NCBI GenBank assembly: GCA_018666295.1 | Contig: JABIZW010000208.1 | Location: forward strand, 1 to 49,875 | DNA from: Halieaceae bacterium | GTDB lineage: Bacteria; Pseudomonadota; Gammaproteobacteria; Pseudomonadales; Halieaceae | DNA length: 49,875 nucleotides | Reading direction: 5' to 3' | Shown here: positions 1-49,875 of the stretch, piece after piece | How positions within the stretch are numbered: the stretch's first letter is position 1 | How the letters are laid out: the number at the start of each line of letters is the position of its first letter | Program-made: the position numbers and the translations under genes | The notes under the pieces: generated by a model | What the model saw: only the letters and a program-made list of their open reading frames with translations | Databases searched by the model: none | What the model was told of the DNA's origin: nothing

Positions 1-816
1 AAGCCCTGAGTTTGATTGCACTTTCCCGGTATCACCTGCCGCGAGACTCGGAATGATCTGTGAAAACATGCTGGGAATATCACTCAGTTTTCGCCAGCCA
101 AGATCGCCGCCGCGAAAGGCAAAGGGCTCTTGGACATTCACTGCTTCAGAAAAATTCATTCCCGCTAAAACACTGGCCAATACCCCGTCGACAAAATCTT
201 CCTTAACCGCACGTGTCTCTGCGTTATCCGATCTTGAAATGGGAAGGAGTGCTTGTATGACGCGATATTCAGGTTCGGTCAGCGCCGCACCCTCTTCAGT
301 GGTCATGAAGTTATCGACTTCTTTCTCGGTGATATTGATGTCACGCATCACACTGCCCTGCTGGACACGCTGGATGGCGAGCTCGTCTCGGAGGCCCTCT
401 CGCATTTCAACGTAGTCCTGGCCACTTTGAGCCAGTGCGTCTCTGAACTGTTCCAGCGTCAGACCGTTTTGCGCTGCAATTCTGGTCATTGACTGGTCTA
501 ACTGCGCGTCAGGAATTCGAACACCAAAGCGATCAGCGAGCTGTAACTGAATACTTTCAAGGATTAGCCTGTCCAGTGTCTCCTGGACCACGGTGTCGTC
601 ATCGGGCAATGCGATATCCCGTTGCTCGGCGGAGGATTTAACTTGTTTGACACGATCTCGTACCTCACTGGCCAAAATGATGTCTTCGTCCACGATCGCG
701 ACAATGGTATCCAGCGGCGTCATTTGCGCGAGCGCAATCGACGGTGCTGTAGCTGAGAGAGTGGCGAGCGTTGCGAGGCTCGCAGCGACAACTGATTTAA
801 ACCTAATGTTTAGCAT
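1..816 (-). CDS. surA: Periplasmic chaperone / peptidyl-prolyl isomerase SurA (C-terminus truncated by window start)
   Basis: Minus-strand reading from ATG at 816: MLNIRFKSVVAASLATLATLSATAPSIALAQMTPLDTIVAIVDEDIILASEVRDRVKQV...; signal peptide plus SurA N-domain; lies directly downstream of lptD, as in the conserved lptD-surA pair. Confidence 0.9.
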   Translation of the reverse strand, partial: MLNIRFKSVVAASLATLATLSATAPSIALAQMTPLDTIVAIVDEDIILASEVRDRVKQVKSSAEQRDIALPDDDTVVQETLDRLILESIQLQLADRFGVRIPDAQLDQSMTRIAAQNGLTLEQFRDALAQSGQDYVEMREGLRDELAIQRVQQGSVMRDINITEKEVDNFMTTEEGAALTEPEYRVIQALLPISRSDNAETRAVKEDFVDGVLASVLAGMNFSEAVNVQEPFAFRGGDLGWRKLSDIPSMFSQIIPSLAAGDTGKVQSNSGL

Positions 817-3220
817 TAAACCCTCTGATCATATCTTGCATGAGGTTATCGACTCGGCCACCAAAGCCGCCCAAGCCTTTTAAAATGAATTGAAATTGGA
901 ACGCGCGGTCTCGCGTAAGTTCCGGTTCCGCTATAAACACATCTGCCTCTCTGAGTGCATCGAGATAGCTCATGTAAATGAGACGCACTCGCCAGCAGCA
1001 GCCATCGTACTCGACACCGATCATATCTTCCACGCTACTACCAATCTCGAGCGAGTACCGTATTGCGCCGAATGCGCTCCAGTTCTCATTGAGTGGGATG
1101 TAAGCAGAGGTATTGACCTGCTCAGTCACCGGGCGTGTGGCGAAGGAAGGCGGGGGCTCACGGAGGGTATACCCGACATTGATCAAGGCGTTGTCACGGG
1201 GTCGGTAGCTGACCCGTACATTGGCGGCATCGAGCTTCTGATCATAACCGTCAAACAGTAGGTTGCTGTGGAGTGCCCAGCGCTCGCTCGCTCGAAGATC
1301 AAGTGCAAACGCCAGTGCAGAGCCCTTATCTGTGAGAGCGGCGTCGCTCTGCTTCAAGCGAACACGCTGATCTCGAAAGTTAACCACTTGGCCAAAACTG
1401 GCGGTGACGTGTTCTATACCTGTTTGCGCATCCACAAGCCGCGAGGTGACGCCGAGTGAGAGCTGGTCGGCGTCTGCCAGCCGGTCATACCCAGAAAATC
1501 GCGTCGTGCGGAAAAGTTGGCGGTAACTAAACGTGAGTTCGGCGCTGTCGAAGTCGGGTATGCCTTCGTGATCGTCGTAGCTCGCGTAGAGATAACGTGC
1601 TCTTGGCTCAAGGGTTTGTATGAATGATCGTCCAAGCACCTGGGTGCTGCGCTCAAATTCAAGTCCGCCATCAACGCTCAACACTGACGATGCGACAGAG
1701 GCATTGACCGTTTGATCGCTTTCTGGGGACTTGAGGCGATAGTTAATACCGCGGTGGAGCAGGGTTGTGTTGAGGAAGCCGTAGTCTCGAGTGATGGGAA
1801 GCCTGAGACCCACTTCGTGGAAAAATCGCTGTCCATCGACCTCTTCAAGATCGGTATCAAAGTTGGCGGCCTGAAGTTTTAAGAGGGGTTCGAATTGTCC
1901 CAATTTACGTTGACCTCGCCAGAGCGCGGTGATTTGGGGCAGGCGCTTGTAGTTATCGGTAATATCCTCGGTGATATTCTGAAACTGCTGTGCCTCAATA
2001 CCGAGTACCCAATTTTCTGCGAGCCAGTCAATACGCGCTCTCTGCAACAAGGCGGTTTGTCGTTGAGCGCTGAGCGTATTGTTTTCAAGGTCTCTCAAGT
2101 ATTCATTGTCACTGACCTTTGAGAAATCGATTGAGGTTCGTAATCGCGCTGAGGGGTCGCTGGACTGGTTAATGTTCAGCAGCCATCGATCCTGCTTCTC
2201 GCGGGTCGAGCTGAGATCGTCATCGTTTAAAAATCCCCCTGAGACATCCCAAAATCCGGTGCTGTTTGAGAGCCCTCGAGCATTAATCTGATGAAGCAAA
2301 CCGCGATCTTGGATCAGTCGCGGTGAGTAGGTCGCGTCGTAGTTTGGCGCCAGGTTCAGGTAAAGGGGTACGGTGACGTCGAGTCCGCCACGGGTGTCAC
2401 TACTAACATCGGGAAACAGCAAGCCCGTTTTGCGCTGGTCGCTGAGCGGGAACTGTATCCAAGGCAGGTAAGCGACCGGTATCCCTTTAATGTCGATGCG
2501 CGCGCCCCAGGCCTCACCGGTGTTGTTCTCGGGATCAATACGCAAATTCTCTGCGGTCACCTGCCAGCTTGGGTCCGTCGGTGCGCAAAATGTAAACTGG
2601 CCGTCTTCAATATCAAGCGAGCCGTTCCTGTCCCTGACCACACTCTCGGCAATGCCGTAAAGCTGTTGTTCAAACATGACAAACTCTGCATTTTTGAGCG
2701 CGGCTTGTTCGCTGAGGCTGTTGTAGTTGATTTCGTCGCCGTACATGGCGATGCCCGGCTCTCTGAGTTCCACGGGTCCTTTTGCGACTAACGTTTGCTC
2801 GACTCGGTCGATGTAGACCTCTTGCGCCTTAACTGTTCGGTAGCCTTGCGTTACCCTCACGTCACCTGAAAAAAGAAACGTACTGTCGGTAATGTCGCTG
2901 TCTCCGGCGCTAACCTCAAGGTCGAGTTCGTTGGGCGAAACTGAACGATCCACCTCTGCGAGTGGGTCTTGATATTGCCCTTTGCACTGCAGGCAGCGCG
3001 AATCACGGTCAGCGTCAGTGACACGCGCCAGCGGAATCCAGTTGAACCGTTTTTGTATGCGTTCTACTTTAAGTTCGTGGTCATCAGTCGGTGCTGAAAA
3101 CACGGCAGCAGGCCCGAGCACCCAAGTTACGACAAGGGTGGTCATCAAGACTGACAGTGGACGTTTTAAGAGTGTCTGCACAAACGGTTCGATGTGTGTT
3201 CGGGTTATTATCAGTGGCAC
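803..3220 (-). CDS. lptD: LPS-assembly protein LptD
   Basis: 805 aa ORF; signal sequence, OstA-like N-domain (CLQCKGQYQDPLAEV...GDVRVTQGYRTVKAQEVYIDR), LptD beta-barrel features (WLPWIQFPLSDQRKTGLLFP-like, EYDGCCWRVRL); adjacent to surA. Confidence 0.95.
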   Translation of the reverse strand: MPLIITRTHIEPFVQTLLKRPLSVLMTTLVVTWVLGPAAVFSAPTDDHELKVERIQKRFNWIPLARVTDADRDSRCLQCKGQYQDPLAEVDRSVSPNELDLEVSAGDSDITDSTFLFSGDVRVTQGYRTVKAQEVYIDRVEQTLVAKGPVELREPGIAMYGDEINYNSLSEQAALKNAEFVMFEQQLYGIAESVVRDRNGSLDIEDGQFTFCAPTDPSWQVTAENLRIDPENNTGEAWGARIDIKGIPVAYLPWIQFPLSDQRKTGLLFPDVSSDTRGGLDVTVPLYLNLAPNYDATYSPRLIQDRGLLHQINARGLSNSTGFWDVSGGFLNDDDLSSTREKQDRWLLNINQSSDPSARLRTSIDFSKVSDNEYLRDLENNTLSAQRQTALLQRARIDWLAENWVLGIEAQQFQNITEDITDNYKRLPQITALWRGQRKLGQFEPLLKLQAANFDTDLEEVDGQRFFHEVGLRLPITRDYGFLNTTLLHRGINYRLKSPESDQTVNASVASSVLSVDGGLEFERSTQVLGRSFIQTLEPRARYLYASYDDHEGIPDFDSAELTFSYRQLFRTTRFSGYDRLADADQLSLGVTSRLVDAQTGIEHVTASFGQVVNFRDQRVRLKQSDAALTDKGSALAFALDLRASERWALHSNLLFDGYDQKLDAANVRVSYRPRDNALINVGYTLREPPPSFATRPVTEQVNTSAYIPLNENWSAFGAIRYSLEIGSSVEDMIGVEYDGCCWRVRLIYMSYLDALREADVFIAEPELTRDRAFQFQFILKGLGGFGGRVDNLMQDMIRGFNAKH

Positions 3221-3265
3221 AGTGTAACGCGGAGGAGTCTACGGTGTTTTCGAGTATTTGTGGCA

Positions 3266-4345
3266 ATGCTGCGGATTTATACCGACACAAAGGAGAAGAC
3301 CTTGGTCTTTGGTGAACGCGAGCCAGAGTGTGCGTGGGTGGCGCGGATCCTAAACTGCGAAGCGGGCGCCGTCACGGCAGAGCTTATTGCGGGAGACGCA
3401 AGCCCTAGAAAGTTTTACCGCATCAGCGCGCCACCGACTCTTGATGTTCAAACCCGGATTCTCATGGTATCGCCAGCGACTGAGAACAACGAACGTTTCG
3501 TTCTGATTCAAGACGTTCTAGAGCGCGGTGGCGTGAGAGTTCCGAGACTGCTGCGCGCCGATCTTGGCTTGGGCTTTTTCCTTCTTGAAGACCTGGGTGA
3601 TGTCACCTTGTGGACTGCACTGCAGCACGGTCATAGCGAGGCCTTGTATCGGGGAGCGCTGGATACTTTGACTACACTGCGAGGGCTCCCGCTTACCGGT
3701 GTGGATCTGCCAATTTACGATGCGACTGAGCTTCAGCGAGAACTGGATATCTGCCCGGAGTGGTTTTTTTCAAAGGTATTGGGGCTAACACTCGATGAGA
3801 CGGCGTTAAACACGTTTAAGGCTTTCAGCGAATGTTTGGTCGCCGCATCGATCTCACAGCCACAGGGTCTTGTGCATCGTGACTTTCACAGCCGAAATTT
3901 GATGGTGTTGGGCAGTAATGTGTCGCCCGCGGTCATTGACTTTCAGGACGCCATCATAGGACCGCTCAGCTACGATGCCGTGTCACTGTTGAAAGACGTC
4001 TACATTGTCTGGCCACGTGAGCGACAGCTGGAGTGGTTGGCCTTTTATTGGGAGGCCCTTGTCTCGCTGGACCATTTGCCTGCGGACAGCTGGGCTGAAT
4101 TTGTCAGGTGCTACGACCTGATTGGACTTCAAAGGCACACCAAAATACTGGGTGTTTTTTCGCGCCTTTGGCTAAGAGATCATAAGCCCAGTTACATGGC
4201 CGATATCGCTGTGGTCGTGGGGTATATCGAGGAGGCCTGCGCCCTCTATGCTGACGCGTTTCCTGAGGTAGGGGAATTCTGGCGCTGGTTCGAGGCTCAT
4301 GCGCTGCCGCAAGCGACTCAGGCTGCCTGGTATAAAACAGCATGA
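3266..4345 (+). CDS. amgK: Aminoglycoside phosphotransferase-family sugar kinase (AmgK-like N-acetylmuramate/GlcNAc kinase)
   Basis: ORF 3194..4345; likely start MLRIYTDTKEK at ~3266; APH motif LVHRDFHSRNLMV...VIDFQDA; followed with overlap by a murU-like gene, divergent from lptD as in Pseudomonas. Confidence 0.88.
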   Translation: MLRIYTDTKEKTLVFGEREPECAWVARILNCEAGAVTAELIAGDASPRKFYRISAPPTLDVQTRILMVSPATENNERFVLIQDVLERGGVRVPRLLRADLGLGFFLLEDLGDVTLWTALQHGHSEALYRGALDTLTTLRGLPLTGVDLPIYDATELQRELDICPEWFFSKVLGLTLDETALNTFKAFSECLVAASISQPQGLVHRDFHSRNLMVLGSNVSPAVIDFQDAIIGPLSYDAVSLLKDVYIVWPRERQLEWLAFYWEALVSLDHLPADSWAEFVRCYDLIGLQRHTKILGVFSRLWLRDHKPSYMADIAVVVGYIEEACALYADAFPEVGEFWRWFEAHALPQATQAAWYKTA

Positions 4346-5010
4346 AGCACGCCATTATTCTTGCCGCGGGCGAAGGTCGTCGAATGAGGCCACTCACAGA
4401 CACACGGCCCAAGCCGCTCATTAAAATCGGGGGAAAATCTCTGCTTGAGCGTCATATCGAAGGCCTCTCTGCAGCTGGATTTACAGACATCGTCGTCAAC
4501 GCGTCGTATTTTGCATCGCAGATTGTCGATTTTTGTCACGCTCGAAAGTTCGGAGACGCTCGAATCACTGTGGTTGTGGAGGAGACGCCGCTTGAGACAG
4601 CGGGTGGCATTGTCAATGCACTGCCTTTGTTGGGCGAGCGTCCATTTGCGGTCGTAAACGGCGATGTCTATACCGATTTCCCATTTGCTCGACTGCAAGC
4701 GATTGATTTACAGAAGGACCTTGCTCACTTGGTGATGGTCCCAAATCCAGCACATCACCCCAAAGGTGATTTTGTCTTGGAACAGGGGCGCCTGATGGCA
4801 CTCGGTCAGTCTCGAGTGACGTATGCGGGGCTGTCAGTCATGAGGCCTGAATTGTTCGACGGTGTTAGACCGGGTAAGGCGGCGTTACGCCCGTTGCTCG
4901 ACACGGCCATTACTCAGGCGCGATTGTCCGCGCAGCTTTGGAGCGGACTGTGGTCAGATGTGGGTACGCCAGCGCGACTCCGAGAGCTTGAGAATAAGCT
5001 CGATCAATAG
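4342..5010 (+). CDS. murU: N-acetylmuramate alpha-1-phosphate uridylyltransferase MurU (nucleotidyltransferase)
   Basis: MKHAIILAAGEGRRMRPLTDTRPKPLIKIGGKSLLERHIE nucleotidyltransferase signature; 4-nt overlap with amgK. Confidence 0.9.
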   Translation: MKHAIILAAGEGRRMRPLTDTRPKPLIKIGGKSLLERHIEGLSAAGFTDIVVNASYFASQIVDFCHARKFGDARITVVVEETPLETAGGIVNALPLLGERPFAVVNGDVYTDFPFARLQAIDLQKDLAHLVMVPNPAHHPKGDFVLEQGRLMALGQSRVTYAGLSVMRPELFDGVRPGKAALRPLLDTAITQARLSAQLWSGLWSDVGTPARLRELENKLDQ

Positions 5011-5086
5011 CGGCGCGAGCTCACATTACTGGTGACTGGGGTCAACGCGCTTTACACTATGCGGCTTTAGCTTATTGGACTTTACA

Positions 5087-5758
5087 ATGCGTGATTACTT
5101 GATTGCTCCCTCGATCCTCGCGGCAGACTTTGCCCGACTGGGTGAAGACGTCGGTGCTGTTTTGGACGCGGGTGCCGACATTGTTCACTTCGATGTGATG
5201 GATAACCACTATGTACCCAACTTGTCCGTGGGCCCCATGGTGTGCAGTGCGCTGAGAGACTATGGAATTTCTGCGCCGATCGATGTGCACCTGATGGTTC
5301 AACCTGTCGATGCGCTTGTAGGTATGTTTGCCGATGCCGGTGCGTCCTACATTACCTTCCATCCCGAGGCCTCAACCCACGTGGATAGAACGCTTCAACT
5401 CATTCGTAACGCGGGCTGTAAAGCAGGTCTGGTTTTTAATCCTGCAACCCGTCTTGATGCGCTCAAATACGTACTGGATAAGATTGATATGGTTCTTCTC
5501 ATGTCGGTGAATCCGGGTTTTGGTGGTCAGTCATTTATACCGATGACGCTCGATAAGTTGCGTGAGGCACGTTCGTTGATTGATGAGTCGGGCTTGGATA
5601 TTCGTCTGGAGGTCGACGGTGGTGTGAGTCCTGCAAATATTCGGCAAGCTGCAGAGGCAGGCGCAGACACATTCGTTGCCGGCTCGGCGATTTTCAGCAA
5701 GCCCGACTACGCTGAAGTGATTAAAACCATGCGCGACGAGTTGGCTTTGGTGAAATGA
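5087..5758 (+). CDS. rpe: Ribulose-phosphate 3-epimerase
   Basis: [50 protein letters not shown]; classic Rpe; start probably 5087 rather than ORF start 5075. Confidence 0.96.
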
Positions 5759-7245
5759 CCCAGTCGCTGAGTCAGGCTCAATTTGACGCGCTCGCTTGCG
5801 AGGGATATTCCCGTGTCCCCGTGACGAGAACACTGTTGGCGGACACTGAAACGCCCCTGTCGACCTATGCAAAGCTTTGCGACAAGCCTTACTCGTTTTT
5901 GTTCGAATCGGTTGAGGGCGGCGAAAAGTGGAGCCGTTACTCCATCGTAGGATTACCCGCTCGGCATCGATTTGCTGTTGAGGGCACCACTATTTCACGG
6001 TTTACGAATGACCAACTGACCCGCACTTATGAGACGGCTGACCCCCTTCAGGATATTGAGGCGCTTCATCAGTCTGAAAACAGTGCGCCGCTTGAGTCCC
6101 TTCCTGTCTTTCACGGTGGGTGGGTCGGTTATTTTGGTTACGACACGGTTCGTTATGTTGAGCCAAAGTTATCGGGTACGGCCAACAAAGACACAATGGG
6201 AACTCCGGATATCTTGCTGGTGCTGGCTGAGGAGGTTGTCGTTTTTGACAATCTGCGCGGCACTCTTACGTTAATTGTGAATGCCGATACGTCACAAGCT
6301 GGCGCGTTTGAGTCCGCAACTGAGCGTCTCGAGGAACTCGAGCAACGACTGGCGGAGCCCATGCCGGCACTCTCTAACGTTGAGCTAGGCGCGATTGACA
6401 CGGCCGAGATTGAATCACGAGTTGAATTTGAGACCCAACAATCGACCTTTGAGTCTTGGGTTGCGCGAATTAAGGACTACATCCTTGATGGAGACGTGAT
6501 GCAAGTTGTGGTTTCACAGCGAATGACACTTCCGTTTACGTCTGATCCAATCAATCTTTATCGGGCGTTACGTCACTTGAACCCGTCGCCTTATTTGTTC
6601 TATCTCGATCTTGATGAGTTCCATATTGTGGGCAGTTCACCTGAAATTTTAGTCCGGTCTGAGCGTGGACAGATTACTGTGCGGCCGATCGCGGGCACGA
6701 TCCGCAGAGGGTCGGATGAGGAAGAAGATGCGATGCTAGCCGCGGCGCTACTTAATGACGAGAAAGAGCGGGCCGAGCACCTGATGCTGATTGACCTGGG
6801 TCGTAATGACGTGGGGCGTGTTGCGGCGCCTGGAAGCGTGGAGCTTACTGACAAAATGGTCATCGAGAAGTACTCGCATGTGATGCATATTGTTTCTAAT
6901 GTGACAGGCTCTGCAAGAGACGGTGTGACAGCCATTGACGCTTTACGAGCGACGTTACCTGCCGGCACGCTCAGTGGCGCGCCAAAGATTCGAGCCATGG
7001 AAATTATTGACGAGTTGGAGCCGGTTAAGCGCGGTGTCTACGGTGGTGCCATTGGGTATTTGACGTGGTCGGGCGACATGGACACAGCCATCGCCATTCG
7101 TACTGCGGTGATTAAAGACGGGCAGCTTGTCGTTCAGGCGGGTGCTGGGGTAGTGGCAGATTCAGTGCCGGCCTCTGAGTGGGAGGAGACCCTCAACAAG
7201 GCGAGAGCGGTGCTCAGGGCTGCGGCAATGGTAGAGGGGTGCTAA
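5755..7245 (+). CDS. trpE: Anthranilate synthase component I
   Basis: 496 aa; chorismate-binding motifs ([47 protein letters not shown]...[20 protein letters not shown]). Confidence 0.97.
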
Positions 7246-7249
7246 TCCG

Positions 7250-7846
7250 ATGACTAAACCGAGTGTTGTGATGATCGATAACTACGATTCATTCACCTGG
7301 AATATCGTTCAGTACCTTTGGGAGTTGGGTGCCGAAGTCGGTGTGCACCGAAATGATGAAATTTCTATTGAAGAGATTGCATCCGCTAAGCCCGATCTCC
7401 TGTGTATCTCGCCGGGCCCTTGCTCACCCACTGAGGCAGGGGTATCTATTTCGGCTATTGAGCGATTTTCTGGTGAGTTACCGGTGTTTGGTATTTGCCT
7501 GGGTATGCAGAGTATAGGCGCGGCCTATGGTGGTGACGTGGTTAGAGCACCCGAGGTCATGCACGGAAAGACGAGTGAGGTCCACCATATTGGAAAGGGT
7601 GTCTTTAAAGATTTGCCCTCTCCGTTCACGGCCACCCGCTACCACTCTCTGGTTGTGGATCCCAAGACCCTGCCTGATTGTTTAGAGGTGACCGCGTGGA
7701 CTGTCGATGACCGGGGTGAGCGCGAGGTCATTATGGGCTTACGTCACCGAGATCTTGCAGTGGAAGGTGTGCAGTTTCATCCCGAATCAATCCTCACCGA
7801 GCACGGTCACGCCATGCTGCAAAATTTTCTGAACCAAGCGAGCTGA
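7250..7846 (+). CDS. trpG: Anthranilate synthase component II (glutamine amidotransferase)
   Basis: [16 protein letters not shown]...ISPGPCSP...[11 protein letters not shown]...[14 protein letters not shown]. Confidence 0.96.
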
Positions 7847-7857
7847 GGTTTTTCAAA

Positions 7858-8898
7858 ATGAATATTCAAGCGGCAATCGCAGAGTTGGTCTCAGGGCAGT
7901 CGCTGTCGCGCGCTGACATGGAATCAGTGATGCTCACGGTCATGCAAGGTGAGGCGACTGAGGCTCAAATCGGCGGCTTGCTGATTGGATTGCGAATGAA
8001 AGGCGAAACAATCGACGAGATTGTTGGTGCAGCCAGCGTCATGCGCTCGCTCGCGACCCCCGTTTCGATTGATACCGACGGGCTCATCGATCTTGCTGGA
8101 ACCGGTGGCAGTGGCGCGAATTTATTCAATGTTTCAACGGCGGCTACTTTTGTTGTGGCGGCTGCGGGTGGCCGCGTTGCCAAGCACGGTAACCGTTCAT
8201 CAGGCGCTTCGGGTTCGTCAGATGTGCTCTCGGCGCTCGGCGTTGATCTGAGTGTCTCACCCGACGTCATCGCCGACTGTATCGATTCAATCGGTGTTGG
8301 TTTCATGTTCGCCCCCATGCACCACAGTGCAATGAAACACGCCATGGGCGCGCGACAACAACTGGCTGCGCGAACCATCTTCAATATTCTGGGCCCTCTG
8401 ACGAACCCTGCAGGCGCACGTCGACAAGTTTTGGGTGTCTTTTTGCCGTCACTGTGTGAGGTGCTCGCGGGGGCGCTGCGTGACTTGGGCGGTGAACACG
8501 TGATGGTCGTTCACGGATTGGATGGTTTAGATGAAATATCAGTCGCTGCGAAGACGCAGGTCTGCGAGCTTGTCGATGGGACGCTGAAAAGCTATCAGAT
8601 TGATCCTGCGGAATACGGACATGCACATCACTCAATCGACGATTTGTCGGTCGAAAATCCGGGAGAGTCTGCGAACCTGGTTCGAGCCGCATTGGGGGGC
8701 GATGGGTCGACGCGATCAGAGAAAGCGCGATCGATGATCGCGATGAATGCCGGTGCGGGTCTCTATGTGGGCGGGCAAGCCAGCACCTTGGCTGACGGCA
8801 TAGCGCTTGCAAGTGAGGCCATGCGGACAGGAAAAGCGCTTCAGGCGCTGGACGCATTTGTTGCAAAAACACAGAGTGCGGGCGCGGAAATAAAATGA
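7858..8898 (+). CDS. trpD: Anthranilate phosphoribosyltransferase
   Basis: [47 protein letters not shown]... Confidence 0.97.
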
Positions 8899-9710
8899 TG
8901 TCACAGGGTACTCCCACGGTTTTAAAGCGTATTTGCGACAGGAAGCTTGAGGAAATTGCCGACAGAAAGCGCCTCGTCACACTGGGTGACTTGAGGGTGC
9001 GTGCGGCGTCTCAAGATCAGCCGCGTGGCTTTCGTCGTGCGTTGCAATCGCGCATCGATGCGGGTATTCCCGGTGTCATTGCAGAGGTAAAAAAAGCCAG
9101 CCCAAGTAAGGGCGTGATCCGGGAAGATTTTGACGCAGCCTGGATTGCTAAAAGTTACGCGCAAGGTGGCGCCGCATGCCTATCGGTCTTAACAGACATT
9201 GATTTCTTTCAGGGTGCTGACGAATACCTTCGCAAGGCCCGAGCGGCGTGCGATCTGCCAGTGTTGCGCAAGGACTTTACCTTGGATGCTTACCAAATTT
9301 GGGAGGCTAGAGCGCTGGGAGCCGATGCAATTTTACTGATAGTTGCGTGTCTTGATGACGCTCAACTGCACGACTTGTTCCAACAGGCGTGCGAGGCTCA
9401 ACTGGATGTTTTAGTTGAGGTTCACGATCGCCATGAGCTCGATAGAGCGCTTGCGCTTGACCTTGACCTTATTGGGATCAACAACCGCGACTTGCACACC
9501 TTTGATACGGATTTAAATACGACGCTGAACTTGCTTGCCCATGTGCCCAGCGGGGTGACTGTCGTAACGGAAAGTGGATTGCACGCCGCTGACGACATGC
9601 GGCTTATGTTACATCAGGGGGTGTCCACGTTTCTCATTGGGGAGTCGTTTATGCGACAGCCCTCACCTGGAGACGCACTGGCAGGCATGGTCTTGGGTGC
9701 GACGCGCTAA
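8895..9710 (+). CDS. trpC: Indole-3-glycerol phosphate synthase
   Basis: [20 protein letters not shown]...[17 protein letters not shown]...[26 protein letters not shown]. Confidence 0.97.
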
Positions 9711-10402
9711 GACGCGCTATTCCGCGGCTCGCGCAGCACCACGATGGTTTTACCCGCGACTGTAATATAGCCATCCCCCGTCAGCATTTTCAGGACGCGG
9801 CCGGCCATTTCTCGCGAACAACCCACGAGTTTTCCGAGTTCTTGGCGAGTGACACGAACTTGCATACCGTCTGGGTGCGTCATCGCTTCAGGCAAGGTCG
9901 TCAGCTGAATCAGTGAGCGATGGATCCGCCCATAAACATCAATAAACGTGAGATCGGCAAGTTTCCGGGTTGTATTTTTGAGTCGTTGTCCAATTTGCGA
10001 GGTCAGTGCGTAGAGGACGTCAGGGTATCGCTGTCGGATCGCGTGAAAGTCATCGTAACTAATTTTGGCGAATACACAGGGCGTTCGTGTCACGAGGTTA
10101 GCGGTACGGGTTTCTTCCCCAAACAGTCCCATTTCACCAAAGAATTCGCCGGGGTTGAGGTACGAAACCACCATCTCTTGCTCGGGGTCCTCAACGTCGT
10201 CGACAATCACCGAGACCGACCCTTCTAAGATGAGGTAAAAGTCTTGACTGAGCTCACCCTGACGGAATACGACCGACTTTGACTTCATAGTGATGCGCTC
10301 ACAGTGCTCGAGGAAAGCCTCGGCATTCGGAATACGCTTGCTCACAAGGTAGTTCATAGTGTCACGCCGTTGTGTGATTCGTAGCACGCTTTGCATTAGC
10401 AT
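9707..10402 (-). CDS. crp: CRP/Vfr-type cAMP-responsive transcriptional regulator
   Basis: Cyclic-nucleotide-binding domain ([28 protein letters not shown]) and HTH ([24 protein letters not shown]); Pseudomonas-like neighbourhood trpC-crp-osmC-coq7. True start may be the internal [11 protein letters not shown]. Confidence 0.92.
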
Positions 10403-10474
10403 AGCCCCCCTGTGGGTGCGGTGCCAATCGTTTACGAGAAAAAGACCAACTGAAGGTGAAACGGGGAAGCTAAA

Positions 10475-10894
10475 ATGGAAGGTTCTGTGAAGTGGGTGGA
10501 TGGTGTCATGTTCTTGGGGGAGTCAAGCTCTGGCCACAGTGTTGTTATGGATGGGCCTGAAGAGCTGGGCGGTAAGAATCATGGGTTGAGGCCGATGGAG
10601 ATGCTGCTCTTGGGGACTGGCGGTTGCGCGCTTTTTGACGTCGTCACAATGCTTAAAAAATCACGCCAAGCCCTAACCAACGGTCGAGTAGAGCTTCAAG
10701 CGGTGCGTGCTGAGGCGGTACCCGCAGTGTTTACGGCTATTAATCTCCACTTTGTCATTGAAGGTGATGGAATAAAAGAAAGCCAGGTGGCACGCGCAGT
10801 ACAGCTATCCGCTGAAAAGTATTGTTCAGCGTCGATCATGCTGGCAACGGGCGGGGTCAAAGTGACCCACACGCACGAAACGATCAGCCGTTGA
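10475..10894 (+). CDS. OsmC family protein (YhfA-like)
   Basis: 139 aa; GPEELGGKNHGLRPMEMLLLGTGGCALFDVVTML ... EKYCSASIMLATGGVKVTHTHE. Confidence 0.88.
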   Translation: MEGSVKWVDGVMFLGESSSGHSVVMDGPEELGGKNHGLRPMEMLLLGTGGCALFDVVTMLKKSRQALTNGRVELQAVRAEAVPAVFTAINLHFVIEGDGIKESQVARAVQLSAEKYCSASIMLATGGVKVTHTHETISR

Positions 10895-10898
10895 GTGA

Positions 10899-11546
10899 CT
10901 AAACCCAGTAGGTTGTTTTCGTCATCACTTGGCTGGCGGTGCGCATGACCTGTTTAACTGGGGCTGAAAATTCGCTTCCGCCTTGTTCAAGCGCATGCGC
11001 ACCATGGCGCTCTTCCTCGGCCAGCATTTGCTGAAGAACCAGCTGCGATTTCCTGTCGTCTTCGGGGAGTTTTTGTAGATGTTCTTTTAAGTGAGCTGCC
11101 ACACCCTCTTCAGTCGCGTGCACAAACCCCAGGCTGACTTTGTCGCCAATCGCACCTGTGATTGCGCCCAAGGCATAAGAGCTCACAAAAAAGAGGGGGT
11201 TGAGCCGACTCGTGTGACTTCCTAATTCATGAAGACGCTCTTCGCACCAGTCAAGGTGGTCTTTCTCCTCTTGTGCCGCATGAAGAAGCGCCTCGCGTGT
11301 CTCATCGGACTTTGCGACCAATGCTTGGCCTCGATAAAGGGCTTGAGCACACACTTCACCGGTGTGGTTAATACGCATCAATCCGCCGGCATGCTGGCGC
11401 TCGGTATCCGTCAGTTCGGCTTCTGAGTGATCTTTCGCTGGAGAGGGTCGATCGCCCGACAGGGTATTGGTACCGCGCGCAACTTCCCTGAGCGCGGTGT
11501 CGAGGGTCGTAATCAGTCGGTCAAGGCTGTTGAGTTGTCGTTGCAT
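10899..11546 (-). CDS. coq7: 2-polyprenyl-3-methyl-6-methoxy-1,4-benzoquinone monooxygenase (Coq7)
   Basis: RINHTGEVCAQALYRGQAL...AQEEKDHLDWCEERLHELGS...MLAEEERHGAHALEQGG di-iron motifs. Confidence 0.94.
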   Translation of the reverse strand: MQRQLNSLDRLITTLDTALREVARGTNTLSGDRPSPAKDHSEAELTDTERQHAGGLMRINHTGEVCAQALYRGQALVAKSDETREALLHAAQEEKDHLDWCEERLHELGSHTSRLNPLFFVSSYALGAITGAIGDKVSLGFVHATEEGVAAHLKEHLQKLPEDDRKSQLVLQQMLAEEERHGAHALEQGGSEFSAPVKQVMRTASQVMTKTTYWV

Positions 11547-11577
11547 GGGCTACATACGTGCGTAAGAGGGTGATAGG

Positions 11578-12852
11578 TTAACGCTCTAAGGCGCGCCAGC
11601 CAATATCACGCCGGTATTTCATACCGTCCCAGCTGATATTTGCAGCCGCGTCATAACTGCGCGTCGCCGCCTCCGCTAGCGAGGGCGCCTTAGCCGTGAC
11701 ACACAAGACACGACCGCCTGCCGTCACCACGGCGCCACTGTCGCTGCGCGTACCCGCATGGAAAATTTTGACCGAGTCCGTTTCTTCGCCGAGCCCCTCA
11801 ATGGTGAGCCCAGAAGGACTTGAGGCTGGGTAATACGCCGACGCGAGTACCACCCCCATCGCCGGTTGATGACTCCATTGGGCTTGCTCATCTAAGAGCC
11901 GTCCGTCACAGGCTGCAATGCAGTGTGAGGTCAGATCGGATTCGAGCCGCATCATGATGGGCTGTGTTTCAGGGTCACCAAAGCGGCAATTGAACTCGAT
12001 CACCTTAGGAGAACCGGCCGAATCAATCATGAGCCCCGCGTACAGAAAGCCGCGATAACGGTGACCGTCTGCAAGCATTCCCTGCACTGTGGGGTTGATA
12101 ATGTCGTCCATGACGCGTTGATGGACCGTGTCTGTGACGACAGGGGCGGGAGAGTAAGCGCCCATGCCGCCCGTATTGGGCCCGGTGTCGCCCTCGCCAA
12201 CCCGCTTGTGGTCTTGGGAAGATGCCATGGTCAGCACGTCTGTACCGTCTACCATGACGATAAAACTCGCTTCCTCACCGTCTAAAAATTCTTCGACCAC
12301 CACCCGCGCACCGGCGTTGCCAAAAGCGTTGCCAGAGAGCATGTCGTGAACAGCCGTCTCGGCCTCGTCAACTGTCAGTGCGACAATGACACCTTTGCCG
12401 GCGGCTAATCCGTCCGCCTTTACGACGATTGGAGCGCCCTGTCTTTGAATGTAACGGCAGGCCTCCTCGGGGTCGGTAAAGGTTTCATAAGCACCGGTGG
12501 GAATCTGGTGTCTTGCAAGAAAGTCCTTGGTGAACGCCTTGGAGCCTTCGAGCTGCGCAGCGGCCGCACTGGGTCCAAAGCAGCGCAGTCCCTCGGCTTC
12601 AAAGCGGTCAACAATACCGTCTACCAGCGGTGCCTCAGGACCGATGACAGTGAGCTGGCAGTCATTGGCCTTAGCAAAATCGATAAGACCAGTGAAGTCG
12701 GAGGGGCTCAAGTCGACGTTTTGGCACCCTGCCTCGTGCGCAGTGCCCGCGTTCCCGGGGGCGACAAAGACCGTACTTACGTCTTGGGATTGCGCCAATT
12801 TCCAGGCTAAGGCGTGTTCACGACCTCCGCCACCTACCATCAGTACATTCAT
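11578..12852 (-). CDS. purD: Phosphoribosylamine-glycine ligase
   Basis: MNVLMVGGGGREHALAWKLAQS...VVKADGLAAGKGVIVA...FNCRFGDPETQPIMMRLESDL. Confidence 0.97.
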   Translation of the reverse strand: MNVLMVGGGGREHALAWKLAQSQDVSTVFVAPGNAGTAHEAGCQNVDLSPSDFTGLIDFAKANDCQLTVIGPEAPLVDGIVDRFEAEGLRCFGPSAAAAQLEGSKAFTKDFLARHQIPTGAYETFTDPEEACRYIQRQGAPIVVKADGLAAGKGVIVALTVDEAETAVHDMLSGNAFGNAGARVVVEEFLDGEEASFIVMVDGTDVLTMASSQDHKRVGEGDTGPNTGGMGAYSPAPVVTDTVHQRVMDDIINPTVQGMLADGHRYRGFLYAGLMIDSAGSPKVIEFNCRFGDPETQPIMMRLESDLTSHCIAACDGRLLDEQAQWSHQPAMGVVLASAYYPASSPSGLTIEGLGEETDSVKIFHAGTRSDSGAVVTAGGRVLCVTAKAPSLAEAATRSYDAAANISWDGMKYRRDIGWRALER

Positions 12853-12853
12853 A

Positions 12854-14428
12854 TTAGTGCCTAAAGTGCCTTACGCCGGTAAAGACCATGGCGATATCTG
12901 CGGCATTTGCAGCGGCAATGACCTCGTCATCGCGAATCGAGCCGCCCGGTTGGATAACCGCCTTGATTCCGCGCTCAGCCGCACTGTCAATGCCGTCTCT
13001 GAATGGGAAAAAGGCATCGGATGCCATCACGGCATCAGCCACCGAAAGGCCAGCATGCTCGGCCTTGATAGCAGCGATTCGCGCCGAGTTAACGCGCGAC
13101 ATCTGACCGGCGCCTACGCCGATAGTGCGCTCGTTAGCGGCATAGATAATGGCGTTAGATTTAACAAATTTGGCCACTCGCCACGCAAACAGTAAGTCGC
13201 GCATTTCTTGTTCGCTCGGGACTCTTTCGGAGACGACCGTCAGTTCATCCGCCAACAGAACATGGTCATCTCGGTCCTGAATCAGCAGTCCACCGTTCAC
13301 TTTTTTGAGGTCCCAGGTCGGGCGACTATCACCCCATTCTCCGGTCGACATCACCCGCACATTTGGTTTTGCGCGGGCGGCCTCAAGGGCGCTCTCTGAG
13401 ATCGATGGTGCCGTGATGACCTCGACAAACTGTGAATCAATAATGACCGACAAGGTCGTCGCATCGAGCTCACGATTAAAGGCAATAATGCCGCCAAAAG
13501 CGGATTCGGTGTCTGTTTCAAAAGCGAGACGGTAGGCGTCGAGTAAGTTGTCGGCCACTGCGACACCGCAGGGGTTTGCGTGTTTTACAATGACGCAAGC
13601 AGGCTCGGCGAATGACTTAACACATTCAATGGCGGCGTCCGAATCGGCAACATTGTTATAGCTCAGCGGCTTTCCCTGATGCAGAGTCGCCGTGCTGATC
13701 CCCGCCTCGGTGACGTGACGATCCACGTAGAAAGCCGCGTTTTGATGGGGGTTTTCGCCGTAGCGCATGACTGAGCTGCGGGTAAATTGGAAATTCGCGG
13801 TTCTTGGAAAGGCGTTGAGTTCCTCATCACCGACCCGCTTTCCCAGGTAGTTGGCAATGGCTCCGTCGTAGCCGGCAGTGTGCTCAAAGGCCTTCACAGC
13901 CAGATCAAACCGCGTCGCCTCGGTTGTACCGCCATAAGATGTAATTTCCGCCAACACGCAGCTAAAGTCTTCGTTGCTTACTAGAATGGTCACATCGCGA
14001 TGATTCTTGGCCGCCGCTCTCACCATGGTGGGGCCGCCTATATCGATATTTTCAATGGCGTCAGCCAGCGAGCAGTCTGGGTTGGCGACGGTGGACTCAA
14101 AGGGATAAAGGTTGACGACGACGAGGTCGATCGGTGCGATCTGATTGTTCACCATGATCTCGTCGTCTTTGCCGCGTCTGCCAAGAATCCCGCCGTGGAT
14201 TTTGGGATGTAACGTTTTGACCCGCCCATCCATCATCTCCGGGAACTCGGTGTGATCTGACACCTCAGTAACGGGGACGCCCGCTGACAATAGGAGTCGA
14301 CAGGTGCCGCCCGTTGAGAGAATTTCAACACCGTGTGCGGCCAGCGCTTGCGCGAAGCTCACGACACCTGTTTTATCGGAAACGCTAATGAGCGCGCGTT
14401 TAATGGGGGCGATTCTCGCCTCAGTCAT
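12854..14428 (-). CDS. purH: Bifunctional AICAR transformylase/IMP cyclohydrolase
   Basis: [32 protein letters not shown]...[20 protein letters not shown]...[17 protein letters not shown]. Confidence 0.98.
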
Positions 14429-14443
14429 AAAAATCCCTTTTGC

Positions 14444-14689
14444 TTATAAAAGCTTGTATTGGCGTAACTTCTTTCGCAATGTGCCACGGTTAAGACCGAG
14501 CATTGCTGCGGCTTTGCTTTGGTTGTTGGACGTGTACTGCATGACAACGCGCAGAAGGGGCTCTTCAACCTCCGCAAGCACAAGGGCGTAGAAATCGGTG
14601 GCGTCCTCGCCATCGAGCGTGTCAATAAACTGTTTGATCGCCGCTTCGGCCGCCACTTTAAGCGCGCCGTTGTTGGAGTCATCGGTCAT
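14444..14689 (-). CDS. fis: DNA-binding protein Fis
   Basis: 81 aa; VVMQYTSNNQSKAAAMLGLNRGTLRKKLRQYKLL; directly downstream of dusB. Confidence 0.95.
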   Translation of the reverse strand: MTDDSNNGALKVAAEAAIKQFIDTLDGEDATDFYALVLAEVEEPLLRVVMQYTSNNQSKAAAMLGLNRGTLRKKLRQYKLL

Positions 14690-15705
14690 GCGGCAAGCTC
14701 CGTCATGGTACTGCCGCCCTTAGCACTGCGAATGAGCTCAAAAATAAAGTCCTTGTGATCGCGCAGAAACGCCTCCTGAGCATCGGGCGAGGGTAAGGCA
14801 TTGAACGACGCCTTGAGCGCTCGGCAGTCCTGGCCCGCTTCAGCCTCTAAAAACCAGTTTACGTGTTTGCGTGCAATCTTATACCCCATGATCGCGCCGT
14901 GAAACGCGTGCAAGCGGCGAACGTGCCGTCTGAGAATATCGAATCGCTCGTCGGTACAGGGCCGAACGGCACCACCTTGCGACAACGACTGTGCAATAAG
15001 ACCGGGTAGCCAGAGCCGGCCTTGTGCGGCACGTCCAACCATGACTCCCGTCGCACCCGTATGATCAAGGACCTGGCGGGCTTTCTCGGGCGAATCGATA
15101 TCGCCATTGGCCAGTACCGGAATATCGACCGCCTGCACGATCTGCCGAAGGGTTTCGTATTCGGCGGCACCGTTAAATTTATCTGCCCGAGTACGGCCGT
15201 GCACAGTAAGCATTGCAATGCCGCAATCTTGGGCGATCTCGGCAATTTCCACGCCATTGCGGTGTTCTTGAGAGATCCCGGTGCGTATTTTTAGCGTTAC
15301 CGGCACGCTCACTGCGTTAATCGTCGCTTCAAGGATGCTCCTGACGAGTGCAGGATCGGCAAGAAGAGCAGACCCTGCTGCTTTTTTGCAGACCTTTTTG
15401 GCCGGACAGCCCATATTGATATCAATGACTTGTGCACCTTGATCGACGTTGTAGCGGGCTGCTTGTGCGAGGACTTCAGGGTTGTTTCCCACCAGCTGTA
15501 CCGAGTGCAGTCCTGCGGCTTTCGAGTGCTGCGCGCGTGAGGATGATTTACGTGACGAAGCCAGTGATAGGTCGGCGCTCATCATTTCACCAACCGCCAC
15601 ATCCGCCCCGTACTCAACGGCAAGCTGGCGCATTGGTAAGTCGGTCACACCCGCCATGGGTGCTAAAAAAACTGGAGTCTCTCGCGACAAGGAGCCAAGT
15701 TGCAT
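14686..15705 (-). CDS. dusB: tRNA-dihydrouridine synthase B
   Basis: FLAPMAGVTDLPMRQLAVEYGADVAVGEMMSADL...DINMGCPAKKVCKKAAGSALL...MVGRAAQGRLWL. Confidence 0.95.
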   Translation of the reverse strand: MQLGSLSRETPVFLAPMAGVTDLPMRQLAVEYGADVAVGEMMSADLSLASSRKSSSRAQHSKAAGLHSVQLVGNNPEVLAQAARYNVDQGAQVIDINMGCPAKKVCKKAAGSALLADPALVRSILEATINAVSVPVTLKIRTGISQEHRNGVEIAEIAQDCGIAMLTVHGRTRADKFNGAAEYETLRQIVQAVDIPVLANGDIDSPEKARQVLDHTGATGVMVGRAAQGRLWLPGLIAQSLSQGGAVRPCTDERFDILRRHVRRLHAFHGAIMGYKIARKHVNWFLEAEAGQDCRALKASFNALPSPDAQEAFLRDHKDFIFELIRSAKGGSTMTELAA

Positions 15706-15797
15706 GCGTGTAGCGCTTACGATCGGAAAGCGTCTAGTGTAAAGAAGCTGGGGTCAGTGTTGAAGTCTGGCGTTTGGGTAGTTTTAACCGCTTGCCG

Positions 15798-15823
15798 AAT
15801 GACTGCGGATCTTAGTAGTCATT
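15798..15823. repeat. Imperfect-loop inverted repeat AATGACT-(12 nt)-AGTCATT in dusB/aroQ intergenic region
   Basis: Direct reading: aatgact gcggatcttagt agtcatt. Confidence 0.5.
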
Positions 15824-15951
15824 AAAGCCAGCAAAAATCCCCTAACTTCGGTAAAAAACTACAGATTGGTCGTCTTTGGGTGAAATCGGTAGACACCGAA
15901 CGGGCGCTCGTAGAGACTCGAGGCCTGATTATTTTTTTAAGTGGTGTCTTT

Positions 15952-16389
15952 ATGGCCGACATCTTAGTGTTACACGGGCCTAACCTAAATCTGCTGGGTA
16001 CTCGCGAGCCCGAGGTCTACGGGCGTGAAAGCCTAGAGACGATTAATACACGGCTTGAGGCATTGGCTCTTCAGGCTGCGTCTTCATTGAAGGCGTTTCA
16101 AAGTAATTCTGAGGCTGCATTGATTGATGCGGTTCATGCAGCACGGCTTGAGGATACGCGTGGGATTATTATTAATCCTGCGGGACTCACGCACACCAGC
16201 GTTTCTTTGCGCGATGCGCTGGCTGGGGTCGCTATACCCTTTGTGGAAGTGCACCTATCAAATGTTTATTCGCGCGAACCGTTCAGACACCATAGTTTTT
16301 TCTCTGATCTTGCTGTGGGCGTTATTTCTGGGTTTGGCAGTGCTGGATACGATCACGCGCTGCACTTTTTACTGAACCAAAATCAATGA
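15952..16389 (+). CDS. aroQ: Type II 3-dehydroquinate dehydratase
   Basis: [35 protein letters not shown]...[16 protein letters not shown]...[20 protein letters not shown] extends to 15880 but 15952 is the conserved start. Confidence 0.95.
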
Positions 16390-16425
16390 ATCGAGTAACA
16401 ATAAAGTAGTGAAAAAGGTGACCTT

Positions 16426-16881
16426 ATGGATATTCGTAAAGTAAAAAAATTAATTGAGCTGCTGGAGGCCTCCAGTGTCGACGAGATTGAGATTAAGGAA
16501 GGTGAAGAGTCGGTCCGGATCAGTCGCAATAAAGGAATGACAATGGCAGCGCCGATGGCTGCGCCTTTAATGCCTGCACCCATGGCCCCTATGCCAGCGG
16601 CGCAAGTCGCAGCGCCTGCTGCCCCGGACGTGAGCTCATCGAGTAGTGCCAATGCCGTGAAGTCACCCATGGTTGGCACGTTCTATCGTTCGCCAGGGCC
16701 AGAGGCGGCGCCGTTTGTCGAGGTGGGCCAAAGCGTGCGCGCCGGCGATGTCCTTTGCATTGTCGAGGCAATGAAAATGATGAATCAGATCGAGGCAGAC
16801 CACGCAGGAACGGTTACGGCAATCCATGCCGAGAACGGTGAGCCGGTTGAATTTGACCAGCCGCTGCTAACCGTTGAATAA
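16426..16881 (+). CDS. accB: Acetyl-CoA carboxylase biotin carboxyl carrier protein
   Basis: [34 protein letters not shown]; Ala/Pro/Met hinge; biotinyl motif [15 protein letters not shown]. Confidence 0.97.
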
Positions 16882-16911
16882 GCGCCCCGTCTCGATTAAG
16901 GATAAACGCTC

Positions 16912-18258
16912 ATGTTGAAAAAGGTACTCATTGCAAACCGCGGTGAGATTGCACTGCGCATTTTGCGCGCCTGTCGCGAGTTGGATATTCCGACGGTTGC
17001 CGTGCACTCCACTGCAGACAGTCATCTAAAACACGTGCGACTTGCCGATGAGGCCGTGTGTATTGGACCGGCGCAATCGACCCAAAGTTACCTTCAAGCG
17101 CCCGCTATCTTAAGCGCTGCGGAAGTGACGGGTGCCGACGGTATACACCCTGGTTATGGTTTTTTGTCGGAGAATGCGGACTTTGCAGAGCAAGTAGAGC
17201 GCAGCGGTTTTAAGTTTATCGGCCCTCGGTCTGAGACCATTCGACTGATGGGCGATAAAGTGTCCGCAAAGCACCAGATGCGCAGGTCAGGGGTCCCCAC
17301 CGTTCCGGGTTCTGAAGGTGCGTTACCGGATGATCCCGAGGAAGTGCTGCGAATTGCCAGAGACATTGGCTATCCGGTGATTGTAAAGGCGGCCGCGGGC
17401 GGCGGCGGCCGCGGGATGAGAGTGGTGCACAACGAAGAAGTGTTGCTGTCATCCATTGAGGTGACGAAATCTGAGGCCGCAGCAGCATTTGGCTCGCCCG
17501 TCGTCTACATGGAAAAATTTTTGCAGCGGCCGCGACACGTCGAGATACAGATTCTCGCGGATGGACAAGGCCACGCGGTGCACTTAGGTGATCGAGATTG
17601 CTCGCTGCAACGGCGTCACCAAAAAATTATCGAAGAGGCGCCGGCGCCTGGTATTCCCCAAGCACTACGAGAGGAAGTGGGTAACGCCTGTGTACAGGCT
17701 TGTATCGATATGGGCTACACCGGCGCAGGTACGTTCGAATTTCTCTATGAGGATGGGCAGTTTTTCTTTATCGAAATGAATACGCGTATTCAGGTCGAAC
17801 ATCCGGTCACGGAGATGATTACCGGGATTGATATCGTCAAGCAGCAACTCCTTATTGCCGGCGGCCAGCCATTATCGATCACGCAAAACGATGTCAGTTT
17901 TAACGGGCACTCGGTGGAGTGTCGAATCAACGCGGAGGACCCACGGACGTTTATGCCGTCTCCGGGCGTTATTAAGACATTCCACGCGCCCGGCGGTCAC
18001 GGCGTTCGCGTCGATTCTCATATTTACAGTGGTTACGCGGTCCCGCCGCACTATGACAGCTTAATTGGTAAGCTCATCACGCACGGTGACACCCGTGAAA
18101 TTGCACTCAAAAAGATGCGTCAGGCGCTCGATGAGTTTGTGGTTGAGGGTATTAGAACGAACTCTGCCTTACACCGTGAGTTAGTTGTAGATCCATCATT
18201 TGTCGCCGGCGGAGTTAGTATTCACTATCTCGAGAGCAAGCTGGAACATGAGCATTGA
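16912..18258 (+). CDS. accC: Acetyl-CoA carboxylase biotin carboxylase subunit
   Basis: [33 protein letters not shown]...; [16 protein letters not shown]; full-length 448 aa. Confidence 0.98.
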
Positions 18259-19154
18259 GTTCATCTGACTGGCAAGAGTGGGCGTTAGAAACACACTCGC
18301 CGCTGGTTGAACTACTCGAGGAATGGCTCTTTGATCGCGGCGCTTTAGCGGTCTCGCTTGAGGATAATGCGGACGAGCCGTTACTAGAACCGGGGCCGGG
18401 CGAAACACCACTTTGGCAAAACGTAGTGCTGACAGCATTGTTCGCAGGCGACGCTGACCTTTCATCGATCAAAGCGGCCCTGCCTCGCACATTATTGGCG
18501 GAAAACTCCAAGAGTGAGGTCTCGAGGCTTGAGGACCGAGAGTGGACGCGAGTGTGGATGGATGATTTTGCACCCATTCAAATGGGACCTCGGCTGTGGG
18601 TATGCCCCAGTTGGGCTGAGCCGCCTGCTGAAGCCTTGGTTAATGTCATGCTGGACCCAGGGCTTGCCTTCGGCACCGGCACGCATGCCACCACTGCCAT
18701 GTGCCTCGGCGCGTTAGACGCGGCAGTGAGTGGGGGCGAGTCAGTGGTCGACTATGGTTGCGGCTCGGGTATTCTGGCGATTGCGGCGCTGAAGTTGGGC
18801 GCATCCAAAGCCTTGGGCGTTGATAATGACCCCCAGGCCCTGGCTGCCAGTCGAGACAACGCCGCGCGAAATCAGATTAGTACGGATCAATTTGATGTGG
18901 TGATGCCTGAGGACGACTTGCTCTCGGCGTGGTCGAACGCCGCGAGTGTTGTGGTTGCCAATATCTTGGCAGGCCCACTGCTTTCGCTGGCGCACGAGCT
19001 GATTGAACTGACGGCTCCAGGTGGGCGACTGCTGCTGACAGGGGTATTGGAGGAACAGGCTGCTAAGTTGATCGAGCACTACGAGCATGTGGGCTTGGAC
19101 GTCGCCGATCGGCGCGACGGTTGGGTCCTGCTCTCGGGTGTAAAGCCGGCCTAA
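18255..19154 (+). CDS. prmA: Ribosomal protein L11 methyltransferase
   Basis: [22 protein letters not shown]...[33 protein letters not shown]. Confidence 0.95.
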
Positions 19155-20218
19155 CCCTGTGCCAATAGTTCTCTGAGGTCGATCAGTGCGGCGTTCGCGC
19201 GCGAAAGATAACTCGCCATGACCAAGGAGTGATTGGCCCAAATTCCGAAACCTGACCCGTTGAGAATGACTGGACTCCAGACCGTTTGTTGGGTCGTTTC
19301 GAGCTCACGAATAATCTGACGGAGGCTGACAGCCGCATTTTTTTGTGCGAGAACCTCAGCAAAATCGACCTCAGCCGCTTTCAAGTAGTGGATCAGTGCA
19401 AAAGCTGCACCTCGTGATTCGAAGTAGACATTATCCACTTCATGCCAAGGTGTTTTTACAATAAATTCGCTCGTTTCACGCGTTGACTGGGTCGCCGCTG
19501 TATCACCCGCTAAGTCAGTATTAGCGCGACGCTGTCCCACGCTGGCGGACAGTCTTTGAGACAAACTGCCAAGACGCTTTTCAACCATGCCCAACCAAAA
19601 ACTCAGGTTGTCGGCACGCGCATAGAACTGAGCACCATCTTCACCTTGTTTTGGCAGTCGATTGAGGTAGGCCTCCAAGTACCGGCGTGCGTCGCGATAT
19701 TGTGATTCAGTAGACGGGAGTACCCAACTGGAGTTCTGGAAGTTGATTCGTGGCTCTGCCAACGTCAGGTCGACATCTTCTTGGGACTGGGACTGCGAGC
19801 GACTTAATACTTCGCGTAGGGCTCGCGCCAAGTCGCGAGACTGAATCAAAGCACCATATTCCCAGCTGGGCATGTTGTCTAAAAAAGCCCCTGGTGGCAC
19901 AACATCATTACTGATGTATCCCCCCTTTTTTTCAAGTAAAAGACGCGTTACCTCTAAAAGAGCCGATGTAGTGGCGGAGCCTGTGACGAGTGATTGGGAA
20001 GACTGGAGGTAGTCGGCTCGATTTTCAACCACATCGAAAGCGGCTGGCGGCCAGCTCCAGTACACGCCAAGGCCTATTACCACGAGCGCGTAAGCGGCGA
20101 AGACCCCTGTGACCATTCGCCGCCCACCCTTGCTGCGCAACAGACTCAGTGAATCACCTTCGGGAAGAAATCCGCGAATGCTTGCTAACGCCTGTGAAAA
20201 ACGAGCTCTAAGTGTCAT
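19151..20218 (-). CDS. DUF2333 family protein
   Basis: One N-terminal TM then VENRADYLQSSQSLVTGSATTSALLEVTRLLLEKKGGYISNDVVPPGAFLDNMPSWEYGALIQSRDLARALRE, typical of DUF2333. Confidence 0.82.
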   Translation of the reverse strand: MTLRARFSQALASIRGFLPEGDSLSLLRSKGGRRMVTGVFAAYALVVIGLGVYWSWPPAAFDVVENRADYLQSSQSLVTGSATTSALLEVTRLLLEKKGGYISNDVVPPGAFLDNMPSWEYGALIQSRDLARALREVLSRSQSQSQEDVDLTLAEPRINFQNSSWVLPSTESQYRDARRYLEAYLNRLPKQGEDGAQFYARADNLSFWLGMVEKRLGSLSQRLSASVGQRRANTDLAGDTAATQSTRETSEFIVKTPWHEVDNVYFESRGAAFALIHYLKAAEVDFAEVLAQKNAAVSLRQIIRELETTQQTVWSPVILNGSGFGIWANHSLVMASYLSRANAALIDLRELLAQG

Positions 20219-20251
20219 TTAATACCGATTCCTCTTGCGACAGTGGCCACC

Positions 20252-20764
20252 TTAATGGTGTTTCATCGACGCGCGATGTTTGGTGACAGAGAATTCATTG
20301 CACACCGGCGCATTGTTCTCCAGCGTAAAGCAGATGTCGATGCTTTGTGCGTCGGTGAGAGGCTCACTGAGCTTCATCAACATAATATGCGTGCCGCCCG
20401 GCGTGAGATGAGTACGCTCACCGGCGTTAAGCGTCAGCTTTGGTACCGGCCGCATTGTTGCGCGATCTCTCTCAATGCGCGTTTCGTGAACTGACGTGTG
20501 TGCGGTAACGTCGCTTGTGACACCCGTAATGACCAAGGTTTCGTTGCTCATATTTTGCAGTGTGGCGTAGGCCGCGGTCATCATTTTTCCAGGAGGTGTT
20601 GCACGTACCCACGCATCAGAAACCGACAGATCGGCCGCCCATGTTTGGGGGCTTAGCGCCAAAACCGACGTTAAAAGAAATAGGGTTTGCTTGTGCATCG
20701 TACGCCTCGTGTATTGCTTCGTGTCTACACGTAAAAAAATGGGGTGCTCATCGCGCATTTTCAA
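20252..20764 (-). CDS. Copper chaperone PCu(A)C family protein
   Basis: Signal peptide; SDAWVRATPPGKMMTAAYATLQNMSNETL...HTSVHETRIERDRATMRPVPKLTLNAGERTHLTPGGTHIMLMKL (His/Met copper motif). True start probably MHKQTLFLLTS. Confidence 0.9.
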   Translation of the reverse strand: MKMRDEHPIFLRVDTKQYTRRTMHKQTLFLLTSVLALSPQTWAADLSVSDAWVRATPPGKMMTAAYATLQNMSNETLVITGVTSDVTAHTSVHETRIERDRATMRPVPKLTLNAGERTHLTPGGTHIMLMKLSEPLTDAQSIDICFTLENNAPVCNEFSVTKHRASMKHH

Positions 20765-22481
20765 TGGCGCTTAGCACGATATCTCGAGTTAACAGCTGGG
20801 GCAGAATAATCGGTTCGCTGCCTTTTCCCCGAGGATACATGACGTAAAGAGGGATGCCGCTTCTTCCGTGTGATTTCACAAAGGCCCCAATATCAGCATC
20901 GTAGTCTGTCCAGTCTGCAATCATGTAAGGGATATCGGCACTGATAAATGCCTGCTCTACTTCGGTCGTGAACAGCACAGCCGCCTCGTTAGCAAGGCAC
21001 GTGATGCACCAGTCTGCAGTCACATCCACGAAAATAGGGTCACCACGGTTTACGTGGTCGTCCAGAGCAGCCGCGGACCAGGCAATTTGCCCGTCAGCAA
21101 GCGCGCGCGACGAGGTGGTTTGGTCCGATGTGTTTGTTGCAGGGACGGCCAATACTATTGCGCCGAGGAGCAGAAAAACAGCGGCGACTTTTCTAATGAG
21201 ACTCTGGCCGTACAGGTAGGCCGCAAGAGCGACTAATACCAGTCCCGCGAGTGCCATTGCCATCGTGTTAACGCCGCTTTGATTGCCGGCTACCCAAAGA
21301 AGCCAAACGGCGGTGAGATAGAGCGGAAACGCCAGTATGTTCTTTGCTGTATCCATCCAGGCGCCGGGCTTGGGCAGCAACTTGACCATGGCGTTACTGT
21401 AGCTCAGCAGTACCATAGGGAAAGCCATGCCGGCGCCGAGGGCTGCGAAAACAAGCAATGTAATCGCGATCGGCTGCGTCAAAGCATAGCCCAGTGCGCT
21501 GCCCATAAATGGCGCAGTACAGGGGCTGGCAACAACCACGGCGAGAACACCTGTAAAAAAACTACCCGCGTCACCCTCACGCTCGGTAAGCGACTGTCCC
21601 ATATTCATCATCGATGTACCGAAGTGAATAAGGCCGTTAAGACTCAATCCCATCACCGTAAAGAGGTAGGCAAGCGCAATCACAAATCCCGTATTTTGTA
21701 ACTGAAAGCCCCATCCTATGAGCTTTCCCGTTTGTTGTATGGCGACTAAAACGCTCGCAATCGCAACGAAGCTTATGACCACTCCGGCGGCGTACACGAG
21801 GCTTGCTCGGCGATGCGTTTGCGCACTCCCGCGTGTGAAGCTCAGCGCTTTGAGGGAAAGAATTGGGAACACGCAGGGCATAATATTGAGGATCACCCCG
21901 CCTAAAAACGCAAAGACGATGGCGGCTATTAGGCTGGGTTCAGTCTCGTTCGAGTTTGTGTCTGGCGTTGAGCCGCTGGTAAGCGGTTCAAGGGTGCCTG
22001 GACGAATGTCTCCCGAGTCCATGTGCCAGAGAAACGATTTGGTCTCCGGTGGGTAGCAAAGCCCGGCATCGGCACACCCCTGATAGGTGATCTTGAGCTC
22101 AATCAGTTCGGCGCGTTCGGCCAGATTGAGGCTAGCATCGAGTGCACCGTAGTACACCTCGACATCACCAAAAAACTCATCCGTCTTTGCAAGTCCTGGT
22201 GCAATCGCCAGCTGCGTATCAATCGGTCCTTGCATGGAGCGCGCACGTGCCTTGAACGCGTGACGGTACAGGTAGTACTCCGGTGCAATGACCCACTGCA
22301 GAAGCACCTGCTGATCACCATCAGCCACCATGTCTAGGCGGTAGGCGTCATCGACCGGAAGAAATTGTGTCTGCTGTTGCGTGTAGGCGGACAGCGCGTT
22401 TTGCCCCAGCGCCGCCAAGGGTAACCACGCAAGCATGACAAGAAGCAGTCGACTAACGATTGTTGATCTTGAGCGTTTCAT
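20748..22481 (-). CDS. dsbD: Thiol:disulfide interchange protein DsbD
   Basis: N-terminal DsbD domain (GCADAGLCYPPE), central TM domain (GGVILNIMPCVFPILSLKAL), C-terminal thioredoxin-like CxxC (DWCITCLANE). Confidence 0.92.
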   Translation of the reverse strand: MKRSRSTIVSRLLLVMLAWLPLAALGQNALSAYTQQQTQFLPVDDAYRLDMVADGDQQVLLQWVIAPEYYLYRHAFKARARSMQGPIDTQLAIAPGLAKTDEFFGDVEVYYGALDASLNLAERAELIELKITYQGCADAGLCYPPETKSFLWHMDSGDIRPGTLEPLTSGSTPDTNSNETEPSLIAAIVFAFLGGVILNIMPCVFPILSLKALSFTRGSAQTHRRASLVYAAGVVISFVAIASVLVAIQQTGKLIGWGFQLQNTGFVIALAYLFTVMGLSLNGLIHFGTSMMNMGQSLTEREGDAGSFFTGVLAVVVASPCTAPFMGSALGYALTQPIAITLLVFAALGAGMAFPMVLLSYSNAMVKLLPKPGAWMDTAKNILAFPLYLTAVWLLWVAGNQSGVNTMAMALAGLVLVALAAYLYGQSLIRKVAAVFLLLGAIVLAVPATNTSDQTTSSRALADGQIAWSAAALDDHVNRGDPIFVDVTADWCITCLANEAAVLFTTEVEQAFISADIPYMIADWTDYDADIGAFVKSHGRSGIPLYVMYPRGKGSEPIILPQLLTRDIVLSAIENAR

Positions 22482-22490
22482 CCACTTTCC

Positions 22491-22844
22491 TTATCTGTGA
22501 TAGCGGAGTCTCGTGCCATAGTCGAGTGAGAGCCGTATCTCGTCCGGATTGAGTTCGTCCGGAAAGTAGACTCCCGAGACCTTCGCGTCGAGTAGGCTCG
22601 CCCCCTCAAGGTTAGTCTCTCTAAAATCAATACCCGACAAATCGCAATTCCGGAAATACGCGTTTGAGAAATCCAATCCTCTCGCGTTCATTTTTCGCAG
22701 ATCACGGCCTCGGTAGTCGCCGCCCGACAACTGTAAATTGTCCATTTTATCGCGCTGCTTGTTAAAACTGTCGACATCTTCATGCCGCAATAGTTGGTAA
22801 AGAGGATCAGTTTTAACCTCGGGCTTTAGTTCACGCTTACTCAT
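22491..22844 (-). CDS. Pentapeptide-repeat protein
   Basis: A(D/N)LxX-type repeats: GRDLRKMNARGLDFSNAYFRNCDLSGIDFRETNLEGASLLDAKVSGV. Confidence 0.82.
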   Translation of the reverse strand: MSKRELKPEVKTDPLYQLLRHEDVDSFNKQRDKMDNLQLSGGDYRGRDLRKMNARGLDFSNAYFRNCDLSGIDFRETNLEGASLLDAKVSGVYFPDELNPDEIRLSLDYGTRLRYHR

Positions 22845-22861
22845 ACCGTGCTCCTAGTGTT

Positions 22862-23869
22862 CTAACGCTGGGCTTCAAAATGGGCATCTCTGAGCGCATG
22901 GCTGGTCTCAAGACTCAATCGCGGACCGGCTTGGCACACCACAGCGCCGGCAGCTTTAGATGCAAACTCACAAGCCTCAAGCATATCGGTTCCTGCCCAT
23001 AAGGCATAAAAGAAAGCGCCCGCAAACATGTCACCTGCGCCGTTGGTGTTGACGGCATTAACCGGTTGAGCGGGCACGTGGTGTTGCTGGGTCCCGTCAT
23101 ACAAAAGGGCACCCTCGGCGCCTCGGGTAACGACAAAGCGCTGACTGACCGTCTTCAGTTTCTCGACAGCGGTTTGCAAATTATCCGTTTCAGCCCACTC
23201 GAGCGCTTCAATTTCATTGCAAAAAATAAAGTCGACGCCATCGGCAAGAAGGGCGTTCATGTTGTCTCTGAAAAACGTCACCATTCCTGGGTCGGAAAAG
23301 CTAACAGCGACCTTTCTGCCGTTCGCCTGCGCGACTTGTTTCGTTTTCAGTGCCGCTTGGTGGCCTGTTGGTGAGGTGACAAGATAGCCCTCAAGATAAA
23401 CCCATTGAGCATTTGCAATCGCAAGATCATTAACCTCTGAGACCGACAGCGTCTCCGATACGCCCAAAAAGGTGTTCATACTGCGCTCAGCGTCGGGCGT
23501 GATAAGCACTAAGCATTTTCCTGTGGTGCCTGATCGGCGCTCACCAAGGAAGCCATGCGCCACGCCACAGGCGTCGAGATCTGCAATATAAACATTGCCA
23601 TCTTCATCGTCGGCAACCAAGCAACTCATGTACGTCGGGGCTCCAAATTGCGAGGCTGCAATCACGCTGTTACCGGCACTGCCACCACAGGCATGGTGTG
23701 CCTGACTAAGACTTGCGGCTAGATGACGTTTGATCTCTCGCTGACGATTTTCGTCGACCAGCGTCATCGTGCCTTTTTCAATGCCCAATTGGTCTAGATC
23801 CTGGTCTGAAACAGTCACTTCAGTATCGACTAAGGCGGCGCCTATGGCGTAAACGAATTTTTCTGACAC
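22862..23869 (-). CDS. PfkB-family carbohydrate/adenosine kinase
   Basis: HACGGSAGNSVIAASQFGAPTYMSCLVADDEDG...VNTNGAGDMFAGAFFYAL. Confidence 0.9.
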   Translation of the reverse strand: MSEKFVYAIGAALVDTEVTVSDQDLDQLGIEKGTMTLVDENRQREIKRHLAASLSQAHHACGGSAGNSVIAASQFGAPTYMSCLVADDEDGNVYIADLDACGVAHGFLGERRSGTTGKCLVLITPDAERSMNTFLGVSETLSVSEVNDLAIANAQWVYLEGYLVTSPTGHQAALKTKQVAQANGRKVAVSFSDPGMVTFFRDNMNALLADGVDFIFCNEIEALEWAETDNLQTAVEKLKTVSQRFVVTRGAEGALLYDGTQQHHVPAQPVNAVNTNGAGDMFAGAFFYALWAGTDMLEACEFASKAAGAVVCQAGPRLSLETSHALRDAHFEAQR

Positions 23870-24006
23870 AAATTTTCCAAGTAAATGTAGTCACAGTAGC
23901 TCTCTAGTATCGCACGCTCCCTTGTCAGGTTCATTAACTTGTCTTGATTGTAATCAGACAGATTCAATGAGATTTATGTAAACTTGAGACACACAAGAGG
24001 TGTTCA

Positions 24007-24618
24007 GTGTTCCTAAGTTTTCAACAGATGATCGAGGTGCTCGGCAAGGTCTCGCCGCCGGCCGTTTCCGTTGTGTCCAAACGCGCTGCGGTGGCCATTG
24101 GGTTGCGGGATGGGTCTTCGGGTCCTGAGATGCTAATGATTCAGCGCGCGGTGAAAGAGGGCGACCCCTGGTCGGGCCACATGGGATTTCCTGGTGGACG
24201 AAAAGACCCCGGCGATGCCAGCGATTTGGGCTGCGCAAAGCGTGAAACGTGGGAGGAAGTGGGTCTCGATTTAGACGCGTACGGTGAGCTCATTTGCCAG
24301 CTGTCTGATGTCAATACGGGGTGGCGTGCTGACCGACCTGAGATGCTGGTGGCGCCGTTTGTCTTTGTTATTAACGATTATCCGGAGCTCGCACTGAACC
24401 ATGAGGTTGACGATACAGTCTGGATCCCCATTCATTTTTTAATGGATGACGTCAATCGAGCGCGTCATCAATGGGAATGGCGCGGTGAGACGCTTGAGTC
24501 TGACGCCTTTACTTTTGACCAGCGGCTGATATGGGGGCTGTCGTTGATGATGATTGACGAATTGTTAGACCTTGTTGGTCGGCGTCAGAATCGAGCCACG
24601 CACGTCACACGGGCCTAG
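24007..24618 (+). CDS. NUDIX hydrolase, CoA pyrophosphatase-like
   Basis: FPGGRKDPGDASDLGCAKRETWEEVGLDL Nudix box; MLMIQRAVKEGDPWSGHMGFPGG. Confidence 0.88.
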   Translation: MFLSFQQMIEVLGKVSPPAVSVVSKRAAVAIGLRDGSSGPEMLMIQRAVKEGDPWSGHMGFPGGRKDPGDASDLGCAKRETWEEVGLDLDAYGELICQLSDVNTGWRADRPEMLVAPFVFVINDYPELALNHEVDDTVWIPIHFLMDDVNRARHQWEWRGETLESDAFTFDQRLIWGLSLMMIDELLDLVGRRQNRATHVTRA

Positions 24619-24622
24619 CTGT

Positions 24623-26304
<1,682 letters not shown>

Positions 26305-27597
26305 TCATGCTCCCTGGTTTAAGGTGCGGAATGCGCGCCGGGCTGCATCCACTGTGTTCGCGATGTCTTCGTCAGTGTGGGCGGACGACATAAAGCCAGC
26401 CTCAAAGGAAGCCGGTGCAAGATAAACACCTTCTTGAAGCATCAGATGGAAAAATTGATTAAACCGCGCAACATTGGCACCAATGACTTGAGGGTACTGG
26501 GTGACCTTCTTTTCCTCGGTGAAAAAGAAGCCAAACATGCTTCCGAGGTGGTTAGTGGTAAAGGGGATGCCCGCCTCATCGGCAGCAAGTTGCATACCTT
26601 CACACAGTTGCGTCGTATGGCGGAAAACCGCGTCGTAGAAGCCAGGCTGAGAAATAATGTCTAGAGTCGCGAGCCCCGACGCCATTGCAACAGGGTTTCC
26701 TGACAGCGTTCCCGCTTGATACACAGGACCCAGCGGCGAAATATGCGCCATAATTTCTTTTTTGCCACCGAACGCGCCAACGGGCATCCCGCCGCCGATG
26801 ACTTTGCCCAAACAGGTGAGATCAGGGTCTATACCCAAGTGCCCCTGTGCGCAGTGTGTGCCAAAACGAAAGCCTGTCATCACTTCATCGAAGATGAGAA
26901 TCGCACCGTACTGGGTACAAAGCTCACGCATGCCCTCAAGATAGCCAGGTTCGGGCAAGATGCAGTTCATGTTGCCTGTAACCGGCTCGGTAATGACGCA
27001 GGCAATGTCTTGGCTGTGTGCTTCAAACGCTTTTTTCAGCGCGTCTAGGTCGTTAAATGGCAGTGTGATTGTGTGTTGCGCTAAGACCTCGGGTACGCCT
27101 GGCGAGCTGGGTACGCCAAAGGTCAGTGCGCCGGAACCCGCTTTAATCAGTAAGGAATCTGAGTGGCCGTGGTAGCACCCTTCGAACTTAATGATTTTGT
27201 CCCTGCTCGTGGCACCTCGAGCGAGCCGGATTGCGCTCATAGTGGCTTCTGTGCCGGAGCTGGTCATGCGAACTTGCTCAAGACTCGGAACGAGACTGCA
27301 GAGTCGCTCGGCGAGTTCGATCTCGATTTCGGTTGGGCAGCCAAAGCTTAGACCGTCTTGAGCTGTGCTGATTACCGCGTCACGAACCTTCGGGTGGTTA
27401 TGACCCATGATCATAGGGCCCCAAGACAACACGTAGTCGATGTATCTCTTCCCGTCGACGTCAAAAATGTAAGCGCCGTCAGCACGCTCCATAAATCGCG
27501 GCGTGCCCCCCACGGCTTTGAAGGCTCGGACAGGCGAATTAACACCGCCTGGAATATGCGTTTGTGCCCGTTCGAACAGTGCTTCTGATTTTGTCAT
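26305..27597 (-). CDS. hemL: Glutamate-1-semialdehyde 2,1-aminomutase
   Basis: [69 protein letters not shown]. Confidence 0.97.
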
Positions 27598-27647
27598 TGA
27601 CCAGCGTCCCCCAACTTCATGTCGTTTTTCAGTAAATTTTCTCGGTG

Positions 27648-28079
27648 TTAGCCCGGTCGCACGTAAACCAACAGTACAATCGCAAACAGAAACAACACCG
27701 GTATTTCGTTAAAAAAGCGATAAAACACGTGACTTCTATGATCGTCGCCGCTGTTAATGAGCTTCACGTATCGCCCGCATTGCACATGGTATATCAGCAA
27801 AAATACAACGCCAGCGAGTTTGAGTTGCATCCAGAGGCTGGTGAGGTAGTAGTCCAGTGCGTAGCTGAGCCGCCAAAGCCCGAGGATAATGGCAAGCATC
27901 ATCAGTGGTGTGACGAATTTATAGAGTTTGCGGGCCATTATAGCCAACGTCATCCGCGTGGTGTCGTCCTCCGCCTGTGCGTAGTAGACGAAAATACGCG
28001 GGAGGTAAAAAAGACCGGCAAACCATGTCACAACGAAAATGACGTGGAGACCCTGAATCCAAAGCATTGGTGACTCCAT
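27648..28079 (-). CDS. hemJ: HemJ-like protoporphyrinogen oxidase (multi-TM)
   Basis: [30 protein letters not shown]...[21 protein letters not shown]; next to hemL/hemB. Confidence 0.85.
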
Positions 28080-28139
28080 ACTGGTTTCAAACTGAACAGT
28101 AAGTAAACTACGCGCACAATATCAGATCTTAGGCCTGAA

Positions 28140-29168
28140 ATGATTAATGTTGGCATTGTGGGTGCCACCGGCTACGCCGGGGTAGAATTGATTCGATTGC
28201 TACTGGGCCACCCAGCTGTAGCGATTACGCGGTTGACCTCGCGAGCGGAGGCAGGCGTGCGCGTTGACCGGCTGTTTCCGCACTTAAAAGGCTTCATCGA
28301 TTTATCGTTCGAGGATCCGGCTGAGGTCGATTTTGAAGATTGTGACCTTGTGTTTTTTGCAACGCCACATGCGGTCGCGATGAACAGCGTACCGGGGCTT
28401 GTTACCCGCGGGAAAAGAGTCATCGACCTCTCGGCTGACTTTCGGCTCACGGACACCCGTGTCTGGGAATCCTGGTATGGCGTCAATCACGTGGCACCCG
28501 AGCTTGTGACTGCGGCCGTTTATGGACTGCCTGAGGTGAATCGCGAGGCGATTCGGCATGCGCAGCTTGTCGCGTGTCCAGGGTGCTATCCAACGGCTGT
28601 GCAGCTGGGCTTTTTGCCGTTATTAGAGGCGGGCCTGGTTGATGCAGGGAGTTTGATCGCGTCGTGTGCATCGGGAACCAGTGGCGCCGGCCGTAGCGCC
28701 AAAGTGAATCTACTGTTGACCGAGTCTGCGGAGACAATGAAGTCTTATGGCGTCAGTGGACATCGACATTTACCAGAGATGGAGCAGGGCCTTGCGCGCA
28801 TGACCGATGATCCTGTCGCGCTGACCTTTGTGCCGCACTTGGCGCCCATGGTTCGGGGTATTCATGCGACATTGATTGCGACCCTTACGGATCAAAGCAC
28901 TAATTTGCGTGCCGTTTTTAAAGACCGCTACGCTTGCGAACCTTTTATTACCTTGACAGAGGGCGACTACGAACCTGAGACCCGCCACGTCAACGGAACC
29001 AATCGATGTGAGATCGACGTGACGCGTCCTCCCGGAGATAAAGTGGTGGTTACTGTTGCGATCGATAATCTGGTGAAAGGGGCTGCGGGGCAGGCCATTC
29101 AGGCCATGAACTTAATGCTGAGTCTCGACGAGTGTACGGGACTCAATATGCCGTCCAGTCACCCCTAA
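28140..29168 (+). CDS. argC: N-acetyl-gamma-glutamyl-phosphate reductase
   Basis: MINVGIVGATGYAGVELIRLLLGHPAV...VACPGCYPTAVQLGFLPLLEAGLV. Confidence 0.97.
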   Translation: MINVGIVGATGYAGVELIRLLLGHPAVAITRLTSRAEAGVRVDRLFPHLKGFIDLSFEDPAEVDFEDCDLVFFATPHAVAMNSVPGLVTRGKRVIDLSADFRLTDTRVWESWYGVNHVAPELVTAAVYGLPEVNREAIRHAQLVACPGCYPTAVQLGFLPLLEAGLVDAGSLIASCASGTSGAGRSAKVNLLLTESAETMKSYGVSGHRHLPEMEQGLARMTDDPVALTFVPHLAPMVRGIHATLIATLTDQSTNLRAVFKDRYACEPFITLTEGDYEPETRHVNGTNRCEIDVTRPPGDKVVVTVAIDNLVKGAAGQAIQAMNLMLSLDECTGLNMPSSHP

Positions 29169-29174
29169 TTTAAA

Positions 29175-29852
29175 ATGGCTGCCGACGATTACAAAACGGT
29201 TGTGACGCGTGTCAATGTTCCTCGGCAGCGCCGGATCCGCATTGCCGCGGCATCCGCAGTGCTTGTGTTTGCTGTTGGCGTTTATTTTTTAGGCTACCAA
29301 CACGGATTTGATGATCGCGTGCCGTTAGTCTTGGACGAGGCCGGTCTAAAGGAGACGATTTCAAAGCTAAAGACGCGGGTGGCCGTCGACAAAGAAACGC
29401 TAAGTCGCTTGCGGACCGAGCTGTCCGTGTCAGCACGCAGTGTTGATGCGCTAGAGCGAGAGCTCGTTTTCTACAGAGACATTATGTCGTCGACCGAAGA
29501 CGTGAGCGCGGTGAAAATTCGCCCGCCCGATCTCAACTGGGATCCGGAATTAAGACAATTGGAATACCGGGCAGTGGTCCAACGCCTGGCCCCGGGAAGT
29601 CAATTTTATCGCGGCCAGCTGCGGATCCAGATTGTCGATGCTGACGAAAATAGCGTGCTGCTTGAAGACTCAGATGCGGGTAACCACGATCTGGCGTTCA
29701 AGTATTTTCAACGTATATCGGGCACTTTGACGATTCCAGCCAACATTTCTCCCGCCGCGGTTCGCTTTGACATAGAATTGGTGTCCCCGCGTAAGCGGCA
29801 ATACGAACAGAATTTCGACTGGAGCGGCTCGATTGTCTACAGTACGCGATAA
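29175..29852 (+). CDS. DUF6776-like membrane-anchored coiled-coil protein
   Basis: One N-terminal TM, coiled coil, C-terminal beta domain; located between argC and bactofilin. Confidence 0.6.
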   Translation: MAADDYKTVVTRVNVPRQRRIRIAAASAVLVFAVGVYFLGYQHGFDDRVPLVLDEAGLKETISKLKTRVAVDKETLSRLRTELSVSARSVDALERELVFYRDIMSSTEDVSAVKIRPPDLNWDPELRQLEYRAVVQRLAPGSQFYRGQLRIQIVDADENSVLLEDSDAGNHDLAFKYFQRISGTLTIPANISPAAVRFDIELVSPRKRQYEQNFDWSGSIVYSTR

Positions 29853-29867
29853 ATAAGGAGTGATGTC

Positions 29868-30293
29868 ATGAGAAACAAGCAAACACAGATGCCCGCAGCT
29901 GCCAAGGGAAGCACGACCTTAATCTCGGCGGGAACAACGGTCTCTGGCGACATCACTTTCTCGGGCAACCTGGATATTGAAGGACGCGTCATTGGTTCGA
30001 TCAGTGCTGAGTCCGGTGCGTCCGCGTTGTTGCGAGTCGTTGCAGGCGGCTCAGTAGAGGGCGAGATTCGTGTGCCGTCGACATCGATCAGTGGCTCGGT
30101 GAAGGGCAATATCTACAGCTCAGAAAATCTTGAGCTGACGAAGGGTGCGATGGTTACGGGCGATGTGTATTACAACCTCATTGAAATGTCGATGGGCAGT
30201 AAAATTGACGGCAACCTCAAGCATTCGACTGCATCGGCTAAGGTCGAGTCAATCACAGCAGTGACGGCGTCTTCAGTCGCCGACAAGGTGTAA
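29868..30293 (+). CDS. Bactofilin (polymer-forming cytoskeletal protein)
   Basis: [33 protein letters not shown]...[55 protein letters not shown]. Confidence 0.93.
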
Positions 30294-30307
30294 GGCGGGA
30301 GATTTCT

Positions 30308-30661
30308 ATGACCGTAGTGGCAGGGTTTGACCCCACTGAAATTAGTTTGTCGGACAGTGCCGTTGGCAAGCTGCAATTTTTAATTGCGGAGGAGGACAAC
30401 CCGTCTCTGCGATTCCGCGTTTATATCACGGGGGGTGGCTGCTCAGGTTTTCAGTACGGCTTTACCTTTGACGAAAAAACGGCGGAAGACGACTGGGTTA
30501 TTGAGCGAGAGGGCGTGGCTGCGCTCATCGATTCCATGAGTTACCAATACCTTATGGGGTCAGAGATTGACTACGTCGAAGGGCTAGAGGGTGCAAAATT
30601 CGTCGTTAATAACCCCAACGCGACCACGACCTGTGGTTGTGGGGCATCATTCTCAATTTAG
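30308..30661 (+). CDS. erpA: Iron-sulfur cluster insertion protein ErpA
   Basis: A-type carrier: [23 protein letters not shown]...[16 protein letters not shown]. Confidence 0.95.
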
Positions 30662-30692
30662 TCCAGGCCCTGCTGGCGCGTAAAAATTGCGG

Positions 30693-31790
30693 CTAGTGCT
30701 TTGGAAAGACAATCCCCAAGATTCTTGGAGATACCGCACCTGTCACCTCGGGCACACCGCTGCATTTGCCGTCCACACATTGCTTAGCGAGCCACGCAAA
30801 AGCCATAGCCTCCATAAAATCGGGATCGACACCGAGTTTGTCGGTCGAGTGCAGGTGTGCTTGCGGTATTAAGTCTACGAGTCGCTGCACTAAGAGGCTG
30901 TTGTGATAGCCGCCACCCGAGAGGTAAACCGTGCGGCAGCCTGTCGTGTTGATTTCGGCTGCGATCGATCGCGCAGTTAGTTCTAAAAGTGAGCGCTGTA
31001 CGTCTTCCGCACGATAGGACTTGAGTTCAAACCGCTCCAACCAAGTGAGGTTAAAGTAGTCTTGACCTGTACTTTTAGGCGCCCCTTGTGAGAAATACGG
31101 GTCGGCTAACATTTCACTGATCAATGGCTCGAGTACTTGCCCCTCTGCCGCCCACGCGCCGCCTTGGTCAAAGGCCTTATTTTTGTGCCGGCGGATCCAG
31201 GCATCTATGAGCGTATTACCCGGACCTGTATCGAACCCTGTAACACCCGCCGCGGCAATAACGCTGATATTTGCGATCCCGCCAATGTTCAAAAAGACCG
31301 CAGATTCAGTGCTGTCCACGAGTGTTTTATGAAACGCCGGCACCAGCGGCGCGCCTTGCCCGCCCGCGGCAACATCGCGACGTCTGAAATCACCAACGAC
31401 AGCAATGCCGGTCCGCTCAGCCAATCGGTGGTTGTCACCCACTTGCAAGGTGAATGCGCGCGTTAGATTGGGATAATGAAGCAGAGTTTGTCCGTGATTT
31501 CCTACGGCCTCAATCGAGGCCTTGTCCGTCCCAGAGCGTGTCAACAGCTCGTTCACCGCTTTCGTATAAAGGTCTGCCATGTCGATGTCGAGCTCACACA
31601 CGCGTTCGATATGGGTTTCGAGTCCTGATTGGAGGTCAAAAATACGCGACTGTATGGATGGGGGAAGCGCAACTTGGTGGCTTGTCATGAGGCGCGGTCG
31701 GCCCGCTGTGTCAAAGCGGACAAGGGCGGCATCAATCGCGTCACCGCTCGTGCCTGACATCAGTCCAATAAAGAGCCGCTGCTGGGTCAC
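30693..31790 (-). CDS. anmK: Anhydro-N-acetylmuramic acid kinase
   Basis: RLFIGLMSGTSGDAIDAALVRF...VGNHGQTLLHYP...NIGGIANISVI...DTGPGNTLIDAW. Confidence 0.95.
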   Translation of the reverse strand: MTQQRLFIGLMSGTSGDAIDAALVRFDTAGRPRLMTSHQVALPPSIQSRIFDLQSGLETHIERVCELDIDMADLYTKAVNELLTRSGTDKASIEAVGNHGQTLLHYPNLTRAFTLQVGDNHRLAERTGIAVVGDFRRRDVAAGGQGAPLVPAFHKTLVDSTESAVFLNIGGIANISVIAAAGVTGFDTGPGNTLIDAWIRRHKNKAFDQGGAWAAEGQVLEPLISEMLADPYFSQGAPKSTGQDYFNLTWLERFELKSYRAEDVQRSLLELTARSIAAEINTTGCRTVYLSGGGYHNSLLVQRLVDLIPQAHLHSTDKLGVDPDFMEAMAFAWLAKQCVDGKCSGVPEVTGAVSPRILGIVFPKH

Positions 31791-33178
31791 TCGGCCCCCA
31801 TCATGGTGCCGCGACTTTTCATGGATGCCAGCCGCTGGACGGGTTGGCGGATGGCGTCTTTAAACAGTGCAATCTCGGATTCGGGCAGGGACTTTGCTTT
31901 GGGTAATATCTTGTGCACGGTCCTTGGATTGCGGTGAACACCATTGACCAAGAACTCGTAGTGCAAGTGTGGACCTGTTGCTGCGCCCGTTGAACCGACG
32001 GTGCCAATCACTTGACCCTGCTTTACGCGATCACCGCGGGCGACGCGCTTTTTATTCAAATGAAGGTAGTGGGTTTTAAAGCCTTCCCCGTGCTGAATAA
32101 AAAGGTAATTACCGTTGGATCGATTGTATCCTGCCTCTACGACTCTGCCGTCACCGGCGGCATAAACGGGCGTGCCCCTCGGCGCGGCATAGTCGGTACC
32201 CCGATGCGGTCGCTTCGTTTTGTATATGGGGTGGAGTCGATTCGGGTTAAAGCTCGAACTGACGCGAGTAAAATCCAGAGGCGCTTTGAGAAATGCTTTT
32301 CGCATACTGACCCCTTCACCGTCGTAATACCCCGTTACGTTCTGGCTGTCGGTGTATCGATAGGCGTCGACCGCGCGTCGTGAGGTCGTGTATGAGGCGG
32401 CAAGAATATTACCGTCTGAAATTTTCTCGCCATCGAGAAAGTGTTCTTCAAATAAAATAATGATGTCATCGCCTTTGCGAGGATCGAGCGCGAAGTCGAT
32501 TACGCCGCCCAAGATCGAGGCGAGCTCCATGATGATATTGGCTGAGAGGTCCGCTCGATCACCGGCAAGGAAGAGTGAGCTTTCGATGGTGAGCGCTACC
32601 GTACGTTCTCGTACTTGAGGCGCACGAACGATGACTTCTGAGAGGAATTCATCATCGATTTTCGAGTAAACAGTCTGTTTGAGGCTCGACTCGATATGCC
32701 TCACGGCAACCAGTTGGTTTTCTTCATTGGCGGCAAAGCCGATGAGCTGTCCGGGAAAAATTTTTCTCAGTGCTCTTTTACTGTCGTTAGACGTGACTTC
32801 AAAGACGTCTCGATCGGAAAACCCTGCGCGATTGAAGATGAGGCTCAGATTGTCGCCGCGTCTCACCGTAACGTCATTCCATTGCAGCGGCGCCTTGTCC
32901 GGTGCTTGAATTTGTCCTTCTGTCACAGCATCCCACGAGATTTGAGTCGTGGCTGTGAGCAATGGATCGGGAAAAACGGACTGAGAGTCGTCGACGACTT
33001 TGCTGGGCGATCCAACGAAAAGCTGTGATAGCAGTACTAAGATTAGTAGACTGAGCGCGCCCCAAAGAAGGCGGATTTTATCAATCGATAATCCGGCGCT
33101 ATTTTCTAGGCGCGTGGCGCCTTTCGGTTTGCGTTGCAAGGCCATTCCATACCCCGCCCCTGTTGTGGGGCTGTTCAT
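31787..33178 (-). CDS. Murein DD-endopeptidase, M23 family (LysM-like OapA/MepM type)
   Basis: HRGTDYAAPRGTPVYAAGDGRVVEAGYNRSNGNYLFIQHGEGFKTHYLHL...VGSTGAATGPHLHYEF; N-terminal TM. Confidence 0.92.
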   Translation of the reverse strand: MNSPTTGAGYGMALQRKPKGATRLENSAGLSIDKIRLLWGALSLLILVLLSQLFVGSPSKVVDDSQSVFPDPLLTATTQISWDAVTEGQIQAPDKAPLQWNDVTVRRGDNLSLIFNRAGFSDRDVFEVTSNDSKRALRKIFPGQLIGFAANEENQLVAVRHIESSLKQTVYSKIDDEFLSEVIVRAPQVRERTVALTIESSLFLAGDRADLSANIIMELASILGGVIDFALDPRKGDDIIILFEEHFLDGEKISDGNILAASYTTSRRAVDAYRYTDSQNVTGYYDGEGVSMRKAFLKAPLDFTRVSSSFNPNRLHPIYKTKRPHRGTDYAAPRGTPVYAAGDGRVVEAGYNRSNGNYLFIQHGEGFKTHYLHLNKKRVARGDRVKQGQVIGTVGSTGAATGPHLHYEFLVNGVHRNPRTVHKILPKAKSLPESEIALFKDAIRQPVQRLASMKSRGTMMGAE

Positions 33179-33303
33179 TGCCCTGCATCATAACCGACAA
33201 TAGCCGCTTCACGAATGGTTAGACGCAATGTGAGTGTTGGAGAGGGGCTTGACGGCAGTTGAGCGCGGCATGTCACAGTCACTTAAATAAAAAAGGGTAA
33301 GTA

Positions 33304-34590
33304 ATGGCTTTTTTTCAGGATCTGAAAGCGCGAGGCTTGGTCTTTCAGACCACGGGCGACGAGCAGTTTGAGGCGTGGCTGTCTGACAAGCCTAGGATCT
33401 TATATTGCGGGTTTGACCCCACCGCCGACAGTTTGCACATTGGCTCGCTCGTTCCTTTGCTGATGCTAAGACGCTTTCAGCTGGCGGGCCATACGCCCAT
33501 TGCACTGGTAGGTGGCGCGACGGGTTTGATTGGCGACCCCAGCTTTAAGGCCCATGAGCGCGCCTTGAATACACCTGACGTGGTGTCGAAGTGGGTGAGT
33601 CGGCTAAGAACACAAATGTCTCAGTTTTTATCGTTTGAGGGTGACGCCTCTGCCGTCATGGCCAATAACCTTGATTGGACGGCAAACGTCGACGTACTGA
33701 CGTTTTTGAGAGACGTCGGTAAGCACTTTTCGGTGAACAACATGATTGCGAAGGAGTCGGTCAAACAACGTATTGAGCGAGAGGGCGCTGGCATTAGTTT
33801 CACTGAATTTACGTACATGATTTTGCAGTCATTTGATTTTGCCGAGCTGAACAAGCGCTACGGATGTGAGCTTCAAATTGGCGGCTCTGACCAGTGGGGA
33901 AATATTACGGGTGGGGTGGACTTAACGCGCAGAATGAACAGTGCGCAAGTTCAAGGTCTGACAATGCCCTTGGTGACTAAAGCCGATGGGACGAAGTTTG
34001 GTAAGACTGAGTCAGGCACCATTTGGCTGGACGCTAAAAAGACCTCACCTTATGCGTTTTACCAATTCTGGCTGAGCACTGCTGATGCTGACGTGTACAC
34101 CTTCTTGAAGTACTTCACGTTCCTGTCGGTCAGCGATATTGACGCCTTAGAGCAGGAAGATGCTGAGCGTGAGGGTCGACCTCAAGCACAAATGGTGCTC
34201 GCACAAGAGGTCACGCGCTTAGTGCATACCGACGTCGGGCTTGAGGCGGCAGAGCGGATTACTCAGGCAATGTTTAACGGTGAAGAGGGCGCATTGTCTG
34301 AGTCTGATTTAGCCCAGTTGAGTCTGGATGGACTGCCCAGTAGCACTGTCGCCAGAGCAGAATTACCGGCAACGCTAACGCAACTTTTAACTGATGCCGG
34401 CATGGTTACCTCAGGCAAGCAGGTCAAGGATGCACTGGGGAGATCGGCGGTGGTGATTAATGGGAAGCCGGTTTCAGTGGACGATAATGCTAATCCGCAA
34501 AAATGCTTTGCAATCGACAGTGCGATGCACGGGCAGTACTTCATCACCCGGCTGGGCAAAAAGAAGGTGCATTTATTTACTGTTGTCTGA
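33304..34590 (+). CDS. tyrS: Tyrosyl-tRNA synthetase
   Basis: YCGFDPTADSLHIGSLVPLLMLRRFQLAGHTPIALVGGATGLIGDPS...KFGKTESGTIWLD; C-terminal S4 domain. Confidence 0.97.
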   Translation: MAFFQDLKARGLVFQTTGDEQFEAWLSDKPRILYCGFDPTADSLHIGSLVPLLMLRRFQLAGHTPIALVGGATGLIGDPSFKAHERALNTPDVVSKWVSRLRTQMSQFLSFEGDASAVMANNLDWTANVDVLTFLRDVGKHFSVNNMIAKESVKQRIEREGAGISFTEFTYMILQSFDFAELNKRYGCELQIGGSDQWGNITGGVDLTRRMNSAQVQGLTMPLVTKADGTKFGKTESGTIWLDAKKTSPYAFYQFWLSTADADVYTFLKYFTFLSVSDIDALEQEDAEREGRPQAQMVLAQEVTRLVHTDVGLEAAERITQAMFNGEEGALSESDLAQLSLDGLPSSTVARAELPATLTQLLTDAGMVTSGKQVKDALGRSAVVINGKPVSVDDNANPQKCFAIDSAMHGQYFITRLGKKKVHLFTVV

Positions 34591-34620
34591 GTAGGCAGCG
34601 CAACTGAGAGTCCGGATGCA

Positions 34621-35139
34621 GTGAAGCAGCTTCATTTGATTCGTCATGCAAAGTCTTCGTGGGATGACCCGTCACTGGGTGACCATCAGCGACCACTCAA
34701 TGCGCGCGGTCAGCAGGCAAGCGTGCTCATGGGGACAGCAATGTCGGTGTACTTAAAAGACACCCCCGCCGTATTTGTAAGCAGCGCCGTTCGCGCGCAA
34801 CAGACATTTCAAGGCCTTGTGAGCGGCTGGACCGCACTTGAGGGAACAGTGTCGACAACCGATGACCGGCTGTACACATTCGACGCTCATGACCTTATCG
34901 CTTGGCTGTCAGAGGCGGATGACCGTTTAGATAATATGGCGGTTATTGGCCACAACCCAGCCCTGTCGGCGCTTGCCCGATTACTCTATCCCCAGTTGAT
35001 GCTCAGTCGTCTTCCCACCGCGGCTTGGCTGTGGTTGAGGTTTGACAGTGTTGCGTGGCGTTCGTTGGTTGATTCTCCTACAAACGCAGCGCTTGTGCGT
35101 CTGTGCACGCCCAAAAACGTGGTGGAACAACAGTCATGA
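34621..35139 (+). CDS. SixA-like histidine phosphatase
   Basis: MKQLHLIRHAKSSWDDPSLGDHQRPLNARGQQ RHG motif...VIGHNPALSALARLL. Confidence 0.9.
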   Translation: MKQLHLIRHAKSSWDDPSLGDHQRPLNARGQQASVLMGTAMSVYLKDTPAVFVSSAVRAQQTFQGLVSGWTALEGTVSTTDDRLYTFDAHDLIAWLSEADDRLDNMAVIGHNPALSALARLLYPQLMLSRLPTAAWLWLRFDSVAWRSLVDSPTNAALVRLCTPKNVVEQQS

Positions 35140-36152
35140 CACCTGTGATTTTCGGCCTAGAGGGCCTGTCCTTAACCCGTATAGAGCGCGATTTTTTCAA
35201 AGAAACTCGTCCGTTTGGCTTTATTTTATTTGGCCGAAATATTGCCGATCGTCAGCAGTTACAACGATTAACCGGTGAACTGCGTGCGCTAACGGGTAAC
35301 GATCAACTCCCTGTACTGATCGACCAAGAGGGCGGGCGAGTGGCTCGCATGCAAGCACCCCAATGGGCGGCCTATCCACCCGCCGCCACGTTTGAGGCGC
35401 TCTACCGCCGCAACCGAGACTGGGGTTTGGAGGCTTGCACTCTGAATTACGAGGCGCTTGCGCTTGATTTGGCCGAGGTGGGTCTATCCGTGGCCTGCGC
35501 GCCCGTGCTGGATGTCCCCGTGATGAACGCCCACGATGTCATTGGCGATCGCGCGTTTTCTCAGGATTCGTCCTCGGTGGCCGCGCTTGGGCGTGCTTGC
35601 TTGGCAGGATTAAGCGCCGGCGGTGTCGAGGGAGTCATTAAGCATATTCCCGGTCATGGTCGTTCTGTTGTTGACTCGCACCTGGAACTGCCCCGCGTCG
35701 TTGCTGACCAAACGGAGCTTGAGCGAGATTTGGCGCCGTTTAAGGCGCTCAATGACGCCAGTATGGCGATGACGGCCCATGTCATTTACGAGGCATGGGA
35801 TTCTCAGCACTGTGCGACGCTGTCCGAGGACGTCATCGGTCGCGTGATTCGCAGGACCGTTGGGTTCGACGGCTTGCTCATGACAGACGACCTAGACATG
35901 AAGGCTCTTTCGGGTGACATCGGTGATTTGGCGGCCCAGTCGCAAGCAGCTGGGTGTGATGTTGTATTGAATTGCTGGGGTAAGATGAGCGACATGGAGT
36001 CCATCGTTAAAAAAATGAGGACGCCGACACCTCAGACGCTCACACGAATGCGTCGGGTAAACGACCGCCTGGCCAAGGCGTCGAGTTCGGTGACGATTAG
36101 CGAGCGGCAACGTGCACTGACAGCTCGGCGTGATGCACTGTTAGCGTCGTAG
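35136..36152 (+). CDS. nagZ: Beta-N-acetylhexosaminidase NagZ
   Basis: GH3: LIDQEGGRVARMQAPQW...GVEGVIKHIPGHGRSVVDSHLELPRV...LLMTDDLDMKAL; start probably MTPVIFGLEG, ATGA overlap with the sixA-like gene. Confidence 0.95.
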   Translation: MTPVIFGLEGLSLTRIERDFFKETRPFGFILFGRNIADRQQLQRLTGELRALTGNDQLPVLIDQEGGRVARMQAPQWAAYPPAATFEALYRRNRDWGLEACTLNYEALALDLAEVGLSVACAPVLDVPVMNAHDVIGDRAFSQDSSSVAALGRACLAGLSAGGVEGVIKHIPGHGRSVVDSHLELPRVVADQTELERDLAPFKALNDASMAMTAHVIYEAWDSQHCATLSEDVIGRVIRRTVGFDGLLMTDDLDMKALSGDIGDLAAQSQAAGCDVVLNCWGKMSDMESIVKKMRTPTPQTLTRMRRVNDRLAKASSSVTISERQRALTARRDALLAS

Positions 36153-36236
36153 GCGCCGAGTCAATTGATGATGGATGGCCTTTATGAATCTAAACCATCC
36201 CAGCATTTTTAAGTCGATGAGAAGAGACTGACACGA

Positions 36237-36551
36237 ATGAAGACTGAAATGACCTCTGTTGTGAGGAGAATTGCACGGCTCGGCCTAGGGGTTGGCCTCA
36301 TCGTATTGTCGTCTGGATGTGCGTCGCCGATCGACCTGCTCACCACCAAGCCCAGCGCTCAATCGGGTGCGACAGGGGTGACAACTCAAACGAATACCTG
36401 TGAAACGCCGCGTCCGCGGATTTGCACCATGGAGTACAAGCCCGTCTGTGCCGTCATGGCGTCAGGCTTAATAAGGACGTACCCTTCGGCTTGTAATGCC
36501 TGTGCTGACGTTTCTGTCAGTGAGTGGCGGCCCGAACCCTGCGAGGAGTAA
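36237..36551 (+). CDS. Putative lipoprotein with Kazal-like Cys-rich domain
   Basis: Lipobox VLSSGC; CETPRPRICTMEYKPVCAVMASGLIRTYPSACNACADVSVSEWRPEPC, six Cys in Kazal-like spacing. Confidence 0.65.
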   Translation: MKTEMTSVVRRIARLGLGVGLIVLSSGCASPIDLLTTKPSAQSGATGVTTQTNTCETPRPRICTMEYKPVCAVMASGLIRTYPSACNACADVSVSEWRPEPCEE

Positions 36552-36553
36552 AA

Positions 36554-37864
36554 ATGTCATTAACCAATCGAATTTTATTGGCCATGGTCTTGGGAATCGG
36601 TCTGGGGTCGGTGCTTGAAATCACACTGGCGTCCTTGAGCCCCGAGAGTGGACTCTATGGTGTTCTCTACAACGGACTGGTCATGGGCCTGTTTGATGTG
36701 CTTGGCCGCATATTTATTGCGTCGTTGAAGCTTTTGGTCGTACCGCTCGTCTTAGTGTCGCTCATTTGTGGCATGGCTGCCCTGGGGGCCAGCAGTCGTA
36801 TGGGCCCTATCGCGGGTAAGACACTGGGACTTTATTTGGTGACAACCTGTATCGCGGTGACCTTAGGCTTGGCGATTGCCTTGGCGGTCGGACCCGGAGA
36901 GGGCGTCAATGCGGTGGCAAGCTCTGACTTTGTTCCAAAAGAGGCTCCGCCGATCAAAGAAACGCTGATCAATATTTTCCCAACGAACCCGGTTGCGGCG
37001 ATGGCTGAGGGCAATATGCTGCAAGTCATCGTGTTTGCACTGTTGGTTGGGTTTGCCCTGACGCGCGCGGGTGCTGCCGGTGAGCGCTTAATTGCGTGGT
37101 TCCAGGACATGGAAGTCGTCGTCATGAAAATGGTGGGTGTTCTGATAGAGCTGGCACCCTACGGTGTTTTTGCGCTCTTGACTAAGCTGTTTGCGACCAT
37201 GGGATTTGGGACTATCTTTGACCTTGCAGCGTACTTTTTTACCTTGCTGGGCGTCCTTCTTTTCCACGGATTTGTCGTTTACGGTTTGGTACTGCGAACA
37301 CTCACGCCGTTATCACCGTCCATGCTTCGACAAAAAATGCGACGAGTGTGGGCCTTCGCGTTTTCGACATCCTCGTCAGGGGCGACGTTACCCGTAACAT
37401 TGCGAACGGTTGAAAAACGTCTGGGTGTTAATAAGAGCGTTGCCGGATTTGCGGTGCCCCTGGGGGCGACCATCAATATGGATGGGACTGCCATTATGCA
37501 GGGCGTTGCGACCGTCTTTATTGCGCAGGTTTACGGTATTGATCTGACGAGCTCGCAGCTCCTGATGGTGGTGCTCACCGCAACTCTTGCGTCGATTGGA
37601 ACCGCTGCAGTGCCCAGTGCAGGCCTCATTATGCTCTCACTCGTCCTCACGCAAGCAGGGCTTCCAGTAGAGGGGATTGCGCTTATATTGGGTGTTGACC
37701 GACTGCTGGACATGGTGCGAACAGCCGTGAATGTCACAGGCGACGCTACGGTTTCGACGGTGGTGGCCTACCACGAGGGCCAGCTGGACGAAGTGATCTT
37801 CAACGACCCTGATGCGGACCTTGACGAGACCGCGACGGGTGAGTCGTCGGAGACTGCCTCATGA
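36554..37864 (+). CDS. Dicarboxylate/amino acid:cation symporter (DAACS family)
   Basis: SSSGATLPVTLRTVEKRLGVNKSVAGFAVPLGATINMDGTAIMQGVATVFIAQ; start probably MSLTNRILLAM at 36554. Confidence 0.94.
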   Translation: MSLTNRILLAMVLGIGLGSVLEITLASLSPESGLYGVLYNGLVMGLFDVLGRIFIASLKLLVVPLVLVSLICGMAALGASSRMGPIAGKTLGLYLVTTCIAVTLGLAIALAVGPGEGVNAVASSDFVPKEAPPIKETLINIFPTNPVAAMAEGNMLQVIVFALLVGFALTRAGAAGERLIAWFQDMEVVVMKMVGVLIELAPYGVFALLTKLFATMGFGTIFDLAAYFFTLLGVLLFHGFVVYGLVLRTLTPLSPSMLRQKMRRVWAFAFSTSSSGATLPVTLRTVEKRLGVNKSVAGFAVPLGATINMDGTAIMQGVATVFIAQVYGIDLTSSQLLMVVLTATLASIGTAAVPSAGLIMLSLVLTQAGLPVEGIALILGVDRLLDMVRTAVNVTGDATVSTVVAYHEGQLDEVIFNDPDADLDETATGESSETAS

Positions 37865-38511
37865 GCCTGTCCGTTTCGGTTGTTCCCGTGACCCCCTATC
37901 AGCAAAATTGCTCCGTCATTAAGTGCAATGAGACGGGGTTAGCCGCGGTCGTTGATCCCGGTGGCGACATCGATCTGATTCAGGCTGCTATCGAGAAGAT
38001 GGATGCAAAAGTGGAGAAGATTTTGTTGACGCACGGGCATATGGATCATTGCGCTGCGGCTGATGTGCTGAGGAAGCAGTGGGGTGTTCCGATCGAAGGA
38101 CCGGAGGAAGCGGATCGGTTTTGGATTGATAATTTGCCGAAATGGTGTGAGATGTCAGGCTTCCCAACCGCGGAGGCTTTCGAGCCCGATCGGTGGTTAG
38201 TTGATGGAGAGACAGTCACTGTCGGAAATCTTGAGCTCGCCGTCATCCATTGCCCCGGACACACGCCTGGCCACGTTGTTTTCTACGATACAAAACAGCA
38301 GTTTGCGTGGGTTGGTGACGTCATATTTGCGGGCTCTATCGGTCGAACTGACTTCCCGATGGGTAATCATGATCAGTTAATTCATTCGATTAGAGAGAAG
38401 CTTTTTCCCCTTGGGGACAACGTGCAGTTCCTGCCCGGACATGGTCCAGACTCAACGTTTGGGCGCGAACGGGCGTCTAATCCGTTCGTGGCAGATACGC
38501 GTTTTGGTTAG
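37861..38511 (+). CDS. MBL-fold metallo-hydrolase (glyoxalase II-like, YcbL type)
   Basis: LTHGHMDHCAAADVL...IHCPGHTPGHVVFYD...FAGSIGRTDFP...FLPGHGPDSTFGRER. Confidence 0.92.
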   Translation: MSLSVSVVPVTPYQQNCSVIKCNETGLAAVVDPGGDIDLIQAAIEKMDAKVEKILLTHGHMDHCAAADVLRKQWGVPIEGPEEADRFWIDNLPKWCEMSGFPTAEAFEPDRWLVDGETVTVGNLELAVIHCPGHTPGHVVFYDTKQQFAWVGDVIFAGSIGRTDFPMGNHDQLIHSIREKLFPLGDNVQFLPGHGPDSTFGRERASNPFVADTRFG

Positions 38512-38527
38512 TCAATAACGACCAGAA

Positions 38528-39604
38528 TTACACGGCGACAAAGCCTTTCCACGACGCCATGTAATCGATGAATGTAGGGCTCAGTCCTTGACTTGCGAGA
38601 TGGTCGCGCGACACCGGTAAATCCAACATTTTAAAGGCTGGATTTGACAAAGCTTGTGTCGGGAAGTCAGCGTGAACAACGGCTGCTCGACCTATAATGA
38701 CAAAGTCGAGTCCGTGTTCAATCGCACGCTCACAGTCACGCGCCGAATAGAGTTTACCGGCAGCGCCCAGGGCCACACCCTTGCGCGGTAGGTCGGCGAA
38801 AACTTTAAGCAGCGATGCGCCTTGAAACGCCTCGTCACTTGCGTCCTTGAACACATCCCACAGCGACATGTCGAGGTAGTCAATGCGTGGATCGACCAAA
38901 AGATCTGCCGCTAGATCGCGAATTTCCTCTGTCCGCTGGCCAAAACGCTCCGGTGAGAGGCGCACGCCCAGACTGAAGGCCCGACCGCAGGACTGGTTAA
39001 TACCCGCAATAATATCCATAAGAGGCTTCGCACGCTTCTCCGGTGAGCCGCCGTAGGCATCATCACGGCGATTCAACTCAGGGCTTAAGAACTGCGCGAG
39101 TAAATAGCCGTGTGCGCCGTGGAGCTGCACGCCGTCAAAGCCCGCTTTTTGGCAGCGAACAGCGGCCGCTATGCAGTCCTCAATAAACCCCTCAACCTCC
39201 TCAACCGTCATCGCCTTTGATCCCGTGGCCTCATCGTCAGACGGGCACATGGGTGTGTCGTCGCAATAGCTGCCAAGCGCACGCATACCACCATGATGAA
39301 GCTGAACCACCGCGTGACTGCCCTGTGCCTTGATGCCTTGAGCTAAACGCTGGAGACCCTGCGTATGTTGATCGTCGTGGGCGCCTAATTGACCCGGGAA
39401 GCCAACGCCGCGATGTTGTACCGAGGTGGCACAGGTCATGGTCAGACCAAAGCCCCCTTGGGCTCGTCGGGTCAGCCAGTGATATTCATCGTCACTTAAG
39501 ACGCCGTCTGCGCCACTTTGAAGGTTCGTCAAGGCGGCCAACATGTAGCGATTATCGATTGTCGTACCGTTAGCAAAAGTGAATGAAGACGATAAAGCGC
39601 TCAT
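38528..39604 (-). CDS. NADH:flavin oxidoreductase (Old Yellow Enzyme-like)
   Basis: VVQLHHGGMRALG...AAVRCQKAGFDGVQLHGAHGYLLAQFLSPELNRRDDAYGGSPEKRAKPLMDII. Confidence 0.93.
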   Translation of the reverse strand: MSALSSSFTFANGTTIDNRYMLAALTNLQSGADGVLSDDEYHWLTRRAQGGFGLTMTCATSVQHRGVGFPGQLGAHDDQHTQGLQRLAQGIKAQGSHAVVQLHHGGMRALGSYCDDTPMCPSDDEATGSKAMTVEEVEGFIEDCIAAAVRCQKAGFDGVQLHGAHGYLLAQFLSPELNRRDDAYGGSPEKRAKPLMDIIAGINQSCGRAFSLGVRLSPERFGQRTEEIRDLAADLLVDPRIDYLDMSLWDVFKDASDEAFQGASLLKVFADLPRKGVALGAAGKLYSARDCERAIEHGLDFVIIGRAAVVHADFPTQALSNPAFKMLDLPVSRDHLASQGLSPTFIDYMASWKGFVAV

Positions 39605-39618
39605 AAAAACCTCAATAA

Positions 39619-41322
39619 TTAATTTTGGTGTGCAATGCCCGCAAAGACAGTACCGACCACCTTGATTGATCGCAATTGATTTATCGGTACGGACAGGGGG
39701 TCGTGGGAAAGAACGGCGAAATCAGCGGCTTTCCCCGCACGAATGGAGCCGATGCTATTTTCCAGACCTAAAATCCACGCGGCGTCAATCGTAACTGCTT
39801 TCAAGGCGCCCATGCGCGTCATGCGCTCTGCTTGCCCGGTACGTTCCCCCGAGAGATTTTCTCGAGCAACCGCGGTCCACATCAATGTCAGTGGCGACAA
39901 CGGAGCCATAGGACTGTCGGAGTGCAGCCCTATTGGAACTCCTTTCTTTTCGAGTGATCCCAGACGCACCATCTGTGGTCCACGATCAGGTCCAAGCCAG
40001 TCCCCGCTGTACATCTCAGAGAGTATGTAGTGATAGTAGGGGTTGGCAGAAACGGCCGCGCCCAGGGCGGCGAGTTTACGATTTTGGTCTTCGGTACTGT
40101 AGGCAAAGTGCTCAAGCGTCATTCTGTGATCGCGCTTGGGGTTTTTTGCAAGCAGGTATTCTAAGAGCTCAATAAATCGAGCCGTTGCTGCATCTCCGTT
40201 GCTGTGTGCGTGGAGCTGAAAACCTGCGTCCCAAAATCGCTCTGCGAATGCCGTGAGATTAGGAATATCGACCATCCAAACACCGCTGTGACCGTCGAGA
40301 TAACCCGGTGCACCCATTTGAGAGAGCCCAGAAAAGATCGCGCCGTCAATCATGAGTTTGAAGTGGTTGCCCACTACGACACGCTCGGTGTTCAGTGCCT
40401 GCCATTCTCGAACTTCATCGAGGGCCTCTTGAGGCGATTGACCACGGGTCATAAAGTCCGTGATGATCGGCGTGAGCAATACACGCACGCCCACTGGATC
40501 TGAGGCTACGGCGGCTCTCACGGCCTTAATTTCCGCAACCGGGTTACCAAAGATGCCCGTGCCCATGTCGGCGGCAGTAGTGACCCCTGATTCGTGCATC
40601 ATGGCGAGGAAGTTTCGCATGCCACGTCCGTAACGCGTGGGCTCAAATAGGAAACCCATTTTTGGAAATACAGCGCGCAGGCCCAGCTCGTAAAAGTGAC
40701 CTCGCTCCCAGTTGGCACCCTCCTCAATGGCGTCAGCGTCAGCTTCAGTCACGCCGAGTAATGCCCAAGCCGCATCGTTACCCACAATTTCGTGAAAGGA
40801 GCGGTGCCAAATCATGACGGGCGTGTCGCCAAACCAAGCGTTCAAGTCTTCACGCCAGACAGGTCCGTGCCACAGCGGATGGTGACCGAAAGCAATAAAC
40901 GGAATACCGGGCGTATCATTTTCCGCCACCAGCTCGTGCAGTTTTTTACGATAATCTTGGGGTGTTCTAGCGCCAGGGAAATCGCCTGTTGGCAGACGCC
41001 AATCATCCGGGGCAAGAAATGGAAACTGGGTAAGCACTGCAGGTAACGTGGGGTGAACGTGCGGGTCAATAAACCCCGGTGTGATGACTGATTGCTCAAA
41101 CTGCCGATCGATTCTTGCGCTGCGGGCCGTAATTAGGGGTTTGAGTGAGTCGAGCGAACCCACCGCAAGGACCTTCCCGTCCTCGACGGCAACCGCAGTC
41201 GCCTCGGGTAGCGCAGGCTCCATTGTGCGGACAAGCTTGGCGGTGTAGACCACCGTCTCTGCACTCACTGTTTGGATCAGACTCAACAGTGATGACAGCA
41301 TAATTATTGTTATGACGCGCAT
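39619..41322 (-). CDS. Secreted YtcJ-like amidohydrolase
   Basis: Signal peptide; SVITPGFIDPHVHPT...QLHAHSNGDAATARFIELLEYL...LHSDSPMAPLSPLTLMWTAVAREN. Confidence 0.88.
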   Translation of the reverse strand: MRVITIIMLSSLLSLIQTVSAETVVYTAKLVRTMEPALPEATAVAVEDGKVLAVGSLDSLKPLITARSARIDRQFEQSVITPGFIDPHVHPTLPAVLTQFPFLAPDDWRLPTGDFPGARTPQDYRKKLHELVAENDTPGIPFIAFGHHPLWHGPVWREDLNAWFGDTPVMIWHRSFHEIVGNDAAWALLGVTEADADAIEEGANWERGHFYELGLRAVFPKMGFLFEPTRYGRGMRNFLAMMHESGVTTAADMGTGIFGNPVAEIKAVRAAVASDPVGVRVLLTPIITDFMTRGQSPQEALDEVREWQALNTERVVVGNHFKLMIDGAIFSGLSQMGAPGYLDGHSGVWMVDIPNLTAFAERFWDAGFQLHAHSNGDAATARFIELLEYLLAKNPKRDHRMTLEHFAYSTEDQNRKLAALGAAVSANPYYHYILSEMYSGDWLGPDRGPQMVRLGSLEKKGVPIGLHSDSPMAPLSPLTLMWTAVARENLSGERTGQAERMTRMGALKAVTIDAAWILGLENSIGSIRAGKAADFAVLSHDPLSVPINQLRSIKVVGTVFAGIAHQN

Positions 41323-41379
41323 GAGATCCCCCCTTATCGCAGCGACATCATGTCACGAAATGGCAGTCAAGCAGAGCGA

Positions 41380-42789
41380 CTAGCGAAGCACTTTTAGCCA
41401 GTCTCCGGTGCGAGGTTCGCCGCTGGGGTAATAGCCATTAATGAGTCGCAACTGATTTTCCGCGTCGGGCACTCTTATGCCCGAGCTCAGCGAGTCAAAT
41501 GTAGCGCCGCGAGGGACTTGAATGTAATTCAATACGTGACTTTCGCCGCGCTTTTTTTCTTTTGGAAAAAGGGGTCTGAATGACGTGATGATCGTCTTGA
41601 AGGCACTGTCGACTGCATTAAAGTCACCCGCCTCTCCCTCAAATAAGTAGCGAAATCGGTGATCGACGACGCCGAGGCGTTTCTGGTTTCCCGCAGCTGT
41701 TGCGAGCCCCGTTGCGCCCTGTAAGCCTTGGCTCTCAAAGCTTTCTTGCTCATTGACATCACCCGAGGCCAGTGAAGGTAGTGCTACCTCAGGGGTTGCA
41801 TTGGGGTCGATCTTTGCAATTTTAATGGTGAGCATGGCATCTGTGTCCGGCGCACGAGCGATGATTTCTCGCGTTGTTGCACTGACGGTCCAGCCCTCCG
41901 GGTGCTCAAAGGTGAAGTCGAGTTTATTGTGGTAGTAGCGGAGTGGATCGCTTTGCGCTTCAGCGCTGGCGCCGATGACCATGCCGTCAGTTTCACGCCT
42001 AAACCGGCCAGGTAGTTCGGGGTTTTCGGACATCGCGTCAAGGTCGAGCGTGTTGGCTGTCTTGATCACCGTCTGTAGTCTTAGGTCGTTACGCGGGTGA
42101 CTCGCATACAATCCGTGATAAGTTCCAGAGGGTCGTCCAGAGGCTTTTGCCACCGCCTTTTGATAGCGCTCCTGGTCTTTAAGAACCCCAATGACGGATA
42201 ACAGTGCATCTGCGTCATAGCCGCTCTTATGCATAAACTCAGCACCCGCGGCGTCGGCTTCGAGCTCCATATCGCGACCAAACCCTGAGATCAGTTCCGC
42301 CCCATACATATTTGCTGCATCGTACAAGTCACCCGACCCCGTCAGTATCAGTGCGGATACAGCGGCCACTTGGTTGGTGATGGTTTGTGTTTTACGCCGA
42401 GCGTGATGTCGTTCAGTGATATGACCGATCTCATGGGCAATCACTCCGGCCAGCTCTGCTTCGCTGTCGAGATAAGCCAATAGACCGCGATTGATATAAA
42501 TCAAACCGCCGGGTAGAGCGAAGGCATTGATGTCGGGTGAGTCTAACAGTGTGAAGGTAAACTCTTGATCGGGCATGCTTGACGTGCCGACCAACCGGGC
42601 ACCAATTTCATTGACGTAGGCTGCCAGCTCAGGATCATCGTAAATGCCGACATTCTCAATGAGCTTTTCGTGCTCATCGGCGGCTTTCTTGGGCATGCTG
42701 ACCGGTCGCCCACCCACCGTCACTGTGGAGGACCCCGCGCAGCTGGCGAGCAAAGTGGTAATGAACACCGCGGCGATAAGGCGTTTCAT
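41380..42789 (-). CDS. M48-family metalloprotease lipoprotein
   Basis: Lipobox LLASCAG; zinc motif VIAHEIGHITERHHARR; unusual C-terminal half after the protease domain. Confidence 0.92.
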   Translation of the reverse strand: MKRLIAAVFITTLLASCAGSSTVTVGGRPVSMPKKAADEHEKLIENVGIYDDPELAAYVNEIGARLVGTSSMPDQEFTFTLLDSPDINAFALPGGLIYINRGLLAYLDSEAELAGVIAHEIGHITERHHARRKTQTITNQVAAVSALILTGSGDLYDAANMYGAELISGFGRDMELEADAAGAEFMHKSGYDADALLSVIGVLKDQERYQKAVAKASGRPSGTYHGLYASHPRNDLRLQTVIKTANTLDLDAMSENPELPGRFRRETDGMVIGASAEAQSDPLRYYHNKLDFTFEHPEGWTVSATTREIIARAPDTDAMLTIKIAKIDPNATPEVALPSLASGDVNEQESFESQGLQGATGLATAAGNQKRLGVVDHRFRYLFEGEAGDFNAVDSAFKTIITSFRPLFPKEKKRGESHVLNYIQVPRGATFDSLSSGIRVPDAENQLRLINGYYPSGEPRTGDWLKVLR

Positions 42790-42792
42790 GAC

Positions 42793-43452
42793 TCAGGATC
42801 CTGCAGAGAAGTACTGAAGCAACTGGGTGCCCAAACTTTCACACGCGGTATCCTGAACCGGTGCAATGATCGGGATGGGTACAACCACCGCGGGCATGTA
42901 ACTCTGGCCGCTCGTCAGCGCACTCATTTTACCCACCTCTGCGCCGTCGGCGAAGTTCCAGATTGTGGCCTCGTACTCAGACTCGGTGCCCCAAGTGCCA
43001 AATCCGAAGCAACCGGCACCGGTGGGTCCAACCCCGCAGGTCATTGAGCCACTACTGTTGGTCTCCTGCGTGCGTCCGTCAATCCACACCATATAGCTGA
43101 CATTGAGCTCTTGGAGTTTGCCTGCAACGGTAGGTAAGACCATGAGGCGCCCGACACTTTCAATACTCAGTGGCGCGGTTCTGGGTTCAAACCAAGGGTA
43201 TAGAGAATCCACAAACTGCTGTTCGGGAATCACATAGATGCTTTCTGAGCCACGGCTAATGTGCCCGCCAATGCAGTCTATGAAGTCAGGCTCCGTGTCG
43301 TAATCCGGGGCGTGTCGACGACCCAAGACCACTAAACTACCGTCGCGCATACCCGCAGTTGGCGCATCAAAGGTCATCTCGTCAACACTGGCAGTCACAC
43401 AACCGCCGAGCATCGCAACGCTCATCAATAACAAGGGCAAGGCGGACTTCAC
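42793..43452 (-). CDS. Lipoprotein of unknown function
   Basis: Likely GTG start at 43450-43452 (complement), VKSALPLLLMSVAMLGGCVTAS lipobox; 4-nt GTGA overlap with upstream gene; the longer ORF to 43623 is probably spurious. Confidence 0.75.
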   Translation of the reverse strand: MKSALPLLLMSVAMLGGCVTASVDEMTFDAPTAGMRDGSLVVLGRRHAPDYDTEPDFIDCIGGHISRGSESIYVIPEQQFVDSLYPWFEPRTAPLSIESVGRLMVLPTVAGKLQELNVSYMVWIDGRTQETNSSGSMTCGVGPTGAGCFGFGTWGTESEYEATIWNFADGAEVGKMSALTSGQSYMPAVVVPIPIIAPVQDTACESLGTQLLQYFSAGS

Positions 43453-44141
43453 TGCGATTCCTCCGGATTTTCTAACCAGCCCATGACGCCTGGCACGCGA
43501 CCGAAGCTCGTAATGAAGTGAGCACCTGCGTCTCTCAATGCCATAACGGCGGCCAAATTGACGGCATCTGAGTCTGACTGCATGAAGGCTGTGGGTGTTT
43601 TTCCATAGGCGGTCAGTGGCCACTCAGCAAAGGGCTGCATATTGTCGAGGCTGAGTGTCTTTTTGTCGTTGTCTTTGAGCTGCTCGGGCTCAACCAGCCT
43701 GAGTCGGTAACGCATCCAGATCTCATACACTTTGACGTTCGTGTACAGCGGAATCGCGTACTGCACGTCTGCAATTTCAGGCACAAAAACCGCATCGACG
43801 TCGTACGTTTCTAAGTCGTCGTAACTCTCGATGAAGACCACGTTTTGAAAAAACGCCGGCAGTAAGGTGGACCAAAACTGCACCTGTGCAACGCCGGTAC
43901 TCACGCTCCAGCTGACTTCACCACGACCCGTCGCGTCGTCAACCAACTGATGCTCGCGAAATTCCGGTGTGAACACCACACCGAGAGAAACGGGCACAGG
44001 ATCGACCAGCGGTGTTGGGAAGCTTCCATCAACAATCACTTCACGGCTGCTGCACGCGGTAATGAGCGCAAGTGCGAAGAGCGTGTAAAAACGCTTGGCG
44101 CTAGGGCCTGAAATCATTGAGTCCAACAAACGTTCCACCAT
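43449..44141 (-). CDS. Lipoprotein of unknown function
   Basis: Lipobox ALALITACSSRE; overlaps end of the upstream vWA gene; start may be internal (MISGPSAKRF, 44117). Confidence 0.75.
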   Translation of the reverse strand: MVERLLDSMISGPSAKRFYTLFALALITACSSREVIVDGSFPTPLVDPVPVSLGVVFTPEFREHQLVDDATGRGEVSWSVSTGVAQVQFWSTLLPAFFQNVVFIESYDDLETYDVDAVFVPEIADVQYAIPLYTNVKVYEIWMRYRLRLVEPEQLKDNDKKTLSLDNMQPFAEWPLTAYGKTPTAFMQSDSDAVNLAAVMALRDAGAHFITSFGRVPGVMGWLENPEESQ

Positions 44142-45099
44142 TTCGATGCGTCAGTTCCCTCATCAGTGTAGCAAAACGAATGCCCGTGTCCTGCAACTCG
44201 GGCGGCCTAATAAATTGTACGGGGAAGCCGACGGCGTGGATGCGCACACGACGCTCTTGAGTATCGGCCTCGGCATTAAGACGGTCGACCGTCAGCACCA
44301 CGTCCTCAATCGACCGTCCGGTGAATTCGTCGCCGAAAACATAAATTGATATTTTTTTATCACGGTCATAAAAAGAGCGCACGGCCTGTGTAATACCCTC
44401 CACGGGTGACGAATTAGAAAACGCATTCCAATTGGCGAGATTTCTCAGTATCAGCTGTCGTCGTGCCGGTGTATCTGGAATCCATTGCCCAGCGTAGCGA
44501 CTGAAAAGGTAATTACCCATGTCGTTCATGACCTGAATGCCTTTGACATTGGGGTAAATATTAAGGGTCGCTTCCATCTCACTCAGCATCCGCTGCCAGG
44601 CGTACGAAAACATGGAGCCAGAGGTGTCGATGATGAAAATAATGTACTCACTGTCGACGGGAATTCCGCCGATCAGTTGATTCTTTCGCTCTGCATCACG
44701 ACCCAGTAAGCGCTCTTCTTCTTCGCTTAATTCCTGACGCGCAATGGCCAGCTGCTCGGCGACAATACTGTTTGAATTTCGGGTGACTTGAAGGGCGTCG
44801 AAACGTGATTTCGACGATGCCAGTGACCCTTGGAGAATGGCGATCTGCATTTCAAACTCTGAGATTTGTTCGCGTTTTGCCACGAGTTCGCGATTCAAAA
44901 TCTTGGTCTCACCGCGTATCTCAAATAACTGTTCGGTGAGCTCAGACACCTTACCTTCAGCAATCACCGTTGATTCTTCAAGGACCTGCGGCTCGACCGT
45001 CTTGGTGATCATCAGCAGTAAGATCACGGCGCCAAAACCACAGCAGATGACGTCTAAGAATGACAGTGAGATTTCCGGCGCCGGTCTTCGCTTTCGCAT
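44101..45099 (-). CDS. Membrane-anchored coiled-coil/vWA domain protein
   Basis: MRKRRPAPEISLSFLDVICCGFGAVILLLMITKT (one TM, N-in), coiled coil, vWA MIDAS EYIIFIIDTSGSMFSY. Confidence 0.88.
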   Translation of the reverse strand: MRKRRPAPEISLSFLDVICCGFGAVILLLMITKTVEPQVLEESTVIAEGKVSELTEQLFEIRGETKILNRELVAKREQISEFEMQIAILQGSLASSKSRFDALQVTRNSNSIVAEQLAIARQELSEEEERLLGRDAERKNQLIGGIPVDSEYIIFIIDTSGSMFSYAWQRMLSEMEATLNIYPNVKGIQVMNDMGNYLFSRYAGQWIPDTPARRQLILRNLANWNAFSNSSPVEGITQAVRSFYDRDKKISIYVFGDEFTGRSIEDVVLTVDRLNAEADTQERRVRIHAVGFPVQFIRPPELQDTGIRFATLMRELTHRNGGTFVGLNDFRP

Positions 45100-46190
45100 T
45101 ACGGCCAGTCCTTAGCAGGTGCCATGAAACTACCGCCTGAATTTTGTGCAAGCTTCCAGAACTCGGAGGCCGCCATGGGGTCTCCTTCCATGGGTGACAA
45201 GACAACGTTCACGGGTACGCCAGAGGGCAGGGCTTTTAGCGCGTCACGGTAATGTTTTAGCCGCGCCGGCCCTGACACAGTATTTTTCCGTGGCGTTGAT
45301 TTGCCTTGTGTAGGCAGCCCGTCAGTTACCAGAAAAATATTGTCGGGTTTGCTGTCGAGCTCAGATAAGAAGTTAAATGCATTGTGCAGTGATGTTCCGC
45401 CCTCTGGCAGTACATTGCGCACCGCTGAGACGGCACGTTCGACTTGTTCGCTGTCGGCAATTTCAAGCCAGCGACCTTGTGTCTCTGGGAGTGCAAATCG
45501 CGCTTGCGTATTAAACAGTATTAACTGGTACCGCGCGCCGGTCGGAAGTTGGGCCGTTAACCAGTCCACGGTATCGAGCGCTTGAACCCACTTTTTTGAG
45601 CCACGCTGCACCGCTGGCGACTGATTTCGCATGCGGATAACGTTCACCACTTCGGGGGCAAGCATGCTGGCGGACACGTCGATCAATATGGCAATGCGAT
45701 TCCCCCCAAGTTTCAAGCCTGTGAGGTATTGCCGGTTGCCCTCTCCCTGAAACTCGCGTGCACTGCGACCACCATCGGCCTCCGCGGCTTCGCGCAGCTG
45801 CTGAATCCGTTCCTCGAGGACGTTAATTTCGGCCTTTAGGGCGTCAAGATCGGTTGTTTCGCTGACATCGGACTCCTCCAGCGAGGCGACCAAGGCCTCA
45901 AGGCGGCCAAGTTCTTCGGTGACGAGGCGCGCGCGTCCCGTCGCCTCAACAATATCGAGATCCGCACTGCTGACGGCGTTACGTAACCTGACAAGGCCTT
46001 CCTCTCCGTCGCGAATGTCCTCTTCAAGAAGATTGACCTCCGAAAGCACCTCGGCATTTACCGACTGAATCTGAATTTCAATCGAGTGATCAATAATGAG
46101 GAATACCAGTATGACCGCGCCAAACCCACAGGACATCACATCTAAAAAGCTCAGATTAAACGTGTTGGTTTGTCGTTTTCGACGCGGCAT
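45099..46190 (-). CDS. Membrane-anchored coiled-coil/vWA domain protein (paralogue of neighbour)
   Basis: MPRRKRQTNTFNLSFLDVMSCGFGAVILVFLIIDHS, coiled coil, vWA MIDAS IAILIDVSASMLAPE, NIFLVTDGLPTQ. Confidence 0.9.
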   Translation of the reverse strand: MPRRKRQTNTFNLSFLDVMSCGFGAVILVFLIIDHSIEIQIQSVNAEVLSEVNLLEEDIRDGEEGLVRLRNAVSSADLDIVEATGRARLVTEELGRLEALVASLEESDVSETTDLDALKAEINVLEERIQQLREAAEADGGRSAREFQGEGNRQYLTGLKLGGNRIAILIDVSASMLAPEVVNVIRMRNQSPAVQRGSKKWVQALDTVDWLTAQLPTGARYQLILFNTQARFALPETQGRWLEIADSEQVERAVSAVRNVLPEGGTSLHNAFNFLSELDSKPDNIFLVTDGLPTQGKSTPRKNTVSGPARLKHYRDALKALPSGVPVNVVLSPMEGDPMAASEFWKLAQNSGGSFMAPAKDWP

Positions 46191-46192
46191 TT

Positions 46193-47440
46193 TTACGACT
46201 CAACACGAATCAGAAGAGCTTCTTTACCGTCGTCGCGATACAGCCTACTCCCCGTTGTCAGTTGGTCGTGGGAGCCAGAAACCGACAGTACATTAATCCG
46301 GTCTTTAAAATGGTCATCAATACAGACAACACCATTCTGTGAAACAACGCCAAACTCGAACGACACACTTTCTCGGCCTTCAATCGCGTGAGCGGTGGTG
46401 TCGATCAGTAAGTGTGTCGGTGGGCTGTGCTGTCGGGCTCTGGCGTCCAGATCGGGAAATCGAGTCTGGCTGCGCGGTTGCTGTATGGGAGCGGGCTCAG
46501 GGCTGACTTCAGGACTGAGCGCGCAGCTGGTAATCCGAGATAACGGTGCTTGAGCAGTCGTGCCGTCAAGAATAGCGCTTGCGGCTTCTGTTAGTGACGC
46601 TTGCGTCGTGACTGAGTCAAAAGTCATTCCTGGAAAAACAGACAGGGACGCGTCGATACTGATGGATTTTCCATCCGTATCCACAGCGTCAAGTACCCGC
46701 TGACCGACTCTTTTTAGCGCATCTCGCGCGACCTTGAACGTATAGGATTCGACCTCTACCGAGAGCTCGTTGTCATCAGTCTGCGATGCCAGTAGACCTA
46801 CAATGGCACTTAAAAGCGTTTGCTCGGAGGCGGCACTTCTTCGTGGATCAAAGCGGGTTTGCGCCACGCAGGCGTCAGCAAAATGTTCAAGACAGTCTTC
46901 AAGTAAATCTAAATAGCCAAGACCTGGGATGGCGGTGGTCTTGAGCACGCAGAGGCGTTGGTCCACCTGCTCGAGTTCGGTGACGACGAGCTGCCGCCAT
47001 TGAAGGCTGAGGTTCAGGCCGGGAGCTGACTGGTTTGCGTGTGCAAGCAACGCCCGATCGACGACAGCGCTGGGCTCGATGTTTAAGGCACTAAGAATGC
47101 CAAGCAGCAGTTCGAGTTGCGTCTGATTCATATTGCTCGGTGCAATGATGCACAGATCATGCAGATACTCTGGATTGGGCATCAATGACTTGAGGTGCTC
47201 ATAGACCAGGTCGGCGGTGTGTCGTGCGCTTCCAAACTGAGCGCTCAGTGGCGTGGTCGACAGCTGGCTCCAATAGTCCGACTTTACGTCAAGCGGGCGA
47301 CGTTTGAGTTGTGAAACAGCGGGCTCCCCGAAGTAAAGCGCGCCAGAATCTGAAAGGACAGCACCGGGAGAGGATATAACCTCGTCCTCGGCAGTGAGAC
47401 TTAGGCTGGTGTCATTGACGTCGAGAAAAACTGGGCTCAT
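46193..47440 (-). CDS. Divergent actin/Hsp70-fold protein (putative)
   Basis: N-terminal VFLDVNDTSLSL (phosphate-1-like), YEHLKSL...DLCIIAPSNMNQTQLELLLGILSALNIEPSAVVDRALLAH, C-terminal LSVFPGMTFDSVTTQASLTEA (adenosine-motif-like); no other recognisable domain. Confidence 0.6.
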   Translation of the reverse strand: MSPVFLDVNDTSLSLTAEDEVISSPGAVLSDSGALYFGEPAVSQLKRRPLDVKSDYWSQLSTTPLSAQFGSARHTADLVYEHLKSLMPNPEYLHDLCIIAPSNMNQTQLELLLGILSALNIEPSAVVDRALLAHANQSAPGLNLSLQWRQLVVTELEQVDQRLCVLKTTAIPGLGYLDLLEDCLEHFADACVAQTRFDPRRSAASEQTLLSAIVGLLASQTDDNELSVEVESYTFKVARDALKRVGQRVLDAVDTDGKSISIDASLSVFPGMTFDSVTTQASLTEAASAILDGTTAQAPLSRITSCALSPEVSPEPAPIQQPRSQTRFPDLDARARQHSPPTHLLIDTTAHAIEGRESVSFEFGVVSQNGVVCIDDHFKDRINVLSVSGSHDQLTTGSRLYRDDGKEALLIRVES

Positions 47441-48240
47441 TTGGGCGCTGCCAAATGTCGGATGAGCTTTTTGTCGATGTAACGTTGCGTACTCAGTACT
47501 AAACGCTCTTGCGACAGCTGTAGCTGATGCAGCGCGAACATGATGATGATCGAGAGCACTAATGCGACGAAGGTACTGTTAAACGCCACACCAAGACTCA
47601 CTGTCACCCCCGAGATATCGCCCTCTACGGCTTTGTACGCTTGCCCTAAAGCATCGCCAATACCACGTACCGTTCCGATAAAACCGATGGATGGAATTGC
47701 CCAGCTGATGTAACGCACCATTGATAACTCCGAATCGAGCTTATCCGCTTCGATGTCGCACTGCTCGCGTACTGCTTCCGATACCGCAGGAATACTGGCG
47801 GTGGTCGAAAATCGACTGAGTGCATTCAAGAGTGTGCGGGGAAGCAGCAGTTCCTGATCGGCCTCGGGCAGGGCTTCTAGGCCTCGCGAATAGCTGCGTG
47901 CATCCTGCGGGAGTACCGTGGTCCCTGTGGTGACCTCGATCAGGTTTCTGTCGAGCATGGCGGCCTCCTGACGCGTCATCCAGGCTTTGAGACCCATGAT
48001 CGCCAACGCCCAGATCATCAAAATGAAGCAGGCTTCTTGTTCAAAGTCTCGAATCACGACGAAGAGTGATCGCTCGGGCACAAAGGCCTCGCCAGAGGCC
48101 TGTAGCGCTGCTTGGATTGTCAGTTGTGCGTCTGCAGAGGGGCGAATCAGCCCCACATAAAATCCGTGAACGATGATGACCGCCGCGAGAAGTGCTATGA
48201 GCTGGAAGGCGAATTCGGAAGGAAGTTTCGACTTAGACAT
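47437..48240 (-). CDS. MotA/TolQ/ExbB proton-channel family protein
   Basis: SWAIPSIGFIGTVRGIGDALGQAYKAVEGDISGVTVSLGVAFNSTFVALVLSIIIMFALHQLQ, typical ExbB/TolQ channel core; additional N-terminal TMs. Confidence 0.9.
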   Translation of the reverse strand: MSKSKLPSEFAFQLIALLAAVIIVHGFYVGLIRPSADAQLTIQAALQASGEAFVPERSLFVVIRDFEQEACFILMIWALAIMGLKAWMTRQEAAMLDRNLIEVTTGTTVLPQDARSYSRGLEALPEADQELLLPRTLLNALSRFSTTASIPAVSEAVREQCDIEADKLDSELSMVRYISWAIPSIGFIGTVRGIGDALGQAYKAVEGDISGVTVSLGVAFNSTFVALVLSIIIMFALHQLQLSQERLVLSTQRYIDKKLIRHLAAPK

Positions 48241-48251
48241 GCAGTACGGCC

Positions 48252-48503
48252 TCAGATATCAACGGGGAAAGAAACTGAGCGATCTTCAGAAATACGTTCA
48301 GTTGGCGTGTAGGTGTCCACCGCCTGTGATGCGGATTCGCTGCTGGGTGACTCTGACGGTGTTATAGGTTCCGCTGACTCCAAAGCGCCCTGTACCGCTT
48401 CGTCATTCGCCTCCGGCGACGGATCTGTTGCAGGCTCCTGCGCCGTGGCACTGGCCGCCAACACCACTGCAAAAACGACACCTCGCCAACGCTTACTCTG
48501 CAT
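48252..48503 (-). CDS. Small secreted Pro/Ser/Glu-rich protein of unknown function
   Basis: Likely start MQSKRWRGVVFAVVLAASATAQEPATDPSPEAND... (48503); start codon overlaps the end of the upstream gene. Confidence 0.6.
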   Translation of the reverse strand: MQSKRWRGVVFAVVLAASATAQEPATDPSPEANDEAVQGALESAEPITPSESPSSESASQAVDTYTPTERISEDRSVSFPVDI

Positions 48504-49875
48504 ATTTCGCCACCCTAAATCCAACATCATCTCGTCCCCGCTCACCATAATCTCTATAGGTCAGTCGGAGTTCTCTCAGTCTACTTAAGCTCCAACTCGC
48601 ACCGCGTATTGTGTAATTGTCTCCCTGGTTATCGCCCATTGGATTTTCTGCCACGGACTCGCCGGGGACGGCAATGCGATATACATCGTTCACCCACTCT
48701 GCGACGTTACCACCCATATCGTAAAGCCCTCGGGGATTTGGTGGAAACTTCCCTACCTCGGCACTCACTGGTGCGTTGTCTGAATAGCCATTGAGTATTC
48801 GTCCGGTGACAATGGCGGATGACGCGTCGGCGAGATTGGCAGCACCGTTTTCAGGCGGCCAAGCGTCGCCCCACGCAAATCGCCGTGTCACACCCTCATG
48901 GAGGCGCGAAGCGAATGCCCACTCGGCCTCTGTGGGCAAGCGATAACCCTGACTCGACGCATTGAAACCCGTAATGATCCCGTCTTTTTCCGTGTAAAAC
49001 GCGGCGAGGCCTTCTCGCGCACTCAGCCAGTTGCAGAAACTTGCCGCTTGCTGCCAAGAGAGCTGAACCGCCGGTTGATGTTCTCTGTTTAGGCTTTTAC
49101 CACCCGCCTGTCCGGACTCGTGGTTACGCGTGAATTGACGAAATTGCGCATTCGTCACTTCGGTCGATGACAGGTAAAAGGCACGGGTGAGCGCGACCGG
49201 TCGTTCAACTTCATTGGCGCCACGACCGGCGTCACGCCGTGGTGCGCCCATGGTGAATTCATTGGTGGCGCCAACCATTGGGTCAATTAACAGCAGTGTT
49301 TGACCCAGTGAGGTTGTCATTTCGGGTTTGATCGCGGCTTTTCGAGCCTCCTCAATCGTGAGGAGGCCAACTTTAATGCGCTGCTTTAGCCCCGCACGGG
49401 GTGTCACTCGACGCTCAACACTGGCATAGCCTGGCGCGGCTATGGTGATCACCTGTTCCACTGAGGGGAGGGAAAGGATCTGATTCCCGGCGCCGCGATC
49501 TTCGCCATTCACAGCGACGGTTGCATTGTCCGGTGCGACCTGAACGTCGACCTCACCCAATGCGGGCAAGAGAACGATCTGTCGTTGCGTGACGACGCCT
49601 TTTTCCAAAGCAAGCGCAAAAGTGGCCGGTAAATAACCGGCTCGACTGAGGTTAAAGCGGTGTGTTGTTGAAGGATCCATGGCAACGTCAACAGGCGTCG
49701 CCCCGACAAAACGTCCGTCACGCGTCACCACAGCACCCATTGGGACCGAGGATAGACGCAGAAGTCCCGCTGCCGGTGTGAGTTCAACGCGGCCGAGGTC
49801 AAGGTCAGTGTTGGCCACCGCGTCAACTGAAATGACTTCATCGACGTAGCCCGCGGCGCTGAGCGTAATGTCACG
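48493..49875 (-). CDS. PEGA-repeat + SUMF1/FGE-sulfatase-like protein (N-terminus beyond window end)
   Basis: PEGA-like repeats (LLRLSSVPMGAVVTRDGRFVGATPVDVAM; VDVQVAPDNATVAVNGEDRG) and FGE domain (TMGAPRRDAGRGANEVERPVALTRAFYLSSTEVTNAQFRQFTR...YRLPTEAEWAFASR...GLYDMGGNVAEWVNDVY...RGASW...VGFRVAKY). Confidence 0.9.
   Translation of the reverse strand, partial: RDITLSAAGYVDEVISVDAVANTDLDLGRVELTPAAGLLRLSSVPMGAVVTRDGRFVGATPVDVAMDPSTTHRFNLSRAGYLPATFALALEKGVVTQRQIVLLPALGEVDVQVAPDNATVAVNGEDRGAGNQILSLPSVEQVITIAAPGYASVERRVTPRAGLKQRIKVGLLTIEEARKAAIKPEMTTSLGQTLLLIDPMVGATNEFTMGAPRRDAGRGANEVERPVALTRAFYLSSTEVTNAQFRQFTRNHESGQAGGKSLNREHQPAVQLSWQQAASFCNWLSAREGLAAFYTEKDGIITGFNASSQGYRLPTEAEWAFASRLHEGVTRRFAWGDAWPPENGAANLADASSAIVTGRILNGYSDNAPVSAEVGKFPPNPRGLYDMGGNVAEWVNDVYRIAVPGESVAENPMGDNQGDNYTIRGASWSLSRLRELRLTYRDYGERGRDDVGFRVAKYAE

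Follow-up and report, generated by a model that had tools for sequence, protein, structure and literature searches.

A vWA-protein operon conserved in Halieaceae and across bacterial phyla, predicted to encode a PMF-driven trans-envelope machine

Gene organization of the locus

The window, i.e. the whole stretch of DNA analysed, was a complete contig (positions 1-49875) from a member of the Halieaceae. Nine coupled minus-strand genes had been described at 41380-49875 in the initial annotation, and all nine ORFs were present at those positions. In order of transcription, the genes and the features within them were:

48493..49875, minus strand: PEGA-FGE protein (Pfam PEGA 3e-17, FGE 7e-40); gene cut by the contig end
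48252..48503, minus strand: SEC98, small exported protein (ORF; C-terminal tail conserved across phyla)
48255..48302, minus strand: conserved C-terminal peptide of SEC98, TERISEDRSVSFPVDI
47437..48240, minus strand: ExbB/TolQ/MotA-type channel subunit (Pfam MotA_ExbB 1e-13)
46193..47440, minus strand: ACT, predicted Hsp70/actin-fold protein with an FHA-like domain (AlphaFold2, Foldseek, FHA in homologues)
46193..46429, minus strand: predicted C-terminal FHA-like domain of ACT (FHA in homologues; hhalign)
45099..46190, minus strand: vWA1 (Pfam VWA_2 1.5e-7; TM aspartate; MIDAS residues)
46140..46142, minus strand: putative transpore-helix aspartate D17 of vWA1
44101..45099, minus strand: vWA2, putative second axle subunit with the layout of vWA1 (TM aspartate in 143/143)
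45052..45054, minus strand: putative transpore-helix aspartate D16 of vWA2
43449..44117, minus strand: LP1, predicted lipoprotein (invariant lipobox Cys)
42793..43452, minus strand: LP2, predicted lipoprotein (AlphaFold2 model; Foldseek likeness to CsgG/PelC)
41380..42789, minus strand: M48-family lipoprotein protease, HEIGH (Pfam 8e-34)

PEGA-FGE and SEC98 overlapped by 11 nt, given a SEC98 start at 48503, and SEC98 was followed by a gap of 11 nt before the channel gene. The remaining junctions were a 4-nt overlap (channel/ACT), a 2-nt gap (ACT/vWA1), a 1-nt overlap (vWA1/vWA2), an overlap whose length, 17 or 41 nt, varies with the start chosen (vWA2/LP1), a 4-nt overlap (LP1/LP2), and a 3-nt gap (LP2/M48). 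The operon was separated by 57 nt from the next gene, encoding an amidohydrolase (39619-41322), which was left out of the gene set because it adjoined the operon downstream only in related loci L033 and L036.

Since the window is the whole contig and ends within the PEGA-FGE gene, about 230 N-terminal residues of this protein are missing. The nine genes and their coupling stood as annotated but their extent did not: relatives possess three further conserved genes upstream, encoding a small secreted protein, a lipoprotein (LPX), and a membrane TPR protein. None of the three was recovered in this assembly, a genome search for TPR included; the nearest protein to LPX in this genome was a lone LPX-like protein of 30% identity on contig C194. 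The results below on the PEGA-FGE tail and the TPR protein come from the relatives, the corresponding parts of the window's own locus being absent from the assembly.

Conservation and occurrence

Gene order was kept in 143 distinct related loci, with the median of every junction within -8 to +22 nt. Because order and short junctions recur over so many distinct loci, the tight coupling is not a matter of chance. The operon was present in 62 of the 64 good genomes of the Halieaceae, elsewhere in Gammaproteobacteria, and in Desulfobacterota; about 11 of 148 genomes carried it in the class of a Desulfobacteraceae member, and one genome each labelled Acidobacteriota, Myxococcota, and Kiritimatiellota also possessed it. 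Co-occurrence, for which a gene-neighbourhood check had been proposed, thus extends far beyond close relatives, and the combination that had been singled out, namely a channel of the PMF type, a pair of vWA proteins anchored in the membrane, and a cytosolic actin/Hsp70-fold protein, was conserved together. The locus is a real operon with an order conserved over several bacterial phyla.

LP1, LP2, and M48, which had been counted in the same set, belonged to it in Gammaproteobacteria but were missing in most phyla; they are a gammaproteobacterial add-on outside the core. This distribution, together with the loss of ACT in several lineages, would fit independent envelope functions (a motor, a structural FGE protein, and M48 lipoprotein maintenance) sharing one transcript. 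Such an arrangement is unlikely, however, as LPX, TPR, PEGA-FGE, ExbB, vWA1, and vWA2 stayed together across phyla even where the order differed, with ExbB behind vWA2 in loci L166 and L169 and PEGA-FGE inverted and downstream in L129.

Predicted motor core

The channel subunit matched NCBIfam tolQ at 8e-7, under its cut-off, and PDB TolQ at E 0.012, and its pore threonines T190 and T223 were conserved in 125 of 125 sequences. vWA1 possessed a single N-terminal TM helix (FLDVMSCGFGA), a coiled coil, and a periplasmic vWA domain with a full MIDAS; the same layout, complete MIDAS included, was found in vWA2, the most conserved protein in the set. The TM-helix aspartate was found in 138 of 139 vWA1 and 143 of 143 vWA2 sequences. 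Profiles of vWA2 and LP1 searched against PDB sequences gave only coiled-coil or chance matches. The two proteins had been annotated as anchored periplasmic vWA proteins; the anchoring by one TM helix held, whereas the invariant aspartate suggests that their role is best read as that of an ExbD/MotB-type axle.

ExbBD, TolQR, and MotAB, the 5:2 motors, share with this locus the MotA_ExbB channel family, the conserved threonines, and the axle-helix aspartate, but here the axle subunits would be two different proteins with vWA domains. Pfam and NCBIfam scans detected no ExbD, TolR, or MotB in the operon and no TolA/TonB C-terminal domain, and Tol-Pal/TonB was rejected as an assignment. A predicted family described in 2025 (PMC12204202, section 8; query Idiomarina loihiensis) combines a TolQ/ExbB-like protein with two transpore-helix (TPH) vWA proteins, without tolR/exbD. 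Its features, a heterologous TM-vWA pair beside a tolQ-like gene, a TPH aspartate, and a threonine ring, all have counterparts here: two different vWA genes adjoin each other and a tolQ-like gene, both of their products have a single TM helix at the N-terminus with an aspartate in it, and tolR/exbD are absent. In these described features the predicted motor core matches the TPH-vWA/TolQ-like family; that family likewise occurs in Proteobacteria and beyond.

The main text of PMC12204202 is silent on PEGA-FGE, ACT, SEC98, LPX, LP1, LP2, and M48, and its TPR gene belongs to another vWA family. The view that this gene set is not a named system thus needs amending for the motor core, already predicted there, but otherwise agrees with the Pfam, NCBIfam, and PADLOC scans, in which no named system fitted; literature searches found no second description of the gene cluster.

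Alternatively, the vWA proteins could lie outside the ExbB pentamer as TonB/TolA-like force transducers, with an ExbD-type axle supplied from elsewhere in the pore. A separate vWA transducer family with an SHLS motif has been proposed to act in this way (PMC12204202), and the genome has ExbD genes at other loci. These genes, however, belong to three further ExbBD/TolQR sets in which each ExbD gene lies beside its own ExbB gene, the operon is devoid of ExbD, both TM helices carry the invariant aspartate as in ExbD/MotB, and the TPH-vWA family that the operon resembles is stated to be without SHLS (PMC12204202), making this arrangement quite improbable. Membership of the same motor superfamily and a weak ZorA2 match (E 0.013) could also recall a Zorya-like anti-phage motor sensing envelope perturbation. 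Yet the PADLOC scan gave no convincing hit beside it, neither to ZorB nor to the effectors ZorC/D or ZorE, the operon contained no nuclease or helicase effector, and it was near-universal in the family, unlike patchy defence islands; a role in anti-phage defence is very improbable.

ACT and a putative docking motif

ACT comprised a predicted Hsp70/actin-fold domain (residues ~1-310) and an FHA-like domain (~338-415), the latter in the place of the substrate-binding domain of Hsp70. Its AlphaFold2 model (pLDDT 88.5) gave Foldseek matches to Ssz1/DnaK at E ~1e-14. The nucleotide motifs were degenerate, the GT and GGGT loops being absent from the aligned consensus. Of the hallmarks of an Hsp70 chaperone or ATPase, the fold is there, but the phosphate-loop motifs and the substrate-binding domain are missing. 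An FHA profile matched 4 of 47 ACT homologues, with 1.4e-11 as the best value and 1.6e-8 in L143; the copy in the window, whose FHA residues are degenerate, fell below detection. In hhalign, the FHA-like domain reached 91% with the N-terminal domain of PEGA-FGE from loci mostly lacking ACT, against at most 0.3% for controls; in one ACT-less clade, an FHA-like domain resides on PEGA-FGE. On these models and profiles, ACT is predicted to be a pseudo-ATPase of Hsp70 fold that also carries a putative FHA domain.

Full-length PEGA-FGE of relatives (~690 aa) consisted of a motif-bearing cytoplasmic tail, one TM helix, PEGA repeats, and an FGE domain. The tail motif, [ILV]xPxx[FY], was present in 96 of 98 proteins from loci with ACT, versus 15.7 expected after shuffling, and in 0 of 10 from loci without it; this relaxed form was loosened after the sequences had been inspected, and the strict form fitted 80 of 98. 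TPR tails carried the same kind of motif (32 strict versus 4 expected; 0 of 7 in loci without ACT). In most genomes whose locus lacked ACT, the gene was also absent elsewhere. ACT was lost in several lineages, its state changing three times on the tree, with two changes forced by well-supported branches; because of this, the link between motif and ACT rests on few independent events, too few for a phylogenetic sign test to reach significance. The presence of the motif with ACT and its loss without it suggest docking like that of PilM-PilN and FtsA-FtsN, in which an actin-fold cytosolic protein is also proposed to hold the short tail of a bitopic partner. Unlike PilM and FtsA, ACT resembles Hsp70, its nucleotide motifs are degenerate, and it bears a putative FHA domain; its docking is predicted only.

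PEGA-FGE, SEC98, and gliding or secretion motors

The last 260 residues of PEGA-FGE contained a single cysteine in 104 of 119 sequences. A catalytic formylglycine-generating enzyme needs two active-site cysteines, and this activity was rejected because the pair is missing. The C-terminal end of SEC98 was conserved as [FY].P[ST]E....D..VsFP.DI, also across phyla.

The FGE domain scored best against GldK/PorK, and type 9 GldKLMN likewise has a motor beside an FGE-domain protein. In Agl-Glt, too, a TolQ-like subunit goes with two axle genes, and GltG is a bitopic protein bearing FHA; the FHA-TM-periplasm protein and paired axle genes here recall GltG and AglQ/AglS (PMC3169522), and TPR proteins occur in both systems. 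A gliding, surface-translocation, or secretion motor of either style nevertheless appears improbable. Scores for GldK, at 100-128 bits, lay far under its cut-off of 350, and no GldM/GldN, TonB or ExbD domain, GltH, or GltI was detected in the operon by Pfam/NCBIfam scans. Moreover, the FGE protein here is bitopic with PEGA repeats instead of an outer-membrane lipoprotein, and the axle is predicted to be of vWA type, whereas AglQ/AglS are of the ExbD family without vWA and GltG ends in a TonB domain.

Lipoproteins and M48 protease

LP1 had an invariant lipobox Cys and belonged to no known family; neither LP1 nor LP2 was matched in a Pfam search. The AlphaFold2 model of LP2 (pLDDT 83) resembled the outer-membrane lipoproteins CsgG/PelC (Foldseek E 2e-5, TM ~0.4), suggesting a CsgG/PelC-like fold, a match at the fold level only. 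The M48 lipoprotein resembled BepA in its N-terminal half only, and its scores for BepA (NCBIfam 113 bits, cut-off 570) and LoiP (37 bits, cut-off 365) fell short of the cut-offs.

Proposed mechanism and significance

To our knowledge, proton-driven 5:2 motors with a known output are few: flagella, Ton, Tol, T9SS/gliding, Agl-Glt, and Zorya.

The operon probably encodes a PMF-driven trans-envelope machine, a reading to which we assign a probability of about 0.6; precedents are found in PMC12204202 and PMC7613929. The helices of vWA1 and vWA2 would form a hetero-dimeric axle within an ExbB pentamer, in agreement with the prediction of PMC12204202, and because the mixed axle would sit inside the pentamer, the periplasmic vWA pair would be turned or rocked by ion flow. 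The bitopic PEGA-FGE and TPR proteins may serve as stationary arms, gripped in the cytoplasm by ACT through the tail motif, as PilM holds PilN and FtsA holds FtsN. The two vWA proteins would reach towards the outer membrane and engage lipoproteins there, namely LPX everywhere and LP1 and the CsgG/PelC-like LP2 in Gammaproteobacteria; the tail of SEC98 may serve them as a ligand, and the M48 lipoprotein is a putative quality-control protease. As the output we favour mechanical work on outer-membrane lipoproteins, by which a surface component would be assembled, exported, or attached, over import of the TonB type; this is the least certain step of the reading and, taken alone, rather doubtful.

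While the motor core has been known as a prediction since 2025, the other parts, the putative ACT docking protein, and the purpose had not been described previously. New here are the conserved rest of the machine, the reading of ACT as an Hsp70-fold pseudo-ATPase with FHA, and the tail motif shared by PEGA-FGE and TPR. A complete parts list can now be stated for a predicted motor that most members of a large marine family possess and that recurs in several phyla, which would supply the missing partners for the 2025 vWA-motor prediction and open a new envelope process to genetics. It would combine two kinds of axle protein instead of a single one, two partners that bear a docking motif, and a cytoplasmic pseudo-Hsp70 as a possible anchor or clutch.

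Tentatively, and at somewhat less than even odds, the machine may represent a distinct rotary trans-envelope class, found in several phyla and core to whole marine families of Gammaproteobacteria, in which a hetero-dimeric vWA axle acts on outer-membrane lipoproteins and a cytoplasmic Hsp70-fold/FHA clutch holds both bitopic arms through a short motif common to them. Such a grip would let the cell engage or release the motor; in some lineages, a Ser/Thr kinase was found fused to the TPR protein, the putative second arm.

Operon organization and predicted motor core

As the initial annotation had described, nine minus-strand ORFs with closely spaced or overlapping junctions were read at 41380-49875 of the window, in the order PEGA-FGE, SEC98 (small exported protein), ExbB (channel), ACT, vWA1, vWA2, the lipoproteins LP1 and LP2, and M48 (protease lipoprotein). 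The median gap lay between -8 and +22 nt at every junction across 143 distinct loci. Because the window is the whole contig C251 of its 2.26-Mb, 94% complete source genome, PEGA-FGE, about 690 aa in relatives, is truncated at the contig end. An amidohydrolase gene (39619-41322), 57 nt past M48, was ruled out as an operon member, since it adjoined the operon in only two related loci.

The channel protein matched MotA_ExbB (1e-13), and a profile search of the PDB matched it to TolQ of E. coli (E 0.012); T190 and T223 were invariant (125/125) and T213 nearly so. A transmembrane (TM) aspartate was present in 138 of 139 vWA1 and all 143 vWA2 proteins, both of which retained the MIDAS residues. No ExbD was encoded in the nine-gene operon, and separate ExbBD/TolQR sets were located elsewhere in the genome. 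Heterologous pairs of transpore-helix (TPH)-vWA proteins beside tolQ-like genes, without tolR/exbD, have been described and proposed to rotate inside the pentamer (PMC12204202, section 8 and Fig. 4c-d legend). The operon is taken, by architecture, as a member of this TPH-vWA/tolQ-like family. Of a gene set initially not recognised as a named system, the motor core corresponds to a published prediction, while the extended parts list and a putative docking role for ACT are new.

Distribution

The machine is real and widely conserved. The nearest named relatives were Halieaceae metagenome genomes (vWA2 identity 94-95%). Of the family's 81 genomes, 76 had vWA2 (62/64 among good genomes), and vWA1 was present in 44 of 196 of the order, nearly always adjoining a second vWA gene; within the class, about 27 of 369 genomes gave strong vWA2 matches. 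Another 40 loci from this order preserved the nine-gene arrangement, contig ends apart, except that ACT was absent once and M48 undetected in several. The vWA2 profile also matched Desulfobacterota, including Eth-SRB2 (291-kb contig; strong matches in about 11 of 148 genomes of its class), as well as one genome each from Myxococcales, Vicinamibacteria and Kiritimatiellia, these three cases resting on single contigs of 20-26 kb. Co-occurrence beyond close relatives was shown by neighbourhood profiles, with PEGA-FGE, SEC98, ExbB, ACT, vWA1 and vWA2 shared across phyla and LP1, LP2 and M48 mostly gammaproteobacterial. In L166 and L169, ExbB had moved behind vWA2 with linkage retained. Non-gammaproteobacterial rows fell among gammaproteobacterial ones in the vWA2 tree, which horizontal transfer would fit.

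Accessory parts and upstream genes

The SEC98 C-terminal peptide was conserved across phyla. Catalytic FGEs require a cysteine pair, which was lacking in the FGE domain of PEGA-FGE; its closest NCBIfam models were GldK/PorK, with scores far below cut-off. The LP2 model resembled the CsgG/PelC-like fold, that of ring-forming outer-membrane export lipoproteins, a hint at the level of predicted fold only. Relatives carried three extra genes ahead of PEGA-FGE.

Genes upstream of PEGA-FGE in relatives (loci with enough flank)
X: secreted protein, conserved end VARQ[LI]REAA...REKLW.EYRKYK; 17/20
LPX: lipoprotein, ~400 aa; 95/98
TPR: ~500 aa, cytoplasmic tail, TM, periplasmic TPRs; 105/106

A solitary LPX-like protein, with 30% identity along part of the sequence and a signal peptide without obvious lipobox, was encoded outside the operon on contig C194 of the same genome (L181:2584-3675).

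ACT and its putative docking motif

ACT was modelled as an Hsp70/actin fold (AlphaFold2 pLDDT 88.5), for which Foldseek ranked Ssz1 and DnaK best at E about 1e-14. By our own reading, the fold had no recognisable Hsp70 phosphate loops; C-terminal to it lay an FHA-like domain. ACT was absent from L070, L136, L139-L141, L148, L152-L154, L156, L171, L172, L174, L175, L178 and L179. Among 13 such genomes searched whole, ACT was not found in 10, and G501 had only a marginal C-terminal match on a different contig; in G159 and G107, the ACT-less loci (L178 and L179, respectively) were divergent second copies beside a standard ACT-bearing operon. In one ACT-less clade, the PEGA-FGE N-terminal domain, in an alignment that also took in the ACT-bearing L098, aligned to the ACT C-terminal domain (hhalign probability 91%; four unrelated control alignments, 0.1-0.3%). 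L098, L158, L161 and L165 combined ACT with an FHA-like domain at the PEGA-FGE N-terminus, and are possible intermediates between the two layouts.

Among 98 ACT-bearing loci, 96 encoded a PEGA-FGE cytoplasmic tail with [ILV]xPxx[FY] or a near match to it, 80 of them in the strict form; shuffled sequences gave an expectation of 15.7 under the relaxed pattern, which had been loosened after some sequences were inspected. None of 10 ACT-less loci had the motif. Of the 15 ACT-bearing loci retrieved once the idea had been framed, 11 had the strict form. The TPR tail had the same kind of motif, strict in 32 of 88 ACT-bearing loci versus 4 expected, and in 0/7 without ACT. L158, L161 and L165 retained the PEGA-FGE motif, which therefore tracks ACT, not FHA. 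The motif followed ACT through three state changes in the vWA2 tree, two forced by well-supported branches, too few for claiming significance. As precedents, actin-fold proteins bind tails of bitopic partners in FtsA-FtsN and PilM-PilN (PMC7613929).

In L158, L161 and L165, systems also containing FHA domains, a Ser/Thr kinase domain (Pkinase, 4e-29 to 5e-41) was fused to the N-terminus of the TPR protein, making phospho-control of the motor possible. Weaker Pkinase domains, probably degenerate, were observed on the TPR proteins of L130 and L135.
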